64,000 bases of DNA from Anaerostipes sp. MSJ-23 (GTDB lineage Bacteria; Bacillota; Clostridia; Lachnospirales; Lachnospiraceae), in assembly GCF_018918155.1 (NCBI RefSeq), contig NZ_JAHLPY010000002.1:186001-250000 (forward strand). Reading direction: 5' to 3'. Under the pieces are notes generated by a model that worked only from the letters and a program-made list of their open reading frames with translations, made no database searches and was not told where the DNA came from. Below are positions 1 to 64,000 of this stretch, in pieces. Every line of letters starts with the position of its first letter. Position 1 is the stretch's first letter. The position numbers and the translations under genes are program-made.

Positions 1-834
1 GCTGCAGAAAAACTGTTAGAGCATCCACTTGGCAAGGCTGTTGTTTTCTGCTATGAGATGAAATACGGAGATCATTTAATGGAAGCTACTGATTTTATGA
101 TGATACCTGGAAGAGGAATCACGGCAAAAATTAATGGTAAAATAGTGTTGGCGGGAAACGAGAAACTAATGGAGGAGCACCATCTGATTTTATCTGAGAA
201 AATGAAACAAACAGTGCAAAAATTTTTAGATAAGGGTTCCACTGTAATCTATATTGCGCTAGACCAAAGGATACAAGGAATTCTTGCGCTGGCAGATACG
301 ATGCGAGGACAAAGTAAAAAAATGATCGATGAACTGAAACCGCTCCATGTAAAACCGGTTCTTCTAACGGGAGATCATAAAAATGTAGCAGAAAATATTG
401 CGGCTCAACTTCGTATTACAGAATTTTGTGCGGATTGTTTGCCAGAAGATAAATTAAATTATATTGATCACATCCAGAAAAAGAAGCAGGCAGTTTGTAT
501 GATTGGAGATGGGATCAATGATGCACCTGCGTTGAAAAAAGCAGATGTTGGAATTGCTATGGGAGGTGTTGGAAGTGATATTGCCGTTGATGCAGCGGAT
601 ATAGCACTTGTGGCTGATAAAATAGAAGAATTGCCGCATCTTCTGGCATTGTCAAAGAAAATGATGAAAAAGATTAAACTAAATTTAACATTTTCTCTTA
701 CTTTAAATTTTGTGGCCATTATACTTGCCATTACTGGAGTTCTTCATCCAGTGGTAGGAGCCTTAGTGCACAATGTGGGGTCTGTATTTGTAATCATAAA
801 TTCAGCATTATTGTTAAAATGGAGGATGAATTGA
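1..834 (+). CDS. Heavy-metal P1B-type ATPase, C-terminal part (5' end outside window)
   Basis: The reading frame is open from base 1, so the gene begins upstream of the window; about 277 residues are visible. They cover the end of the nucleotide-binding domain (HPLGKAV, carrying the P1B-specific HP pair), the TGD segment, the hinge motif GDGINDAPAL near visible residue 170, and two C-terminal membrane helices with HNVGSVFVIINS in the last one. This is the ATP-driven metal-exporter fold of the cytoplasmic membrane. The phosphorylated DKTG aspartate, the CPx-type metal helix and any N-terminal metal domain lie outside the window, so the metal (Zn/Cd/Co, Cu or Mn) cannot be assigned. Confidence 0.9.
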   Translation, partial: AAEKLLEHPLGKAVVFCYEMKYGDHLMEATDFMMIPGRGITAKINGKIVLAGNEKLMEEHHLILSEKMKQTVQKFLDKGSTVIYIALDQRIQGILALADTMRGQSKKMIDELKPLHVKPVLLTGDHKNVAENIAAQLRITEFCADCLPEDKLNYIDHIQKKKQAVCMIGDGINDAPALKKADVGIAMGGVGSDIAVDAADIALVADKIEELPHLLALSKKMMKKIKLNLTFSLTLNFVAIILAITGVLHPVVGALVHNVGSVFVIINSALLLKWRMN

Positions 835-870
835 CTTAAATTTTTGGTTTCTTCTATATAAATAGTTTTC

Positions 871-899
871 TTGTATTTTTCTTTGTTTCAGGATAAGAT
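871..899 (+). promoter_or_regulatory. Sigma-A-type promoter for the 931 oxidoreductase
   Basis: A TTGTAT -35 box and a TAAGAT -10 box are separated by exactly 17 bases, and the GAGGAGG ribosome site and ATG follow within 35 bases. This indicates a transcript separate from the upstream ATPase. Confidence 0.5.
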
Positions 900-930
900 A
901 AGAAACATATAAGAACGAGGAGGAATATCA

Positions 931-1878
931 ATGAATTTTGGAATCATAGGTTTTGGAAGAATTGCCAGAAAGTTTGTACAAAGCATTGAAGCAATACAGG
1001 GAGTTGTTTCAGCGATTGGATCTAGATCCATGACATTGGATGATCCTTATCTAAAAAAACATCCGCAGATCAAGATTTATCGGGATTATGAACAAATGCT
1101 CTGTGATAGTGACATTGAGGCGGTTTATATTGCGTTGCCGCATAAATTTCATAAAAAATGGATTTTAAAGGCACTCGATCATCATGTTCCGGTTTTGTGT
1201 GAAAAACCGTTAGTACTTTTTGCAGAAGAGGTGGAAGAAGTCAGGCAGAAAATGAGAGAAACGAAGACATTATGTGTGGAAGCGTTAAAAACAAAATTTA
1301 ATGATGGATATGATCAACTAAAAAAAGATTTGGAAAAAATTGCACCTGTGCAAAAAATATATGCAAATTTTTGTTCAGATTCGCTGGATATGCCAAAGAC
1401 TTGTTTCCTCTTTGACCCACAACAGGGGGGTGCGTTAAATGATATCGGAAGTTATATCCTTGGTTTTATTCTTGGAATTGAGACATCGGAAATTGTGGAT
1501 GTAAAATCTGAGCAAAAGATGGTAGATGAAATTAACTATTATTTTAAAGCAGAGATTACATTTGCAGATGGATGCCTTGCAACGGCAGAAGGAGCAATTG
1601 ATCGCAAAAAGAAACGAATGGCTATCATTGAAGGACAAAATGGAACAATTGAAATACCAGATTATAATCGAATCATGGATTATAAAATAGAACAAAAGGA
1701 TGGTGTTGTTATTCACCGACATTTTCCGTTTGATGGAAATGATATGACAAAAGAGATTGAAGATTTTATAAAGGATGTCGAAGAAGGGAACATAGAAAGT
1801 AAAAAACACTCTATGGATGATACAAAAGCAATTTTAACGCTTTCGGCCTATATTGCATCAAAGAAAAAAAGAAGCTGA
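931..1878 (+). CDS. Gfo/Idh/MocA family NAD(P)-dependent oxidoreductase
   Basis: A 315-residue protein with an N-terminal Rossmann fold (nucleotide loop GFGRIA near residues 7-12) and the family EKP motif at residues 91-93, whose lysine contributes to catalysis. The C-terminal half is the alpha/beta substrate domain. Family members oxidise or reduce a hydroxyl of sugars, inositols or related compounds using NAD(P). The GAGGAGG site 8 bases before the ATG fixes the start. It stands alone between its own promoter and terminator, so context gives no substrate. A second, divergent member of the family lies at 32744-33772. Confidence 0.85.
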   Translation: MNFGIIGFGRIARKFVQSIEAIQGVVSAIGSRSMTLDDPYLKKHPQIKIYRDYEQMLCDSDIEAVYIALPHKFHKKWILKALDHHVPVLCEKPLVLFAEEVEEVRQKMRETKTLCVEALKTKFNDGYDQLKKDLEKIAPVQKIYANFCSDSLDMPKTCFLFDPQQGGALNDIGSYILGFILGIETSEIVDVKSEQKMVDEINYYFKAEITFADGCLATAEGAIDRKKKRMAIIEGQNGTIEIPDYNRIMDYKIEQKDGVVIHRHFPFDGNDMTKEIEDFIKDVEEGNIESKKHSMDDTKAILTLSAYIASKKKRS

Positions 1879-1899
1879 CATAAAGCAGCTTCTTTTTTG
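1864..1899. terminator. Bidirectional terminator between convergent genes
   Basis: The arms AAGAAGCTG and CAGCTTCTT flank a short loop, with an A-run before and a T-run after. The hairpin overlaps the last codons of the oxidoreductase and ends just before the stop of the minus-strand cupin gene. Confidence 0.8.
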
Positions 1900-1905
1900 A
1901 GAAAA

Positions 1906-2232
1906 TTAATCAAAAATAATCAATGCCATAAATACAAGATCAGTATCTCCAGTATTTACAAGGCCATGTCCGCATCCATCTGGTGTAAAAGTAACATCAC
2001 CGGCTTTTACAGACCTTTTTGTTCCATTGTCATCATATTCACCTTCACCAGAAAGAATGTAATAAGTTTCACTTTCATTGTGATGTTCATGGTATCCGAG
2101 AGAACAGCCTGGTTCAATCGTAACCTGTGCATAAAGACCACATTTTCCATTTAATTCTTTCTCACCAAGAATATGTTTGATGATTACATGTCCTTTTCCA
2201 CCGCACATATTTTCTACGCGTTCTGTTTTCAT
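1906..2232 (-). CDS. Small cupin-domain protein
   Basis: A 108-residue single-domain cupin. The metal-binding pattern is visible as HEHHNESETYYILSGEGE followed by the second motif with GHGLVNTG. Small cupins bind a metal or small ligand and act as isomerases, dioxygenases or sensors; no specific reaction can be read here. A GTG three codons upstream (2241) is in frame, but the GAGGTG ribosome site overlaps it, so the ATG at 2232 is the better start. The gene is monocistronic, with a palindrome over its probable transcription start. Confidence 0.8.
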   Translation of the reverse strand: MKTERVENMCGGKGHVIIKHILGEKELNGKCGLYAQVTIEPGCSLGYHEHHNESETYYILSGEGEYDDNGTKRSVKAGDVTFTPDGCGHGLVNTGDTDLVFMALIIFD

Positions 2233-2279
2233 AATGTTCACCTCATTTGTTAGTAAGTATTATTATGGATTGATAGTTT

Positions 2280-2329
2280 CGAGAGCTGTTTATATTAGCT
2301 CTTGAAATGTATTATACGCCTGAAAGGCG
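2280..2329. promoter_or_regulatory. Cupin promoter with two inverted repeats
   Basis: Reading leftward, a TATAAT -10 lies at 2316-2311. Just upstream of it is a CGCCT/AGGCG repeat (2317-2329). Around the expected transcription start is an 8-bp inverted repeat with CGAGAGCT and AGCTCTTG arms (2280-2287 and 2297-2304). Repeats in these positions suit an operator, but no regulator is identified. Confidence 0.4.
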
Positions 2330-2422
2330 AAAAATTCATCTTTGAAATAAGAAATATCTTATGGAAAAAAGACGCTTTGTTATACTAATTTGTGAATTTA
2401 TTACGAATTTATTACAAAACTA

Positions 2423-2451
2423 TTTACAAAGCGTAAAAGATGTGTTATATT
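2423..2451 (+). promoter_or_regulatory. Sigma-A-type promoter for the NlpC/P60 gene
   Basis: TTTACA and TATATT are separated by exactly 17 bases, 40 bases before the start codon, with a GGGAGG ribosome site between. Confidence 0.7.
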
Positions 2452-2491
2452 AGACTTACTTAAGAAACAAATTTATTGGGAGGGACATTTC

Positions 2492-3139
2492 ATGCACCGT
2501 AAGATATACTCCAGAGCCATTGTTTGCATGCTTACTTTGGCCATGTTACTTACATTTACAGGATTCAAAAAGCAGACAAGTGTTTATGCTGCTTATACAA
2601 GATATGTTACAGCAGATACATTGTCAATCCGAGAAAAAGCAAGTGCAAGTTCAAAAAAACTTGGAGCTTATAAAAAAGGTACAAAAATCACATGTTATGG
2701 AAGTACAGGAAACTGGACAGAAGTAAAGAATAATGGAAAGACAGCATATGTTTGTTCTAGTTATTTATCTTCTACAAAACCATCTGCTACTTCAAAAGGT
2801 CAGCAGGTTGTAAATTATGCAAAGAGATTCATTGGAAATCCATATCGTTATGGTGGTACAAGCTTAACAAATGGAATTGATTGTTCAGGATTTACACAGG
2901 CCATTTATAGACACTTTGGTTATAGTATTCCGAGAACATCGGGAGAACAAAGAAGTGCTGGAAAAAAAGTCAGCTGGTCAAATAAAAAACCAGGAGATTT
3001 GATTTGTTATTATGGTCATGTAGCAATTTATGCTGGAAATAATACCGTTGTACATGCAAGCAGTAAAAAAACAGGAATCAAAACTACATCTCCTGCGAAT
3101 TACCGCTCCGTAGCAAGTGTAAGAAGAATTGTAAAATAA
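2492..3139 (+). CDS. Secreted SH3b plus NlpC/P60 peptidoglycan endopeptidase
   Basis: A 215-residue protein with an N-terminal signal peptide (about residues 1-34), one bacterial SH3 domain (about 38-95) and an NlpC/P60 cysteine peptidase domain (about 103-215). The catalytic cysteine is C131 in the DCSGF motif, the histidine is H176 in GHVAIY, and the third polar residue is probably H188. Such enzymes cut the stem peptide of peptidoglycan, usually between D-Glu and the diamino acid, with the SH3 domain holding the wall. It has its own promoter and terminator. Being short and single-domained, it is more likely a housekeeping autolysin than a phage enzyme. Confidence 0.9.
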   Translation: MHRKIYSRAIVCMLTLAMLLTFTGFKKQTSVYAAYTRYVTADTLSIREKASASSKKLGAYKKGTKITCYGSTGNWTEVKNNGKTAYVCSSYLSSTKPSATSKGQQVVNYAKRFIGNPYRYGGTSLTNGIDCSGFTQAIYRHFGYSIPRTSGEQRSAGKKVSWSNKKPGDLICYYGHVAIYAGNNTVVHASSKKTGIKTTSPANYRSVASVRRIVK

Positions 3140-3151
3140 TAAAAAAAGATA

Positions 3152-3194
3152 AAAAAAGGGAAACGTCATCCAGAATGCCGTTTCCCTTTTTCTC
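3152..3194 (+). terminator. Rho-independent terminator after the NlpC/P60 gene
   Basis: AAAAGGGAAACG pairs with CGTTTCCCTTTT around a 13-base loop, followed by a T-rich run. Confidence 0.85.
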
Positions 3195-3210
3195 TTTAAT
3201 TTCAAGATAG

Positions 3211-3223
3211 TACATGCTATAAT
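3211..3223 (+). promoter_or_regulatory. Extended -10 promoter for the c-di-AMP operon
   Basis: TGC-TATAAT (3215-3223) is an extended -10 element with a poor -35 (TTTAAT). It lies 34 bases before the first gene of the run 3257-7693. Confidence 0.5.
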
Positions 3224-3256
3224 ATCCATATTGGATGCAGACGGAGGTAAATTTCA

Positions 3257-3712
3257 ATGATTTCAGAAGAAAAAGTAAAGATCATGACAGAAATGGCCCG
3301 CTATGAAAAAAAATATGGAGAACGAGATTTTCATATCAATCGTTATCGGGAAGAAGATTACATTCGCCTGGAAACAATTAAGATGAGTATTGCACTGACG
3401 GTTGCATTCTTAATTATACTTACCATTTTATGTTTGTCTCAGTTGGATGTTTTGATCGTTATGTTAAGAAAAGGAAAGTTTCTTTTTGCCTTATTAAGTA
3501 TTTTAATTATTTATGTTATCATTTTCCTTGCTTATCTGCATTTTACAAAGAAAAGAGCAATCAGGGATTATGAAGAAGTAGAAGCAAGGATTAAAATGTA
3601 CGATAAATATCTGGAAGAACTGCTTCGATTATATGAAGAAAAAGAACATGAGGATGTAAGTCCTAGCATTGATCCGGAGGAGCAAGATGATGGAACAACT
3701 ATTAATATATAG
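3257..3712 (+). CDS. Two-helix membrane protein of unknown function
   Basis: A 151-residue protein not recognised as a named family. It has a charged N-terminal segment of about 40 residues, two membrane helices (about 44-62 and 75-95), then an acidic, probably coiled-coil tail (residues 100-140) ending in a run of acidic residues. A GGAGG ribosome site precedes the ATG. Its 3' end overlaps the next gene by 26 bases, and the following diadenylate cyclase overlaps in turn, so the genes are probably translationally coupled. Position suggests, without proof, a part in c-di-AMP control or envelope homeostasis. Confidence 0.6.
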   Translation: MISEEKVKIMTEMARYEKKYGERDFHINRYREEDYIRLETIKMSIALTVAFLIILTILCLSQLDVLIVMLRKGKFLFALLSILIIYVIIFLAYLHFTKKRAIRDYEEVEARIKMYDKYLEELLRLYEEKEHEDVSPSIDPEEQDDGTTINI

Positions 3713-4670
3713 AGAGCGTTTTTTAAAATTGCTAGCATCTAAAGGAAAATATATACAGTTTCTGGGAAGATTTCTCGGGGGAATAATCTTATTTTATGTG
3801 GTAAATCAAACATATGGGCAGATTCATTTACTTGGGCAGCCATTTATGATTCTTATTATGGGTCTTATTTGTGTGTTTGTACCAACTTCTGTTATTTTTA
3901 TCATGTATCATCTGATTGTGTTATTGAATCTTTTCAGTATTTCCATAGAAATTGCAATTGTTTATCTGGTTTTGATTGGATTATATATTTTGATTTACCA
4001 GAGAATGTTTGTAAAACAGGAAATTTTATTTTTAATGACAATAGGTGCTTTTTATTTTCATATACCAGCAATCATGCCTCTTATTACAGGTGTTTTTGCT
4101 GGATTGATTGGATTACCAGCTATTTTAATGGGTGGTTTTTTCTATTATTTTGCAATTGTCATACAAGAATCTTTGCTTCAGGTAGGAAATGGAACAGTAA
4201 ATGCACATCTTTATAATCTTGTTTTGCAAGGAACAACGAGAAATAAAGAATTATTACTTTGCCTGTTCGTTTTTGTCCTTGTTGCAGCGGTTGTTGCTGG
4301 AATTCGTAAACTTCAGGCTTCTTATGGATGGTATATTGCTATTTTCGCTGGCGGAGTTGTTTATATGCTTGTTATGTTGATTGGCGGTTACTTTGTAAAC
4401 AGCGATGTAAATATCATTTCGGAAATCTTGATGATTCTTTTATGTATTGCAATCGTAATGCTTGGTCAGTTTTTGTATAATGTCATTGATTATACGCGAG
4501 AAGAAAACTTTGAATTTGAAGACGAAGAGTATTACTATTATGTAAAGGCGATACCAAAGATCTCTGTGGCAGAAGAAGAGTTTAATGTCACACAGATTAC
4601 AGTGCCTGCAAGAAGATTTAACTTAAAACGAAAAGAAAAACAAGAGCATGATGAGGGAGAAAAATCTTGA
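3687..4670 (+). CDS. Polytopic membrane protein encoded before cdaA
   Basis: A 327-residue protein of unknown function with about eight to nine hydrophobic helices between residues 20 and 270 and a charged cytoplasmic tail of about 60 residues rich in Glu and Lys. The frame could begin at a TTG six codons upstream (3669), but GGAGGAG at 3676-3682 is ideally placed for the ATG at 3687. The gene overlaps its upstream neighbour, and its last four bases overlap the cdaA start. Such coupling to diadenylate cyclase suggests a membrane partner or a linked transport role; this is inference from position only. Confidence 0.6.
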   Translation: MMEQLLIYRERFLKLLASKGKYIQFLGRFLGGIILFYVVNQTYGQIHLLGQPFMILIMGLICVFVPTSVIFIMYHLIVLLNLFSISIEIAIVYLVLIGLYILIYQRMFVKQEILFLMTIGAFYFHIPAIMPLITGVFAGLIGLPAILMGGFFYYFAIVIQESLLQVGNGTVNAHLYNLVLQGTTRNKELLLCLFVFVLVAAVVAGIRKLQASYGWYIAIFAGGVVYMLVMLIGGYFVNSDVNIISEILMILLCIAIVMLGQFLYNVIDYTREENFEFEDEEYYYYVKAIPKISVAEEEFNVTQITVPARRFNLKRKEKQEHDEGEKS

Positions 4671-5545
4671 ACAATTTTTTAAGTGAACTTGAAAAATATG
4701 CATATTGGTCATCTGTGTTAAAAATGAGCTGGAATGATGTGATTGATATTCTGCTTGTCAGTGTTCTGATCTATCAGATTATTAAATGGATCAAGACAAC
4801 AAGAGCATGGGTATTACTTAAGGGAATTCTTTTGCTTTTATGTATTGAGCTTGGCGCATATTTGCTGCAGCTTCATACAATTACATGGATTCTTGCCAAT
4901 ACAATGAGTGTTGGAATAACAGCAGTTTTAATCGTATTTCAGCCAGAACTTCGAAATGCGTTGGAACAGCTTGGAAGAAAAAACTGGGTTTCTGGAATTT
5001 TTTATACGGAATCGAACCAGATGAATGAAGGCTATACGGCAAGAACACTTCAAGAAATATCCAGGTCAGCAATTGAAATGGGAAAAGTAAAAACTGGAGC
5101 TTTGATCGTTCTTGAAAAGGAAGTTATGCTTGGAGAGTATGAGAGAACCGGAATACCGATTGACGCTAAAGTCAGCAGTCAGCTGTTGATTAATATTTTT
5201 GAAAAAAATACACCATTGCATGATGGTGCAGTTATTATCCGAAATAACAGAGTTGTATCAGCAACATGTTACCTCCCATTAAGTGACAGTGTTGAGATTG
5301 GAAAGGAACTTGGAACAAGACATCGGGCAGCAGTGGGGATTAGTGAGGTCTCTGATAGTATTACTGTAATCGTATCAGAGGAAACTGGAGCAATTTCGAT
5401 TGCAAAAGAAGGAAAAATTCTTCATGATTTGGATCCTCAAAAACTGAGAGATGAACTTTCCGTTCTGCGGGAAGAGAAAGGAAGCAGTAAAAAGTTCAAA
5501 CTCTGGAAAGGACGGAATCGAAATGAAAGAAAAGATAGAAAATAA
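4667..5545 (+). CDS. cdaA: Membrane diadenylate cyclase CdaA
   Basis: A 292-residue protein that makes cyclic di-AMP from two ATP. Three N-terminal membrane helices (about residues 25-90) precede the DAC (DisA_N) domain, with the signature DGA at 186-188 and RHR at 218-220, both needed for ATP binding and catalysis. Translation starts at a TTG preceded by GAGGGAG, overlapping the previous gene by four bases. The next gene, cdaR, begins 22 bases before its stop. c-di-AMP controls potassium and osmolyte uptake and wall integrity in Firmicutes. In many relatives glmM follows cdaR; here it does not, and glmM is at 58873. Confidence 0.95.
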   Translation: MNNFLSELEKYAYWSSVLKMSWNDVIDILLVSVLIYQIIKWIKTTRAWVLLKGILLLLCIELGAYLLQLHTITWILANTMSVGITAVLIVFQPELRNALEQLGRKNWVSGIFYTESNQMNEGYTARTLQEISRSAIEMGKVKTGALIVLEKEVMLGEYERTGIPIDAKVSSQLLINIFEKNTPLHDGAVIIRNNRVVSATCYLPLSDSVEIGKELGTRHRAAVGISEVSDSITVIVSEETGAISIAKEGKILHDLDPQKLRDELSVLREEKGSSKKFKLWKGRNRNERKDRK

Positions 5546-6746
5546 TTTACTTTTAAAAATATTTTCTGTAGTTTTTGCTTTTCTGCTTTGGATGTTTGTT
5601 ATGAATACAGATAATCCGGTAATCACAAAAACATTTACAGATGTGCCTGTGGATATGTTAAATGAGCAGGTATTGGATGAATTAAATCAGACCTATAAGA
5701 TACAAAGTGGAGAGACGGTAAGTTTTAAAGTAAAAGGAAAGAAAAACATTATAGACCGTTTGAAAAAATCTGATTTTCGTGCAACGGCGGATGTATCCTC
5801 TATGTCAAGTGTTCACGCGATTTTGATTAAAGTCGAAGCTTTGCGTTATAAGGGGCAGTTAGATATCGACACGGGAGGTGCAACGGTAAAAGTAGCATTG
5901 GAAGATCTTAAAAATGATCAAATACCGGTTGTTGTTAAGATCAAAGGAAGGCCAGCAGAAGGATATACGGTGATTAGTCAGACGGCAACACCAAATCTGG
6001 TTTCGGTGTCAGGCCCCAAAAGTGTGATTAATCAGATTGATCGCATTGTTGCAACAGTTGATGTTACTGGTGTAAAAAAAGATGTGACGATGAATCAAAA
6101 GATTAAATGTTATGATGCTGATGGAAAAGAAGTTAGTCAGGATAGGATCAATCTTGATACGAATAGGATTAAAGTAAAAATCGGCCTTGCTAAAACAAAA
6201 ACCGTACCAGTGTCCGTAAAGACCAAAGGTAAACCGGCAAAAGGATATGTTCTTGGAAGTATCGATTATAATCCTACTGAACTTGAAATTACTGGAAATT
6301 CGGATGATCTTGCGAAGGTTCATACGATTGAGCTTGCAAATCTTGATATTAGTGATAGCACAAAAAGTATTGAAAAGACCATTAAGGCATCCGATGTGAA
6401 GTTACCGGATGGCATTTCTTTTGTAAAATCTACAGATAAGATAGGAAATATCGTAATCAGAGCAAATATTGAAAAGAAAAAGAAACGGACACTTTATATT
6501 AAGACAAATCAAATTCATTTGATTAATAATACAAAAAATTATAAGGTAACCTTTGCAAATGAAACAATTGAAGTTCAGATCAGTGGATTGCGTTCGGTTG
6601 TTGATAAGGTTATGGCAAAAGACCTGAATCCGAAAATTAATATGGAACTGTTTGAACCAGGTACACATACGGTTCAGGTTCAGCTTACAAAGATTGCTAA
6701 TATGAGCATTGATGGAAATGTAAGCGCAACAATTACAATAGAGTAG
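5523..6746 (+). CDS. cdaR: YbbR-domain regulator CdaR
   Basis: A 407-residue protein with one N-terminal membrane helix (about residues 9-27), followed by an extracytoplasmic part made of repeated YbbR domains (three or four, ending near residue 400). CdaR binds CdaA and tunes its activity in Bacillus and Listeria. The frame is open for 24 codons further upstream, but the ATG at 5523 starts right before the conserved amphipathic/membrane N-terminus. The gene overlaps cdaA by 23 bases, so the two are coupled. A glycosyltransferase gene follows after only 17 bases. Confidence 0.9.
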   Translation: MKEKIENNLLLKIFSVVFAFLLWMFVMNTDNPVITKTFTDVPVDMLNEQVLDELNQTYKIQSGETVSFKVKGKKNIIDRLKKSDFRATADVSSMSSVHAILIKVEALRYKGQLDIDTGGATVKVALEDLKNDQIPVVVKIKGRPAEGYTVISQTATPNLVSVSGPKSVINQIDRIVATVDVTGVKKDVTMNQKIKCYDADGKEVSQDRINLDTNRIKVKIGLAKTKTVPVSVKTKGKPAKGYVLGSIDYNPTELEITGNSDDLAKVHTIELANLDISDSTKSIEKTIKASDVKLPDGISFVKSTDKIGNIVIRANIEKKKKRTLYIKTNQIHLINNTKNYKVTFANETIEVQISGLRSVVDKVMAKDLNPKINMELFEPGTHTVQVQLTKIANMSIDGNVSATITIE

Positions 6747-6763
6747 GAGATTATAAAATCAGT

Positions 6764-7693
6764 ATGGAAAAAATGTTATCTGTTGTATTACCGGCATATA
6801 ATGAAGAACAGATGATTCAGAAAACTGCAGATACGCTTCATGATATTTTGACAAAAGAACATATACCATACGAGCTTGTATTTGTGAATGACGGTTCAAA
6901 GGATCAGACGTGGAATAAGATTTTAGAGAAAAAGAAGGTTGATCCACATATAAGAGGAGTTTGTTTTTCTAGAAACTTTGGAAAAGAGGCAGCAATTTCA
7001 GCTGGGTTAAGCCAGGCACAAGGGGATTGTGTAGCAGTCATGGATTGTGATCTTCAACATCCGCCGGAAACTCTTGTTACAATGTATGAATTGTGGGAAA
7101 AGGGATTCGAAGTAGTAGAAGGCATCAAATCTTCTAGAGGAGAAGAAAGTCTGGTGCATAAAATGTTTGCAAAGACTTTTTATAAATTGATCAGTAAGGC
7201 AACTGGAATTGATATGTCTAGGGCATCTGATTTTAAGCTTTTAGACAGAAAAGTTGTAGATGAATATTTAAAGTTACCAGAGCGAAATGTATTTTTTCGA
7301 GCTTTATCTTCTTGGATTGGATTTTCTACGGCATATGTGGAATTTGATGTTCAGGAGAGAGAGGCAGGGCATTCCAAATGGTCTTTCCGTTCTCTTACCA
7401 AGTATGCAATAAATAATATTACATCATTCAGTGCAGCACCGATGCAGATTGTAACCTTTTGTGGATTTATTTTCTTTGTGTTTGCTTTGATATTGACAGG
7501 TCAGTCGTTATATATGTATTTCTCAGGAGATGCAGTGAAAGGATTTACAACGATTATTTTGCTATTATTACTGATTGGAAGTATTTTGATGTTCAGTCTT
7601 GGTGTAATTGGATATTATATTTCTAAAATTTATGAGGAAGTGAAAATGCGGCCTCGTTATATTATCTCGGATATTACAAAGTCCAAACAATAA
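6764..7693 (+). CDS. GtrB/CsbB-like undecaprenyl-phosphate glycosyltransferase
   Basis: A 309-residue GT2 enzyme of the polyprenyl-phosphate sugar transferase type. The N-terminal GT-A domain shows the YNEE start (residues 12-15), the VNDGSKD loop and the metal-binding DCD at 94-96 within DLQHPPE. Two membrane helices lie near 233-255 and 268-290. It should load a sugar from a nucleotide donor onto undecaprenyl phosphate on the cytoplasmic face. In Bacillus and Staphylococcus such an enzyme (CsbB) works with a GtrA-type flippase and YfhO to glycosylate polymers outside the cell; both partners are encoded within 2 kb. It probably shares the cdaAR transcript. Confidence 0.85.
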   Translation: MEKMLSVVLPAYNEEQMIQKTADTLHDILTKEHIPYELVFVNDGSKDQTWNKILEKKKVDPHIRGVCFSRNFGKEAAISAGLSQAQGDCVAVMDCDLQHPPETLVTMYELWEKGFEVVEGIKSSRGEESLVHKMFAKTFYKLISKATGIDMSRASDFKLLDRKVVDEYLKLPERNVFFRALSSWIGFSTAYVEFDVQEREAGHSKWSFRSLTKYAINNITSFSAAPMQIVTFCGFIFFVFALILTGQSLYMYFSGDAVKGFTTIILLLLLIGSILMFSLGVIGYYISKIYEEVKMRPRYIISDITKSKQ

Positions 7694-7694
7694 A

Positions 7695-7734
7695 AAAGCG
7701 GGATTTCTTTTAAAAGAAATCCCGTCGTTTTTTT
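7695..7734. terminator. Bidirectional terminator with 13-bp arms
   Basis: CGGGATTTCTTTT and its exact complement meet back to back at 7699-7724, flanked by an A-run and a T-run. It ends the rightward operon and overlaps the last codons of the leftward PIG-L gene. Confidence 0.85.
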
Positions 7735-8516
7735 AGAATATGTCGTTTTGATTTCACTTTTTCATGCTGAACACGATCGGAAGAAAATCGTTCTTTTTGA
7801 ATTTTTGAGTGTTTCCAATCGCTCGCCTTGATCCATTGTTCATAAGGATGCATTCTTTGATGCTTTTTGATGGTGTTGCGTTCTCGATGATAAGGGGTAA
7901 ACATTTCTTCTTTTTTCTTAAGTGCGGTCGTTTTTTGTGGTTTCAGAGAAGCAACTGCCTGATGGTTCCAGTGATAGATGCCAAAATAAGAAAGTTTTTT
8001 AAAATCATGATGTTTTTTAGCTGACTGGGTAACAATAAGAGATGTATTGATATGGTGCTGATGCCCATATTCTCCATCTGGATTATGCGTGGCAATTTCC
8101 ACCCAGTTTTTATAAGAAAGAAAATAGTCAACATCTTTTTCGATCTGTTTTTTATAAGGCTTCCATGAAATTCGGTGTTTATGTTGAAAATCTGGATAGT
8201 TTAACATGATACTTGGGGTATTAGTTACTTTCAATGCTTTTTTAAATTCCCGGTAACGACGGTAGTGGTAAGTTTTTCCATTGGTTAAACATACAACTAG
8301 ATAGCGGTGCTGTGCAAGGTGTGCGCCACCCCATAAACTTTCGTCATCTGGATGTGCAACAATCATGATCCGATCAACGCCTTTAAGATCAAGACGGGAC
8401 ATACATTTGTCATTCGCCTGATCATCTAGATAAGGCTCTTTTGGCATATAAATGCAAAGTATTGCAACTGCCAGGGAGAAAATCAGAAATACCTTTTGTG
8501 ATTTATCGAATTTCAT
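7710..8516 (-). CDS. Membrane-anchored PIG-L (LmbE) family deacetylase
   Basis: A 268-residue protein with an N-terminal membrane anchor (about residues 8-24) and a PIG-L domain carrying AHPDDE at residues 54-59 and a downstream histidine cluster (HNPDGEYGHQHH) completing the zinc site. PIG-L enzymes remove acetyl from N-acetylglucosamine groups, as in GPI, mycothiol and bacillithiol biosynthesis. The hydrophobic N-terminus places the domain at, probably outside, the membrane. It is the second gene after gtrA on the same strand, between CsbB-like and YfhO-like genes, so it may deacetylate the amino sugar handled by that set. The basic C-terminus has no recognised role. Confidence 0.8.
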   Translation of the reverse strand: MKFDKSQKVFLIFSLAVAILCIYMPKEPYLDDQANDKCMSRLDLKGVDRIMIVAHPDDESLWGGAHLAQHRYLVVCLTNGKTYHYRRYREFKKALKVTNTPSIMLNYPDFQHKHRISWKPYKKQIEKDVDYFLSYKNWVEIATHNPDGEYGHQHHINTSLIVTQSAKKHHDFKKLSYFGIYHWNHQAVASLKPQKTTALKKKEEMFTPYHRERNTIKKHQRMHPYEQWIKASDWKHSKIQKERFSSDRVQHEKVKSKRHILKKRRDFF

Positions 8517-8581
8517 AAATAAATCCTTTCGTTTGTCATGGGCGGAAACCCACTACCTTTCGGTGATGGGTAGTTGACAGG

Positions 8582-9013
8582 CTATTGATCTTTGTTTGAG
8601 TGGTTTGTATGTCGAAATACAAGTAATTTACTAATGAAGTAATTAACAAATACAACGATAAATTGAGTTTCAATTTTAGCGACCATTTTTGATTGGTGAA
8701 GAACTTCTACACATAAAGGGACACCGCCGACCTCGATTACAAGAGTAACAAGACGTCCAAGGACAAAACGGCAAAATTCGTGGAAGCTTTCTAAAAAAGA
8801 ATTTGTTTTTGATTGAAAGACATAAAGCTTGTTCACAAAAAATGCAAAGCATATGGAAATGGCAACAGAGAAAAAGTTACCAATTTTATAATCCATATGG
8901 CATGGGCCTTTTAAAATTGCAAAAGCGATAATATTAACGAGGGTTGTCATTCCGCCAAAAAAGAGATAGCGGATTCGTGGGTCGTAATAAAGTTTCTTAA
9001 TTAATTTTAACAT
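8582..9013 (-). CDS. GtrA-family membrane protein (putative polyprenyl-sugar flippase)
   Basis: A 143-residue protein with four predicted membrane helices and the GtrA-typical opening RYLFFGGMTTLVN near residues 14-26. GtrA/GtcA proteins are thought to flip undecaprenyl-phosphate-linked sugars across the membrane for polymer glycosylation. A strong leftward promoter precedes it, and the PIG-L gene follows 65 bases later on the same strand. A small hairpin with ACTACC/GGTAGT arms lies in that gap. The neighbours (CsbB-like at 6764, YfhO-like at 9126) complete a known three-part set. Confidence 0.85.
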   Translation of the reverse strand: MLKLIKKLYYDPRIRYLFFGGMTTLVNIIAFAILKGPCHMDYKIGNFFSVAISICFAFFVNKLYVFQSKTNSFLESFHEFCRFVLGRLVTLVIEVGGVPLCVEVLHQSKMVAKIETQFIVVFVNYFISKLLVFRHTNHSNKDQ

Positions 9014-9044
9014 AACCTACTCCTTTTCCTTACATATAACTAAC

Positions 9045-9073
9045 ATCTTAAGACATTTTTTAAGAATTTTCAA
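9045..9073 (-). promoter_or_regulatory. Leftward promoter for gtrA and the PIG-L gene
   Basis: Read on the minus strand, TTGAAA (9073-9068) and TAAGAT (9050-9045) are separated by exactly 17 bases, 32 bases before the gtrA start. Confidence 0.65.
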
Positions 9074-9081
9074 CTATGACA

Positions 9082-9090
9082 TGCTATAAT
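9082..9090 (+). promoter_or_regulatory. Extended -10 promoter for the YfhO-like gene
   Basis: TGC-TATAAT is an extended -10 element 36 bases before the start codon, back to back with the leftward gtrA promoter, so both genes may respond to the same signal. Confidence 0.5.
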
Positions 9091-9125
9091 ACAAGAAGTA
9101 CAAAGGGATAGGAGTAAAAAAGAGT

Positions 9126-11852
9126 ATGGGTAAAAAGCAAAAAAGAAGGAAATGTTTTCTATTATATACAGGATTTTTTTTGATGATGTGTGTGGTATCC
9201 TTTTTTCCGTTTTTTGCAGAGGGAAAGAGTTTCATCTGGGGAGCTGGAATTGAAGATGGATTAAGCCAGCATTTTACATCCCTCGCTTATTATGGTCGGT
9301 GGCTTCGAGAGATTGTGGAGAGTGTTCTTTCTGGACATCCTCATATTCCGATGTGGAATATGGGAATCGGATATGGAGCGGATATTATTTCTACATTGAA
9401 TTATTATGCAATTGGGGATCCACTAAATCTGCTTTATGGTTTTGTCCCATGGAAGGATACGGAGATCATGTATCATGTGATGATTATTCTTCGAATGTAC
9501 TTGGCAGGGATTGCATTTATACTTTATTGTATAAAAATGAAAAAAAGGACGTATGGGACTGTCATTGGGGCGGTTGCCTATGTATTTTGTGGTTTTTGTT
9601 TTCGGCTTGGAATACGACATCCATTTTTTTTGAATCCAATGATTTATTTTCCATTGCTTTGCATGGGAATTGAAGAGATCTATATGTCGGCAAAGGATAC
9701 AAAGATTTTTAGAGGAACAACAAGGCCGTTTCTTTTTATTTTGTCAGTCGCTCTTTCTGCCATAAGTAATTATTATTTTTTATATATGCTGACTATTTTT
9801 TCTGTCATTTATGCATGGATCCGATTTTATAAATATGTAGAAACAGATAGGATCCATAAATTTTTTCTAATCATTAGAAATTTCGCAATTTATTATATGA
9901 TAGGTATTTCTATGGCAGCGATTATTTTGCTACCTTCTGTGATAGGATTTCTTGGCAACGGAAGAAATGCAGGAGTGGATCTTCAAACGCTGATCGTTTA
10001 TCCAGCAAAATTTTATATATTGCTTCTTAGTAACGTTGTAGGTTATGGAAATGCAGGAAATAATACGAATATAGGGTATCTTCCAATTGCAGGAATTGCA
10101 ATTTTATTTGTCCTGTTTTCTGAGAGAATGAAGCATAAAAAATATCGATTATGCTTTATTGGATGTATTATCGCGCTGGCATTACCTGTGTTTGGTTATA
10201 TTTTCAATGGACTTTCTTATGCAAGCAACCGATGGAGCTTTGTCGTTAGTTTTATTGTGGCACTTTTGATTGCAGAGATGTATCCACGGTTTTTTATGAT
10301 GACGAAAAAACAGAAAATAGGAATTGGAAGTTCTATTGTTATTTATAATGTATTTATTTTTCTATTAAATATTTCTGGAGATGAAAAAATCAGCTGTAAG
10401 GGAAATCAGGTAGCTGGAATTTTGCTTTTCATTTTTTATGGACTCTTTGTATGGTTTCAGGCAAAAGGATGGGATAGCCGCAAGATGTTAACGAGGGTTT
10501 TGATTGGAGCGGTTGTGATCATTTCTGCGGGAGTTCATGGATACTACAGATTTAGTAGTAAACAAAAAGGATATACAGAAGAATTTTTAGATTATCATAC
10601 AGCCAATCAGCTTTTAAGAAGCAAAGATATTCAGCTGTTAAAAAGTATGAAGAAAAAGGATACGTCCCTTTATCGTGTCCATGCGCAGGGATATCCATAC
10701 AAAAATTATGGATTGTATGATGATTTAAATACGATTAGTGGTTATTACAGTATTACATCAGCAGATGTGACGGATACAGTGAATAGTTATCAGACTCTTG
10801 GAATGCAGTATGCTGATAAATACTGTGGGGTAGATCAAAGAACTGGTCTCTTAAGTCTTTCTGGTGTGAAGTATATTACAGCATATAATCAAGAAGATAT
10901 ACCGGATGGATTCACCAAGATAAAAACAAAAGGAAATATTACACTTTATAAGAATAAAAATGCGCTTCCATTTGCTTATGCCTACGATCGGGCAGTGACA
11001 AAAAAACAATATGATCGGGCAAATGGTGCGGAAAGAGAGCAGATGATGCTTGATCATATAGTGCTTGACGATGTTCCACAATATTTGAAAGATCATAAGA
11101 ATGAAAAGAAAATATCTGGTGTAAAAGTAACAGATGTCTCATGGAAAATGAAAAAACTTGTGATGCTAGGAAGAAAAAATAATTTGGAAGTGATGCTTCC
11201 TTCGGATAAAACAAAGGAAACATATCTTTATTTTAAAAATCTTATATATAATGACTCTGCAAGTCATGGCAAGGATATTGTCATGGGTGGAAAGAAATCG
11301 AGTAAGGGAATTCGGATTGAACAAAAGGGAGTTTCTCAGAAGATTTATATTCAGAGTCGATTTAATCCTTACTACTTTGGAAGAAAAGATTATATAGTGA
11401 AATTAAACGGTAATTTTTCTGGACAACAGAAAATAAAAATGGCATTTCTTTCTCCGGGAACGTATCAGGTTGAACAGGTTCATTTAATTGAGGCAGATAA
11501 AAAACAGATTTTGAAAAAGCTTCAGGAAAGAAAAAAGAATAAAGCTAAGAATATCAAATATCATGATAATCAATTTGAAGCAAAGATTTATCTGCAAAAG
11601 AGAAAGATGTTATGCATCACGATTCCTTATTCAAAAGGATGGGAGGCAGAAGTCGATGGAAAGAAAACTCCAATTTTGAAAGCAAATGGAATGTATATGG
11701 GAGTTTCATTAAAAAAAGGGAATCATAAGATTAGGATGACTTATAGAACACCTGGGCTCAAAGAGGGAATGTGGATGAGTGTTTGTGGATGGATTGTTTT
11801 TTGTACAGCTTATTATATCTATCGGCGAGAAAATTGCAAATACCAGTCCTGA
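9126..11852 (+). CDS. YfhO-family GT-C membrane glycosyltransferase
   Basis: A 908-residue protein with about 12 membrane helices in the first 480 residues, a large extracytoplasmic domain (about 490-870) and a final membrane helix near 885-900. The early outer loop holds acidic residues (SFIWGAGIEDGLSQH) typical of the YfhO family, where an Asp/Glu is catalytic. YfhO proteins transfer sugars from undecaprenyl phosphate to lipoteichoic acid or related polymers outside the cell in Bacillus, Listeria and Staphylococcus. Here it is divergent from a GtrA flippase and close to a CsbB-like transferase, matching that system. The glycosylated polymer is unknown. Confidence 0.85.
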   Translation: MGKKQKRRKCFLLYTGFFLMMCVVSFFPFFAEGKSFIWGAGIEDGLSQHFTSLAYYGRWLREIVESVLSGHPHIPMWNMGIGYGADIISTLNYYAIGDPLNLLYGFVPWKDTEIMYHVMIILRMYLAGIAFILYCIKMKKRTYGTVIGAVAYVFCGFCFRLGIRHPFFLNPMIYFPLLCMGIEEIYMSAKDTKIFRGTTRPFLFILSVALSAISNYYFLYMLTIFSVIYAWIRFYKYVETDRIHKFFLIIRNFAIYYMIGISMAAIILLPSVIGFLGNGRNAGVDLQTLIVYPAKFYILLLSNVVGYGNAGNNTNIGYLPIAGIAILFVLFSERMKHKKYRLCFIGCIIALALPVFGYIFNGLSYASNRWSFVVSFIVALLIAEMYPRFFMMTKKQKIGIGSSIVIYNVFIFLLNISGDEKISCKGNQVAGILLFIFYGLFVWFQAKGWDSRKMLTRVLIGAVVIISAGVHGYYRFSSKQKGYTEEFLDYHTANQLLRSKDIQLLKSMKKKDTSLYRVHAQGYPYKNYGLYDDLNTISGYYSITSADVTDTVNSYQTLGMQYADKYCGVDQRTGLLSLSGVKYITAYNQEDIPDGFTKIKTKGNITLYKNKNALPFAYAYDRAVTKKQYDRANGAEREQMMLDHIVLDDVPQYLKDHKNEKKISGVKVTDVSWKMKKLVMLGRKNNLEVMLPSDKTKETYLYFKNLIYNDSASHGKDIVMGGKKSSKGIRIEQKGVSQKIYIQSRFNPYYFGRKDYIVKLNGNFSGQQKIKMAFLSPGTYQVEQVHLIEADKKQILKKLQERKKNKAKNIKYHDNQFEAKIYLQKRKMLCITIPYSKGWEAEVDGKKTPILKANGMYMGVSLKKGNHKIRMTYRTPGLKEGMWMSVCGWIVFCTAYYIYRRENCKYQS

Positions 11853-11862
11853 ATGATATAAT
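11834..11862 (+). promoter_or_regulatory. Sigma-A-type promoter for the teichoic-acid-like locus
   Basis: TTGCAA and TATAAT are separated by exactly 17 bases and overlap the 3' end of the YfhO-like gene. No other good promoter lies before 12017. The following 150 bases are purine-rich leader without a convincing gene. Confidence 0.65.
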
Positions 11863-12016
11863 TATTACAACTGTGACAAAATTCAGAGACATAAAATAAA
11901 AAAGAAGAAGGAGGAGATAAGAAAGGAAATTTGAAAACAAACGATAAGGATGAGAAAGTTGTAAAAACTGGGTGGTTGTGATAGAAGAAAAGAAATAGAA
12001 AAGGATATAAAAGTTT

Positions 12017-13807
12017 GTGAGTAAATATAAGTTTAAAATTTTAAAATTAAATGTCATTAATAATAAAAAATTAAATGTGGAAATTGAAGTAAAAGGAAGT
12101 TTCCAGGCAGTCATACATTCACCCAAAATTGCATTGTTTTTTGACAATGGAAAAGAAGTACGAAGAATTCCGATGCTGGTAAAATCGTATTATCCGAAAG
12201 AAGATATGGATCGATTTATTCTTTTTGGGGAAAATCAATATTTGATGGATTATTTGTTCTTTCATGATAAGGCGGCAAAAGACTTTAAACTTTACTTTGA
12301 ATTCATTTACGGGAATGACAGAGTACATAAGATTCCTTTTGAAATCACAGAAAAACGTTTGACGCAGAAAGATGAGAATAACTGTTATGAAATTAAAGTT
12401 TCAGAGGATCATACAGAACTAATTTTTCATAATACACAGACGGGAAATGCTGCAAGAGCCAGTATGTTTCCAGTCGTAGTTTCTGGGTTATGGAAGTTTT
12501 TAATGGCAATTGTTTCTGTTGGATTGCTTCCGGTATTTTTGATCGAAAGTATTCTTGTTTTGTTTAAATTCCCGATCAAATCCCCGGCAAAAGCAAAAAT
12601 AGGAAGCGTGCCAAGAAGATTATTCAATCATACGCGTTGGCGCTGTTGTGCATTTTGCAATATGAATCTTGGATTAAAACAGTTCCGCTTAAGAACATTT
12701 CAGTTGATTTACAAAATCTCCTGTAAAAGAAAGATCAAAGAAAACAGAATTTTATTTTTGTCCAATCGAAGAGACGATCTGTCAGGGAATTTAGAGTTTG
12801 TATATGATGTACTAAAAGAAAAAGATGATCTGGAATTTGTATTTTTGCTTGACTCTGAAGCAGATATCCGTCAAAAGATTTCTGTATCCATGATGTTGAA
12901 GCTTGCAAAATATTTAGCAACTTCAAAAGTAATTCTGGTAGATGATTATTATTTCCTTTTATACCGTATTGGAATTAGAAAGGAAACAAAACTATTCCAG
13001 TTATGGCATGCATGTGGTGCATTTAAGACTTTTGGATTTAGTAGGGCAAGACATATTCAGAAATTAAAACAACAGAGAAATTCTGCACATAGAAATTATG
13101 ATTATACAATTGTAAGTTCGAAAGAAATTGCTGATTTCTATGCAGAAGGTTTTGGTATTTCTGTAGAAAAGGCAAAACCAACTGGAATTCCAAGAACAGA
13201 CATATTCTTCCAGGAAGAATATAAAGAAAAGAAACAAAAGGAATTTTATGATAAATATCCTCAATTTAAAGATAAAAAGATTTTGATGTTTGCACCAACT
13301 TTCCGAGGAGAAGGAAAAATTAGCGGACATTATCCAGTTGAACGTTTTAATTTAAAACAGGTATATGAAGCATTAGGTGGAGAATATGCCATTATTGTAA
13401 AACATCACCCATTTGTGCAGGATCGTAATGAGATTCCAGAAGAATATAAAAATGATATTCTGGATTTATCTGAAGAGGCAGAAATCAATGATCTTCTCTT
13501 TGTGACAGATCTGCTTGTGACAGATTATTCTTCTGTTATTTTTGAGGCATCACTTTTGGATATTCCAATGTTATTTTATGCCTATGATTTGCATGAATAT
13601 ATTTCTAGTAGAGGATTCTATTATGAATACGAATTGTTTGTTCCTGGAAAAATTGTTCAGAGTGAACGTGCAATGTTAAAAGCATTAGAGAAAAAAGATT
13701 TTGAGGAAGAAAAGATCGCAAAATTTAAGACAAGATTTTTTGATGATCTTGATGGAAAATCATCGGAGAGGGTAGGTAAGCTAATTTTAGATTCCATGAA
13801 AGAGTAG
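12017..13807 (+). CDS. CDP-glycerol/ribitol phosphotransferase family protein (long form)
   Basis: A 596-residue protein starting at GTG. Residues 1 to about 140 form a beta-rich N-terminal domain seen in long TagF/TarL-type enzymes, then comes a hydrophobic segment (about 154-185). From about 240 onward is the catalytic domain with the family hallmarks LWHACGAFKTFG, KHHPFV and LLVTDYSSVIFEAS. It should transfer glycerol-phosphate or ribitol-phosphate from the CDP-activated form to a lipid-linked acceptor at the inner membrane face. It is the first gene of the locus. Which polyol it uses cannot be told from sequence alone. Confidence 0.85.
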   Translation: MSKYKFKILKLNVINNKKLNVEIEVKGSFQAVIHSPKIALFFDNGKEVRRIPMLVKSYYPKEDMDRFILFGENQYLMDYLFFHDKAAKDFKLYFEFIYGNDRVHKIPFEITEKRLTQKDENNCYEIKVSEDHTELIFHNTQTGNAARASMFPVVVSGLWKFLMAIVSVGLLPVFLIESILVLFKFPIKSPAKAKIGSVPRRLFNHTRWRCCAFCNMNLGLKQFRLRTFQLIYKISCKRKIKENRILFLSNRRDDLSGNLEFVYDVLKEKDDLEFVFLLDSEADIRQKISVSMMLKLAKYLATSKVILVDDYYFLLYRIGIRKETKLFQLWHACGAFKTFGFSRARHIQKLKQQRNSAHRNYDYTIVSSKEIADFYAEGFGISVEKAKPTGIPRTDIFFQEEYKEKKQKEFYDKYPQFKDKKILMFAPTFRGEGKISGHYPVERFNLKQVYEALGGEYAIIVKHHPFVQDRNEIPEEYKNDILDLSEEAEINDLLFVTDLLVTDYSSVIFEASLLDIPMLFYAYDLHEYISSRGFYYEYELFVPGKIVQSERAMLKALEKKDFEEEKIAKFKTRFFDDLDGKSSERVGKLILDSMKE

Positions 13808-13820
13808 GAGATATTTTGAC

Positions 13821-15215
13821 ATGAAAAAACTATTAGTTCGAGCAGGAATGACCCCCTATGATGTAGTAGAGCCAGGAAAAATTATTCTGGATAATTTAGT
13901 AGGTGACAATACAGGTAATCTGATTTATCAGTATGGCATTTTTCGTGCATTAACAACAGAAAATCAGGAATTAGTTCCAAATGGATACCGTTATGTTGGT
14001 GAAAAATATGCAGATGAGATTAATCAGAATTATGCTGGGTATGTTATGCCATTCGCGGATGTCCTACGCCCAGATATGAAAAAATTTTTTGAAAGAATTA
14101 CGAGACTGATACGAAAATTAAAAGTACCAGTTGTTGTGGTTGGGATAGGACTAAGAGCACCATTTCATGAAGATTTAAAACATGGATTTTCTTTTGATGC
14201 AGAGGCAAAGGCGTTTTTAAAGGCCGTTTTGGATCATTCAGCGATCATTGGAGTTCGTGGAGAAATCACAGGAGCCTATTTAAAATCTCTTGGATTTCGA
14301 GAAGAAATTGATTATACGGTGATTGGGTGTCCATCCATGTACACGTTTGGAAAAGACATTAAGGTAAGGAATCTGGATTTGCAGCAGACATCTAGAATAT
14401 GTGTCAATGCATCTGTGGTGGCACCGAATAAGGTGAATTTGTTTTTGCGAAAAGCAATGAGAGAAATACCAGATCATTATTTTCTTCCACAAAGACTTTT
14501 AGAAATGAAAATGGTATTTGCCGGAGAACCTTATGTTCATCAACAAAAACATGCAGAGGATTATCCAAACGATATGCTTGATTCACTTTACAAAGAAAAC
14601 AGAGTAAGATGTTTTGGAAATGCAGTTTCATGGTTTGAGTTTTTAAGAAATTCAGATTTTAGTATCGGTGGAAGAATGCATGGAAATATTGCGGCAATTC
14701 TGTCTGGAACACCAGCACTTTTAATCCCCCATGATGCAAGGATGAAGGAGCTAACAGAATTCCATCACATTCCACACATCTGGGCAAAGGATTTAAAACC
14801 AGATGCAGATATTTTTGAAATTGCAAATAACATGGATTTTCGTTCAATATTAAAGGATCATGATAAACATTTTGAGGCGTATGTGAAATTTCTTGAAAAA
14901 AATGGACTGGAACATATTTTTAAAGATGGAAACAATCCGGAAATTTCTCCGCTTGATCAAAAGATTAAAGAAGCTCATGTCCCATATAGTGAAATTGATA
15001 CTGTGTATGGACATACGGCAGAAGAAAGATTTTTAAGGACACAATCTTTTTATGTTGCAAGGGAAGCGATGGAAAATGAATTAAAAGATATGATAGATAA
15101 AACAAAAATCGAACTTGCACATAGAAATAATTTACTCAAAAGTAAACCAGTCAATTATGCAGTTAAAATTCGTGAACTGCTTGGAAAAAGTACTGGTGTC
15201 CCTTTTAGTGAATAG
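13821..15215 (+). CDS. Polysaccharide pyruvyl transferase family protein
   Basis: A 464-residue protein with the family layout: the NTGNLIYQYGIF start (about residues 31-42), the central VVVGIG strand, and the nucleotide-binding SIGGRMHGN near residue 280. Members usually add a pyruvate ketal from phosphoenolpyruvate to a sugar of a wall polymer, giving it negative charge, though some relatives do other transfers. It begins 13 bases after the preceding phosphotransferase. The C-terminal 80 residues look like a helical extension. The donor and the decorated sugar are not known. Confidence 0.75.
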   Translation: MKKLLVRAGMTPYDVVEPGKIILDNLVGDNTGNLIYQYGIFRALTTENQELVPNGYRYVGEKYADEINQNYAGYVMPFADVLRPDMKKFFERITRLIRKLKVPVVVVGIGLRAPFHEDLKHGFSFDAEAKAFLKAVLDHSAIIGVRGEITGAYLKSLGFREEIDYTVIGCPSMYTFGKDIKVRNLDLQQTSRICVNASVVAPNKVNLFLRKAMREIPDHYFLPQRLLEMKMVFAGEPYVHQQKHAEDYPNDMLDSLYKENRVRCFGNAVSWFEFLRNSDFSIGGRMHGNIAAILSGTPALLIPHDARMKELTEFHHIPHIWAKDLKPDADIFEIANNMDFRSILKDHDKHFEAYVKFLEKNGLEHIFKDGNNPEISPLDQKIKEAHVPYSEIDTVYGHTAEERFLRTQSFYVAREAMENELKDMIDKTKIELAHRNNLLKSKPVNYAVKIRELLGKSTGVPFSE

Positions 15216-15283
15216 TTGAATTTATATGGATTTTGCGGTAGAATACGGTAGACAGACAAATGCAAAATAAAACGAGGTGTAAT

Positions 15284-15994
15284 ATGATATTTGGAGTAAT
15301 TTTAGCTGGTGGAATTGGAAGTAGAATGGGGAATGTGGAAAAACCAAAACAGTACCTGAATCTGGGAGGAAAACCAGTGATCGTTCATACGGTAGAGAAA
15401 TTTTTTGTAAATGATGCGTTTGATAAGATTATCATTCTGTGCCCAGATAGTTGGGTAAACCATACGAAAAATTTGATGAAAAAATACTTACATGGGGATG
15501 AAAAAATCGTTGTCATTGAAGGTGGAAGCACAAGAAATGAAACAATTATGAATTCTATTCAGTATATTGATGAAAATTTTGGAGTAGATGATGATACGAT
15601 TATTGTTACACATGATGCAGTAAGACCTTTTGTTACACATCGTATTTTAAATGAAAATATTGCGGCAGCTAAAGAATATGGTGCATGTGATACAGTAGTT
15701 TCAGCAGCAGATACGATTGTGCAGAGAACAGAGGAAGGAACAATGATCGCAGATATTCCAGATCGTTCTAGAATGTGTCAGGGACAGACTCCTCAGTCTT
15801 TTAAAGCTGCAAAAATCAGAGATTTGTATAACTCTCTGACAGCAGAAGAAAAGGAAACTTTGCCGGATGCATGTAGAATCTGTGTTTTAAAAGGAGAACC
15901 AGTGTACTTGGTAGAAGGTGAAGTGTTTAATATGAAGATCACATATCCATATGATTTACAGGTAGCTGAAACATTGGTAAAAGGAGAATATTAA
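15284..15994 (+). CDS. tarI: D-ribitol-5-phosphate cytidylyltransferase (TarI), IspD-like
   Basis: A 236-residue protein of the IspD/TarI nucleotidyltransferase family: N-terminal AGGIGSRMG loop, the KPKQYL lysines, HDAVRPFV in the middle and QTPQSFK later. It should join CTP and ribitol-5-phosphate to give CDP-ribitol. The choice of TarI over IspD rests on the directly following TarJ reductase (one base between genes) and the teichoic-acid setting. The frame is open eight codons further upstream, but an ACGAGGTG ribosome site points to the ATG at 15284. IspD function is not excluded. Confidence 0.85.
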   Translation: MIFGVILAGGIGSRMGNVEKPKQYLNLGGKPVIVHTVEKFFVNDAFDKIIILCPDSWVNHTKNLMKKYLHGDEKIVVIEGGSTRNETIMNSIQYIDENFGVDDDTIIVTHDAVRPFVTHRILNENIAAAKEYGACDTVVSAADTIVQRTEEGTMIADIPDRSRMCQGQTPQSFKAAKIRDLYNSLTAEEKETLPDACRICVLKGEPVYLVEGEVFNMKITYPYDLQVAETLVKGEY

Positions 15995-15995
15995 A

Positions 15996-17021
15996 ATGTT
16001 AAATACGGTATATCGTCTGACGGCTCCGCGCCGTTTTGAAGTGCAGTTTAATGACATTGATCTTTTTGGTGAACAGATCGTTGTAAGACCTACATATCTG
16101 TCCATCTGTAATGCGGATCAGCGATATTATCAGGGAAAAAGAGCTCCAGAAGTATTGAAAAAGAAACTTCCAATGGCTTTGATTCATGAAGGAATTGGAG
16201 AAGTTGTTTATGATCCCAAAGGAGAATTTAAGCCTGGAGACAACGTTGTTATGATCCCAAATACTCCAGTGGAAAAAGATGATATGATTGCCGAAAATTA
16301 TTTAAGAAGCAGTAAATTCCGTGGAAGTGGATTTGATGGATTTATGCAGGATAATGTAGCACTCGACCGTGACCGTGTTTTATTATTGCCAGAAGGTATT
16401 AATCAGAAAGTTGCTGCATTTACAGAAATTATTTCTGTTAGTGTACATGCTTTAAGGCGATTTGATGAAATCGCTCATAAACGTAGAAATAGAATTGGAA
16501 TCTGGGGAGATGGAAACCTTGGTTATATTACATCGCTGCTTTGTAAAAGTATGTTCCCAGATACGGAAATTTTTGTTTTTGGTGTACATGAAGAAAAACT
16601 GGAAGATTTCTCTTTTGTCGATGGTACTTGTCTGGTAGATAAAATACCAGAAGACTTTTCAATGGATCATGCAATTGAATGTGTTGGAGGAGAAGGATCA
16701 CAGTCTGCAATTCAGCAGATTATCGATTATATTAATCCAGAAGGAACGATTTCAATTCTTGGGGTATCTGAGTATCCAGTTCCTGTTGAAACAAGAATGA
16801 TTCTTGAAAAAGGTCTTCGTATGTTCGGAAGCAGTCGAAGTGGAAGAGCAGATTTTGAAAAAACAATTGATATTTATAAAAAGAATCCGGAAGTTGTAGA
16901 ATATCTAAGCAACATTGTTGGTGCTGTTGTTAAAGTCCGTACAGTCAAAGATATGACAAAAGCATTTGAGATGGATATTCATAAATCTTACGGAAAAACA
17001 ATTATGAAATGGGAAAAATAA
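15996..17021 (+). CDS. tarJ: Ribulose-5-phosphate reductase (TarJ), zinc alcohol dehydrogenase type
   Basis: A 341-residue medium-chain dehydrogenase. The N-terminal domain has CNADQRYYQG with the zinc-site cysteine near residue 37 and the HEGIGEV motif; the Rossmann part starts with GIWGDGNLGY. TarJ reduces ribulose-5-phosphate with NADPH to ribitol-5-phosphate, the substrate for TarI. GGAGAAT precedes the start and only one base separates it from tarI, so the two form a coupled CDP-ribitol module. Confidence 0.85.
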   Translation: MLNTVYRLTAPRRFEVQFNDIDLFGEQIVVRPTYLSICNADQRYYQGKRAPEVLKKKLPMALIHEGIGEVVYDPKGEFKPGDNVVMIPNTPVEKDDMIAENYLRSSKFRGSGFDGFMQDNVALDRDRVLLLPEGINQKVAAFTEIISVSVHALRRFDEIAHKRRNRIGIWGDGNLGYITSLLCKSMFPDTEIFVFGVHEEKLEDFSFVDGTCLVDKIPEDFSMDHAIECVGGEGSQSAIQQIIDYINPEGTISILGVSEYPVPVETRMILEKGLRMFGSSRSGRADFEKTIDIYKKNPEVVEYLSNIVGAVVKVRTVKDMTKAFEMDIHKSYGKTIMKWEK

Positions 17022-17042
17022 ACATAAATCGGAGATTTCATC

Positions 17043-17819
17043 ATGAAAACATATATAGAAAATTTTAAAAAGTATCGGTTTTTGCTTTGGGAGCTCGTAA
17101 AAAAAGGGGTAAAACTGAAATATCGTCGCTCTTATCTTGGAATTTTATGGACTCTGCTGGAACCATTATTTACAATGATCGTACTGAGTGTTGTATTTGG
17201 AACACTGTTTAATAATAAAGACCCGCACTTTCCAGTTTATATCCTTTGTGGAAGACTGATGTATAGTTTCTTTTCGTCTGCAACAAATGGAGCGATGAAG
17301 GCAATTAGGACGAATGCTGGAATGATCAAAAAGGTTTATGTACCAAAATACATTTATCCATTGTCCAGCGTATTATTTAACTATATTATTTTTGCAATTT
17401 CACTGATTGTACTGGTAGCAGTTGCGACTGTGCTGAAAGTATATCCAACAATTTATTTGCTTCAGGCGATTGTGCCATTAATTTTGTTGCTTTTTACAGC
17501 ATTTGGAGTTGGTATGATTTTATCAACAATGGCGGTCTTTTTCCGTGATTTGGAATATTTATGGTCTGTAGGACTGATGATGATTATGTATGCATCTGCT
17601 ATTTTCTATAAACCAGAAAAACTGCTGAAGTCTGGATTTGGATGGATCTTAAAATGTAATCCACTTTATCTTTTAATCCATAATTTCAGACAAGCAGTTT
17701 ATGGAAGACCAATGAATATGCATTTTCTGGCAGCATCGGTTGTATTTGCAATCGTTAGTGTTATTGTCGGACTGATCTTTTTCTATAAGAAACAGGATCA
17801 ATTTATTTTGTACATTTAG
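17043..17819 (+). CDS. ABC-2 type polymer export permease (TagG-like)
   Basis: A 258-residue integral membrane protein with six predicted helices. The N-terminal segment GILWTLLEPLFTM is the usual start of ABC-2 permeases that export teichoic acids or O-antigen-like polymers. The cognate ATPase begins nine bases downstream. Together they would move the completed lipid-linked polymer across the cytoplasmic membrane. It lies in the middle of the polyol-phosphate locus and shares its direction. Confidence 0.88.
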   Translation: MKTYIENFKKYRFLLWELVKKGVKLKYRRSYLGILWTLLEPLFTMIVLSVVFGTLFNNKDPHFPVYILCGRLMYSFFSSATNGAMKAIRTNAGMIKKVYVPKYIYPLSSVLFNYIIFAISLIVLVAVATVLKVYPTIYLLQAIVPLILLLFTAFGVGMILSTMAVFFRDLEYLWSVGLMMIMYASAIFYKPEKLLKSGFGWILKCNPLYLLIHNFRQAVYGRPMNMHFLAASVVFAIVSVIVGLIFFYKKQDQFILYI

Positions 17820-17828
17820 GAGGCAGTC

Positions 17829-18569
17829 ATGGCAAACAAAGAAGTATTAAGAGTTGAACATGTCGGCATGAAATTTAACTTAAGTCAAGAAAAAGTAGAT
17901 GATTTAAAAGATTATGTAATCAAATTGATCAAAAGACAGCTTTCTTATAATGAATTTTGGGCTCTTAAGGATATTAATTTTTCATTAAATAAAGGAGACC
18001 GTCTTGGAATTCTTGGATTAAATGGGGCTGGAAAGAGTACCCTGTTAAAAGTGATTGCCGGGGTTTTAAAAGCAACAGAAGGAACCGTAACAAGTAAAGG
18101 TAAAATAGCACCACTTTTGGAACTTGGAGCTGGTTTTGATCAGCAGTATACCGGACGTGAAAACATTTATTTGTATGGTGCAGTTCTTGGCTTTTCAAGA
18201 AAATTTTTGGATGAAAAGTTGGATGAAATTATTGAATTTTCTGAACTTGGAAAATTTATTGATGTACCAGTTAAGAATTATTCTTCTGGTATGAAATCAA
18301 GACTTGGATTTTCAGTTGCAACTTTGGTAGAACCGGATATTCTGATCCTGGACGAGGTATTATCTGTGGGAGATGCTAAATTCCGTAAAAAGAGTGAAGC
18401 AAAGATTATGAGTATGTTTGACAAAGGGGTTACAGTACTATTTGTATCACATTCTTTGGAACAGGTACAGCGTCTGTGTAATAAGGCAATTCTTTTGGAA
18501 AAAGGACGTATTATTTCCCGTGGATCAATTGAAGAAGTAAGTGAAATATATGAACAAAAAACGAAATAG
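17829..18569 (+). CDS. ABC polymer export ATPase (TagH-like)
   Basis: A 246-residue ATPase with Walker A GLNGAGKST at residues 63-71, signature YSSGMKSRLGF near 150-160, Walker B ILILDEVLSVGD near 171-182 and the H-loop SHS. The N-terminal extension before the core (residues 10-45) is typical of the polysaccharide/teichoic-acid subfamily (TagH, RfbB, KpsT). It lacks the long C-terminal domain of Bacillus TagH or the carbohydrate-binding domain of O-antigen exporters. It pairs with the permease just upstream. Confidence 0.9.
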   Translation: MANKEVLRVEHVGMKFNLSQEKVDDLKDYVIKLIKRQLSYNEFWALKDINFSLNKGDRLGILGLNGAGKSTLLKVIAGVLKATEGTVTSKGKIAPLLELGAGFDQQYTGRENIYLYGAVLGFSRKFLDEKLDEIIEFSELGKFIDVPVKNYSSGMKSRLGFSVATLVEPDILILDEVLSVGDAKFRKKSEAKIMSMFDKGVTVLFVSHSLEQVQRLCNKAILLEKGRIISRGSIEEVSEIYEQKTK

Positions 18570-18589
18570 GAAAGGTACAAAAAAGCACC

Positions 18590-19009
18590 ATGAGAAAAGT
18601 GATTACCTATGGAACATTTGATTTACTGCATGCAGGACATATTAATTTATTAAGAAGAGCAAAAGAACTTGGTGATTATCTGATTGTTGTTGTTTCAACG
18701 GATAAGTTTAACTGGGAACAGAAACAAAAAAAATGCTATTTCAGTTATGAAGAACGGAAAAAGCTGGTAGAAGCTGTCCGTTATGTAGATTTGGTAATTC
18801 CGGAAACAAGCTGGGAACAGAAAATTTCAGATGTAAAAGAATATCATGTAGATGTATTCGTCATGGGAGATGACTGGAAAGGAAAATTTGATTTTCTGAA
18901 AGAATACTGTGAAGTTGTATATCTTCCAAGGACGGAAGGAATTTCAACAACAAAGATTAAACAGGATCTTGGAATCATTGGCACAAGTAGCCAGGATGAT
19001 GATCAGTAA
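18590..19009 (+). CDS. tagD: Glycerol-3-phosphate cytidylyltransferase (TagD)
   Basis: A 139-residue protein that makes CDP-glycerol from CTP and glycerol-3-phosphate. The cytidylyltransferase HxGH motif is HAGH at residues 14-17 within GTFDLLHAGH, and the second motif RTEGIST is at 114-120. The size fits Bacillus TagD closely. With tarI and tarJ 2-3 kb upstream, the locus encodes both CDP-glycerol and CDP-ribitol supply. Confidence 0.93.
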   Translation: MRKVITYGTFDLLHAGHINLLRRAKELGDYLIVVVSTDKFNWEQKQKKCYFSYEERKKLVEAVRYVDLVIPETSWEQKISDVKEYHVDVFVMGDDWKGKFDFLKEYCEVVYLPRTEGISTTKIKQDLGIIGTSSQDDDQ

Positions 19010-19020
19010 GCAGGTAGAGT

Positions 19021-20193
19021 ATGAAGCAGCGGATAAAAAATTTAACGGTCATATTATATAAATTATTGTATCGTTTTGTACCAACAAATAAGAATATCAT
19101 TATTTTTCAGAGTAATAACGGCAGAAATTATACAGGCAATCCAAGATATATTTATGAAGAAATGGTGCGGCAAAAACTGGATAAAAAATATAAATGTATC
19201 TGGTTTTTGCTAGATACTTCCATTCGAATTCCAGGAAGATGTAAAAAAGTTCGTAATAATTATCTACTTTATTTTTGGTATCTGATGCGAGGCGGAGTTT
19301 GGGTGTTTGATAGCAGACAGCCGTTATATGTGAAGAAAAAGAAACAAACACTTTACATTCAGACATGGCATGGAACGCCTTTGAAGAAATTGGCACTTGA
19401 TATGGAACATATGGATATTAGTGGAGATACGGATATTTACGAATATCACAGACAATTTTTCGTAACATGTAAAGAATGGGATTATTTGATTTCACAAAAT
19501 CAATTTTCAACAGAAATTTTCAAATCATGTTTTGCATTTAAAAACCGTCCGATCCTGCAGATTGGTTATCCGAGAAATGATATTCTGATCAGAAAAAATC
19601 GCAAAGATAAAATTGAACAATATAAGAAAAAATTAAAGCTTCCTATGGATAAAAAGATTATTCTTTATGCTCCAACGTGGAGAGATAATGAGTACTCCGA
19701 GGCTGGAAAATATAAGTTTGCATCGAAACTTGATTTTGATCTGGCAAAGGAAGCTCTTTCTGATGAATATATTTTTATTGTGAAATATCATTATCTTGTA
19801 TCAGATCAGATTGACTGGACACCATATAAAGGATTTGTATATACATTCGATGAAACAAAGGACATCGCATGGCTTTATCTTGTATCAGATATATTGATCA
19901 CTGATTATTCGTCCGTTATGTTTGATTATAGTCTTCTTCATCGTCCGATGTTTTTCTTTGCGTATGATCTGGAAAATTATAAAGAAAATTTAAGAGGATT
20001 TTATTTTGATTTTGAGGCAGAAGTGCCAGGCCCAATTTCACAGGATACAAGACAACTGATTTGTGACATTAAAAATTATAAGGCAGAAGAATGGGAAGAG
20101 AAATATAAGGTTTATCATGAAAAATTTAATCATGTAGATGATGGACATGCTTCCGAAAAAGTAATTGATGTGATAAAAAAACATACTGTGTGA
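19021..20193 (+). CDS. CDP-glycerol glycerophosphotransferase family protein (TagB/TagF-like)
   Basis: A 390-residue enzyme beginning 11 bases after tagD. Hallmarks are QTWHGTPLKKL near residues 117-127, APTWRDNE in the middle and LITDYSSVMFDYS near residue 298. It lacks the long N-terminal domain of the 12017 protein and has the length of TagB-type primases or short polymerases. It should add polyol-phosphate units to a membrane-linked acceptor. Its place next to tagD favours glycerol-phosphate, which is inference. Confidence 0.88.
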   Translation: MKQRIKNLTVILYKLLYRFVPTNKNIIIFQSNNGRNYTGNPRYIYEEMVRQKLDKKYKCIWFLLDTSIRIPGRCKKVRNNYLLYFWYLMRGGVWVFDSRQPLYVKKKKQTLYIQTWHGTPLKKLALDMEHMDISGDTDIYEYHRQFFVTCKEWDYLISQNQFSTEIFKSCFAFKNRPILQIGYPRNDILIRKNRKDKIEQYKKKLKLPMDKKIILYAPTWRDNEYSEAGKYKFASKLDFDLAKEALSDEYIFIVKYHYLVSDQIDWTPYKGFVYTFDETKDIAWLYLVSDILITDYSSVMFDYSLLHRPMFFFAYDLENYKENLRGFYFDFEAEVPGPISQDTRQLICDIKNYKAEEWEEKYKVYHEKFNHVDDGHASEKVIDVIKKHTV

Positions 20194-20219
20194 AAAAAAA
20201 CAACAGGAGGATGACGTAG

Positions 20220-21155
20220 ATGGTTACGATTCTTTTAGCAACGCTGAACGGAGAGGATTATTTAAAAGCTCAGCTGGAATCTATTGCAGATCAGACATAT
20301 GGCAATTGGCAGCTGGTTGTTGGTGATGATGGATCGACAGATCATACATTAGAAATTCTGGAGGAATTTAAAAATGAATATCCAGATCAAGTAACGATTT
20401 TTAAAAATGATCCACCCACAGGAAGTGCAAAAAGCAATTTTATTCATTTACTGCAAAATGCCCATGGACCACATTTTATGTTTTGCGATCAAGATGATGT
20501 ATGGAAAAGAGATAAAATTTATCTAACAATGCAGAAAATGGAAGCTCTGGAAACAAGATATGGAACAAAGACACCAATTCTTGTGCATACAGATCTTTCT
20601 GTGGTAGATGAAAACCTGGAAATGGTTGCAGAATCTTTTTTTCAATATGCGAATCTTCCGAGACGTATTTTTTTAAACCAGTTAATGGTGCAGAATTCTG
20701 TAACAGGATGTACCGTAATGATCAATCGTTGTTTACAGCAATATTTTTTACAGCCATTGCCTGTTTCTAAAATTATTATGCATGATTATTGGGCAGCGTT
20801 GATTGCGAGAGTATTTGGTAAGATTGGATTTGTGAATGAGCCGACAATGTACTATCGTCAGCATGGACATAATTCTGTTGGAGCAAAGGGATCTAAAAAT
20901 CCAAAATATTTGTATCGTCATTTAAAGGAAGGAAAAAATCAATATCGTCGAATGATGATTGAGTCGATGGAGCAGATTCAGGAATTTGTAGCTACTTATG
21001 GAGAAGAAATAGAAAACTTAGATACGTATGAACTTATGGAGTCTTATGGAAATTTATATTATAAAGGAAAAATAAAGAGATTATCATTTTATAAAAATAA
21101 CCATGTGATAAAAGAAGGAAATCTTCGTAAGCTGATGCAGTGGATTTGGGGATAA
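20220..21155 (+). CDS. GT2 family glycosyltransferase (rhamnosyltransferase-like)
   Basis: A 311-residue GT-A enzyme: LLATLNGEDYL at the N-terminus, GDDGSTD near residues 37-43 and FCDQDDVW near 90-97, with the acidic metal site. This pattern resembles rhamnosyl and related sugar transferases acting in the cytoplasm. It has no membrane helices. It lies between two polyol-phosphate transferases, suggesting the repeat unit contains a sugar as well as polyol phosphate. The sugar is not determinable from sequence. Confidence 0.8.
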   Translation: MVTILLATLNGEDYLKAQLESIADQTYGNWQLVVGDDGSTDHTLEILEEFKNEYPDQVTIFKNDPPTGSAKSNFIHLLQNAHGPHFMFCDQDDVWKRDKIYLTMQKMEALETRYGTKTPILVHTDLSVVDENLEMVAESFFQYANLPRRIFLNQLMVQNSVTGCTVMINRCLQQYFLQPLPVSKIIMHDYWAALIARVFGKIGFVNEPTMYYRQHGHNSVGAKGSKNPKYLYRHLKEGKNQYRRMMIESMEQIQEFVATYGEEIENLDTYELMESYGNLYYKGKIKRLSFYKNNHVIKEGNLRKLMQWIWG

Positions 21156-21163
21156 GGAGTACC

Positions 21164-22330
21164 ATGAAAAAGACAGTCAATTTAATTGTAAAATATTTTA
21201 TTATGTATCTGTCATGTCTGTTTCCAAGAAGTAGAAAAATCTGCATCTTTGGCGCGTGGCTTGGGAAGCAGTATGCAGATAATTCAAAATATCTCTTCCT
21301 TTGTGCACAAAAACATTCAACAATGCGTCCCGTGTGGATAACAAAGGATGCTTCTATATGCAAAGAAATCCGCAGACAGGGATATGAAGCATATATGTTT
21401 CATAGTTTGAAAGGAATCTTTTTGCAGCTTCGTGCAAAATATGCGATAGTTAGCAATGGAATTAGTGATGTCAATCATACATTTATGGGAGGAGCCATTT
21501 ATCTAAATTTATGGCATGGAGTACCATTGAAAAAAGTAGGGTATGATGATGATAAGACGGTAAATTGGGAAAGTCGTGGACAAAAAATTCGTAGAGCGAT
21601 TCATAAAATACCTCTTGGGAAAGAATATGTAGTAGCAACAAGTCAGCCATATGCAAAAATTTATGAAAGTGCCTTCAAATGTCCCTCGTCAAGAGTGATT
21701 ACCCTTGGGCAGGTCAGAAATGATATTTTCTTTGATGAAGAAGGATATTTTTTACCAAAACATCAATTAAGAAAAGCGGCCAAAGGACGTAAGATAATCT
21801 TGTATACACCAACGCACAGACAAGAAGGAAAAGAGAAATTTCCTCTGGAAGAAAATTTTGATTTTGAACGTTTGAATCAATGGTGTAAGGAGAAACATGC
21901 TGTTTTTGTTATACGGCTTCATTTTTATCATCAGAAGGAAACCTTAGATTTATCTATGTATTCTAATATTTTTAATATTACAGAGAAAGAGATGGATATT
22001 CAGGAACTTCTCATGGATACGGATTTGCTTATAACAGATTATTCTAGTACTTATATTGATTATCTATTATTAAATCGTCCATTGATGTTTTATGAGTTTG
22101 ATTATGAAGATTATTTGATGAATGATCGGGAAATGTATTATCCTTATGAAGAGGTAACACCTGGATATCATGCTCGTAATTTTGATCAATTTATGGAAGA
22201 ACTGGAACGTATTTCTCAAGGAGAAGATCAATTTAAGGAAGAACGTAAAAAAGTTTGCGATCTCTTCTATTGTAAAGAAGGACAAAAAGCTATTGGTGAA
22301 ACCTTATTAAAGATTATGAAACGGTTATAA
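21164..22330 (+). CDS. CDP-glycerol glycerophosphotransferase family protein (third copy)
   Basis: A 388-residue enzyme with LWHGVPLKKVGYD near residues 113-125, YTPTHRQEG in the middle and LLITDYSSTYIDY near residue 293. The frame is open eight codons upstream, but AAGGAG sits six bases before the ATG at 21164, so that start is preferred; it lies ten bases after the GT2 stop. It is the last gene of the locus, followed by a strong terminator. Three different members in one locus suggest primase and polymerase roles, or separate glycerol and ribitol specificity. Confidence 0.87.
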   Translation: MKKTVNLIVKYFIMYLSCLFPRSRKICIFGAWLGKQYADNSKYLFLCAQKHSTMRPVWITKDASICKEIRRQGYEAYMFHSLKGIFLQLRAKYAIVSNGISDVNHTFMGGAIYLNLWHGVPLKKVGYDDDKTVNWESRGQKIRRAIHKIPLGKEYVVATSQPYAKIYESAFKCPSSRVITLGQVRNDIFFDEEGYFLPKHQLRKAAKGRKIILYTPTHRQEGKEKFPLEENFDFERLNQWCKEKHAVFVIRLHFYHQKETLDLSMYSNIFNITEKEMDIQELLMDTDLLITDYSSTYIDYLLLNRPLMFYEFDYEDYLMNDREMYYPYEEVTPGYHARNFDQFMEELERISQGEDQFKEERKKVCDLFYCKEGQKAIGETLLKIMKRL

Positions 22331-22350
22331 AAAACAGCCAAAATCATAGA

Positions 22351-22396
22351 TTCCAAAAGAGTTAGACTTTATAATCTAACTCTTTTGGAATTTTAT
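22351..22396. terminator. Strong terminator ending the teichoic-acid-like locus
   Basis: A perfect 16-bp stem (22351-22366 with 22375-22390) closes an 8-base loop and is followed by TTTT on the plus strand. It lies between convergent genes and may work weakly in the other direction. Confidence 0.85.
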
Positions 22397-22409
22397 AATG
22401 GTTGTTTTT

Positions 22410-23432
22410 TTATTCGCCAACACGAGAAATAATTTTCTGATTAATTCGTTCTAGCTCACTGCTGACCTGGTAATTTTCTGTTCCAAACAAATATTTATGG
22501 GCGCGGATGACATTTTCTTTTAAAGTTGTTGGAAATCCATAATAAGTACCATAGTATTTTAATTCTTTCTGATCCCAAGGGAATCCCTGCTGATCTTTGA
22601 TATCATATTTGGCAACGGAAAGGAACATATTAAATAGTTCATCCTGACTCATATTGGTTTTTACCTCAGGTAGTACAGTATCCATAACAGATAGCATCTT
22701 TGTTGGATTCTTTTTTCCTTTTTGGAAAATCTTTTCAAGGACTTCTCTCTGTCTTCCGGCTCTTGCAAGATCACCTCCGGCAGTATAACGGATTCTTGAG
22801 TAGGCGACCGCTTGATTTCCATCTAGTGTATAAGTACCTGCAGAAGGAATGGTTGCAGAGTCTCCACCATTTAAACGGTTCATGTCTTTGATATAAGCAT
22901 TTAAGTTCTTTAAAATGCTCTGATCAATATTTACTTCAATACCACCTACAGCATCTACAAGATTTGCGAGTACTTTAAAGTTTACCGTTGCATATTTCTC
23001 GATATTTAGATCCAGATTACGGTTGATTGTGCTGATAGCAAGTTCTGGACCGCCCCATGAATAGGCTGAGTTGATTTTATTGTATCTTCCATTAATACTT
23101 ACAAATGTATCACGATAAATGGAAAGAAGTTTTACTTCTTTTGTGTCATTTTTAATACTAACGACGATGATAGAGTCCGAACGATTTCCACGGTCTGACA
23201 TGCTGCCAGTCTGGGAGTCGATACCAAAGAAAGCATAGTTTGTATAGTTGTTCATGTTCGAATCTTCATTTGTAGTAACAAGTTTGCTTTCATCGAGCTT
23301 GGATGTATTTACTTTTCCCAGTTTTTTGTAAGCAGTAAATACAATTGCTGCAATAATGACAGCAATGATAACCAAAAGGAAAAGTATTTTACGGACAGGG
23401 TGTCTGCGTTTCTTTTTTTTCTGTGTTGACAT
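22410..23432 (-). CDS. LytR-CpsA-Psr (LCP) family wall-polymer ligase
   Basis: A 340-residue protein with a short basic cytoplasmic tail, one membrane helix (about residues 15-33) and an outer LCP domain. Conserved elements are RSDSIIV near residue 84 and RIRYTAGGDLARAGRQREV, the arginine-rich pyrophosphate-lipid site, near 215-232. LCP enzymes transfer teichoic acids or capsules from undecaprenyl pyrophosphate to peptidoglycan. It sits convergent to the teichoic-acid-like locus and downstream of the initiating sugar-phosphate transferase, so it probably attaches that polymer. Confidence 0.92.
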   Translation of the reverse strand: MSTQKKKKRRHPVRKILFLLVIIAVIIAAIVFTAYKKLGKVNTSKLDESKLVTTNEDSNMNNYTNYAFFGIDSQTGSMSDRGNRSDSIIVVSIKNDTKEVKLLSIYRDTFVSINGRYNKINSAYSWGGPELAISTINRNLDLNIEKYATVNFKVLANLVDAVGGIEVNIDQSILKNLNAYIKDMNRLNGGDSATIPSAGTYTLDGNQAVAYSRIRYTAGGDLARAGRQREVLEKIFQKGKKNPTKMLSVMDTVLPEVKTNMSQDELFNMFLSVAKYDIKDQQGFPWDQKELKYYGTYYGFPTTLKENVIRAHKYLFGTENYQVSSELERINQKIISRVGE

Positions 23433-23450
23433 AAAAAACCTCCTAAAAGT

Positions 23451-23474
23451 AAAGGACGGCGATCACCGTCCTTT
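23451..23474 (-). terminator. Terminator-like hairpin between the PGT and LCP genes
   Basis: AAAGGACGG and CCGTCCTTT form a 9-bp stem with a 6-base loop directly after the initiator gene's stop codon. The leftward tail is only partly T-rich (TTTACTTTT), so it may reduce rather than stop transcription into the LCP gene. Confidence 0.6.
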
Positions 23475-24908
23475 TTAATAAGCATTTTTGTTTATGAATC
23501 CTTTAAAGAATGTAAGGAATAAGATCTTGATATCAAGACCGAGTGACCAGTTTTCAATATAGTATAGATCATGTTCAATGCGGCCGCGTATGGATGTATC
23601 TCCACGAAAACCATTGACCTGTGCCCATCCGGTAATGCCGGGGCGTACTTGATGTTTAATCATATACCGAGGAATTTCTTCTTTAAATTTTTCAACAAAT
23701 TGTGGGCGCTCTGGACGTGGTCCAATCAGACTCATATCGCCCCTTAAAACGTTCCAAAACTGAGGAAGTTCATCAAGACTGGTCTTTCGTATAATTCTTC
23801 CAACGGGTGTTACACGAGAATCGTTTTTGGTTGTCCATCCTTTTGCCTCTTTTTTTGGATCTTGTACGCCCATTGATCGGAATTTGTACATTTTAAATGG
23901 TTTATTTCCAAGACCAATGCGTTCTTGAGCAAATAAGATAGGACCAGGTGAACTTTTCTTTACAAGAATCGCTACGATCAACATAATTGGTGAAAATAAG
24001 ATCAAGGCAACAATGGAGCCAATAATGTCGATCAGACGCTTGATGATTCGGTTTAACGTATTTGTTAAAGGGACATTTCGAATATTGATGACTGGGAGTC
24101 CATCCAAATCTTCGGTATAAGGGTTCGTGGAAATAAAGTTATAATAGTCGGGCACAAATTTTGTATGAACACCGGATTTCTCACAAATAGCAACGATATT
24201 TTCTAGTTTATTATATTCGTTCAAGTTTAGCGTAATTGCTACCTCATCTAGAGAAGTATGATCTAGATAAGAAGCAAGATCATTCAGTGTTCCGATTTTT
24301 TTGATGCCACGGTATTCAAAATTATCGCTGACAGTATCATCAAAAATTCCATGGACATAAAGTCCCCAATGTGGGTTGGCTTTGATACGATCGATATAGG
24401 CAGCAGCAGAAGTACTGAAGCCAACAAAGACCGTGTGCTTGATATTATGTCCACGCTGACGATTGATTTTTAAGGTTTTCCGAATAATATATCTGGAAAT
24501 AACGCCAAAAATAAAATTGATTACAAAAAATAACAAATATAAAGATCTTGGGAAATTGCTAATCTGAAAGATTGTGATCACAAAAGCTGCAATACCAAGA
24601 CCGATCGCATTTGCCTTAAATAAATTGATCAGTTCTTTACTTCCACGTTGATAGCGTTTTGGTGTATATAATCCAAAAGATGCATATAATATAAGGATGA
24701 CAAACAATGCAACGATCAATGGAAATTGATAATATTTGATTGGGAACGGATATTTGTTGTATTCAAAAACATCACAGTAAAATCGAATCCCTAAAATCGG
24801 TCCTTCATGAAATCGAAAATAATAGGCTGCAATACCGGACAAATAAATACAAGCAGCATCAATCAATACATGCAGTCTGTTTAAATAGGTTTGGTTTTGT
24901 TTAATCAT
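23475..24908 (-). CDS. Undecaprenyl-phosphate sugar-1-phosphate transferase (polyprenyl glycosylphosphotransferase)
   Basis: A 477-residue protein with four N-terminal membrane helices, a CoA-binding-like central domain (about residues 150-260) and a C-terminal bacterial sugar transferase domain after a further hydrophobic helix near 290-310. Landmarks are KMYKFRSM, the DELPQFWNVLRGDMSLIGPRPE catalytic block split over residues of about 390-412, and the C-terminal GWAQVNG. It starts polymer synthesis by placing a hexose-1-phosphate (glucose or galactose type) on undecaprenyl phosphate. No tagO/tagA pair is visible, so this may be the initiator for the neighbouring locus. Confidence 0.9.
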   Translation of the reverse strand: MIKQNQTYLNRLHVLIDAACIYLSGIAAYYFRFHEGPILGIRFYCDVFEYNKYPFPIKYYQFPLIVALFVILILYASFGLYTPKRYQRGSKELINLFKANAIGLGIAAFVITIFQISNFPRSLYLLFFVINFIFGVISRYIIRKTLKINRQRGHNIKHTVFVGFSTSAAAYIDRIKANPHWGLYVHGIFDDTVSDNFEYRGIKKIGTLNDLASYLDHTSLDEVAITLNLNEYNKLENIVAICEKSGVHTKFVPDYYNFISTNPYTEDLDGLPVINIRNVPLTNTLNRIIKRLIDIIGSIVALILFSPIMLIVAILVKKSSPGPILFAQERIGLGNKPFKMYKFRSMGVQDPKKEAKGWTTKNDSRVTPVGRIIRKTSLDELPQFWNVLRGDMSLIGPRPERPQFVEKFKEEIPRYMIKHQVRPGITGWAQVNGFRGDTSIRGRIEHDLYYIENWSLGLDIKILFLTFFKGFINKNAY

Positions 24909-24934
24909 GTGAATACTCCTTTTACTTGATTTTT

Positions 24935-24963
24935 ATTATAAGGTAAAAACACAAGGAGTACAA
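24935..24963 (-). promoter_or_regulatory. Leftward promoter for the PGT-LCP pair
   Basis: On the minus strand, TTGTAC (24963-24958) and TATAAT (24940-24935) are separated by exactly 17 bases, 27 bases before the start codon. AAGGAG serves as ribosome site. Confidence 0.7.
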
Positions 24964-25116
24964 TGGAAAAATATCTTAGGTTTTTCTTATTTTTATTGAT
25001 TGTTACATTAGAATGGAATTCTTATTTTTATAACAGTTCGGACACAATTTTAACACAATTATTGGGTATATTGAAAACAGATTAAATAATAAAGGATACA
25101 AAAGGAGGAAAATCTC

Positions 25117-26499
25117 ATGAATGAATATAAGAATGACCAGTGGACAACTGCTGATCAGTGGCGAGAAGAAGAAAAAAAAGAATCGCCGAAAAAGAAAAGA
25201 AATGGAAAATGGTGGCTTCGTATTTGTGGCTCTGCAGTTGCCTTCGGATTAATCGCGGGGCTTGTCATGCAGGGTGTCCAGTATGGATTTTCAAAAGCAG
25301 GAGTCGGAACAGATAGTCAGCAGTTAGCAACAACGAAAACAGTTAGTACTTCTTCCGGAGGTAATACAAGCAGTGATCTTTCTGGTGTAGCATCAAATGT
25401 TATGCCATCCATCGTTTCAATTACAGGAAAATTCGAAAGTACAACGCAGAGCTGGTTCGGACAGCAAAGTAGTGAGTCAGAAGGTGCTGGTTCTGGTATC
25501 ATTATTGGAAAAAAGGATGGAAAACTTCTAATTGTAACAAATAATCATGTAGTAGAAGGAGCAAAGACTTTATCTGTTGGTTTTGTTGATGGAAAGAGTG
25601 TGAGTGCTTCTATTCGTGGTACTGATAGCGATTCAGATCTTGCAGTTGTTGAAGTAAATGTAAAAGATATGAAGGAGGCAACATTAAAGAAGATTGCAAT
25701 CATTAATTTTGGAGATTCTTCCAAACTGAAAACAGGAGAACAGGCAATTGCCATTGGTAATGCGCTTGGATATGGACAGTCTGTAACAGGGGGATATATT
25801 AGTGCTTTGAATAGACAGGTTCAGCTGACAGATAAGACGATGACTTTGATTCAGACGGACGCAGCGATTAACCCTGGTAATAGTGGTGGTGCTTTGTTAA
25901 ACAGTAAGGGAGAATTAATTGGAATTAATACCGTAAAATATTCTTCTGAAGATGTTGAAGGAATGGGTTATGCAATTCCAATCAATACAGCAAAACCGAT
26001 TATCAAAAAGCTTATTAACAAAGAAACAATCAAAGATACACAACAGGCATACCTTGGTATTTCTGGACAGACGATTGATAGTTCTATGGCATCCCAGTTT
26101 GAAATGCCGTCTGGTATTTATGTACAGCAGGTTGTCAAGGGATCTCCAGCTCAAAAGGCAGGAATTAGCGCAGGAGATGTGATTGTCAAGTTTAATGGAA
26201 ATGATGTATCAACAATGGATGCATTGAAAAATAAGATTTCTAATACAAAAGCTGGAACAAAAATAAAAATTACATTAAAACGTCAGAATCAAATGGGAAC
26301 TTATAAGTCTCAGACAGTCACTGTAACTCTTGGAAAGAAATCAGAAGCATCTACAAGCACACAGCAGAGTCGAAGCAGTAATTCTTCAAATTCAAATGGA
26401 AGCTCAAATAGTTCCAATAGTTATGGAAACAGCTACGGAAACAGTTATGGAAGCAACTATGGAAGCAGTTTCGGAAGCAGCGATGATTTTGATCAGTAA
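25117..26499 (+). CDS. htrA: HtrA/DegP-type membrane-anchored serine protease with PDZ domain
   Basis: A 460-residue protein with a basic cytoplasmic tail, one membrane helix (about residues 33-56), a trypsin-like domain with catalytic H144, D174 and S256 (NPGNSGGAL), one PDZ domain (about 305-395) and a low-complexity Ser/Asn/Gly/Tyr tail. HtrA enzymes degrade or refold damaged proteins outside the membrane. The tail (about residues 410-455) is built from short SYGN/SNYG-like repeats and is not part of the family core. It has a GGAGG ribosome site and a strong terminator. Confidence 0.93.
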   Translation: MNEYKNDQWTTADQWREEEKKESPKKKRNGKWWLRICGSAVAFGLIAGLVMQGVQYGFSKAGVGTDSQQLATTKTVSTSSGGNTSSDLSGVASNVMPSIVSITGKFESTTQSWFGQQSSESEGAGSGIIIGKKDGKLLIVTNNHVVEGAKTLSVGFVDGKSVSASIRGTDSDSDLAVVEVNVKDMKEATLKKIAIINFGDSSKLKTGEQAIAIGNALGYGQSVTGGYISALNRQVQLTDKTMTLIQTDAAINPGNSGGALLNSKGELIGINTVKYSSEDVEGMGYAIPINTAKPIIKKLINKETIKDTQQAYLGISGQTIDSSMASQFEMPSGIYVQQVVKGSPAQKAGISAGDVIVKFNGNDVSTMDALKNKISNTKAGTKIKITLKRQNQMGTYKSQTVTVTLGKKSEASTSTQQSRSSNSSNSNGSSNSSNSYGNSYGNSYGSNYGSSFGSSDDFDQ

Positions 26500-26534
26500 A
26501 AAAGATTGAAAAAACTTTATAAGAAAGTTAAAAT

Positions 26535-26567
26535 AAAGTGGACAGTAAAAGCACTGTCCACTTTTTT
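26535..26567 (+). terminator. Rho-independent terminator after htrA
   Basis: AAAGTGGACAGT pairs with ACTGTCCACTTT (with a CAG/CTG core) around a short loop and is followed by six T. The next gene starts only 11 bases later, so it must use read-through or a promoter upstream of the hairpin. Confidence 0.85.
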
Positions 26568-26578
26568 GGGAGTAAAAT

Positions 26579-27058
26579 ATGGTATTAATTGAAATTGAAC
26601 AGGTAAAAAAATTTATGGCTGGATTTCTTGGAGGCAATTTATTTGACGATTTTCTTATGAATGAGGGAAAGTTATCGATGAATATTGCATATGAATTTAA
26701 TGGGAAAGTTTTAAAGGAGTTTTATGATACGGAAGAATGGGAGCAGTATCATTCTTATGATTATATACCGTGGAAAGAGGAGAAGCAAAAAATCTTTTCT
26801 CTTGTAAAAGGGAAAAAAACTCCATTATTTTTTCAATTTATTATGATGTTGAAGCCAGAAGAAACACAAGAATTTTTATTAAAATATAATCTAGCAGTCA
26901 GACAAGAAGAAATTGCTGGACTCTTTTTGAATATTCTTTATGATAGGAAGATGTTGAAATGTACAAGCGGGGTATCAAGAAGAACATTTGTTATGGATCA
27001 TTCTCTGGAAGAAGCATGGGATATGGAAGTAAAAGAACGCTTAAAGGAGCTTATGTAA
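26579..27058 (+). CDS. Small cytoplasmic protein, probably DUF5721 family
   Basis: A 159-residue soluble protein without signal or membrane helices. The opening MVLIEIEQVKKFMAGFLG and the stretch YIPWKEEKQKIFSLVKGKK resemble an uncharacterised family common in Lachnospiraceae, which I believe is DUF5721; the family call comes from memory. The function is unknown. It follows the htrA terminator with almost no leader and ends exactly where the DUF368 gene begins (stop TAA, then TTG start), so the two are translationally coupled. Confidence 0.6.
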   Translation: MVLIEIEQVKKFMAGFLGGNLFDDFLMNEGKLSMNIAYEFNGKVLKEFYDTEEWEQYHSYDYIPWKEEKQKIFSLVKGKKTPLFFQFIMMLKPEETQEFLLKYNLAVRQEEIAGLFLNILYDRKMLKCTSGVSRRTFVMDHSLEEAWDMEVKERLKELM

Positions 27059-27916
27059 TTGAAATGGATGAGTGGAATCTGTCGAGGGATACTGATCGGT
27101 GTGGCAAATATTATGCCTGGCGTTAGTGGAGGAACTTTGGCAGTCTCTATGGGAATTTATGACAAATTGATTTATGCAGTTACACATATGAAAGAGGACT
27201 GGAAAAGTAGTTTTAAAATTCTTTTTCCGATTGGAATTGGAGCAGGAATAGGTTTTTTGATGCTTTCTTATGCAATCAATTGGATGTTTTTTCAATATCC
27301 AGTTCAAACACGTTTTTTATTTATTGGTCTTGTTTTTGGAGGGATGCCAGAAATTCTTAGATATATCCGAGAGGAAAAGATAAAACTATCATATCTAATG
27401 ATGATGATAGGCTTTTTTGTATTAATAGCAGGGATTCCAATGCTGAAGGCATCAAAGGCAATGGTAGTGATAGATTTGTCAGTTTTCATGGCCGTTAAAT
27501 TGTTTGGAATTGGATTTCTTGCTGCGGCAACTATGGTGATACCAGGTGTTAGTGGATCTGCTATTTTGCTTTCTATAGGATATTATCATCCACTATTAAA
27601 TGAAATAACAAAGTTTATTTATGGATTTCTAAATATGGATCTTTTGAAAATATATCGTGGGATGTTAATTCTATTACCTGTAGCTTTGGGTGTGGTGATA
27701 GGAATCTTATTGATTGCAAAAATTGTAGAATATCTTTTTTGTCATTATCGAATGTTATGTTATTGGGCAATTTTGGGACTCATTTTAGCATCACCTGTCG
27801 GAATTTTATCAGGAATGCAGAAACAATCTGTTGATATTTTCACAATCTTTATGTCATTTCTTCTTTTTTTTCTCGGAATTTTTACTGCAATTGAGCTTGG
27901 AGAAAAAGAATCCTAG
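27059..27916 (+). CDS. DUF368 membrane protein, candidate undecaprenyl-phosphate translocase (PopT-like)
   Basis: A 285-residue polytopic protein with eight or nine helices. The family repeat appears twice, as GVANIMPGVSGGTLA near residues 13-27 and MVIPGVSGSAILLS near 160-173, an internal duplication typical of DUF368. DUF368 proteins were recently described as carriers that bring undecaprenyl phosphate back to the inner face of the membrane. Starting at TTG with no gap after the previous gene, it depends on coupling for translation. The window contains many users of this lipid (initiator, CsbB-like enzyme, LCP ligase). Confidence 0.82.
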   Translation: MKWMSGICRGILIGVANIMPGVSGGTLAVSMGIYDKLIYAVTHMKEDWKSSFKILFPIGIGAGIGFLMLSYAINWMFFQYPVQTRFLFIGLVFGGMPEILRYIREEKIKLSYLMMMIGFFVLIAGIPMLKASKAMVVIDLSVFMAVKLFGIGFLAAATMVIPGVSGSAILLSIGYYHPLLNEITKFIYGFLNMDLLKIYRGMLILLPVALGVVIGILLIAKIVEYLFCHYRMLCYWAILGLILASPVGILSGMQKQSVDIFTIFMSFLLFFLGIFTAIELGEKES

Positions 27917-27924
27917 TTTATGTA

Positions 27925-27953
27925 TTTCATTTTGTGTAGGAATATGATAGAAT
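27925..27953 (+). promoter_or_regulatory. Promoter for degV
   Basis: TTTCAT and TAGAAT are separated by 17 bases, and TGA before the -10 gives an extended element. GGAG precedes the start at 28003. Confidence 0.45.
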
Positions 27954-28002
27954 AAGTAGTAATGAATACTAGATTAGAAAGTTATAAAAAGGAGATACGA
28001 AT

Positions 28003-28839
28003 ATGAGTTTTCATATTGTGTGTGATAGCTGTACGGATTTAACACCAGAAGATTTTGAAAAAGGATGTTATTCTTGGATTCCATTGACATTATTAGTTGA
28101 CGGAGAAGAAATTATTGATGATGAAACATTTGATCAGGCATCATTTTTAAAAAAAGTAGCAGAAAGTAAAGGAGAAGTTAAGTCTGCATGTCCGGCACCA
28201 GAAAGTTATATGGCTGCCTACGGAAAAGCAGATGATATTTATGTTATAACATTATCCGCGGAATTAAGCGGTTCTTATAACAGTGCAGTTTTAGGAAAAA
28301 ATCTGTATGAAGAAGAAAATGGAAAGAAAAATATTTATGTATTTAACTCCAGAGGAGCTTCTACAACACAGCTTTTGATTGCTCGTAAAATTTATGAATA
28401 TGCGTCTGCAGGTATGGAATTTCAAGAAGTAGTGGATAAAATTGAAGATTATATTTCAACACTTCGTACGTACTTTGTATTGGAGACGCTGGAAGTGCTT
28501 CGAAGAAATGGACGTCTTTCTAGATTATCGGCGACAATTGCCAGCGCATTGAATATTAAGCCAGTTATGGAAGGAACAAGAGACGGTGTGATTCAGAAGT
28601 TGACACAGGCAAGAGGTACAAAGAAAGCACTATCAAAAATGGTAGATAGTTTTGTTCAGGAAGGAAGAGATTTATCGGATCGAGTCCTTGCAATTGCACA
28701 TTGTAATTGTCCGCAAAGAGCTGAGTATGTAAAACAGCTTATAGAAAAAAGCTTGAAAGTAAAAGATATCATTATTATTGAGACAAAGGGTGTTAGCAGT
28801 TTGTATGCCTGTGATGGAGGAATCATTGTTTCTTATTAA
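28003..28839 (+). CDS. DegV family fatty-acid-binding protein
   Basis: A 278-residue two-domain protein. The DegV signature DSCTDLTPE is at residues 8-16, ITLSAELSGSYNSA near 84-97 and the EVLRRNGRLS stretch near 164-173. DegV (FakB-type) proteins hold a fatty acid and present it to a FakA kinase for phosphorylation and use in phospholipid synthesis. No fakA is visible here. It is monocistronic with its own promoter and terminator. Confidence 0.9.
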   Translation: MSFHIVCDSCTDLTPEDFEKGCYSWIPLTLLVDGEEIIDDETFDQASFLKKVAESKGEVKSACPAPESYMAAYGKADDIYVITLSAELSGSYNSAVLGKNLYEEENGKKNIYVFNSRGASTTQLLIARKIYEYASAGMEFQEVVDKIEDYISTLRTYFVLETLEVLRRNGRLSRLSATIASALNIKPVMEGTRDGVIQKLTQARGTKKALSKMVDSFVQEGRDLSDRVLAIAHCNCPQRAEYVKQLIEKSLKVKDIIIIETKGVSSLYACDGGIIVSY

Positions 28840-28860
28840 TGAATAAAAATAAAAAATATC

Positions 28861-28892
28861 AGAGAATCCTGCTTTGGTGGGATTCTTTTTTT
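28861..28892 (+). terminator. Rho-independent terminator after degV
   Basis: AGAATCCTGC and GTGGGATTCT pair (two G-T pairs) around TTTG, followed by eight T. A second weaker hairpin (GAATTCTGT/ACAGGATTC, 28921-28941) follows. The rest of the 280-base gap holds only the next promoter. Confidence 0.85.
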
Positions 28893-29024
28893 GTTGCTGA
28901 AGTGACTCGCCACAAGCGGAGAATTCTGTAAAACAGGATTCTTTCTTGTGATTTTTTTAACGTGATTTTGCACAAAATTTAACAGGAATGTTAGGAAATT
29001 AACGGTGTTTTTGAACAAAAGTCC

Positions 29025-29053
29025 TTGTTTTTTAGGAAAACATTGCATATAAT
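29025..29053 (+). promoter_or_regulatory. Promoter for the hydrogenase operon
   Basis: TTGTTT and TATAAT are separated by exactly 17 bases, 67 bases before the start codon of the flavoprotein gene, which has a TAGGAGGA ribosome site. Confidence 0.6.
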
Positions 29054-29119
29054 GGGACCAATATCTCATTTTAATAAAAAACATTAATAGAAAAAGAATA
29101 AACTATAGGAGGAATTAAT

Positions 29120-30952
29120 ATGAGTCGTTTGGAATTACTGACCCCTAATCAGTCACAGCTGGTTGTAGAAGGTCTTTATAAAGACTTGGAACGAAGAATC
29201 GAGTCCAGTCCTCCGGGATTATGTCCGGTTGATATTTCAAGAGCTTTTCTCGAACTTTGCCATGCACAAAGCTGTGGAAAATGTGTTCCATGTAGAGTAG
29301 GACTAGGACAGCTCAAAAATCTGATTACCGATGTACTGGATGGAAAGGCAACCATTCGCACTTTAACAGCAATTCGAGAGACAGCACAGTCTATTATGGA
29401 GTCAGCAGATTGTGCGATTGGATATGAAGCTGCCAATATGGTATATAAAGGTGTGATTGGCTTTAAAGATGATTATCTGGAACATATTATGTATCATCGA
29501 TGTTTAAGTACATTAAAACAGCCGGTACCATGTGTATCTAGATGTCCGGCAAGGGTTGATATTCCAGGATACATTGCGCTTGTTCGCGAAGGAAGATATG
29601 AGGATGCTATTCGTCTGATCCGGAAGGATAATCCATTTCCGACAACCTGTGGATTTATCTGTGAGCATCCGTGTGAGGCGTTATGCCGTAGGAATATGAT
29701 TGATGATTCGGTGAATATTCGTGGATTAAAACGAATGGCAGCCGATGCTGCTGGATATGTGGCACCACCGAAATGTGCATCATCAACAGGAAAAAATGTA
29801 GCTGTCGTTGGAGGAGGACCGGGAGGTTTGAGTGCAGCTTACTTTCTTCAACTGATGGGACATCAGGTAACCGTTTATGAAATGCTTCCAAAGCTTGGAG
29901 GAATGCTTCGCTATGGAATTCCAAACTATCGTCTTCCGAAAGAACGTTTGGATGATGATATTCAAGCGATTCTTGATACCGGTGTAAAAGTAGATTGTGG
30001 AAAAGTAATAGGAAAAGATTATTCGATCGTGGATTTAAAAGAAAAATATGATGCAGTTTTAATTACGATTGGTGCCAGTACCGATAAGAAACTTGGTCTG
30101 GAAGGAGAAGATGCAAACGGTGTTATCTCAGCAGTGCAGTTTTTAAGAAATGTCGGGTATGGAACTCAGGAAAGTCTGGAAGGAAAAGAAGTCGCTGTCA
30201 TTGGAGGTGGAAATGTTTCCATGGATGCGGTTCGTACTTCTGTAAGACTTGGAGCAAAAAAAGTTAGCATTGTTTATCGGAGAAGAGTTGCAGATATGAC
30301 AGCGCTTCCAGATGAAATTGAGGGAGCAGAAGCAGAAGGCGTTGAAATTAAGACGCTAATGTCACCAGCAAAAATTGAAAAAGATGATGATGGGAATGTC
30401 AAAGGAATCTGGGTGACGCCACAGATGATCAGTCAGATCAAAGGTGGAAGAGCTAGTGTGAAACCAACAGGAGAAAAAGATATTTTTATTCCATGTCAGT
30501 GTTTGATTGTTGCCATTGGACAAGATATTGAGTATCAGCACTTTGAGGAAGCTGGTGTGCCGGTCCAAAGGGGAAAAATTAACGTAGAAAAATTTGGCGG
30601 ATTTGAAGAAATGCCGGGTGTATTTGCTGGGGGAGATTGTGCAACTGGCCCGTCTACGGTAATTTCAGCGATTGCAGCCGGAAAAGTTATTGCTGCAAAC
30701 ATTGATGAATACCTTGGATATCATCATGAAATTTCTGCAGGAGTGGAGATACCGGAGCCATGTCTTGAGGATAAACCACCTTGCGGAAGAGTAAATCTGA
30801 CAGAAAGAGAAGCTGGAGAAAGAATCCACGATTTTGAAGGAATTGAAAATTGTATGACATCAAAAGAAGCTTGCCAGGAAGCATCTAGATGTTTGCGCTG
30901 TGATCACTTCGGTTATGGAATATTTAAGGGAGGGAGGAAGACGAAATGGTAA
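29120..30952 (+). CDS. GltD-like FAD/NADPH oxidoreductase fused to a NuoF-type 4Fe-4S domain
   Basis: A 610-residue cytoplasmic flavoprotein. Residues of about 40-100 match the NuoF/HydB 4Fe-4S domain (SCGKCVPCR plus a later cysteine). Residues of about 135-215 are the GltD-type iron-sulfur domain (CVSRCPARVDIPGY, CGFICEHPCEALC). The rest is the pyridine nucleotide-disulfide fold with FAD loop GGGPGGLSAAY and NADPH loop GGGNVSMDAVR followed by YRRR. A cysteine pair (CLRC) lies near the C-terminus. Its stop overlaps the hydrogenase start by seven bases, so it probably passes electrons between NAD(P)H, perhaps ferredoxin, and the hydrogenase. Bifurcation is possible but unproven. Confidence 0.85.
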   Translation: MSRLELLTPNQSQLVVEGLYKDLERRIESSPPGLCPVDISRAFLELCHAQSCGKCVPCRVGLGQLKNLITDVLDGKATIRTLTAIRETAQSIMESADCAIGYEAANMVYKGVIGFKDDYLEHIMYHRCLSTLKQPVPCVSRCPARVDIPGYIALVREGRYEDAIRLIRKDNPFPTTCGFICEHPCEALCRRNMIDDSVNIRGLKRMAADAAGYVAPPKCASSTGKNVAVVGGGPGGLSAAYFLQLMGHQVTVYEMLPKLGGMLRYGIPNYRLPKERLDDDIQAILDTGVKVDCGKVIGKDYSIVDLKEKYDAVLITIGASTDKKLGLEGEDANGVISAVQFLRNVGYGTQESLEGKEVAVIGGGNVSMDAVRTSVRLGAKKVSIVYRRRVADMTALPDEIEGAEAEGVEIKTLMSPAKIEKDDDGNVKGIWVTPQMISQIKGGRASVKPTGEKDIFIPCQCLIVAIGQDIEYQHFEEAGVPVQRGKINVEKFGGFEEMPGVFAGGDCATGPSTVISAIAAGKVIAANIDEYLGYHHEISAGVEIPEPCLEDKPPCGRVNLTEREAGERIHDFEGIENCMTSKEACQEASRCLRCDHFGYGIFKGGRKTKW

Positions 30953-32664
30953 ATATTACAATTAATCGTCAGAAAATTTCCGTTCCAGAAGGGACAACAA
31001 TTATGGAAGCAGCAGCATCCATTCATGTTCCGATACCAAAACTTTGCTATTTAAAAGATATCAATGAAATCGGAGCCTGTCGTGTCTGTGTAGTAGAAGT
31101 TAAAGGGCAGGATCGTCTTGTAACTTCATGTAATAACGTTGTAGAGGATGGAATGGTTATTTACACAAACAGTCCGAAAGTTCGAAGAAATCGTAAACAT
31201 ACGATAAAAATGATTCTTTCGCAACATGAAGCACAGTGTGTTGCCTGCGTTCGCAGTGGAAACTGTAGTCTTCAGACTATTGCAAATGATTTAAATGTTG
31301 TGGATACACCATATAAAAAGGAACTGGTTGTGCAGGAATGGGATGAAAGATATCCTCTGATTCGGGATGCAAATAAATGTATCAAGTGTATGCGCTGCGT
31401 ACAGGTTTGTGATAAAATTCAGGGAATGTATATTTGGGATGTATCTGGAACAGGTTCAAGAACAACCGTTGGAGTATCTGGAAATCGTGATATTCAGAGA
31501 GCCGACTGTGCACTTTGTGGGCAGTGTATTACACATTGTCCAACTGGAGCTTTAAGAGAAAGAGATGACACAGAAGAACTGTATCGTGCAATTGAAAAAG
31601 AAGATACCATTGTTGTTGCTCAGATTGCACCTGCCGTACGTGCAGCATGGGGAGAATCTTTGGGACTTTCAAGAGAGGAAGCAACGGTGCAAAAAATCGT
31701 AGATGCATTGAAAAGGATTGGTGTTGATTATGTATTTGATACAACATTTTCTGCTGATCTTACGATTATGGAAGAAGGAAATGAATTTGTAGAACGTTAT
31801 ACAAAGGGAGATTTAGATGTACATCCAATGTTTACTTCTTGCTGTCCGGGTTGGGTCCGTTTTCTAAAATCCCAGTACCCTCAAATGACAGGCAGACTTT
31901 CTGGTGCAAAATCACCACAGGAAATGTTTGGTGCCGTTATGAAGACAGCCTTTGCAAAGCATATTGGTGTGAAACCAGAAAGAATTTTTGCAGTATCTAT
32001 TATGCCTTGTCTTGCGAAGAAAAGTGAGAGAGAAGCTTCTTTATTTTATAAGGAATATGCCGGACATGGGGTAGATTGTGTGTTAACGACAAGAGAATTA
32101 GATCGTTTGATTCGTGCAGATTATATTGATCCGAAGACTTTAGAAGATATACCGTTTGATCAACCATTTATGGAGGCAACTGGTGCCGGTGTGATTTTTG
32201 GTGCAACTGGAGGTGTTATGGAGGCAGCACTTCGTTCTGCTTATTATCTAATCACTGGAAAAAATCCAGATGCCGATTTATTCCAGGAGATTCGTGGACA
32301 AAAGAAAAGCGGATGGACAGAAGCAGAATTTGAAATTGCGGGAAATAGAGTGTCTGTTGCGGTTGTTAGTGGACTTCAAAATACAAGAGTACTGATGGAA
32401 GCCATAAGGAACAGAGAGGTACATTACCATTTTGTAGAAGTGATGGCGTGTCCTGGTGGTTGTTCCGGAGGTGGAGGACAGCCAATCCATGAAGGAAAAG
32501 AGCTTGCAGCAAAAAGAGGAGAAAATTTGCATTTCCTTGATCAACATGCGGCAATTCGTTTTTCACATGAAAATTCAGATATTAAGCGACTTTATAAAGA
32601 ATTCTTTGATGCACCTGGTTCTAATAAAGCACATCAGCTGTTACATACAGAACATAAAGCATAA
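30946..32664 (+). CDS. [FeFe] hydrogenase, monomeric M3-type catalytic subunit
   Basis: A 572-residue enzyme, close in length to clostridial CpI. It has an N-terminal 2Fe-2S domain (C34, C45, C48, C62), a His-ligated cluster segment (HEAQCVACVRSGNC), two 4Fe-4S motifs (CIKCMRCVQVC, CALCGQCITHC) and the H-cluster domain with TSCCPGW, MPCLAKKSE and CPGGCSGGGGQ. It catalyses proton reduction or hydrogen oxidation. The overlapping upstream GltD-like gene suggests NAD(P)H coupling, as in the GltD-associated group of [FeFe] hydrogenases. HydE/F/G maturases are not in the window. Confidence 0.95.
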   Translation: MVNITINRQKISVPEGTTIMEAAASIHVPIPKLCYLKDINEIGACRVCVVEVKGQDRLVTSCNNVVEDGMVIYTNSPKVRRNRKHTIKMILSQHEAQCVACVRSGNCSLQTIANDLNVVDTPYKKELVVQEWDERYPLIRDANKCIKCMRCVQVCDKIQGMYIWDVSGTGSRTTVGVSGNRDIQRADCALCGQCITHCPTGALRERDDTEELYRAIEKEDTIVVAQIAPAVRAAWGESLGLSREEATVQKIVDALKRIGVDYVFDTTFSADLTIMEEGNEFVERYTKGDLDVHPMFTSCCPGWVRFLKSQYPQMTGRLSGAKSPQEMFGAVMKTAFAKHIGVKPERIFAVSIMPCLAKKSEREASLFYKEYAGHGVDCVLTTRELDRLIRADYIDPKTLEDIPFDQPFMEATGAGVIFGATGGVMEAALRSAYYLITGKNPDADLFQEIRGQKKSGWTEAEFEIAGNRVSVAVVSGLQNTRVLMEAIRNREVHYHFVEVMACPGGCSGGGGQPIHEGKELAAKRGENLHFLDQHAAIRFSHENSDIKRLYKEFFDAPGSNKAHQLLHTEHKA

Positions 32665-32691
32665 GTATTGGATTGTTTTAATATTTATAAA

Positions 32692-32727
32692 AAATTGCCA
32701 GCAGATATATCTGCTGGCAGTTTTTGT
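32692..32727. terminator. Bidirectional terminator after the hydrogenase
   Basis: A perfect 11-bp stem (TGCCAGCAGAT with ATCTGCTGGCA, 32696-32719) has A/T runs on both sides, fitting termination of both convergent genes. Confidence 0.9.
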
Positions 32728-32743
32728 TTGACGTTATATTCTG

Positions 32744-33772
32744 TTAAAATTCAATGCCGGCTTTTTGTCTTGCTTTTTCAAGAACACCAACAACGGTTAC
32801 AGATTCTTCTAGAAATTGATGAGCTGTTTCATAATCCTTTTCATCAATCACACGGGCAAAATCTATGAATTCCTGTGTCATACGGTGATGATTTTGTGGA
32901 GCTTTGAAATCTTCTGTAATCGTAGCTCGTACCATGGCGCCTGCGGCATCTTTTACTTTTTCTTTGATATTGTCATCTGCATATATAGTAGTAAGTTCGG
33001 ATGCAATGTTTGGTTTACTGTCAATTTTCATAAATCCCTTCTCCCCTTGAATGGAAATAAAACCAGGACTGTCAGAATCTTTGCTTCCAGTGCAAACAGC
33101 GGAAAATCCATGATAGATAAGAATTAGGGTTCCTGAAGTATCGACACCGTTTGGTCCAATATTTGGATAATATTCTACATCTTTGGGTTTTCCGAATAGT
33201 CCAATGCAATAATGAATGTTATATACATTGATATCGTATAGGGCACCGCCATAATATTCGGGGTCAAAAGAATGGGCAATATCTCCATTCAAATAAGCAT
33301 CATAGCGGCTGGAATATTGGGAATAATTGCATAGAGCCATGCGGATCGGTCCCAATTTTGAAAGATTTTTTTTCATTTCGTAAAATACATCGTTATGAAG
33401 AACTGTGACAGCCTCAAAGATAAAAAGTTGTTTTTCTTCTGCGATTTGTTGTAGTTCCTGAGCTTCCTTGTAAAAGCCGGTAAAAGGTTTTTCAAGAATT
33501 ACATTTTTTCCATGAAGAAGCGCTTTTTTTGCATAAGGATAATGAGCGCTATTGATTAGACCAATATAAACGGTATCAGCAGCAGTTTCATTGAGTAATT
33601 TTTCGTAATCTGTATAGATTTCTGGAATGTGATACTGGTTAGCAAAAGATTCTGCTTTTTCTTTGCTATGAGGTCTGGCAAAGATAGCAGTTTTTTCAAT
33701 TGTTTTTACCGGCTCTATTGCAAAAAGTGCATCTGCAATGATTTTACCGGTTCCGATAAATGCAAGTTTCAT
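32744..33772 (-). CDS. Gfo/Idh/MocA family oxidoreductase
   Basis: A 342-residue protein with the nucleotide loop IGTGKIIAD at the N-terminus, the family lysine in LEKPF near residue 95 and a C-terminal substrate domain with YDINVYNIHY. It should be an NAD(P)-linked dehydrogenase or reductase of a sugar or polyol. An AGGAGGATC ribosome site precedes the ATG. It is monocistronic and divergent from icd, with no context that names a substrate. It is only distantly similar to the 931 gene product. Confidence 0.85.
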   Translation of the reverse strand: MKLAFIGTGKIIADALFAIEPVKTIEKTAIFARPHSKEKAESFANQYHIPEIYTDYEKLLNETAADTVYIGLINSAHYPYAKKALLHGKNVILEKPFTGFYKEAQELQQIAEEKQLFIFEAVTVLHNDVFYEMKKNLSKLGPIRMALCNYSQYSSRYDAYLNGDIAHSFDPEYYGGALYDINVYNIHYCIGLFGKPKDVEYYPNIGPNGVDTSGTLILIYHGFSAVCTGSKDSDSPGFISIQGEKGFMKIDSKPNIASELTTIYADDNIKEKVKDAAGAMVRATITEDFKAPQNHHRMTQEFIDFARVIDEKDYETAHQFLEESVTVVGVLEKARQKAGIEF

Positions 33773-34093
33773 GATGATCCTCCAATATGGAAATTAAATT
33801 TTAAAATAACGATAAGTTTAGTATAACATTGTGTAAATAATATATCAATTGAATCAGCATGATTTGTTCTTTATAAAATAGGGATATCGATCGAACAGGA
33901 TACTTGTGTTTGAGTTAAACAATAAATACTGTGAAAGAAATAAAAAATTTGTGCAAATTTTGGAAAGAATGACAACTTGTGTACTATTCTTTGTACATTT
34001 ATTTACAGAATTCAGTTTTTTCGATATAATATAGCCTAATAGGCTGAAAAGAACAGCCGGTTAGTGATGAGAAACACCATAGGAGGAACAACC
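33773..34093. other. Intergenic region between divergent oxidoreductase and icd
   Basis: No credible gene lies in these 320 bases. The right part carries the icd promoter (34002-34030) and a leader that can form either of two short hairpins (34033-34058). A TGTAC-N8-GTACA repeat (33980-33997) lies about 5 bases upstream of the -35 box. The left half is AT-rich and has no clear structure beyond a ribosome site for the leftward gene. Confidence 0.5.
34002..34030 (+). promoter_or_regulatory. Promoter for icd
   Basis: TTTACA and TATAAT are separated by exactly 17 bases; transcription would begin near 34037, inside a small palindrome. Confidence 0.7.
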
Positions 34094-35293
34094 ATGAGTA
34101 AAATTCAGATGACTACGCCGTTAGTTGAAATGGACGGAGATGAAATGACAAGAATTCTTTGGAAAATGATCAAAGAAGAACTGTTACTCCCATTTATTGA
34201 TTTAAAAACAGAATACTATGATCTCGGATTAGAGCATAGAAATGAAACAAATGACCAGGTAACATTTGATTCTGCAGAAGCGACAAAGAAATATGGGGTT
34301 GCCGTAAAATGTGCGACAATTACTCCGAATGCTGCACGTATGGATGAATATAACCTGAAAGAAATGTGGAAAAGTCCAAATGGAACGATTCGTGCCATTC
34401 TTGATGGAACGGTATTTCGTGCTCCAATTACAGTAAAGGGAATTGAGCCAACGGTAAGTAAATGGAAGAAACCAATTACAATTGCAAGACATGCCTATGG
34501 TGATGTTTATAAAGGTGTTGAAATTAAAGTTCCAGGAGCTGGAAAAGCAGAATTGGTATTTACTGGAGAAGATGGAACGCAGATCCGTGAAACTATTCAT
34601 GATTTTGATGGACCTGGAGTGATTCAGGGAATGCATAATATTGATAAATCTATTGAAAGTTTTGCAAGAAGCTGCTTTACTTATGCACTTGATACAAAAC
34701 AGGATTTATGGTTTGCAACAAAAGATACGATTTCTAAAAAATATGATCATACATTTAAAGATATTTTCCAGGAAATTTATGATGCAGAATATGCAGCTAA
34801 ATTCGAAGCAGCAGGAATTGAATATTTTTATACATTAATTGATGATGCAGTAGCACGTGTTATGAAATCAGAAGGTGGATTTATTTGGGCGTGCAAGAAC
34901 TATGATGGAGATGTTATGAGTGATATGATTTCTTCTGCATTTGGTTCTCTTGCAATGATGACTTCTGTACTCGTATCTCCAAAAGGATATTATGAATATG
35001 AAGCAGCACATGGAACTGTACAGCGTCATTATTATAAATATTTAAAAGGAGAAGAAACCTCTACAAATTCTGTTGCAACGATCTTTGCATGGACAGGTGC
35101 CCTTAGAAAACGTGGTGAAATCGATGGAAATAAGGAATTAATGGAGTTTGCAGATAAACTTGAAAAAGCAACATTGGATACAATTGAATCTGGAACGATG
35201 ACAAAAGACCTTGCACTGATTACAACGCTTGAAAATGTGAATGCGGTAAACAGTGAAGGATTTATCAAAGCAATTGCAGAAAGATTAAAATAA
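34094..35293 (+). CDS. icd: NADP-dependent isocitrate dehydrogenase, eukaryote-like homodimeric type
   Basis: A 399-residue enzyme converting isocitrate to 2-oxoglutarate and CO2 with NADP. It resembles mammalian IDH1/2 rather than E. coli Icd: [12 protein letters not shown] near residues 11-22, [16 protein letters not shown] near 92-107, and the NADP site region [11 protein letters not shown] near 305-315. The frame is open ten codons upstream, but AGGAGGA eight bases before 34094 fixes that start. In an anaerobe it most likely supplies 2-oxoglutarate for glutamate. A structured RNA region follows its stop within ten bases. Confidence 0.93.
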
Positions 35294-35302
35294 GCTGTTT
35301 AA

Positions 35303-35519
35303 CTTCAACTAAGTAAAACGAAGGTAGCGGGAGAAATTGTGAAAGTAACTTAACGGCAGTGGTGGGCGAAGAAAAATCGACATGCCCAGCTGATATAAGG
35401 TCAAGCATAGTCGGTATGAAGTTGACATATCAGGCTCAGTGAAATTACCGACTGTGAGTTGAAACAAAATAAAAAAGAAAAAGACCGGGATGTGAAAAAA
35501 AGAAACATCTCGGTTTTTT
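35303..35519 (+). ncRNA. Putative structured noncoding RNA with H-type pseudoknot, after icd
   Basis: No gene fits the 346 bases between icd and the next gene, yet base pairing is dense. P1 (35303-35309 with 35456-35462, 7 bp) closes the element. P2 is TGGGC/GCCCA (35362-35366 with 35383-35387). P3 is a 12-bp stem with a 3-base bulge (35389-35395 and 35399-35403 with 35421-35432). Its loop 35405-35415 pairs with 35445-35455 (11 bp, one G-T), making an H-type pseudoknot that abuts P1. A terminator ends the element. Length and pseudoknots recall large ncRNAs of Firmicutes such as the raiA motif, but I cannot confirm identity. A weak promoter (TTTATC-N18-TAAAAT, 35261-35290) lies inside the end of icd; processing from the icd mRNA is the alternative. 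Confidence 0.6.
35482..35519 (+). terminator. Terminator of the icd/ncRNA transcript
   Basis: ACCGGGATGT (35483-35492) pairs with ACATCTCGGT (35504-35513) with one G-T pair, followed by six T. Confidence 0.88.
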
Positions 35520-35639
35520 AACGTAATCTTTACCTTGTCATGATACAACAGTTACATAAAACTCATATAATGAGCAAGAATCATCTTTTGAAAACATTTT
35601 TCAAGAGAAAAATAAGAAACATGTAGAAGGAGAAAGATT

Positions 35640-37634
35640 ATGAAAGGTAATTGGAGAAAGCAGATCGTAATTAGCGCTTTGGCGATTACACTTGCGGCAG
35701 GAAATGCAGCTTCTGTATTTGCAAGTGCAGCACCGGATGGAAAGACAGATGCATCTGTTATGGCGGAGCAGATGGGACTTAGCAACCAATATAAGAGTTG
35801 GAAGAATGAATGGAATCGTGTAAAAAATGATTGGACACAGGTTTCTTTGACGCCTGGAAAAAATGCAACAGAATTAAATTTTGCCTGGTATACACCAAAG
35901 AAAACAACGCAAAGTAAGACAGATCAGATAGTAGAAGCAAAAGTAGCAAAAGTTTCCGAAGGGTCCGAAAATGGAAATGCTCCAAAGTTAATCATTGGTG
36001 AAGGACGCAACATGAAAAATGCAAAAGTCTATGAAGCCAAACAAACAGAGGTGGCTAATGAAACAGATACAAAAGGCGGTACTTATTATACGAATAAGGT
36101 AACGGCAGCAGGCTTAAAGGAAAATACGACATATTATTACAGCTATGATAATGGAAGTGGATATACAAAGCCAGCAGCTTACACAACAAAATCAGCAAAA
36201 AATTTCAGTTTTGTATTTGTAGGAGATCCACAGATTGGTTCCTCCAATGAATTAAAAGGTTCTGATTCTGAAGAATTTTATAATGCACAGTCGGATGCAG
36301 TTTGTAATGATGCTTTTAACTGGGCTTCCACATTAAATGCAGCAATGCAAAAGACTGGAAATAAAGCAAGTTTTGTTGTGTCCGCTGGTGACCAGATTCA
36401 GACAACAAAGAAAAAAGCACCAAACAAAGATGCTGCAAAGAGTGAGATTGAATATACAGGATATTTAAGTCCTGATATTTTAAAATCTCTTCCAGTTGCA
36501 ACAACTGTCGGAAATCATGACGCGGATAATCAAAATTATACCTACCATTTTAATCGTCCAAATGAAAGTAAACTTGGAGATAATGGAGTTACTGGCGGAG
36601 ATTATTATTTCAAATATGGGAATGCTCTGTTTCTTATGTTAAATACACAAAATTCCAATGTGGCAGAACATAAACAGTTTATAGAAGAAGCCGTTGCAAA
36701 AAATAAAGATTGCAAATGGAGAATTGTTACACTTCATCAGGATATTTATGGATCTGCAGAGCATTCGAATGAACCAGAAATTACGAATTTGAGATATCAG
36801 TTGACACCATATTTTGAAGCAAACCATATAGACGCAGTTTTGACAGGACATGATCATGCTTATTCACGCAGTAAAATGATGTTGCAAGATACACAGTCAG
36901 AGATTGCAAAAAATTATAGCAGCGATGAATTTAAAACACAATTAACAAAAGATATGGATGCAGGAGAAAATCCGGAAACAAGATATGAAGCACCTGCAAA
37001 TATCAAAAATAATACAACAGATAAAGGTGAACAAAAATATTTGTCTTACTTAAAGAGTGTTATGGATGATAAATATGTAGAGAAGGTAGAAAAGGGAGAC
37101 TCTGTTTTGAATCCAAAAGGAATTCTTTATATGACTGGTGGTTCTTCTTCTGGAAGTAAATATTATGATCTTGTACCAAGAAAACAAACCTATATTGCAG
37201 CACGTTGGCAGGAAGATATTCCAACATACTCTATTGTGGATGTAACAGACAAGACTTTAACAATCAATACTTATCGTACAGATAATGACCAGAAGATTGA
37301 TGATACATTTTCTATTGTAAAGAGCAGTGATTCAAAGAAAAATGACACAGTTGCACCAAAGAAAGTATCGATTTCTTTAAAATCTTCTGCAAAGAAGAAA
37401 GTTGTTGTAACAATTAAAAAAACAACGGAAAAAGTTTCTGGTTATGAAATTTTGTATGCTACAAATAATAAATTTGAAAAAGCAAAAAGAAAGAGCACAA
37501 CAAAAACAACTTATACATTGACATCCTTGAAATCCAAAACGAATTGTTATGTAAAAGTTCGCGCTTATAAAAATGTCCATGGTAAAAAACTGTATGGTTC
37601 TTACAGTAAAGTTATGAAAGTCACTGTGAAGTAA
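35640..37634 (+). CDS. Secreted calcineurin-like metallophosphoesterase with C-terminal Fn3 domain
   Basis: A 664-residue exported protein with a signal peptide (about residues 1-29), an N-terminal purple-acid-phosphatase-type beta domain (about 55-185), and a metallophosphoesterase domain with GDPQIG (near 194), SAGDQ (near 246), GNHDAD (near 290), a His in TLHQD and TGHDHAYSR (near 401). A fibronectin type III-like domain (about 575-664), very rich in Lys and Thr, ends it. It should hydrolyse phosphate esters outside the cell. The first motif reads GDPQ rather than the more usual GDxH, a variant found in this family. GGAGAAAG precedes the ATG. Confidence 0.85.
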   Translation: MKGNWRKQIVISALAITLAAGNAASVFASAAPDGKTDASVMAEQMGLSNQYKSWKNEWNRVKNDWTQVSLTPGKNATELNFAWYTPKKTTQSKTDQIVEAKVAKVSEGSENGNAPKLIIGEGRNMKNAKVYEAKQTEVANETDTKGGTYYTNKVTAAGLKENTTYYYSYDNGSGYTKPAAYTTKSAKNFSFVFVGDPQIGSSNELKGSDSEEFYNAQSDAVCNDAFNWASTLNAAMQKTGNKASFVVSAGDQIQTTKKKAPNKDAAKSEIEYTGYLSPDILKSLPVATTVGNHDADNQNYTYHFNRPNESKLGDNGVTGGDYYFKYGNALFLMLNTQNSNVAEHKQFIEEAVAKNKDCKWRIVTLHQDIYGSAEHSNEPEITNLRYQLTPYFEANHIDAVLTGHDHAYSRSKMMLQDTQSEIAKNYSSDEFKTQLTKDMDAGENPETRYEAPANIKNNTTDKGEQKYLSYLKSVMDDKYVEKVEKGDSVLNPKGILYMTGGSSSGSKYYDLVPRKQTYIAARWQEDIPTYSIVDVTDKTLTINTYRTDNDQKIDDTFSIVKSSDSKKNDTVAPKKVSISLKSSAKKKVVVTIKKTTEKVSGYEILYATNNKFEKAKRKSTTKTTYTLTSLKSKTNCYVKVRAYKNVHGKKLYGSYSKVMKVTVK

Positions 37635-38755
37635 TGAGAGCAAAACAGATCAAGGGAGGATGCCTGCTCATTGCAGGCATTCTTTTTCTTCTGTTGTTTT
37701 TTTCATTTCGTGGAATTGAAAAAACAAAACTGCTGGACACAGAAGGAAGGGTCTTTGAAAAGGCAGAGGTAACAAAGATTGTTTCAGATAATGTATCAAC
37801 AAGTGGAAGCGGAAAGCAGACGGTACAGTTAAAGCTGTTGTCAGGAAAACATAAGGGAAAAGAAGTGGAAGCAACAAGCTCTTCCAGTTATCTTTTTGGT
37901 GCCAAATGTAAAAAAGGAATGAAAGTTATTGCAATTGTCAACGAATCAAGAGGAGAGTTGGTTACATCTGTCTACAGCGTAAATCGTGGGCCAATGATTT
38001 GGCTTATGGTTGCACTCTTTGTAGTAATTGTTATTCTTGTTGGCGGGAAAAAAGGAATTTCTTCGATTCTTAGCTTGATTTTTACAATGCTTTGTATTTT
38101 CTTTCTTTTTCTTCCAATGATTTATAAAGGAATTTCGCCGATTTTAGCAGCTATTTTTGTTGTCATTTTTACAACGATTGTTACGATGTGTATGGTGGAT
38201 GGAATTACAAAGAAATCGATTGCAGCGATGGCAGGAACTATTATAGGGGTTGTTTTTGCAGGAGTTTTTGCTCTTGTTTTTGGAAGAGTTACTTCCATTA
38301 GTGGTTATAATGTATCAGATATAGAAAGTCTTGTTTATGTAGGTGAAATGACGGATATTCGGATTGGGGAACTGCTCTTTGCAGGTATTTTGATTGCGGC
38401 TCTTGGCGCTGTGATGGATGTTGGGATGTCGATCGCTTCTACGTTAAATGAATTAAAAGAACAAAATACAAAAATGACAGCGAAAGAATTGTTTCAGTCT
38501 GGCATGAATGTCGGACGTGATATGATGGGAACAATGACGAATACGCTAATTCTTGCCTTTACTGGAGGATCAATTAATACGTTAGTATTTATCTATGCCT
38601 ATCATTACGAATATCAGCAAGTCATTAATATGTATTCTGTTGGAATTGAAATCATGCAGGGGCTTTCTTCAAGCCTTGGAGTAATTCTTGCAGTGCCGTT
38701 TACATCATTAATTGCCGCAGTACTTCTTGGAGAAAAAAGCACAAAAATAAAATAA
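37634..38755 (+). CDS. YibE/F family membrane protein
   Basis: A 373-residue protein with an N-terminal membrane helix (about 8-25), an outer beta-rich domain (about 35-115) and six or seven C-terminal helices. The hydrophobic core with MWLMVALFVVIV-like and GGKKGISSILS segments is typical of YibE/F, whose function is unknown. Its ATG shares one base with the phosphoesterase stop (TAATG), so the genes are coupled. An 8-bp hairpin followed by a T-rich stretch lies within its first 20 codons. Confidence 0.82.
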   Translation: MRAKQIKGGCLLIAGILFLLLFFSFRGIEKTKLLDTEGRVFEKAEVTKIVSDNVSTSGSGKQTVQLKLLSGKHKGKEVEATSSSSYLFGAKCKKGMKVIAIVNESRGELVTSVYSVNRGPMIWLMVALFVVIVILVGGKKGISSILSLIFTMLCIFFLFLPMIYKGISPILAAIFVVIFTTIVTMCMVDGITKKSIAAMAGTIIGVVFAGVFALVFGRVTSISGYNVSDIESLVYVGEMTDIRIGELLFAGILIAALGAVMDVGMSIASTLNELKEQNTKMTAKELFQSGMNVGRDMMGTMTNTLILAFTGGSINTLVFIYAYHYEYQQVINMYSVGIEIMQGLSSSLGVILAVPFTSLIAAVLLGEKSTKIK

Positions 38756-38756
38756 C

Positions 38757-38795
38757 AGAAAAAAAGACTCCGCATAAAAACGAAGTCTTTTTTTA
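38757..38795 (+). terminator. Terminator after yibE/F
   Basis: AAAAAGACT pairs with AGTCTTTTT across a 14-base imperfect apical stem and loop, followed by seven T. It separates this operon from the convergent gene at 38820. Confidence 0.8.
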
Positions 38796-38819
38796 TGAAA
38801 GATAAAAAGGGAGAACTTT

Positions 38820-40766
38820 TTATTTTTTCTTTGTACTTAAAGTTTTATTTGCAGACCATGCAGAGTAAATAGTTTTATTTTTGCCATTTACTTTTACAGT
38901 CTTGTAGCTGCGAACTCTTACATAGTATTTTTTGTTCTTTGTAAGTTTCTTTAATGTAGTAGAAGTAGCTTTTGCATTTGCTTTTACTGTTTTAGCACCT
39001 TTGAAGGAGTTTGCTGTTGCGTACTGTACTTCATATCCTGTGATATCTGTTACTTTGCTCCAAGAAGCTTTCAGAGAAGATTTTGTTGCAGCACTTAATT
39101 TTACTGTTGTTTTGGAAGGAATAATGGTATAAGAGAGAGTCTTAGATCCACTATAGTTTCCTTTTAATGTAACTTTTACACTATAAACACCAGGTTTTTT
39201 GCTGTCTTTTGCATAAGAAACAGAATAATCTGCTGCTTTCAGAGTATTTCCAGCGCTATCTTTTACAGTAACGGCAGGTTTTTGATCTTTTTTATTGTAT
39301 GTCAAAGTTGTTTTCGCTAACTTAATGTTAGAAACTTTATTAATTACAACTGTTGATTCTTTTCCACAAACAGAGCATTTTTTAGAAGCGCTTCCATCTT
39401 TATCAGGAGTCGCTTTTACTGTTACAGCAGTTGTTTTATAATCATGAAGTTTTAAAGCATCCATAGCTGCTGTTAAGTGTTGCTGTGCTTCGTTAATGTT
39501 TCCAGAATAATAAGTTTTTGCTGCAAGAGCATCTTCAGCTTCTCCAAGTTCTAACTGGAAGTCTGCCCATTTATCTTTTTGACTGTCAGAATCGCATAAG
39601 TCATCGGTTGTCAGAGCTTTTGCTTTTGCAACTGTTGCTTTTAAATTATTAACTTCTGCAGTTGTTGCAAAGGTGTGTTTTGCAATGTTGGTTGTTTCTA
39701 CTTTTACATTGAATGTTGAATCTTCGTATCCAAGAGCATAAACGGTTAATGTCCAATATCCAGTACCATCATATCCTTTTGGTAACTGACAACGGATAGA
39801 ATCTGTTAAACCAAGCTGGATTCCCTTAGATTTATGCATCCAGTTATCAGCTGCAAATTTTGTTCCATAAGTTGCAACTGCTTTTTTGTAAGTGCTGTCT
39901 TTTCCATAATAAGTCCATTTGACAGCCTGCATCTTATCACCTAAAGCGCAGTAACCGTCACCTGTTAAATCCACACGGAGAAATTCACCATAAGATCCTT
40001 TACCATCTTTTACAGTTGCAGTAACATTTTCTGCTTTTTGTAATGCTTCTGTTGTACCAGAGTCTTTACCTGTCTGTCTTGCTCCGAAAGAGAAAGATCC
40101 ATCAGCATTTTTTGTGGCAATTTTTAATCCATTCGTATCTTTCGTTACGTTCGCTGTCAGAGAATATGATTTTAAGACACCTTCTGCAAATCCACCAACT
40201 AAAGTTCCAGCATTTTCAACAACACTATATTTTGCTTTGAACGCTGCGTAATCAGACGCCTTTACAGCAACTGGAACATATTTCAGGCCGTATATTTCAT
40301 AATAATCCATGTCATGAGTTTTACCAGCAGCATCTGTAATTGTACCATTATTAAAAGTAACTTCAGATCCGTCGGTTAATACAATAGTCTGTCTATCTTT
40401 CCAGTAAGAAACAGCGTACTGATTACCATCGGTAGTTTTGATGGTAGTATTACACTGGAAGCTTCCACGATGCAGTCCATGACTTTTTGTAGCTCTCGTG
40501 ACAGCATCATATCCGCCCTTGTCTAATTCATTATGTGAATCTGTAACATTAGAGGAGCCAGTATTTCCGGCTGCATAAACCTGTTCTGCTTTCCAATATT
40601 CATTCCATGTAAGTCCTGCATAGCAGTATACATAGTCATCACTCTGTTCTGCTGCTTTTACGATTCGTGGTGCATTGAAAATGCTGCCTGTGATTGGGCA
40701 GGATGTTAATACCATAGCACCTGTTAACGCAAAGGCAAATGCTTTACCAATTACTCTTTTTCGCAT
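38820..40766 (-). CDS. Large secreted protein with Tp47-like region, Ig-like and Fn3 domains
   Basis: A 648-residue exported protein with a signal peptide (about 1-38). Residues of about 45-370 contain YCYAGLTWNEYWKAEQVY and LRVDLTGDGYCALGD, which resemble the domains first seen in Treponema Tp47 (a penicillin-binding lipoprotein) that recur in Lachnospiraceae surface proteins; this is recalled similarity. A helical stretch (about 375-445), a short Cys-x-x-Cys segment (KKCSVCGKE), a bacterial Ig-like domain (about 470-550) and an Fn3-like domain (about 555-648) follow. There is no sortase motif. The role is probably surface binding or wall interaction. The Fn3 domain resembles that of the 35640 protein. 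Confidence 0.65.
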   Translation of the reverse strand: MRKRVIGKAFAFALTGAMVLTSCPITGSIFNAPRIVKAAEQSDDYVYCYAGLTWNEYWKAEQVYAAGNTGSSNVTDSHNELDKGGYDAVTRATKSHGLHRGSFQCNTTIKTTDGNQYAVSYWKDRQTIVLTDGSEVTFNNGTITDAAGKTHDMDYYEIYGLKYVPVAVKASDYAAFKAKYSVVENAGTLVGGFAEGVLKSYSLTANVTKDTNGLKIATKNADGSFSFGARQTGKDSGTTEALQKAENVTATVKDGKGSYGEFLRVDLTGDGYCALGDKMQAVKWTYYGKDSTYKKAVATYGTKFAADNWMHKSKGIQLGLTDSIRCQLPKGYDGTGYWTLTVYALGYEDSTFNVKVETTNIAKHTFATTAEVNNLKATVAKAKALTTDDLCDSDSQKDKWADFQLELGEAEDALAAKTYYSGNINEAQQHLTAAMDALKLHDYKTTAVTVKATPDKDGSASKKCSVCGKESTVVINKVSNIKLAKTTLTYNKKDQKPAVTVKDSAGNTLKAADYSVSYAKDSKKPGVYSVKVTLKGNYSGSKTLSYTIIPSKTTVKLSAATKSSLKASWSKVTDITGYEVQYATANSFKGAKTVKANAKATSTTLKKLTKNKKYYVRVRSYKTVKVNGKNKTIYSAWSANKTLSTKKK

Positions 40767-40830
40767 AGTATAATTCCTCCGTAAAATAATAATAGCTTGT
40801 AAAAAAGTTAGTACATTCTAACTAATGAAT

Positions 40831-40892
40831 ATGATAACATAGCTCAGTGACGTGTACAATGAAAGTTATTGATAAAAAATATCAATAACTTT
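40831..40892 (-). promoter_or_regulatory. Promoter of the Tp47-like gene with abutting 31-bp palindrome
   Basis: On the minus strand, TTGTAC (40859-40854) and TATCAT (40836-40831) are separated by 17 bases. Two bases further upstream begins a perfect palindrome with 13-bp arms (40862-40874 with 40880-40892) around five A. A smaller AGTTAG/CTAACT repeat lies in the leader (40806-40823). The long palindrome is placed like an activator or repressor site and lacks a T-tail. Confidence 0.55.
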
Positions 40893-40943
40893 ACAACAAA
40901 GTTAAAAATTGTAATTCTTCTTTTTATGAAAAAAACTTTCATT

Positions 40944-40949
40944 TATAAT
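40944..40949 (+). promoter_or_regulatory. Possible -10 box for the two-component operon
   Basis: A TATAAT lies 100 bases before the response regulator start, with only a poor -35 (TTTTTA). The AGGAGG ribosome site is at 41037-41043. Confidence 0.3.
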
Positions 40950-41048
40950 AAAGAGAGAGTAAAATGTAAGAATTCTGAAAGATTTATATAGAGAAAAAAT
41001 ACAGAAACGACTGATAGGATAAAAATAAGGAAAAGTTAGGAGGATATT

Positions 41049-41756
41049 ATGAATCAACCAAAAATTCTGGTGGTCGATGATGATAAGGAAATCGTCGGAG
41101 CAATCAAGAAACGTCTGGAGATGGAAGACTATGAGGTATTTGCAGCATATGATGGGTTGGAGGCAATGGATTTTTTGATGGAGAAGGAAATTCAACTTTT
41201 GATCATCGATGTTATGATGCCTAAAATGGACGGTTTGTCAGCAACAATGAAAATCAGAGAAAGTAAAAATATTCCGATTATTATTTTGTCCGCAAAAACG
41301 GAAGAGAGTGATAAAATTTTAGGCCTTTCTATGGGAGCTGATGATTATATAAGTAAGCCATTTCGTCCGGATGAACTTGTTGCAAGGGTAAAGTCTCAGT
41401 TAAGGCGGTACTTACAGCTTGGCAGCATGATAAAACAGGAAGAACATAAAAATCAGATCGTGAATGGAGGACTTATCCTGGATACAGATGGAAAGAGGAT
41501 TCTCGTCGACGGAGAACCAGTGAAACTAACAGCAACAGAGTATAAGATTCTTCATTTGCTAATGCGTAATCTGGGAAGAGTTTTTTCTGCGGATGAGATT
41601 TATGAGAGAGTTTGGGAAGAAGAAGCTTATGCAGTGGAAAATACAGTGATGGTTCATATCCGACGGATCCGAGAAAAAATAGAAATTGACACAAGAAATC
41701 CAAGATATTTAAAGGTGGTGTGGGGTATTGGATACAAAATGGAAAAAATGGCTTAA
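41049..41756 (+). CDS. OmpR/VanR-type response regulator
   Basis: A 235-residue regulator. The receiver domain has the acidic pair at residues 10-12, the phosphoacceptor D54 (IIDVMMPKMDG) and K103 (SKPF). A winged-helix DNA-binding domain follows (about 135-233) with RVFSADEIYERVW and the VHIRRIREKIE recognition region. It overlaps the sensor kinase gene by 29 bases. Targets are unknown, but the operon is divergent from the Tp47-like gene and upstream of a NagZ-like gene, so wall-related control is plausible. Confidence 0.93.
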   Translation: MNQPKILVVDDDKEIVGAIKKRLEMEDYEVFAAYDGLEAMDFLMEKEIQLLIIDVMMPKMDGLSATMKIRESKNIPIIILSAKTEESDKILGLSMGADDYISKPFRPDELVARVKSQLRRYLQLGSMIKQEEHKNQIVNGGLILDTDGKRILVDGEPVKLTATEYKILHLLMRNLGRVFSADEIYERVWEEEAYAVENTVMVHIRRIREKIEIDTRNPRYLKVVWGIGYKMEKMA

Positions 41757-43872
41757 TTTTATTGCAGTTTTTATTGTGATTATTATCATGTCTGTGACAG
41801 GAATTTATGGTGCGATAGAGTGTAATAAATTGGGAATGATTGATGGAACAGTTTCTTTGGATTCTCTGGAGGATAGTCGGGAGAGTCTCTTTTCAGATAC
41901 TGCATCGGCATTGATTTTTCAATGGGCATCAGAAAAACAGGGAGTTGCAAATAGTACTACATATAAAGGAATATTTGGGGAAAAAGAATTAAAAGAGATT
42001 CTTCGCGGTGCAGTTGTAGAAGCAAAATTAAAAATCAAACCGTATGGGAAAAAAATGAAAACGATTCAGGAAACTTATGGGGCAAAAAAGGCCGATTATC
42101 AGGGAGGAAAAATTACGGGTATTCGAATGGAAAGAGATACATCCCAAAAAGTAAAATCGGATGGAAGTTTTACAGATACACAGACAGAAGATGATGGGGG
42201 TGCAGAAGCTTTTTATCGTTTTTCTTCTATATATAGTGAGTCAGATCTTTCGGTGAATATTCCAGAGGAATTATTGATTAATAGTGATAAAAAGCAAAGG
42301 CTGGAAAATGGAACAATTACCGTAAAATTTACAAAACAATGTATAAGAAACATAGAAACATATTATAAGGAGCGTCAAAAAGAATTACAAAATATTATAA
42401 AAACGGCGATTGTTTTAGCAGGAATAGAATGTTTTGGATCAATATTACTAATCATTTTGTTTGCACTGCAGGAGAGACGTACTAGATTTTTTGCAGGGAT
42501 TGATCGAATCTGGTGGGAAGTGATAGCAATGCTTGTATGTTCTGTGATGATTGCTGGTGGTACGTTGTTTGCAGCTGTGTTTTACTTTAGCAGGCAGTAC
42601 AGCAGCAGCTCTGGGAATACAATTCAGACAAGTACAGTTGTTGAAACATTTATGATTATTTCTTTTATGGTGATTCCATGTATTGTGGCAATTTTTGCAG
42701 TTTGTGTGCAGACAACGGTATGGCGGATCAAACAGAAAAAGCTTTTGGATACAACATTATGTTTTGGATATTTTCGTAAATGGTATCGTTTATCAAAAGA
42801 GAGAAAAAGACTGGAATATGAGGCAATGTCTTTTTCAAAGCAACATGAAAAGGATAGAATAAAACAGTATCGAACGGTCAGAAAGATTTTGATTGTATTT
42901 ATATTTTTGAGTATTTGCGCAATACCATATTTCAGTTTCTTTGGTGTTGGGATGGCTATTCTTGGCGTGGCTGCCGTTCGTTGTCTTATTCGATATTCTG
43001 AGCAATATGCAAAAGAACAGAAAAACCTTTGTAAGCTGATCGATCAGATCGATCGGATTTCCAATGGAGAGCTGACAGCACAGGCAGATATTCCGAAAGG
43101 AACTATTTATTATGATTACAGCCAGAAACTTTCTAACATTGGAAATGGAATGGAAAAGGCGCTACAAGAGCAGATGCGTGGTGAAAAAATGAAAATTGAT
43201 CTGATTACGAATGTTTCTCATGATCTAAAAACACCGCTAACCTCTATTATCGGATATGTGGATCTTCTTGGAAAAGATGAAACATTATCACCAGAATCCA
43301 GAGATTATGTTCAGATTTTGAATAAGAAAACAGAGAGATTAAAAAATATTATTGCTGATCTATTTGAGCTTGCAAAAGCAACGAGTGGTGATATGAAAGT
43401 AAATTTGGAAGAAATGGATATGAGAAGATTGATGGAGCAAACACTTGCTGATATGGAGGATAAGATTCATCAGGCAGGTTTTATTATTCGATTTGAATGC
43501 CATGCAAAACAGACAAAATTTATGGGAGATGTCAATCGTATGTATCGTGTGGTACAAAATGTAATGGAAAATGCATTGAAGTATTCATTGAAAGGAACCC
43601 GTATTTTTGTTGATATTTATGAAGATCCAAAGAGTTTATGGATGGAAGTAGTGAATACGGCCTCCTATGAGATGAATTTTACAGAAGAAGAAATTATGGA
43701 GCGCTTTGCCCGTGCAGAAAAGTCAAGAACAAGCGAGGGAAATGGACTCGGGCTTTCAATTGCAGACAGTTTTACAAAAAATTGCGGAGGCAGTTTCAAA
43801 ATTTCGATTAAAGGGGATCAGTTTCGAGTGAAGATTATTTTTGATAAAATAAACAATGAAAAGAAAAGATGA
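41728..43872 (+). CDS. Membrane sensor histidine kinase (VanS-like)
   Basis: A 714-residue kinase starting at TTG within the regulator gene. An N-terminal membrane helix (about 6-27) and a helix near 220-245 bracket an outer sensing domain of about 190 residues. Further helices lie near 265-290, 305-330 and 385-415. The C-terminal half has the phosphoacceptor H in VSHDLKTPLTS near residue 498, the N-box NVMENALKYS, and GNGLGLSIADSF. There are more helices than in classic VanS, so it may sense at the membrane. The ligand is unknown. Confidence 0.9.
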   Translation: MDTKWKKWLNFIAVFIVIIIMSVTGIYGAIECNKLGMIDGTVSLDSLEDSRESLFSDTASALIFQWASEKQGVANSTTYKGIFGEKELKEILRGAVVEAKLKIKPYGKKMKTIQETYGAKKADYQGGKITGIRMERDTSQKVKSDGSFTDTQTEDDGGAEAFYRFSSIYSESDLSVNIPEELLINSDKKQRLENGTITVKFTKQCIRNIETYYKERQKELQNIIKTAIVLAGIECFGSILLIILFALQERRTRFFAGIDRIWWEVIAMLVCSVMIAGGTLFAAVFYFSRQYSSSSGNTIQTSTVVETFMIISFMVIPCIVAIFAVCVQTTVWRIKQKKLLDTTLCFGYFRKWYRLSKERKRLEYEAMSFSKQHEKDRIKQYRTVRKILIVFIFLSICAIPYFSFFGVGMAILGVAAVRCLIRYSEQYAKEQKNLCKLIDQIDRISNGELTAQADIPKGTIYYDYSQKLSNIGNGMEKALQEQMRGEKMKIDLITNVSHDLKTPLTSIIGYVDLLGKDETLSPESRDYVQILNKKTERLKNIIADLFELAKATSGDMKVNLEEMDMRRLMEQTLADMEDKIHQAGFIIRFECHAKQTKFMGDVNRMYRVVQNVMENALKYSLKGTRIFVDIYEDPKSLWMEVVNTASYEMNFTEEEIMERFARAEKSRTSEGNGLGLSIADSFTKNCGGSFKISIKGDQFRVKIIFDKINNEKKR

Positions 43873-43892
43873 TTCATAGAGAAGAACCTTCA

Positions 43893-43921
43893 TGGACACA
43901 ATTTTTTAAAAATGGTATACT
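43893..43921 (+). promoter_or_regulatory. Promoter for the NagZ-like lipoprotein gene
   Basis: TGGACA and TATACT are separated by exactly 17 bases, 32 bases before the start. The gene may therefore be transcribed apart from the kinase. Confidence 0.55.
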
Positions 43922-43952
43922 ATCCATAAAGTTTGGTTGAAAGGGTTGGAAC

Positions 43953-45158
43953 ATGAAGAGAAGATTATGGTGCCTGCTTCTTATTTTATCGATGGTTTTG
44001 ATGGTCGGATGTAATATTGATGGGAAGAAGCAGGAAACAACGAAAAAAACAGAGGATTTGGATGAAGCGACCTTAAGAGGGATGGCAAAAGATATTACAA
44101 AAGAAATGTCATTAAAGAATAAAATTGGGCAGTTATTTATGGTTTCTGTTTATTCTCTGGATGAGGGGGAGACGAAGGAACAGATTCGCGTGACAGAACA
44201 GATGAAGGCAACATTGAAAAAATATCCAGTTGGTGGGATTGTTATGTATTCTAAAAATATGAAGAATGCAAAACAGACAAAAAAAATGATTCAGGATTTT
44301 CAAAAAATTTCATATATTCCATTATTTATTGCAACAGATGAGGAAGGTGGAAGTGTAGCAAGAGTTTCTTCCAATAAAGAGATGGGGGTAATTCATTATC
44401 CAACAGCGAATGAAATTGGAAAGACTTACAGTAGTAAACAGATTACACAGATGGGGAAAAATCAGAGTCAGCAGTTAAAACGTCTAGGATTTAATATGAA
44501 TTTTGCTCCGGTTGCTGATGTATTAACGAATAAAAATAATACGGAGGTTGGAGATCGATGTTTTGGAAGTAATGCATCCGATGTAGCCGACATCATTTCT
44601 AATCTTGTAAAATCTATGCAAAAACAGCAGATTTCTGCAGTGTTAAAACATTTCCCTGGAAGTGGTGATACATGGGGGGATACGCATAGAGGGAAAACGG
44701 ATACAGATCAGACGATTCAACGCCTTCGAAAGAGAGATTTTAAACCTTTTAAATCTGGAATCAGTGCCGATGTGGATGCAGTCATGGTTTCTCACTTAAT
44801 GTTATGTAATGTAACCGATGAAAAAGAACCCTCAACATTAAGTAATAGAGTGGTCACTGATATTTTAAGAAATGAATTGGAATATGATCATTTGATCATT
44901 ACAGATGCCATGAATATGAGGGCCATTACAGATGATTATTCTTCGGCAGAAGCAACATTGAAGGCGCTAGAAGCGGGAGTGGATATGATTGTTATGCCTG
45001 AAAATCTAAAAAAATCTTATGAAGCTGTATGGAAAGCGGTAAAGAGTGGAAAAGTGAAAGAGTCGAGAATCAATGAATCGGTTGAAAGAGTAATTTATGT
45101 GAAATTAAAACGCGGGGAAATACCTCCGGATACAAAACTTTTAAAAGATAATCAGTAA
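43953..45158 (+). CDS. Family 3 glycoside hydrolase lipoprotein (NagZ-like beta-N-acetylglucosaminidase)
   Basis: A 401-residue protein with a lipoprotein signal peptide (lipobox MVGC, C20), so it is anchored on the outer membrane face. The GH3 barrel carries the NagZ signature KHFPGSGDTWGDTHRG near residues 231-246, which includes the acid/base histidine, and the nucleophile aspartate in ITDAMNM near 316. It should remove N-acetylglucosamine from wall fragments or glycans. It follows the two-component operon by 80 bases and has its own promoter and terminator. Confidence 0.9.
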   Translation: MKRRLWCLLLILSMVLMVGCNIDGKKQETTKKTEDLDEATLRGMAKDITKEMSLKNKIGQLFMVSVYSLDEGETKEQIRVTEQMKATLKKYPVGGIVMYSKNMKNAKQTKKMIQDFQKISYIPLFIATDEEGGSVARVSSNKEMGVIHYPTANEIGKTYSSKQITQMGKNQSQQLKRLGFNMNFAPVADVLTNKNNTEVGDRCFGSNASDVADIISNLVKSMQKQQISAVLKHFPGSGDTWGDTHRGKTDTDQTIQRLRKRDFKPFKSGISADVDAVMVSHLMLCNVTDEKEPSTLSNRVVTDILRNELEYDHLIITDAMNMRAITDDYSSAEATLKALEAGVDMIVMPENLKKSYEAVWKAVKSGKVKESRINESVERVIYVKLKRGEIPPDTKLLKDNQ

Positions 45159-45164
45159 AATGTG

Positions 45165-45206
45165 TGAAAACTGCTGGGAATATCTTTCTTGCAGTTTTCT
45201 TTTTTG
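45165..45206 (+). terminator. Terminator after the NagZ-like gene
   Basis: GAAAACTGC (45166-45174) pairs with GCAGTTTTC (45191-45199), followed by six T. Confidence 0.85.
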
Positions 45207-45288
45207 TATGTTAGTATCTAAATTGAACTATTTTTAGTTTTATGTCATTTTGGTGCCCATTTTATAATGAAGAAAGAGGAGTTTGATC

Positions 45289-45996
45289 ATGGAAAAAGGT
45301 GACTTGCTGTATGAAGGGAAGGCGAAAAAAGTATTTACAACAATAGATCCTGATTTGTTGATCGTTTCTTATAAAGATGATGTAGCTGCATTTGACGGTG
45401 AACTGAAAAAAGGAACGATCGTTGGAAAGGGTGCTGTAAATAACCGAATGACCAATTATATATTTAAAATCCTGGAACAGAATGGGATTCCAACACATTA
45501 TGTACAGGAATTAAGTGATCGGGAAACGGTTGTGAAGCATGTTGAAATCATACCTTTAGAAGTTATCATAAGAAATGCATCAGCAGGAAGCTTTTCAAAG
45601 AGATTGAATATAGAGGAAGGCAGGGAACTTTTACAGCCTGCATTGGAGCTATGTTATAAAGACGACGCTCTTGGGGATCCTCTGATTAGTGATTATGATG
45701 CGATTGCTCTTGAAAAAGTGACAAGAAAAGAAATTGACCAAATTACAGAATATGCATTTCAAATTAATGAAATCTTAAAAGAGGAGCTTGCCAGAGTAGA
45801 TATCAAACTTGTCGACTTTAAAATAGAATTTGGACGATATGAGGGAGGAATTATTCTTGCGGATGAAATTTCTCCGGATACATGTCGTCTTTGGGATGCC
45901 AGAACAAATAAAAAACTTGATAAAGATCGTTTCCGACATGATTTGGGAAATGTGGAAGCGGCGTATGAAGAAGTCTATGAACGATTAGGATTATAG
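45289..45996 (+). CDS. purC: Phosphoribosylaminoimidazole-succinocarboxamide synthase
   Basis: A 235-residue enzyme (SAICAR synthetase) of purine synthesis that joins CAIR and aspartate using ATP. Landmarks are LLYEGKAKKVF at residues 7-17, IIPLEVIIRNASAGSFSKR near 87-104 and DEISPDTCRLWD near 203-214. AAGAGGAG precedes the ATG at 45289; a TTG two codons earlier is less likely. A TATAAT box lies 20 bases upstream with a weak -35. purF and purB follow on the same strand. Confidence 0.95.
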   Translation: MEKGDLLYEGKAKKVFTTIDPDLLIVSYKDDVAAFDGELKKGTIVGKGAVNNRMTNYIFKILEQNGIPTHYVQELSDRETVVKHVEIIPLEVIIRNASAGSFSKRLNIEEGRELLQPALELCYKDDALGDPLISDYDAIALEKVTRKEIDQITEYAFQINEILKEELARVDIKLVDFKIEFGRYEGGIILADEISPDTCRLWDARTNKKLDKDRFRHDLGNVEAAYEEVYERLGL

Positions 45997-46020
45997 GAAT
46001 AAGGAAGGCTTTAAATTACC

Positions 46021-47448
46021 ATGAGCAGAGAAAACTTTGATAAACTAGGAGAAGAATGCGGTGTTTTTGGAATCTATGATTTTGATGGAAATGATGTAGC
46101 TTCTACCATATATTATGGATTGTTTGCACTGCAGCACAGAGGCCAGGAAAGCTGCGGGATTGCAGTTTCTGATACAAATGGACCAAAGCGCAACGTCTGT
46201 CTGTATAAAGGAATGGGACTGTGCAATGAAGTATTCACACCAGATACGCTATCAGGATTAAAAGGAGACATCGGAGTCGGACATGTCAGATACTCCACAG
46301 CTGGAGAAAGTACACAGGAGAATGCCCAACCGCTGGTGTTAAATTATGTAAAAGGTACACTTGGACTTGCACATAATGGTAACCTGATCAATGCGCTTGA
46401 ATTGAGAGAAGAACTGGAACAGACCGGTGCTATTTTCCAAACAACGATTGACTCAGAAGTCATTGCTTATCACATTGCGAGAGAGCGTGTGAATACAAAA
46501 ACAGCGGAAGAAGCAGTAGCAAAAGCAATGCGTAAGATCAAGGGAGCATATTCCCTCGTCTTAATGTCACCAAGAAAACTGATCGGAGCGAGAGATCCTT
46601 ATGGATTTAAACCGCTTTGTATTGGAAAGCGTGATAATGCTTATATTCTGGCCTCAGAAAGTTGTGCATTAGATACGATTGGAGCGGAATTTATCCGTGA
46701 TGTAGAACCAGGAGAGATTGTAAGTATTACAAAAGACGGTATCAAGTCTAACTGTGATATGTGTTTGCCGAAAGAACAGTCTGCAAGATGTATTTTTGAA
46801 TATATTTATTTTGCAAGACCCGATAGCGAAATTGATGGAGTCGGAGTTTATCATTCAAGAATTCAGGCAGGAAGATATCTTGCACAAGATTCACCGGTAG
46901 AGGCGGACCTTGTTGTTGGTGTTCCAGAATCAGGAAATGCAGCAGCACTTGGATATTCTCTTGAATCGGGAATTCCGTATGGAACGGCATTTGTAAAGAA
47001 CTCTTATGTAGGACGAACTTTCATTAAACCGGGACAAAGCAGCCGCGAATCAAGTGTACAGATCAAATTGAATGTACTAAAAGAAGCAGTCAAAGGAAAA
47101 AGAGTAATTATGATCGATGATTCCATTGTTCGTGGAACGACCAGTGACCGTATTGTATCTATGCTTCGAGATGCCGGAGCAAAAGAAGTTCATGTAAGAA
47201 TCAGTTCGCCACCATTTTTATGGCCATGTTATTTTGGAACTGATATCCCGGCGAGAGAACAATTGATTGCATACAATCGTTCTATCAATGAAATTTGTGA
47301 AGTGATTGGAGCAGATAGCCTTGGATATCTGAGAGAGGAAAGACTTTCTGAGATGGTACAGGGACTTCCGATTTGCAAAGGATGCTTTACAGGGAAATAC
47401 CCGCTAGAACCACCAACCCGCGATATTCGTGGAAATTATGAAAAATAA
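46021..47448 (+). CDS. purF: Amidophosphoribosyltransferase
   Basis: A 475-residue enzyme catalysing the first committed step of purine synthesis (PRPP plus glutamine to phosphoribosylamine). The N-terminal glutaminase begins after a short propeptide at Cys13 (EECGVFGI), and the phosphoribosyl domain has the PRPP loop VIMIDDSIVRGTT near residues 360-372. Cysteines such as those in CIFEYIYFARPDS and GLPICKGCFTGKYP match the iron-sulfur form known from Bacillus. It lies 24 bases after purC. Confidence 0.96.
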   Translation: MSRENFDKLGEECGVFGIYDFDGNDVASTIYYGLFALQHRGQESCGIAVSDTNGPKRNVCLYKGMGLCNEVFTPDTLSGLKGDIGVGHVRYSTAGESTQENAQPLVLNYVKGTLGLAHNGNLINALELREELEQTGAIFQTTIDSEVIAYHIARERVNTKTAEEAVAKAMRKIKGAYSLVLMSPRKLIGARDPYGFKPLCIGKRDNAYILASESCALDTIGAEFIRDVEPGEIVSITKDGIKSNCDMCLPKEQSARCIFEYIYFARPDSEIDGVGVYHSRIQAGRYLAQDSPVEADLVVGVPESGNAAALGYSLESGIPYGTAFVKNSYVGRTFIKPGQSSRESSVQIKLNVLKEAVKGKRVIMIDDSIVRGTTSDRIVSMLRDAGAKEVHVRISSPPFLWPCYFGTDIPAREQLIAYNRSINEICEVIGADSLGYLREERLSEMVQGLPICKGCFTGKYPLEPPTRDIRGNYEK

Positions 47449-47459
47449 GGAGAAATGAT

Positions 47460-48893
47460 ATGAATCACGATAGATACCAGAGCCCATTATCTGAACGTTA
47501 CGCAAGCAAAGAAATGCAGTATATTTTTTCACCAGATAAGAAATTTAAGACGTGGAGAAAATTATGGATTGCATTAGCTGAGACAGAAAAAGAATTAGGG
47601 TTAAATATCACACAGGAACAGATCGATGAATTAAAAGCGCATGCAGAAGATATTAATTATGAAGTGGCAAAAGAACGTGAAAAATTGGTACGCCATGATG
47701 TTATGTCTCATGTATATGCTTATGGACAGCAGTGTCCAAAAGCAAAAGGAATCATCCATTTAGGAGCAACATCTTGTTATGTAGGTGATAATACAGATAT
47801 TATTCTTATGACAGAGGCATTAAAACTTGTTCGTACAAAACTGTTAAATGTTATGAATGAATTGTCCAAGTTTGCAATGGAATACAAAGATCTCCCAACA
47901 TTGGCATTCACACATTTTCAGCCTGCACAGCCTACAACTGTTGGAAAACGTGCATCTTTATGGCTGATGGACCTTGTATATGATTTGGAAGATTTGGATC
48001 ATGTAATTGCAAATATGCGTCTGCTTGGTTCGAAGGGAACAACAGGAACACAGGCAAGTTTCCTTGAACTGTTTGAAGGAGATCATGAAACAATTAAGAA
48101 AATTGATGGAATGATTGCAAAGAAAATGGGATTTGAAAAATGTCAGCCGGTATCTGGACAGACATATTCAAGAAAAATAGATTCTCGAGTTGTTAATGTA
48201 TTAAGTCAGATTGCACAGTCTGCTCATAAATTCTCAAATGATATTCGTTTATTACAGCATTTAAAAGAAATAGAAGAACCATTTGAAAAGAACCAGATTG
48301 GATCTTCTGCGATGGCTTATAAGAGAAATCCAATGAGAAGTGAAAGAATTGCATCCCTTGCAAATTATGTAATGTCAGATGCAATGAACCCAGCATTAGT
48401 AGCATCTACACAGTGGTTTGAAAGAACGCTGGATGACTCTGCCAATAAACGACTTTCGATTCCGGAAGGATTCCTTGCAATTGATGGTATTTTGGATCTT
48501 TATTTGAATGTTGTTGACGGACTTGTTGTATATCCAAAGGTTATCGAGAGTCGTCTGATGAGTGAACTACCATTTATGGCAACAGAAAATATTATGATGG
48601 ATGCTGTAAAAGCTGGTGGAGATCGTCAGGAACTTCACGAAAAAATTCGTGTACATTCTATGGCAGCTGGAAAAGTTGTCAAAGAAGAAGGGAAGCCAAA
48701 TGATCTGTTGAGCAGAATTGCAGCGGATCCAGCTTTTGGAATGAATATGGAACAGTTACAGGCAATTATGAAACCGGAAAACTTTGTTGGACGTGCACCG
48801 CAGCAGACAGAAGAATTTGTAAAAGAAGTAGTACAGCCAATTCTTGATGATAACAAAGAAATCCTTGGAATGACAGCAGAAATTAACGTATAA
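47460..48893 (+). CDS. purB: Adenylosuccinate lyase
   Basis: A 477-residue member of the fumarase/aspartase superfamily that cleaves SAICAR and adenylosuccinate. The signature SSAMAYKRNPMRSE lies near residues 281-294 and HFQPAQPTTVGKR near 155-167, with the catalytic histidine in the latter region. It starts 11 bases after purF with AAGGAGA as ribosome site, completing a purC-purF-purB operon that ends in a strong terminator. The remaining pur genes are elsewhere. Confidence 0.95.
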   Translation: MNHDRYQSPLSERYASKEMQYIFSPDKKFKTWRKLWIALAETEKELGLNITQEQIDELKAHAEDINYEVAKEREKLVRHDVMSHVYAYGQQCPKAKGIIHLGATSCYVGDNTDIILMTEALKLVRTKLLNVMNELSKFAMEYKDLPTLAFTHFQPAQPTTVGKRASLWLMDLVYDLEDLDHVIANMRLLGSKGTTGTQASFLELFEGDHETIKKIDGMIAKKMGFEKCQPVSGQTYSRKIDSRVVNVLSQIAQSAHKFSNDIRLLQHLKEIEEPFEKNQIGSSAMAYKRNPMRSERIASLANYVMSDAMNPALVASTQWFERTLDDSANKRLSIPEGFLAIDGILDLYLNVVDGLVVYPKVIESRLMSELPFMATENIMMDAVKAGGDRQELHEKIRVHSMAAGKVVKEEGKPNDLLSRIAADPAFGMNMEQLQAIMKPENFVGRAPQQTEEFVKEVVQPILDDNKEILGMTAEINV

Positions 48894-48918
48894 AATGAAA
48901 AATAGAATAGAAACGTGT

Positions 48919-48958
48919 AAAAAAAGATCTCAGAAGAATTTCTTCTGAGATCTTTTTA
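48919..48958 (+). terminator. Terminator of the purCFB operon
   Basis: The arms AAAAAGATCTCAGAAGAA and their exact complement run 48921-48938 and 48940-48957, with the T-run formed by the right arm. Confidence 0.88.
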
Positions 48959-48963
48959 ATTCA

Positions 48964-48999
48964 GATAAAAAATCCTGCCTGACTTTTGCCAGGCAGGAA
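48964..48999 (-). terminator. Terminator of ilvE (leftward)
   Basis: TCCTGCCTG and CAGGCAGGA (48973-48981 with 48990-48998) form a stem. On the minus strand a TTTTTT run follows. Confidence 0.85.
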
Positions 49000-49018
49000 A
49001 ATATAAATGTTCTATCAA

Positions 49019-50044
49019 TTATTTGATAATTTTTAACCATCCTTTTGGAGCTTCAATATGACCCATCTGGATACCTGTTAATGTATCATAAAGTTTCTGG
49101 ATAACAGGACCCATCTTTTCCATACCACTTGGGAAGCAGATTTCTTTGCCGTGGTCATAGATCTTTCCTACAGGAGAGATAACAGCTGCAGTACCACAAA
49201 GTCCACATTCAGCAAAATCTTTTACTTCATCAAAGAATACTTCACGTTCTTCAACTTCAAGTCCAAGATAATCTTTTGCTACAACTAGCAGAGAACGACG
49301 TGTGATAGATGGAAGAATACTGCTTGATTTTGGAGTTACGACTTTTCCGTCTTTTGTGACAAAGATAAAGTTTGCTCCACCTGTTTCTTCTACTTTTGTT
49401 CTTGTAGCTGGATCAAGATACATATTTTCATCAAATCCCTGACGATGAGCTTCCATAATTGGCAACAGACTCATTGCATAGTTTAATCCGGCTTTGATAT
49501 GTCCTGTTCCGTGAGGTGCGGCACGATCGTAATCACTAACGCGGATAGTAATAGGTTTGGCACCTTCTTTAAAGTAAGGACCAACTGGTGTTGTAAAGAT
49601 ACGGAACTGATATTCATTTGCAGGTTTTACACCGATAACAGCGTCACTTCCGAACATATATGGACGGATATAAAGAGTAGCACCTGATCCAAAAGGTGGT
49701 ACAAATGCTTCATTTGCTTTTACAACTTTTTCGATTGCTTCTACGAATTTTTCTTCTGGGAATACTGGCATTTCCAGTCTTCTGCACGAATCTGCCATAC
49801 GGCTTGCGTTAAGGTCTGGACGGAATACAACGATGTGTCCGTCTTCTGTTGTATATGCTTTCATTCCTTCAAAACATGTCTGGGCGTACTGAAGAACACC
49901 TGCACATTCTGTAATTGTAATATTAGGGTCTGTAATCAGAGCACCATCATCCCATGCTCCATCTTTATAATTTGCAACAAAACGATAGTCTGTTGGTATA
50001 TAACCGAAACCGATATTGGCCCAATCGATATTTTCCTTTTCCAT
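49019..50044 (-). CDS. ilvE: Branched-chain amino acid aminotransferase
   Basis: A 341-residue fold-type IV aminotransferase that interconverts valine, leucine and isoleucine with their keto acids using 2-oxoglutarate/glutamate and PLP. Landmarks are LQYAQTCFEGMKAY near residues 51-64, the LNYAMSLLP stretch near 186-194 with the PLP lysine just before (HIKAGLNYA) and CGTAAVISPVG near 293-303. AGGAGGAAG precedes the ATG. It is monocistronic with a good promoter; no other ilv/leu genes are in the window. Confidence 0.93.
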   Translation of the reverse strand: MEKENIDWANIGFGYIPTDYRFVANYKDGAWDDGALITDPNITITECAGVLQYAQTCFEGMKAYTTEDGHIVVFRPDLNASRMADSCRRLEMPVFPEEKFVEAIEKVVKANEAFVPPFGSGATLYIRPYMFGSDAVIGVKPANEYQFRIFTTPVGPYFKEGAKPITIRVSDYDRAAPHGTGHIKAGLNYAMSLLPIMEAHRQGFDENMYLDPATRTKVEETGGANFIFVTKDGKVVTPKSSSILPSITRRSLLVVAKDYLGLEVEEREVFFDEVKDFAECGLCGTAAVISPVGKIYDHGKEICFPSGMEKMGPVIQKLYDTLTGIQMGHIEAPKGWLKIIK

Positions 50045-50121
50045 GATATATAACTTCCTCCTACTGTATTTTTAAAATCTTTTAACCAGATTTTTACCCG
50101 ATTAGAAAACTTATTGCTAAT

Positions 50122-50150
50122 AGTGTACACCTGAATAATTCGAGCGTCAA
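50122..50150 (-). promoter_or_regulatory. Promoter for ilvE
   Basis: On the minus strand, TTGACG (50150-50145) and TACACT (50127-50122) are separated by exactly 17 bases. The leader of about 70 bases shows no clear T-box or attenuator. Confidence 0.7.
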
Positions 50151-50180
50151 GATATTAGATGAATGAACCGATAAAAAAAC

Positions 50181-50209
50181 TTGAGTATCTTTTTTTTCAA
50201 TATTATACT
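50181..50209 (+). promoter_or_regulatory. Promoter for the 50242-52657 gene unit
   Basis: TTGAGT and TATACT are separated by exactly 17 bases, 32 bases before the first start codon, with GAGGAGG as ribosome site. Confidence 0.7.
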
Positions 50210-50241
50210 AAGAAAAGAAAAAAAGAGGAGGATTTTTACAG

Positions 50242-50946
50242 ATGCCAGGGTATATTTTGCATTTGACAGCCGCACAAATGTATTTGAAAAGCGGTCAGTC
50301 TAGGATGAATCAAAAGCAAAAAAATAATTTTTTAATTGGAAATTTACTGCCGGATACGACAAAGCAAAAAGAACAGTCGCATTTTCGCAATCCAAAATTT
50401 TCTGAATATATGGTAGAATATCCGGAGACGGAATGGTTCATTCAGAAATACAAGAAACGATTAAAAAATAGCTGCTATCTTGGATATCTTTTCCATTTAT
50501 ATATAGATCGAAAATTTTTTAAAGAATATCTTCCGCAAATTGTAGAATTTCGAAATCAGAAAGATGAAGTTACAGTAAGAAGAAAAGAAGTATCCTATGT
50601 GTATCTTAAAAGGACTGGAGAAAAGATTTTAAAGGAAGATTTTTTTTCAGAGAAGTATTACTATGGAGACTATACAAAAATGAATACATGGTTAGTGAAT
50701 CATTATCAAATTCCGATGGAGTTATCGATAGATATTCCAGATCCGGGAATCGAGGAAGTTCATTATAAAGATATCGAGAACGTTTTGAGAGAATTACATT
50801 GTTATTTAAAAGTTTCAGAAGACGCAGTAAAGCAGGTAAAAGTCTTTGAAATAAAACATCTGCTTGCTTTTTTAAAAAAGGCTGTAAAAGAATTTTCTGT
50901 GCCCGTAAACATAGATTGCATAGCTATAGAAAATATTATAAAATAA
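50242..50946 (+). CDS. Zinc-dependent phospholipase C-like protein (putative)
   Basis: A 234-residue cytoplasmic protein without a signal peptide. The layout MPGYILHLTAA, FLIGNLLPD (near residues 30-38) and GYLFHLYIDRKFF (near 79-91), with spaced His and Asp, recalls the Zn_dep_PLPC family, where such residues bind zinc. Many bacterial members of this family have unknown substrates and are not true phospholipases. The C-terminal half is helical and unremarkable. It is the first gene after the promoter; 43 bases separate it from the RelA/SpoT-like gene. Confidence 0.5.
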   Translation: MPGYILHLTAAQMYLKSGQSRMNQKQKNNFLIGNLLPDTTKQKEQSHFRNPKFSEYMVEYPETEWFIQKYKKRLKNSCYLGYLFHLYIDRKFFKEYLPQIVEFRNQKDEVTVRRKEVSYVYLKRTGEKILKEDFFSEKYYYGDYTKMNTWLVNHYQIPMELSIDIPDPGIEEVHYKDIENVLRELHCYLKVSEDAVKQVKVFEIKHLLAFLKKAVKEFSVPVNIDCIAIENIIK

Positions 50947-50989
50947 AAATATTGGCGTTAATGTAGTACACAGAAAAGAGGTGGCTTCG

Positions 50990-51865
50990 GTGCTGGATCG
51001 AAAAAAATTTTTTGAAACTTATAAGGTGCGGGAGGCATTTGATGATTCCGGATTGTCTTGGGATACTTTAGCTGCAATTTATGATGATTATGAAGAAAGA
51101 AAACTGGATCTTGAGAAAGCAGCAGATGAATTGCAAGAAATTATCTCAAAAGAGATGAAGTTTAATGTTCATTCGATTCATAATCGATGTAAGGATCCAG
51201 AGCATTTGATTGAAAAAATCATCCGGAAAGTTGGTGTTGAAAAGCGACAGAAATATAAAAAGATCAATGAAGATAATTATTTGGAAATTGTGCGTGATCT
51301 GATTGGATTTCGAATTCTTACACTTTCAAAGGAAGAGTGGTATCGTGTACATCAATTTCTACTTGGACTTCATAAAAACGATCAATATGAGATTGCGATG
51401 GCAGAAATTCCTCGGGCTTATATCCGTTATGGAGACAGAGATATTTTTAATCATACCATTCATAAAGAATATACAAATAAAGGATATCGTTCTCAGCATT
51501 ATATTTTAAAATATAAGCAGTATTACTGTGAAATTCAAGTACGTACGATCGCAGAAGAAGTATATGGAGAGTTTGATCATTTTGTTAAATATCCATATCG
51601 TGAGAATAATCATTTTCTTCATCGTTATACAAGTGTTGTGGCGGAACTGCTGAATTCTGTGGATGAAATTATTTCTACCTGTTTTCAGTTTGGAGAAGAA
51701 GGCTGGAGTGATGTGGAAAAGTATTTTAAAAAGGATAGTTACAATAATTGGAGTCGTATCGAAAAAAATGCACAAAATATTTTTGAATCGAAGATTCCAA
51801 AAGTCCAGGATGGAGAGATTGATGCAAAAGATTATATGAATCGGATGTTTTTAAGAAAGGGATAA
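50990..51865 (+). CDS. RelA/SpoT-fold nucleotide synthetase, stand-alone, non-RelP/RelQ type
   Basis: A 291-residue protein with one (p)ppGpp-synthetase-like domain. Visible are the basic ATP-binding stretch HSIHNRCKDPEHLIEK (R66, K68), the metal aspartate D103 in VRDLIGFRIL, GYRSQHYIL near 165-173 and the catalytic glutamate E181 in EIQVRT. The hydrolase, TGS and ACT domains of long RSH proteins are absent. It is longer than RelP/RelQ because of about 45 N-terminal helical residues and about 90 C-terminal residues. The GTG at 50990 is favoured because AGAGGTG lies six bases before it; another GTG at 50981 overlaps that site. It could make alarmones or, like toxSAS enzymes, modify tRNA. It is coupled to two small genes. 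Confidence 0.8.
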   Translation: MLDRKKFFETYKVREAFDDSGLSWDTLAAIYDDYEERKLDLEKAADELQEIISKEMKFNVHSIHNRCKDPEHLIEKIIRKVGVEKRQKYKKINEDNYLEIVRDLIGFRILTLSKEEWYRVHQFLLGLHKNDQYEIAMAEIPRAYIRYGDRDIFNHTIHKEYTNKGYRSQHYILKYKQYYCEIQVRTIAEEVYGEFDHFVKYPYRENNHFLHRYTSVVAELLNSVDEIISTCFQFGEEGWSDVEKYFKKDSYNNWSRIEKNAQNIFESKIPKVQDGEIDAKDYMNRMFLRKG

Positions 51866-51870
51866 ATCTT

Positions 51871-52128
51871 ATGGCTACAATATATAATGATGGATTTATG
51901 GAAGAGACAAGTCGTATTGATCGCCTGATTGAAGAAATTCTTTCCGGACAGCATAAGATCGATAAGTTGCCAAAATCATCGGTTGGTTTTTCAGGACCTG
52001 CTCAGGCAGAATATTTTTCAAAGGCAAGATTTAATCTGGAATCAGATGTTAATAATCTAATTGTTCATCATGGACAACGTCTGGAAGAGTTGAAATTGTT
52101 AAGGAAAATCAAAAAGGCAGGAAAATAA
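51871..52128 (+). CDS. Small helical protein of unknown function in the RelA/SpoT-like operon
   Basis: An 85-residue, mostly helical, charged protein not matching any family I know. It begins five bases after the RelA/SpoT-like stop and ends one base before the next start, so the three are probably one translational unit. The N-terminal half is acidic (EETSRIDRLIEEIL) and the C-terminal half basic (LKLLRKIKKAGK). Its size and placement would suit a partner or antidote of the synthetase, but nothing in the sequence proves this. Confidence 0.6.
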   Translation: MATIYNDGFMEETSRIDRLIEEILSGQHKIDKLPKSSVGFSGPAQAEYFSKARFNLESDVNNLIVHHGQRLEELKLLRKIKKAGK

Positions 52129-52129
52129 A

Positions 52130-52657
52130 ATGGAACATAATTTGTTTGAAATGGAAAACTACCTGGAGCTTCTGGAGGAAATCGGAGTAGAGAAATTCCG
52201 AGAACGTTTTGAAGAATTACAAAAAACAGCAATGGAATTTATAGAAGTTGCTGGTTATTCTGATACCGCCTATTGTAATGAAAGAATTTTAATGCAGGTT
52301 ATTCTGGATTATTTTATGGATGTTATGAGATTGAAGGAATTTCATAGTATTGAAAGGGTTCGAACAGAGAAACTGTTTGCCTATACGATTGCCTGGATTG
52401 TAAGAAGAAAACCAATTCAGTTTCGAGATTATTCTGATCAGGAAAAAGATATTTTTATTAATGAACGTTTTGCATCCTATCTTTTGATTAACGAATGTCT
52501 GTTGTGCGGGACGAAACACTTTATAAAAGAAGCATATGCAAAGAAATTGGTAGAATACACAGACATGTTGATGTATTATTTTAAATATCGTGAATGTAAT
52601 CCGCAAATTCTGGAACTTGTCATAGAGTCATTTAAAATGGGTGGGTTAGTACATTAA
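52130..52657 (+). CDS. Helical protein of unknown function, last gene of the RelA/SpoT-like operon
   Basis: A 175-residue soluble, mainly helical protein with no recognised domain. It starts one base after the preceding stop. It is acidic in its first 40 residues and contains a few cysteines (YCNERI, NECLLCGTKHF) that do not form a clear metal motif. No signal peptide or membrane helix is present. A terminator follows 15 bases after its stop, so it closes the unit. Function can only be approached through the neighbouring synthetase. Confidence 0.6.
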   Translation: MEHNLFEMENYLELLEEIGVEKFRERFEELQKTAMEFIEVAGYSDTAYCNERILMQVILDYFMDVMRLKEFHSIERVRTEKLFAYTIAWIVRRKPIQFRDYSDQEKDIFINERFASYLLINECLLCGTKHFIKEAYAKKLVEYTDMLMYYFKYRECNPQILELVIESFKMGGLVH

Positions 52658-52671
52658 AAGGATAAAATTAG

Positions 52672-52705
52672 AAACAACCGGAAAATTCTTCCCGGTTGTT
52701 TTTTG
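52672..52705. terminator. Terminator of the RelA/SpoT-like operon
   Basis: AACAACCGG and CCGGTTGTT arms surround a 10-base loop, followed by six T. galE converges from the other side. Confidence 0.88.
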
Positions 52706-52721
52706 TTTTAAAAAAATGGAA

Positions 52722-53741
52722 TTAATTTTCACCGTATCCGTCTGGATTCATCTGTTGCCATTTCCATGAGTCTGCGCACATTTCTTTAATACCTTTTTCA
52801 GCAACCCATCCAAGTTCTTCTTTGGCTTTTGTTGCATCACAGTAACAGGTAGCGATATCTCCAGCTCTTCTTGGCTTAATTTCATATGGGAGTTCTTTTC
52901 CGCATGCTTCTTCATAAGCATGAAGGACATCCAGAACGCTGTATCCAATACCTGTTCCAAGATTGTAAATAGAAACTCCGGATCCAGGAGCCAGTTTTTT
53001 CAGTGCTTTTACATGTCCTTTTGCAAGATCTACAACGTGGATATAATCACGGACACCAGTTCCATCTGGAGTTGGATAATCATTACCAAAGACACCAAGG
53101 CATTTCAATTTTCCAACAGCAACTTGTGCGATATAAGGAACAAGGTTATTTGGAATTCCTTTTGGATCTTCTCCGATTAGTCCGCTTTCATGTGCTCCGA
53201 TTGGGTTAAAGTAACGTAGTAATACCACATTCCATTCTGGATCGGCTACATGAAGATCTGTAAGGATTTGTTCCAACATTCCTTTTGTTTGTCCATATGG
53301 ATTTGTAATTTCTCCTTTTGGGCATTCTTCTGTGATTGGAACAAAAGCGGGATCACCATAAACAGTAGCCGAAGAACTAAAGATGATGTTTTTTACACCA
53401 TGATTTCTCATAACATCACATAGGATTAAAGTCCCAGTAATATTATTATGATAGTATTCCAATGGTTTTTGTACAGATTCGCCAACCGCTTTTAATCCAG
53501 CAAAATTGATAACGGCATCGATAGATTCTTTAGAAAAAATATCTTCCAGAGCATCATGATCTAAAATATCTGCTTTATAAAATTTCACAGTTTTTCCTGT
53601 GATTTTTTCCACTCTTTTGATGGCTTCTTCGCTGGAATTGTAAAGATTATCAACAACGACAACATCTTTTCCTGCATTTAATAATTCAACGCAAGTATGA
53701 CTTCCAATATATCCAGCTCCGCCAGCAACTAAAATTGACAT
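52722..53741 (-). CDS. galE: UDP-glucose 4-epimerase
   Basis: A 339-residue short-chain dehydrogenase-type epimerase interconverting UDP-glucose and UDP-galactose. The NAD loop GGAGYIGSH is at residues 7-15, the catalytic serine and tyrosine are in SSSATVYGDP and NPYGQTKGMLE near 121-160, and GTGVRDYIHVVDLA is near 230. The frame continues 32 codons upstream, but AAGGGAG before 53741 and the MSILVAGG opening fix the start. A LacI-family gene lies directly upstream on the same strand. It can supply UDP-galactose for the envelope polymers. Confidence 0.94.
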   Translation of the reverse strand: MSILVAGGAGYIGSHTCVELLNAGKDVVVVDNLYNSSEEAIKRVEKITGKTVKFYKADILDHDALEDIFSKESIDAVINFAGLKAVGESVQKPLEYYHNNITGTLILCDVMRNHGVKNIIFSSSATVYGDPAFVPITEECPKGEITNPYGQTKGMLEQILTDLHVADPEWNVVLLRYFNPIGAHESGLIGEDPKGIPNNLVPYIAQVAVGKLKCLGVFGNDYPTPDGTGVRDYIHVVDLAKGHVKALKKLAPGSGVSIYNLGTGIGYSVLDVLHAYEEACGKELPYEIKPRRAGDIATCYCDATKAKEELGWVAEKGIKEMCADSWKWQQMNPDGYGEN

Positions 53742-53783
53742 AATAAACTCCCTTCTTGTCTTTTCATTATGAATAACATATTT

Positions 53784-53792
53784 ATTGTAGCA
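53784..53792 (-). promoter_or_regulatory. Extended -10 promoter for galE
   Basis: On the minus strand, TGC-TACAAT (53792-53784) lies 43 bases before the galE start, so galE need not depend on the regulator gene's transcript. Confidence 0.4.
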
Positions 53793-53829
53793 TAAATTTC
53801 CAATTTGTTTTGTTTTTTTTAAAAACTTT

Positions 53830-54909
53830 TTATACACGTGCTTTTCCAGTGGTTTTTCTTTTTACAATAAAAGGTTCAAATTCAAGCTTTGTTACAAAAC
53901 TACGAGGTTCATTTTTTGTCTTAGAATCTCGGATCCTTACAATAATATCAACAGCCTCTCGTCCTTTTGCTTCAATGGAATGTTCTACCGTCGTAAGAGA
54001 AATTCGATTCATGCCAGCCATAGGGACGTTATCGAATCCACAGACAGAGAAGTCTGAGGGCACTTTATATTTCATCTCATAAAGTGCATCAAGAATGCCA
54101 AATGCTACCATATCATTATATCCAACAAAAGCAGTGGAATCTGTTCCTTCTATTAATATCTGTTTTGTAAGATTAAAACCAGAGGAATATTCCAGCATAT
54201 TTGGAGAAAGAAGATTGTATTCTCCAGGAGAAAGAGAGCGTAAGGTTACACAATTGTCTCCAATTCCATGATCGCGATAGGCTTTTACAAGACCTTCATA
54301 GCGTTTGGATCTAGAACGCTCTACGTCACTGATTGGTGTTGAAATATAGGTGATTTTGCGATGACCTAAAGAAATCAAATGTTCTGCGACTAGATAAGCA
54401 GGTTTTACACTGCTGATATGAATGGAATCAAAAGAGATATCATCGTTTTTATCACCAATATTAACGATAGGAAGCTGTTTGGACATTTGATTTACTTCTG
54501 GCAGAAAAGAGGTTGGGTAGAGATATACAATCCCAGCTACTTCTACCTGATGCTGCAACATATCCAAATAATATTGTTCTGTTCCTGGATTTCTTAAAGT
54601 GGGTGCTACAAAAGTTACATAACCATAATCGTGAGCTCGCTCTGTAATTGAGTGGATCAATGTGGTATAGTAGTGATTGGATAAAAAAGGACACATAATC
54701 ACAATGACTTTTGATAAAGACTCGGAAGGAGTACTCTTTTTTTTCTTTTTCTCATAGCCAAGATCTTTTGCAACTTGCAAAACGCGCTGTCTGGTACTGT
54801 CAGAAAAAGATACATCCGCTTTGTTATTTAAAATCATGGAAACAGCAGATTGAGAGACATTAGCATATTTTGCAATATCTTTTGTCGTAATTTTCTTTTT
54901 TTGACCCAT
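53830..54909 (-). CDS. LacI-family transcriptional regulator
   Basis: A 359-residue repressor-type protein with an N-terminal helix-turn-helix and hinge (TTKDIAKYANVSQSAVSMILN, split over residues of about 8-28), followed by a periplasmic-binding-protein-like sugar sensor domain (about 68-345). A lysine-rich segment (EKKKKKS) joins the parts. LacI regulators bind palindromic operators and respond to sugars or sugar phosphates. It is divergent from the transaldolase-transketolase operon and upstream of galE, either of which it may control. The effector is unknown. Confidence 0.93.
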   Translation of the reverse strand: MGQKKKITTKDIAKYANVSQSAVSMILNNKADVSFSDSTRQRVLQVAKDLGYEKKKKKSTPSESLSKVIVIMCPFLSNHYYTTLIHSITERAHDYGYVTFVAPTLRNPGTEQYYLDMLQHQVEVAGIVYLYPTSFLPEVNQMSKQLPIVNIGDKNDDISFDSIHISSVKPAYLVAEHLISLGHRKITYISTPISDVERSRSKRYEGLVKAYRDHGIGDNCVTLRSLSPGEYNLLSPNMLEYSSGFNLTKQILIEGTDSTAFVGYNDMVAFGILDALYEMKYKVPSDFSVCGFDNVPMAGMNRISLTTVEHSIEAKGREAVDIIVRIRDSKTKNEPRSFVTKLEFEPFIVKRKTTGKARV

Positions 54910-55110
54910 GATTTTCTCCTAATCAAAATTTTTTTAATTAATTAATAGCAATTAATAAATAATTGAAAAAATTACTAATACTTGTTAAAATATTAGTGAA
55001 TCTGCTTTTATCATAACATAAAGGGTGGGAAAAATACAGAGAAAATGGATGTTTTAAGAGGTGAAAAAATTGTCAAGAATGATCGCAATTTTTTCAAAAA
55101 AAGAAGAGTT

Positions 55111-55135
55111 ATTAATATTTGCAAAAAATATTAAT
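55111..55135. promoter_or_regulatory. 25-bp palindrome, candidate operator
   Basis: Arms ATTAATATTT and AAATATTAAT are exact complements around GCAAA, 41 bases upstream of the transaldolase -35 box. Sequence and size fit a dimeric regulator site. It lacks the central CG of classic LacI/CcpA operators. Confidence 0.45.
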
Positions 55136-55176
55136 GAAATCCTTGAAACATACGCAAATACGGGCTTTTTCGGAGT

Positions 55177-55205
55177 TTGACAAGCAGAAAGATCCATGTT
55201 TTAAT
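55177..55205 (+). promoter_or_regulatory. Promoter for the transaldolase-transketolase operon
   Basis: A consensus TTGACA and a TTTAAT are separated by exactly 17 bases, 45 bases before the start codon. Confidence 0.7.
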
Positions 55206-55250
55206 GATACCAGGGCAAAGATGAAACGCATTTTTAGGAGGAATAAGAAC

Positions 55251-55907
55251 ATGAGATTTTTTGTAGATACAGCCGATGTAGATCAGATTCGTAAAGCAAA
55301 TGATATGGGAGTTATCTGTGGGGTAACAACAAACCCATCATTAATTGCAAAATCAGGAAGACAGTTTGAAGATGTTATCAAAGAAATTACTTCTATTGTT
55401 GATGGAGCAATCAGTGGAGAAGTAAAAGCTACAACAACAGATGCAGAAGGAATGATTAAAGAAGGTAGAGAAATTGCAAAGATTCATCCAAACATGGTTG
55501 TAAAAATTCCTACAACAATTGAAGGATTAAAAGCTACAAAAGTTTTATCTTCAGAAGGAATTAAAACAAACCTGACATTGATCTTTAGTGCAAATCAGGC
55601 ATTACTTGCAGCAAGAGCAGGAGCAACTTATGTATCGCCATTCCTTGGAAGATTAGATGATATTTCACAGAACGGTTTAGATCTGATTGCAGACATTAAA
55701 GAAATTTTTGATATGGCTGGTGATATTGATACACAGATTATTTGTGCAAGTGTCCGTAATCCAATCCACGTACTGGAATGTGCTAAGATGGGTGCCGATA
55801 TTGCAACAGTACCATATAACGTATTTGAACAGATGATGAAACACCCATTAACTGATCAGGGAATCGCTAAATTCCAGGCAGATTACAAAGCAGTATTCGG
55901 AGAATAA
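55251..55907 (+). CDS. Small transaldolase (TalC/Fsa-type subfamily)
   Basis: A 218-residue TIM-barrel enzyme of the transaldolase/fructose-6-phosphate aldolase subfamily: [11 protein letters not shown] at residues 26-36, the Schiff-base lysine K85 in VVKIP and SPFLGRLDD at 129-137. Position 131 is Phe, as in transaldolases, where E. coli FsaA has Tyr. With the transketolase genes directly downstream, transfer of dihydroxyacetone units in the pentose-phosphate pathway is the likely role. An AGGAGGAA site before 55251 rejects the longer in-frame start at 55119. Confidence 0.88.
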
Positions 55908-55925
55908 GAAAGGGTGGTAAACACA

Positions 55926-56747
55926 ATGACAACCGCAGAATTAAAGAAGACAGCCAATGAAATCCGCAAAGGAATCATTAAGGCAACACATGCAGCGAAA
56001 TCCGGTCACCCGGGTGGATCCTTATCTGCAGCAGATGTATTTGCTTATTTATATTTTGTTGAGATGAATGTTGATCCTAAAAATCCAAAAGATGAAAATA
56101 GAGATCGCTTTGTGTTATCAAAAGGTCATGTTGCCCCTGGATATTATTCAACTCTTGCAGAAAGAGGATATTTCCCAAAAGAGGATCTGTTAACATTAAG
56201 ACATATTGGATCTTATCTTCAGGGACATCCAGACATGAAGAAGATTCCTGGCGTTGATATGTCCAGCGGATCTTTGGGTCAGGGAATTTCTGCAGCAGTT
56301 GGTATGGCCATGGCAGCAAGACTTCAAAACAAAGATTATCGCACCTATACACTTCTTGGAGATGGTGAAATTCAGGAAGGACAGGTATGGGAAGCAGCAA
56401 TGTTTGCAGGATCTAGAAAATTAGATAATCTTGTTGTTATCGTTGACAATAATGGACTTCAGATTGATGGAAATATTAAAGATGTCTGCTCTCCATATCC
56501 GATCGGAGAAAAATTTGCCGCATTTAATTTCAATGTAGTAGAAATTAATGGACATGATTTTGATCAGATCGCGGACGCTTTTAAACAGGCAAAAGAATTT
56601 AAAGGAAAACCAACAGCGATCATCATGAAGACGATCAAAGGAAAAGGTGTATCCTTCATGGAAAATCAGGTTTCATGGCATGGTTCTGCACCAAATGATG
56701 AACAATGTAAACAGGCGTTGGAAGAATTAGAAAAGGTGGGCGAGTAA
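55926..56747 (+). CDS. Transketolase, N-terminal (thiamine-binding) subunit
   Basis: A 273-residue subunit of the split transketolase. HAAKSGHPGGSLSAAD near residues 21-36 and the thiamine diphosphate motif LLGDGEIQEGQVWEAA followed by VVIVDNN (about 145-172) are clear. It contacts the diphosphate and magnesium of thiamine diphosphate. The ATG at 55926 is preferred over the GTG four codons upstream, since AAAGGGTGG overlaps the latter. The C-terminal subunit starts one base after its stop, so expression is coupled. Confidence 0.93.
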   Translation: MTTAELKKTANEIRKGIIKATHAAKSGHPGGSLSAADVFAYLYFVEMNVDPKNPKDENRDRFVLSKGHVAPGYYSTLAERGYFPKEDLLTLRHIGSYLQGHPDMKKIPGVDMSSGSLGQGISAAVGMAMAARLQNKDYRTYTLLGDGEIQEGQVWEAAMFAGSRKLDNLVVIVDNNGLQIDGNIKDVCSPYPIGEKFAAFNFNVVEINGHDFDQIADAFKQAKEFKGKPTAIIMKTIKGKGVSFMENQVSWHGSAPNDEQCKQALEELEKVGE

Positions 56748-56748
56748 G

Positions 56749-57687
56749 ATGGCAGAAGTAAAAAAGATTGCGACAAGAGAAAGCTATGGAAAAGCTTTAG
56801 TTGAATTAGGAAAAGAAAACCCTAATGTTGTAGTTTTAGATGCTGACTTAGCCGCTGCAACAAAAACAGGAATGTTTAAAAAGGAATTTCCAGAAAGACA
56901 TATTGACTGCGGTATTGCCGAGTGTAATATGATGGGAATCGCTGCAGGTTTTGCAGCAGCAGGAATGATTCCATTTGCAAGTAGTTTTGCAATGTTCGCA
57001 GCAGGACGTGCTTTTGAACAGGTGAGAAACTCTATTGGATATCCACATTTAAATGTAAAAATTGGAGCAACTCATGGTGGTATTTCTGTTGGAGAAGATG
57101 GAGCAACTCATCAATGTTGTGAGGATATCGCATTAATGCGTACAATTCCTGGAATGACAGTCATTGTTCCTTCAGATGATGTAGAGGCAAGAGCTGCTGT
57201 AAAAGCAGCAGCAGCCATGGAAGGGCCTGTCTATATGAGATTTGGACGTCTGGCCGTACCTGTAATCAATGATGAAGATTACAAATTTGAAATCGGAAAA
57301 GGCTGCGTCTTAAAAGAAGGAACAGATGTTGCAATTATTGCAAATGGACTTTGTGTGGCAGAATCTCTGGAAGCAGCAAAGAAACTGGAAGCAGAGGGTA
57401 TCAGTGCAAAAGTAATCAATATGGCAACAGTAAAACCACTGGATGAGGAACTGGTTCTTGCAGCAGCAAAAGAAACAGGAAAAGTCGTAACCGTGGAAGA
57501 ACATTCTGTCATTGGTGGTCTTGGAAGTGCAGTATGTGATGTATTATCAGAAAAACTTCCAACTCCAGTGTTAAAAATTGGAGTAAACGATGTATTTGGA
57601 CATTCAGGTCCAGCTGTTGAACTGGTGAAAGAATTCGGTTTGGACGGTGACAGTATCGCAGCAAAAGTAAAAGATTTTGTAAAATAA
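56749..57687 (+). CDS. Transketolase, C-terminal (pyrimidine-binding) subunit
   Basis: A 312-residue partner subunit. It holds the pyrimidine-binding domain (VVVLDADLAAATKT near residues 26-39, CGIAECNMMGIAAGFA near 57-72 with the activating glutamate) and the C-terminal transketolase domain (VVTVEEHSVIGGLGS near 243-257). Together with the previous gene it forms an active enzyme moving two-carbon units between sugar phosphates. Split transketolases are common in Clostridia and archaea. Confidence 0.93.
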   Translation: MAEVKKIATRESYGKALVELGKENPNVVVLDADLAAATKTGMFKKEFPERHIDCGIAECNMMGIAAGFAAAGMIPFASSFAMFAAGRAFEQVRNSIGYPHLNVKIGATHGGISVGEDGATHQCCEDIALMRTIPGMTVIVPSDDVEARAAVKAAAAMEGPVYMRFGRLAVPVINDEDYKFEIGKGCVLKEGTDVAIIANGLCVAESLEAAKKLEAEGISAKVINMATVKPLDEELVLAAAKETGKVVTVEEHSVIGGLGSAVCDVLSEKLPTPVLKIGVNDVFGHSGPAVELVKEFGLDGDSIAAKVKDFVK

Positions 57688-57744
57688 TTCAGTGGTGATC
57701 CCCATCTGAATTAAAATACAATTTCTTTCATAGAAACCTTTAAG

Positions 57745-57786
57745 CAAGAGGGTCTAGTTATGTGTTATGACTAGGCCCTCTTTCCT
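57745..57786 (+). terminator. Probable terminator after the transketolase genes
   Basis: AAGAGGGTCTAGTTA pairs with TGACTAGGCCCTCTTT to give a long stem with one bulge; the tail is short (CTTTCC). A second hairpin (AATTCAG/CTGAATT, 57686-57712) precedes it at the stop codon. The rest of the gap up to 57902 shows only a TATAAT at 57832. Confidence 0.65.
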
Positions 57787-57902
57787 GTTAGAAAAAACAA
57801 AAAAGGTGAGACAAATGATAAGGGAAAAGTGTATAATACATATATAACTTAAAAATCAAATGTGTATCAAATGAAAAAAAGTGAAAAGCAAGGGGGATTT
57901 TT

Positions 57903-58715
57903 ATGTGGACAAGAGGACAATTAAAAGAGAATGGGAAAAAAGCACTTCACAGAAATTATTGGATTGTTGTTATTGCAACACTGGTTCTTGGAATAATATC
58001 TGGAAGTTATGGTGGTGTTGATCATATCACAGGAGAAATTCGGCAGGAAGTTATAGATTCTGGACAAAATTTAGATATAGATTCCATTCTGCCATCTGCG
58101 TTTGGAAAAGTTGGTAATTTTTTCTATTCTGTGTTTACCGAAGATCGATCGTTGTATATTGTCGCTATTTTTTGTGTTGTATGGGCATTGATTGTGATTC
58201 TTTTCAGTATTTTTATTGGAAATTTATTTGAAATTGGTGGGGCACGGTTTTTTGAGGAAAATAGTGATAAAAAAGCAGAACTTGGATTGATTCTTTACGG
58301 TTTTCAAAAAGGATCTTATGTTAGAAAGACCTTCACTTTATTTTTGAGAGATTTATATATTTTTTTATGGGGGTTGTTATTAATTATTCCAGGTATTATA
58401 AAGAATTATGAATATTCTATGATTCCTTATATTCTGGCTGAAAATCCCGAAATTTCAAGGCAACGCGCATTTGAGATTAGTAAAAAAATGATGGATGGTC
58501 AAAAAATGGATGCTTTTATTTTAGATCTTTCTTTTATTGGATGGGAGATGCTGGGTGCAATTACATTTGGAATTGTAAAAGTATTATATGTTCATCCATA
58601 TGAGAAGGCAACATGGGTGGAATTATATAAAGTGAATCGTAAGAATATGCTTGAAACCGGGAAGGCTTCTATACAGGAGCTTCCTGGATGGAATGGAACA
58701 GATAATATTATATAG
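57903..58715 (+). CDS. DUF975 family membrane protein
   Basis: A 270-residue membrane protein with four to five predicted helices (near 18-36, 85-110, 140-165, 200-225). The N-terminal KENGKKALHRNYWIVV motif and the later MIPYILAENPEISRQRAFEISKKMM are typical of DUF975. The cytoplasmic function of this family is unknown; it is frequent in Clostridia and lactic bacteria. It stands alone between a weak promoter (TATAAT 57832-57837) and a terminator, with AAGGGGG as ribosome site. Confidence 0.85.
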   Translation: MWTRGQLKENGKKALHRNYWIVVIATLVLGIISGSYGGVDHITGEIRQEVIDSGQNLDIDSILPSAFGKVGNFFYSVFTEDRSLYIVAIFCVVWALIVILFSIFIGNLFEIGGARFFEENSDKKAELGLILYGFQKGSYVRKTFTLFLRDLYIFLWGLLLIIPGIIKNYEYSMIPYILAENPEISRQRAFEISKKMMDGQKMDAFILDLSFIGWEMLGAITFGIVKVLYVHPYEKATWVELYKVNRKNMLETGKASIQELPGWNGTDNII

Positions 58716-58726
58716 AAGAAACACAA

Positions 58727-58766
58727 ATGCCTGCCGGCAATGAAGATATGCTGGCAGGTTTTTCTT
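58727..58766 (+). terminator. Terminator after the DUF975 gene
   Basis: CCTGCCGGCA and TGCTGGCAGG arms (one G-T pair) surround a 9-base loop, followed by TTTTTCTTCT. Confidence 0.85.
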
Positions 58767-58796
58767 CTCTGCTTTGTTGGAAGTAGGGGACTTTAT

Positions 58797-58835
58797 CTTG
58801 TGAGGCTTCACAAGTATTCGTATGTATGATAAGAT
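58797..58835 (+). promoter_or_regulatory. glmM promoter overlapped by an 18-bp palindrome
   Basis: TTCACA (58807-58812) and TAAGAT (58830-58835) are 17 bases apart. A perfect CTTGTGA-ggct-TCACAAG repeat (58797-58814) covers the -35 box, where a bound repressor would block polymerase. Confidence 0.5.
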
Positions 58836-58872
58836 AACATTTAGGAAAAAATGCAAAGTAAGGAGTTATGAA

Positions 58873-60222
58873 ATGGGTAAATATTTCGGAACAGATGGTT
58901 TTCGTGGCGAAGCAAATATAAATTTAACAGTAGAACATGCATATAAAGTAGGACGTTATCTTGGATGGTATTTCAATCAGAAAACATCAAGAGCAAAGAT
59001 TGTGATTGGAAAAGATACGAGAAGAAGCAGTTACATGTTTGAAAATGCACTAGTAGCAGGATTAACAGCATCTGGTGCAGATGCTTATATGTTATATGTA
59101 ACGACAACTCCAAGTGTGGCTTATGTTGTAAGAACAGAACAGTTTGATTGTGGAATTATGATTTCTGCAAGTCATAATCCATATTATGATAATGGGATTA
59201 AGTTAATCAATGCACAGGGTCATAAGATGGAAGCAGAGGTAGAGGCAAAAGTAGAAGCTTATATTGATGGAGAGATTGATGAAATTCCATTTGCGACAAA
59301 GAAAGAAATTGGACGTGCGAAAGATTATTCTGCCGGAAGAAATCATTATATTGGATATCTGATTTCTTCTGCAACACGTTCTTTTAAGGGCATGAAAGTC
59401 GGATTGGATTGTGCAAACGGAAGTTCTTTTGCTATTGCAGGAAATGTATTTCATGCGTTAGGAGCAGAAACTTATGTAATTAATAATGATCCGGATGGAA
59501 CGAATATTAATACAAACTGTGGTTCCACACATATTGAAATTCTTCAGGGATATGTGAAGGAAAATCATCTGGATGTTGGTTTCGCATATGATGGTGATGC
59601 GGATCGCTGTATCGCAGTTGATGAAAATGGAAAGGTTGTAGATGGTGACCTGATTTTATATGTATGTGGACAGTATATGAAAAAACACGGGGAACTGAAC
59701 AATAATACAGTTGTTACGACTGTAATGTCGAACCTTGGATTATATAAAGCATTTGATGCTGCAGGTATTTCTTATGAAAAAACAGCAGTTGGAGATAAAT
59801 ATGTAAATGAAAATATGGTGAAAAATGGACATGCGCTTGGTGGAGAACAGTCTGGACATATCATTTTCAGTAAGTTTGCAACAACTGGAGATGGTATCCT
59901 AACATCTTTGAAATTGATGGAAGCAATGATCGAACAAAAACAGACATTAGGACAACTGACAGAACCTGTGGAAATTCTTCCTCAAATTATGGAAAATGTT
60001 CGTGTGGCAGATAAAAAAGCTGCGCAGGAAGATGCAGATGTACAGGCAGCAGTCAAGGCAGTTGAAAAAGAACTTGGAGATGACGGACGTGTTCTTGTTC
60101 GTGAAAGTGGGACAGAACCACTGATTCGTGTCATGGTTGAAGCAAAGACACACGAGATCTGCAGAAGTGAAGTAGATAAGGTTGTGAAAGTGTTAAGAGA
60201 GAAGGGGCACGTTATTAAATAG
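58873..60222 (+). CDS. glmM: Phosphoglucosamine mutase
   Basis: A 449-residue phosphohexomutase converting glucosamine-6-phosphate to glucosamine-1-phosphate for UDP-GlcNAc. The opening GKYFGTDGFRGEAN is characteristic of GlmM, the phosphoserine loop is ISASHNPYYDNG near residues 97-108, the metal loop DGDADRC is near 240 and the phosphate loop RESGTEPLIRVM near 412-423. AAGGAGTT before 58873 fixes the start over an upstream in-frame ATG. GlmM is often encoded with cdaA-cdaR and inhibits CdaA there; here it heads a run with priA, def, fmt and rsmB. Confidence 0.92.
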   Translation: MGKYFGTDGFRGEANINLTVEHAYKVGRYLGWYFNQKTSRAKIVIGKDTRRSSYMFENALVAGLTASGADAYMLYVTTTPSVAYVVRTEQFDCGIMISASHNPYYDNGIKLINAQGHKMEAEVEAKVEAYIDGEIDEIPFATKKEIGRAKDYSAGRNHYIGYLISSATRSFKGMKVGLDCANGSSFAIAGNVFHALGAETYVINNDPDGTNINTNCGSTHIEILQGYVKENHLDVGFAYDGDADRCIAVDENGKVVDGDLILYVCGQYMKKHGELNNNTVVTTVMSNLGLYKAFDAAGISYEKTAVGDKYVNENMVKNGHALGGEQSGHIIFSKFATTGDGILTSLKLMEAMIEQKQTLGQLTEPVEILPQIMENVRVADKKAAQEDADVQAAVKAVEKELGDDGRVLVRESGTEPLIRVMVEAKTHEICRSEVDKVVKVLREKGHVIK

Positions 60223-60225
60223 TTT

Positions 60226-62457
60226 ATGAAAAAATTATATGCGGATATTATCATCAATATTTCTCATGAGGCACTGGATCGCGTATTTGGGTACAAAGTG
60301 CCTCTTTCCCTGCAAGGAGATATTTGTGTCGGTCAGCAGGTGATCGTACCTTTTGGAAGAGGAAATAGACAACAGAAGGGATTTGTCATCGGTTTATCTG
60401 ATACGATTGATTATGATGAGAGGAAAGTAAAAGAAATTATCCGGATTGAAAAGAAAAGCGTTACGATGGAATCAAAAATGATTGATCTTGCGTACTGGAT
60501 TAGGAAAAATTATGGTTCTACGATGATACAGGCATTAAAAACTGTACTTCCAGTGCAGGAAAAAATGCAGCAGAAAGTACATCGTTTTCTTGAATTAAAA
60601 ATAGATCCTGTCCATGGTCGAGCATTGCTTGATGAATATTTTGGACGTCATTATGTGGCTAAGGCAAGATTACTTGCGGTTCTTCTTGATCAGGAACACA
60701 AAAGAATTTCGTGGGAAGAAGCTTCAAAAAAATGGAAGATTTCAAAAAGTACAATTGATCGTATGGTGAAGGAAGATGTGATTCGCGTGATTACACAATA
60801 TTATTATCGGAATCCAAATTCTGGAGATAACATTATCGTACCAGCGCCTGCTTTAAATAAAGAGCAGCAAGGTTTGATTGATGAATTTCGGCAAGATCTT
60901 TTAACGCAGACGTATCGGACGTATTTGCTTTACGGGATTACTGGAAGTGGAAAAACAGAAGTATATTTGTCGGCGATCGAAGAAGTAATAAAAAGAGGAA
61001 AGCAAGCAATTGTCTTGATTCCAGAGATCGCATTGACTTATCAGACCGTGCGAAGGTTTACGCAGAGATTTGGAGATCGGGTATCGATTTTAAATTCTCG
61101 ATTATCTAGGGGAGAAAAATATGATCAATGGCTTCGTGCAAAGCAGGGAGATATTGATGTAATCATTGGACCGAGATCGGCACTGTTTGTACCATTTCCA
61201 AATCTTGGATTGATTGTCATTGACGAAGAACATGAAGGAAGTTATAAAAGTGAGCAGATGCCGAAATATCATGCAAGAGAAGTTGCTATTCATAAAGCAC
61301 AGATGGAGGGTGCGTCGGTAATTTTAGGTTCAGCCACTCCATCAGTAGAAAGTTATCAAAAAGCATTAAATGGAACATATCACTTATGGGAGTTAACAAA
61401 AAGAGCGAAACAGGCAGTATTGCCTTCTGTTTATATTGAAGATTTGCGAGAAGAATTGAAAAATGGAAATCGTAGTATGTTTAGCCGAAGATTAAGAACT
61501 CTTATGCAAGATCGTATTCAAAAAGGTGAACAGATCATGTTATTTTTAAACAGGAGAGGTTATGCTGGATTTGTATCTTGTCGAAGTTGTGGACATGTGA
61601 TGGAGTGTCCGCATTGTGATGTATCGATGACTTATCATAAAGATGGAAGTTTGAAATGTCATTATTGTGGATATGAAACACAAATGCCTCAGGTATGTCC
61701 AGAGTGCGGAAGCCCTTATATTGGAGCTTTTGGCCTTGGGACACAAAAGGTAGAGGCAGCCATTCATCGGGAATTTCCCGAAGTGAAAGCATTGCGAATG
61801 GATATGGATACAACGAGGAAGAAGGATAGTCATCGACAAATTCTCTCGGCATTTTTAAGAGGGGATGCACAAATTCTGGTAGGAACGCAAATGATTGTAA
61901 AGGGGCATGATTTTCCTAATGTAACACTTGTTGGAGTTCTTGCTGCAGATCTGTCTTTGCATGCCAATGATTATCGTGCTGGAGAGAGAACCTTTCAACT
62001 ATTGACTCAGGCGGCAGGAAGAGCAGGAAGGGATAAAAAACCGGGAGAAGTCGTTATTCAGACTTATTCACCGGAACATTATAGTATTGTAACTGCCGCT
62101 GCTCAAGATTACAAAGAATTTTATCGGCAGGAAATTGGATACCGGACTTTAATGAAATATCCTCCGGTATGGCAGATGCTTGTTGTATTCTTATATGGAA
62201 AGAAAGAAGAAAAGGTAAAAAAGATATCAGAAGAGATGGCAAAGGTTGTCAAAAAGATGGGCGTAATGATGATAGGACCTGCAGAGGCAAGTTTTGCAAA
62301 AATTAATGATGAATATCGAAGAGTAATTTATATCAAAGATCCAGAGTATCAAACACTTGTAAAAGTGAAAGATCATTTGGAACAATGGATCATGAAACAG
62401 GAAATACAAAAAGAAATATTTATAAATTTTGACTTTAACCCAATGAACAGTTATTGA
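60226..62457 (+). CDS. priA: Primosomal replication restart helicase PriA
   Basis: A 743-residue helicase that reloads the replication machinery at stalled forks. N-terminal 3'-DNA-binding domain (about 1-105), winged helix, then Walker A GITGSGKTEVYL near residues 240-251, Walker B DEEHEGSYKSEQMPKYH near 332-348, and the zinc-binding region with paired Cys (CRSCGHVMECPHCD, CHYCG, CPECG) near 450-500. QAAGRAGRDKKPGEV marks the helicase motif VI. It starts three bases after the glmM stop. Confidence 0.96.
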   Translation: MKKLYADIIINISHEALDRVFGYKVPLSLQGDICVGQQVIVPFGRGNRQQKGFVIGLSDTIDYDERKVKEIIRIEKKSVTMESKMIDLAYWIRKNYGSTMIQALKTVLPVQEKMQQKVHRFLELKIDPVHGRALLDEYFGRHYVAKARLLAVLLDQEHKRISWEEASKKWKISKSTIDRMVKEDVIRVITQYYYRNPNSGDNIIVPAPALNKEQQGLIDEFRQDLLTQTYRTYLLYGITGSGKTEVYLSAIEEVIKRGKQAIVLIPEIALTYQTVRRFTQRFGDRVSILNSRLSRGEKYDQWLRAKQGDIDVIIGPRSALFVPFPNLGLIVIDEEHEGSYKSEQMPKYHAREVAIHKAQMEGASVILGSATPSVESYQKALNGTYHLWELTKRAKQAVLPSVYIEDLREELKNGNRSMFSRRLRTLMQDRIQKGEQIMLFLNRRGYAGFVSCRSCGHVMECPHCDVSMTYHKDGSLKCHYCGYETQMPQVCPECGSPYIGAFGLGTQKVEAAIHREFPEVKALRMDMDTTRKKDSHRQILSAFLRGDAQILVGTQMIVKGHDFPNVTLVGVLAADLSLHANDYRAGERTFQLLTQAAGRAGRDKKPGEVVIQTYSPEHYSIVTAAAQDYKEFYRQEIGYRTLMKYPPVWQMLVVFLYGKKEEKVKKISEEMAKVVKKMGVMMIGPAEASFAKINDEYRRVIYIKDPEYQTLVKVKDHLEQWIMKQEIQKEIFINFDFNPMNSY

Positions 62458-62471
62458 AAAGGAGAAAAAAG

Positions 62472-62954
62472 ATGGCAATTCGAAAAATTCGTATAATGGG
62501 AGATGATGTTCTTAGAAAAACATCAAAAGAAGTAAAAGAAATGACACCACGTTTAAAAACACTGGTAGAGGATATGTTTGATACAATGTATGATGCTATG
62601 GGTGTTGGACTTGCAGCGCCTCAGGTTGGAATTTTAAAAAGAATCGTTGTAATTGATACTTATGAAGAAGGTGAGAAATTCGCTTTAATTAATCCAGTCA
62701 TCACACACAAAGATGGAGAACAAGTTGGAGATGAGGGATGTTTAAGTCTTCCAGGGAAGGTAGCAACTGTAAAACGTCCAGATCACGTCATCTGTGAAGC
62801 CTATGATGTGAATATGGAGCCAATTACTATCGAAGGACATGGGCTTTTAGCAAGAGCAATCTGTCACGAATTAGATCACTTGGATGGTGTTTTATATCCA
62901 GATGTTGCAGAAGAACCGGTACGTAATGTGACTTATGAAGAAGAAGGAGAATAA
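62472..62954 (+). CDS. def: Peptide deformylase
   Basis: A 160-residue metalloenzyme removing the formyl group from nascent proteins. The three motifs are GVGLAAPQVG near residues 43-52, EGCLSLPG near 93-100 and HELDHLDGVLY near 135-145, which give the Cys and two His metal ligands. An AAAAGGAG site overlapping the priA stop precedes the ATG at 62472. fmt follows after one base, the usual pairing of deformylase and transformylase genes. Confidence 0.96.
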   Translation: MAIRKIRIMGDDVLRKTSKEVKEMTPRLKTLVEDMFDTMYDAMGVGLAAPQVGILKRIVVIDTYEEGEKFALINPVITHKDGEQVGDEGCLSLPGKVATVKRPDHVICEAYDVNMEPITIEGHGLLARAICHELDHLDGVLYPDVAEEPVRNVTYEEEGE

Positions 62955-62955
62955 A

Positions 62956-63885
62956 ATGAGAGCAATTTTTATGGGAACACCAGAGTTTGCAGTTCCAACA
63001 CTGCAGGCTTTGATTGATCATCATGAAGTCATTGGTGTGGTAACACAGCCGGATAAGCAAAGAGGACGCGGAAAAAAAGTTCAGTTTCCTCCAGTAAAGG
63101 AAAAGGCAGTAGAGTATAATATTCCGGTTTATCAGCCGGTAAGAGCAAAAGAGGAAGCGTTTATTGAGACATTAAGACAATTAAATCCGGATGTGATTGT
63201 TGTTGTGGCTTATGGACAAATTCTTCCAGAAAGTATTTTAAATATTCCTAAATATGGATGTATCAATGTTCATGGATCCCTTCTTCCAAAATACCGCGGG
63301 GCAGCGCCAATTCAGTGGGCGGTTCTTGACGGTGAGGAAAAAACAGGAATTACGACCATGTTTATGGAAAAAGGATTGGATACAGGAGACATGCTTGATA
63401 AAGTGGAAGTTGTTTTAGATCCAAAAGAAACGGCAGGAACACTTCATGATAAGTTAATGGAAGCTGGCGCAGATCTTCTTCTTGAGACTTTAAAGAAATT
63501 AGAAGCTGGAACTGCCGTGCGTATAAAACAGGATGATAGTAAAAGTTGTTATGCAAAAATGCTTTCTAAAGAAATGGGAAAAATTGATTTTACAAAATCA
63601 GCAAATGAAATTGAACGTCTGATTCGTGGAATGAACCCATGGCCGAGTGCGTATACATCTATGAGTGGAAAAACAATGAAAATCTGGGATGCAGATGTTG
63701 TGGAATATCAGGGAAATGAAAAACCTGGAACGATTGTAGATGTAACGAAAGATTCAATTCTTGTGGCAACTGGAGAAAATGCGTTGGCATTAAAGGAAAT
63801 TCAACTTGCCGGAAAGAAAAGAATGCAAGTACAGGCATTTTTGCTTGGGCGCTCAGTAGAAAAAGGAATAGTATTAGGAGATTAA
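62956..63885 (+). CDS. fmt: Methionyl-tRNA formyltransferase
   Basis: A 309-residue enzyme that formylates initiator methionyl-tRNA with 10-formyl-tetrahydrofolate. FMGTPEFAVPTLQAL is at residues 5-19, VVAYGQILP near 86-94, and the catalytic block NVHGSLLPKYRGAAPIQWA near 106-124, with the conserved Asn, His and later Asp (EKGLDTGDML). The C-terminal tRNA-binding domain begins near residue 205. It starts one base after def and the next gene follows in seven bases. Confidence 0.96.
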   Translation: MRAIFMGTPEFAVPTLQALIDHHEVIGVVTQPDKQRGRGKKVQFPPVKEKAVEYNIPVYQPVRAKEEAFIETLRQLNPDVIVVVAYGQILPESILNIPKYGCINVHGSLLPKYRGAAPIQWAVLDGEEKTGITTMFMEKGLDTGDMLDKVEVVLDPKETAGTLHDKLMEAGADLLLETLKKLEAGTAVRIKQDDSKSCYAKMLSKEMGKIDFTKSANEIERLIRGMNPWPSAYTSMSGKTMKIWDADVVEYQGNEKPGTIVDVTKDSILVATGENALALKEIQLAGKKRMQVQAFLLGRSVEKGIVLGD

Positions 63886-63892
63886 GTTTTTT

Positions 63893-64000
63893 ATGGATCA
63901 TCCAAGAGAACTGGCACTGGATGTGCTAATCAAAGTAGATAAAAAAGTAGATAAAAAAGAAGAATTATCCCATATTGCTGTTGGAAATGTACTGGAAAAA
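63893..64000 (+). CDS. Partial gene, probably 16S rRNA (cytosine-5)-methyltransferase RsmB, N-terminus
   Basis: Thirty-six codons are visible before the window ends. HPRELALDVLIKVDKK and SHIAVGNVLEK match the NusB-like N-terminal domain of RsmB (Sun), which commonly follows def-fmt. The catalytic methyltransferase part lies outside, so the call rests on this stretch and on gene order. A 12-base tandem repeat (63935-63958) adds a second Val-Asp-Lys-Lys. Confidence 0.6.
   Translation, partial: MDHPRELALDVLIKVDKKVDKKEELSHIAVGNVLEK

Follow-up and report, generated by a model that had tools for sequence, protein, structure and literature searches.

A structured segment downstream of icd in Anaerostipes sp. 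MSJ-23 is very probably a degenerate copy of a non-autonomous IS200/IS605-type mobile element

The 64,000-nucleotide stretch of the Anaerostipes sp. MSJ-23 genome analysed here (the window) carries a strongly folded segment directly after icd, which raises the question of what kind of sequence this structure belongs to. The original prediction took it for a pseudoknotted non-coding RNA with its own terminator, placed in a gap that fits no gene. The ORF listing bears out such a gap, and the locus comprises:

34094..35293, + strand: icd (isocitrate dehydrogenase), on the 5' side of the insertion; its start codon was picked by eye within the ORF at 34064-35293, which we take to be this gene.
35294-35639: gap 3' of icd, 346 bases, between icd and the next long ORF.
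35484..35520, + strand: terminator-like hairpin with a T run, seen in the fold; outside the element described below and beyond the family boundary.

The structure predicted after icd is real. On the + strand, 35294-35520 folds with -60.6 kcal/mol, compared with -42.4 ± 4.0 kcal/mol in 200 dinucleotide shuffles (z -4.5, with none of the 200 as good), while the − strand of the same segment reaches a z of only -1.55. The further claim that its pairing is far denser than in any other gap does not hold, as the 150-base tile over the segment ranks 12th of 850 in the window by z (-4.70, with 12 shuffles each), and the 11 better-ranked tiles include plain long hairpins near 22318, 48868 and 58618. It had also been suggested that the RNA might belong to raiA or another known class. 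A search of the whole window with 4227 Rfam models gave no family at the gathering threshold. The four matches in the gap up to E=10 are at chance level (E 2 to 8.5), with raiA, OLE, ROOL and GOLLD absent among them, and no match lay over the element in six relatives at E<=5. An assignment to raiA or to another Rfam family was rejected on these grounds; the segment resembles raiA, OLE, ROOL and GOLLD as structured bacterial RNA, but differs from them in having no Rfam match at the gathering threshold. Perfect or near-perfect long intergenic hairpins, with z lower than that of the icd segment, lie at 48921-48957, ~22347-22395, ~58731-58765 and ~7697-7724 of the window, and are probably bidirectional terminators.

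Comparison with other genomes indicates that the segment is very probably a degenerate copy of a non-autonomous mobile element, a PATE or MITE of the IS200/IS605 kind with a length of ~165-190 bases. The window's own genome (G000; G and L numbers are our handles for genomes and loci) holds five long copies including that in the window, plus fragments. The other four long copies are 77-82% identical to the window copy, and the same sequence is present in other genera. R1, a covariance model of the core, found copies in 22 of 397 Lachnospiraceae genomes, own genome included, and six of these 22 carriers hold at least nine scored copies. Among 391 class-wide genomes it matched only two, namely the own genome and a weak match (E 1e-3) of the same family. 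When 84,980 species genomes were scanned with a sequence pattern, 61 stretches matched, all titled as Clostridia, from carriers that include Fusicatenibacter saccharivorans, Hungatella hathewayi, H. effluvii, Blautia schinkii, Eisenbergiella tayi and Diplocloster modestus. The copy set used below was drawn from 126 model hits, of which 119 were kept after five weak ones (L065, L066, L067, L150 and the second L170 hit) and two duplicates (L073, L099) were dropped; these gave 108 distinct copies, in selections that lean towards the structure. Among the matches listed in open-licence PMC literature, none describes the element.

The copies represent a dispersed, multi-copy and gene-less element with recognisable ends: TTYAAY stands outside the left boundary, a left-end hairpin follows it, and TTGAAACAA closes the right end. 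This right end is exact in 67 of 107 copies and one base off in 19 more; its final A is kept in 97 of 107, the next base is mixed, and unrelated DNA lies beyond. On the other side, TTYAAY occurs at -85 to -40 from the core in 65 of 107 copies, against 9.0 expected by shuffling, and seven closely similar copies of one F. saccharivorans (G166) subgroup start directly after TTTAAC or TTTAAT. The left hairpin has the form AGCAAGAATTC...GATGAATTGCC. Cross-species sites that lack the element show uninterrupted DNA for three copies, with two or three extra bases at two of the three junctions; they agree only roughly with insertion 3' of a short fixed target without duplication. The flank at the icd end also matches other genomes of the genus. 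Many copies (e.g. L011, L017) contain a second, internal TTTAAC immediately 5' of P2, and some (L005, L091) have no left hairpin, their core directly following TTCAAC. The element may therefore use either of two left ends. Its parts in the window copy are:

35298..35303, + strand: TTTAAC, a target-like hexamer that many copies have on their left.
35304..35345, + strand: left-end remnant, an IS200/IS605-type hairpin with the 5' arm missing and the 3' arm kept, from by-eye comparison with L002-L004, L009 and L115.
35346..35467, + strand: conserved core, which covariance models R1 and R2 match over its full length.
35357..35392, + strand: P2 hairpin, 5' arm 35357-35366 and 3' arm 35384-35392.
35377..35451, + strand: family pseudoknot, P2 loop 35377-35382 with 35446-35451 (UACCGA).
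35402..35461, + strand: P5 long-range helix, CAA 35402-35404 with UUG 35459-35461 and CAUAG 35406-35410 with CUGUG 35452-35456, read directly.
35459-35467, + strand: element right end TTGAAACAA, boundary from copy comparison.

Compensatory changes are numerous in P2, P5 and the pseudoknot, which are kept in the right 120 bases of the element. A filter for length and redundancy passed 73 of the 108 copies. Alignment A5 comprises 65 of these diverse copies (eight decayed or misaligned ones were left out); these choices, too, lean towards the structure. Alignment A6 comprises all 73, realigned with R2 in a fit to P2 and P5 that leaves the pseudoknot out. Taking the three helices together, 86.9% of cells are paired in A5 and at most 44.8% when partners are slid; the corresponding values for A6 are 91.4% and at most 40.8%, with double changes in 19 of 24 pairs. 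P2 is paired in 94.9% of cells in A6, with double changes in 6 of 9 pairs. For P5 the value is 85.2% in A6, which was fitted to it, and 74.8% in the unfitted A5; in the A6 register, 32 of 73 rows form at most 7 of 9 P5 pairs. The pseudoknot is paired in 95.1% (A5) and 95.3% (A6) of cells, and U-A to G-C double changes are seen in 8-9 rows. In the unfitted alignment it has 13 doubly changed cells compared with 3.6 in shuffles, although it is weaker when judged by the number of pairs with double changes, which is four and was reached by 44 of 500 shuffles. The original prediction would by its own account fall if homologues kept no compensatory changes in its helices. Such changes are found in P2, P5 and the pseudoknot, so it does not fall for these; its closing helix, by comparison, is not conserved.

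Compared with the family, the window copy is degenerate. R2 scores its core at 90.7 bits (E 1.5e-18) and matches nothing else in the window up to E=1. Of the left hairpin, only the 3' arm GAAGGTAGCGGGAG remains; the 5' arm, GAATCCCCTACCT in sister copies, is missing. Two of the nine modelled P2 pairs are non-standard, the P2 loop reads UCGACA instead of the UCGGUA of most copies, so that the pseudoknot is largely broken, and P5 is shifted by one base, giving 4 of 9 pairs in the A6 and model register and eight when read directly. As its left hairpin and pseudoknot are damaged, this copy is probably a relic, and it is probably transcribed passively with icd.

The helices of the original prediction can be read in the sequence, albeit with some coordinates one base off, and they relate to the family structure to differing degrees. 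The P2 hairpin is conserved across relatives. The closing helix (actually TTCAACT 35304-35310 with AGTTGAA 35457-35463) places its 5' strand outside the conserved unit, in the damaged left end. An 11-bp helix proposed for the loop (35406-35416 with 35446-35456) shares 5 of its 11 pairs with the conserved P5, but the other six use UACCGA 35446-35451, which pairs with the P2 loop in the family. The 12-bp stem with a 3-base bulge is a by-eye reading that seems limited to copies like those of the own genome. What had been missed is the pseudoknot that joins the P2 loop to the segment preceding P5; it is 95% paired in relatives and mutated in the window copy. The supposed terminator lies beyond the element end at 35467, where copies stop resembling each other, and probably belongs to the icd transcript. 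Thus a pseudoknotted structure with compensatory changes is present as proposed, but it belongs to a dispersed mobile-element sequence and not to an icd-linked or stand-alone ncRNA gene.

The left end and target of the family are related to those of autonomous IS200/IS605 tnpA-tnpB elements from Lachnospiraceae. The left end of element L331 in genome G318 is identical to that of L019 in 46 of 55 aligned columns (up to 84%). When six family copies were compared with autonomous elements over the left end, none of 1000 shuffles was as good in 21 of 24 comparisons, and 2 to 27 were in the other three. G318 gave seven TnpA matches, and both tnpA-tnpB elements fetched from it (L331, L332) have TTTAAC on the left, as does the family. 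Unlike the family copies, the G318 element carries tnpA and tnpB, and its right-end hairpin ends in GTCAC. More generally, the autonomous elements of G318 and G383 have a right-end hairpin followed by GTCAC or TTCAC, compared with GAAACAA in family copies. No TnpA that would cut both ends was therefore found, and this mismatched right end is the main gap in the mobile-element argument. The G318-type TnpA clade is found in 6 of 22 carriers and in 29 of 375 other genomes (Fisher p 0.008), the match being partial in three of these six. At E<=1e-40 nothing in the window genome matches the clade; that genome has other Y1 transposases. Across genomes, Y1_Tnp occurs in 12 of 12 carriers tested and in 5 of 14 unrelated control genomes, and is therefore weak evidence.

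Loci that might provide a partner were compared in several ways. R1 and R2 gave nothing convincing over 122 tnpA/tnpB loci (best E 0.39). All-against-all comparison of neighbour ORFs over 44 + 61 loci gave no recurrent partner protein or transposase. Its matches were ORFs that overlie the element, a neighbourhood that L063 has in common with L010/L068, and host genes of sporadic occurrence, among them an ordinary one common to L118 and L167. When 149 fetched loci, among them overlapping ones and a few that contain no copy, were searched by tblastn with 19 tnpA/tnpB proteins, the matches were incidental neighbours only: L156 and the L059/L128 locus have a TnpB, and L128 also has a TnpA. No further copy was found by R1 at the L059/L128 and L156 loci. 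An autonomous relative beside a copy was accordingly rejected, since both comparisons gave only incidental neighbours. The 3' regions of IS607-type TnpB genes in the same genomes were likewise rejected, as by eye they bear no resemblance to the element. Four loci of the window genome, C19:33801-34001 (L022), C2:103838 (L023), C16:89 (L024) and C3:58514 (L025), together comprise a TnpB element of IS607 type, two Y1 transposase genes that look intact, and a fragment; R1 finds no element copy in them.

Among the closest known counterparts are the PATEs (palindrome-associated transposable elements) of the IS200/IS605 family, for example in Halanaerobium hydrogeniformans (PMC7290912), which are likewise short, with a left-end hairpin, a long structured right end and no intact gene, and are presumably moved in trans by TnpA. 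The family differs from these in that its right part is pseudoknotted and covaries across many genera, and in that no parent with that right end was found.

Copies are mostly oriented with replication. In the complete genome G056, where the leading strand switches between 3.15 and 3.5 Mb, 9 of 11 copies follow replication, two deletion derivatives being counted among the 11. In four other genomes, 18 of 20 hand-picked windows follow the local GC skew; for G000 they include all five long copies, and of the nine scored copies in each of G166, G290 and G262 they include seven, eight (spread over seven windows) and one, respectively. The element strand is thus mostly the lagging-strand template. 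Transposition of IS200/IS605 elements prefers the lagging-strand template, and an orientation that follows replication is what is expected for single-strand transposition. In such a mechanism, a Y1 TnpA would move the element in trans as single-stranded DNA from the lagging-strand template. Relative to genes called with our own crude ORF caller rather than taken from annotation, the copies between co-directional genes are 66 in sense and 5 in antisense; a further 26 are flanked by opposed genes, and for 11 no gene was called on one side. A transcription-driven orientation bias is not needed, as replication direction can account for it.

That sense excess would also suit a cis-regulatory or 3'-UTR RNA, an attenuator or processing element recruited by host genes, and by eye some copies directly precede a likely ribosome-binding site and start codon. 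We nonetheless regard such recruitment as very unlikely, since the replication-strand bias can explain the orientation, neighbour genes vary between copies, and decayed copies exist. For the mobile element itself, the fold may act either as RNA or as single-stranded DNA during transposition, and the sequence is compatible with either. If it works as single-stranded DNA, P5 would be the right-end hairpin bound by TnpA, with P2 and the pseudoknot stabilising it. The replication-strand bias agrees with this, as does the position of P5, which ends beside the element end with the TTG of TTGAAACAA paired to CAA, and IS200/IS605 ends are described as single-stranded DNA hairpins in PMC7290912. On the RNA side, G-U pairs are commoner in P2 (70/702), the pseudoknot (36/370) and P5 (76/406) than in the left hairpin (12/236), which leans weakly to RNA, the more weakly because the counts come partly from folding and partly from alignment. 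A conserved pseudoknot is moreover not known as a feature of IS200/IS605 ends, and we regard a DNA-level role of the fold as possible but somewhat doubtful. In the omegaRNA layout of IS605 elements, the 3' end lies at the right end of the element, a pseudoknot lies near the 3' terminus, and a T-rich motif stands on the left. The flush 3' end, strand, pseudoknot and T-rich left motif of the family fit this layout at the DNA level, and P2, P5 and the pseudoknot covary. In the reading that we favour, the structured right half descends from an omegaRNA-like right end, in which the DNA flanking the flush 3' end would be the guide, and it may be a guide-type RNA. As in the TnpB guide RNA with two pseudoknots (RAGATH-18-derived reRNA) described in PMC11061315, this would be a structured, pseudoknotted RNA of an IS element, with a guide expected past its end. 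It is nevertheless doubtful that the right half acts in trans as an active guide RNA for a TnpB/Cas12-kind nuclease encoded elsewhere, which would take the DNA after GAAACAA for its guide and recognise TTTAAC as its motif. TnpB (PF07282) is present in 11 of 15 carriers tested, but Pfam TnpB is absent from carriers G056, G043, G262 and G387, two of which have at least nine scored copies. Unlike a TnpB omegaRNA, no copy lies at the 3' end of or just after tnpB, no Rfam match or cognate locus was found, and the 3' regions of 23 TnpB loci in carrier genomes look unlike the element by eye.

The 3' end invites a further comparison, with CRISPR repeats. The 13-mer GCGTGGATTGAAA is present in element copies of five genomes (G056, G408, G043, G026 and G242); two others, G166 and G262, have it in CRISPR arrays. 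A reversed control pattern gave no hits in 12 genomes. The repeat-like AUUGAAAY tail, with GTGGATTGAAA in 51 of 107 copies, resembles the ends of array repeats in these two carriers, and the G166 array is adjoined by ORFs resembling a type I-C cas operon (named by eye). A type I-C RNA anti-CRISPR is known, and so are solitary repeat units (PMC10651486); a 3' end that mimics a type I-C repeat would let the RNA interact with Cas proteins in an anti-CRISPR-like manner. This we consider highly improbable. None of the 12 genomes has the 13-mer in both an element copy and an array; 6 of 9 G166 copies end in GTGAGTTGAAAC, unlike that genome's own repeat, the G262 copies L094-L098 lack the 13-mer, and G000, G006, G290 and G217 have copies and no 13-mer. 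Unlike RNA anti-CRISPRs, the copies are dispersed and transposon-like, and their 3' strand is accounted for by P5 pairing, so that the sequence follows this helix and not the host repeat. One could also imagine an orphan guide-RNA family in gut Lachnospiraceae, a transposon-borne pseudoknotted scaffold with a CRISPR-repeat-like GTGGATTGAAAC end that spreads without a nuclease and takes insertion-flank DNA as guide, while a TnpB/Cas12-like protein, or a Cas protein of type I-C, would act on it in trans; we think this unlikely. A mobile element with no gene that nonetheless maintains a deep, covarying pseudoknot in many genera must have some need of it. Should the structure be an omegaRNA, the RNA could lead to a nuclease that has so far escaped notice; should it act as single-stranded DNA, the range of structures known to be recognised by Y1 transposases would widen. 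In both cases, RNA-like intergenic structures of this sort in common gut bacteria would be mobile DNA and not many separate ncRNA genes.

The F. saccharivorans G166 array has the repeat GTCGCTCCCCTCGCGGGAGCGTGGATTGAAAT; array and candidate cas ORFs lie at C22:255045-256247 and 256742-261770 (L360), and by eye the ORFs are cas4, cas7, cas8c, cas5c and perhaps cas1. Deletion derivatives of the element are scattered in Hungatella genomes (L264 at G056 C1:4155535, L263/L245, L267, L270), and keep the right-end motif, in L264 together with the left hairpin, or only GCGTGGATTGAAA. In IMG/VR no contig had the exact 22-base core pattern, and a plasmid search gave no match to the element. Seven unannotated faecal 'Bacteriophage sp.' records match it, one of them across 42 bases only. 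In one such record, MT835706.1, positions 30870-31051 are 100% identical to F. saccharivorans copy L083, and perhaps represent prophage or host flank.
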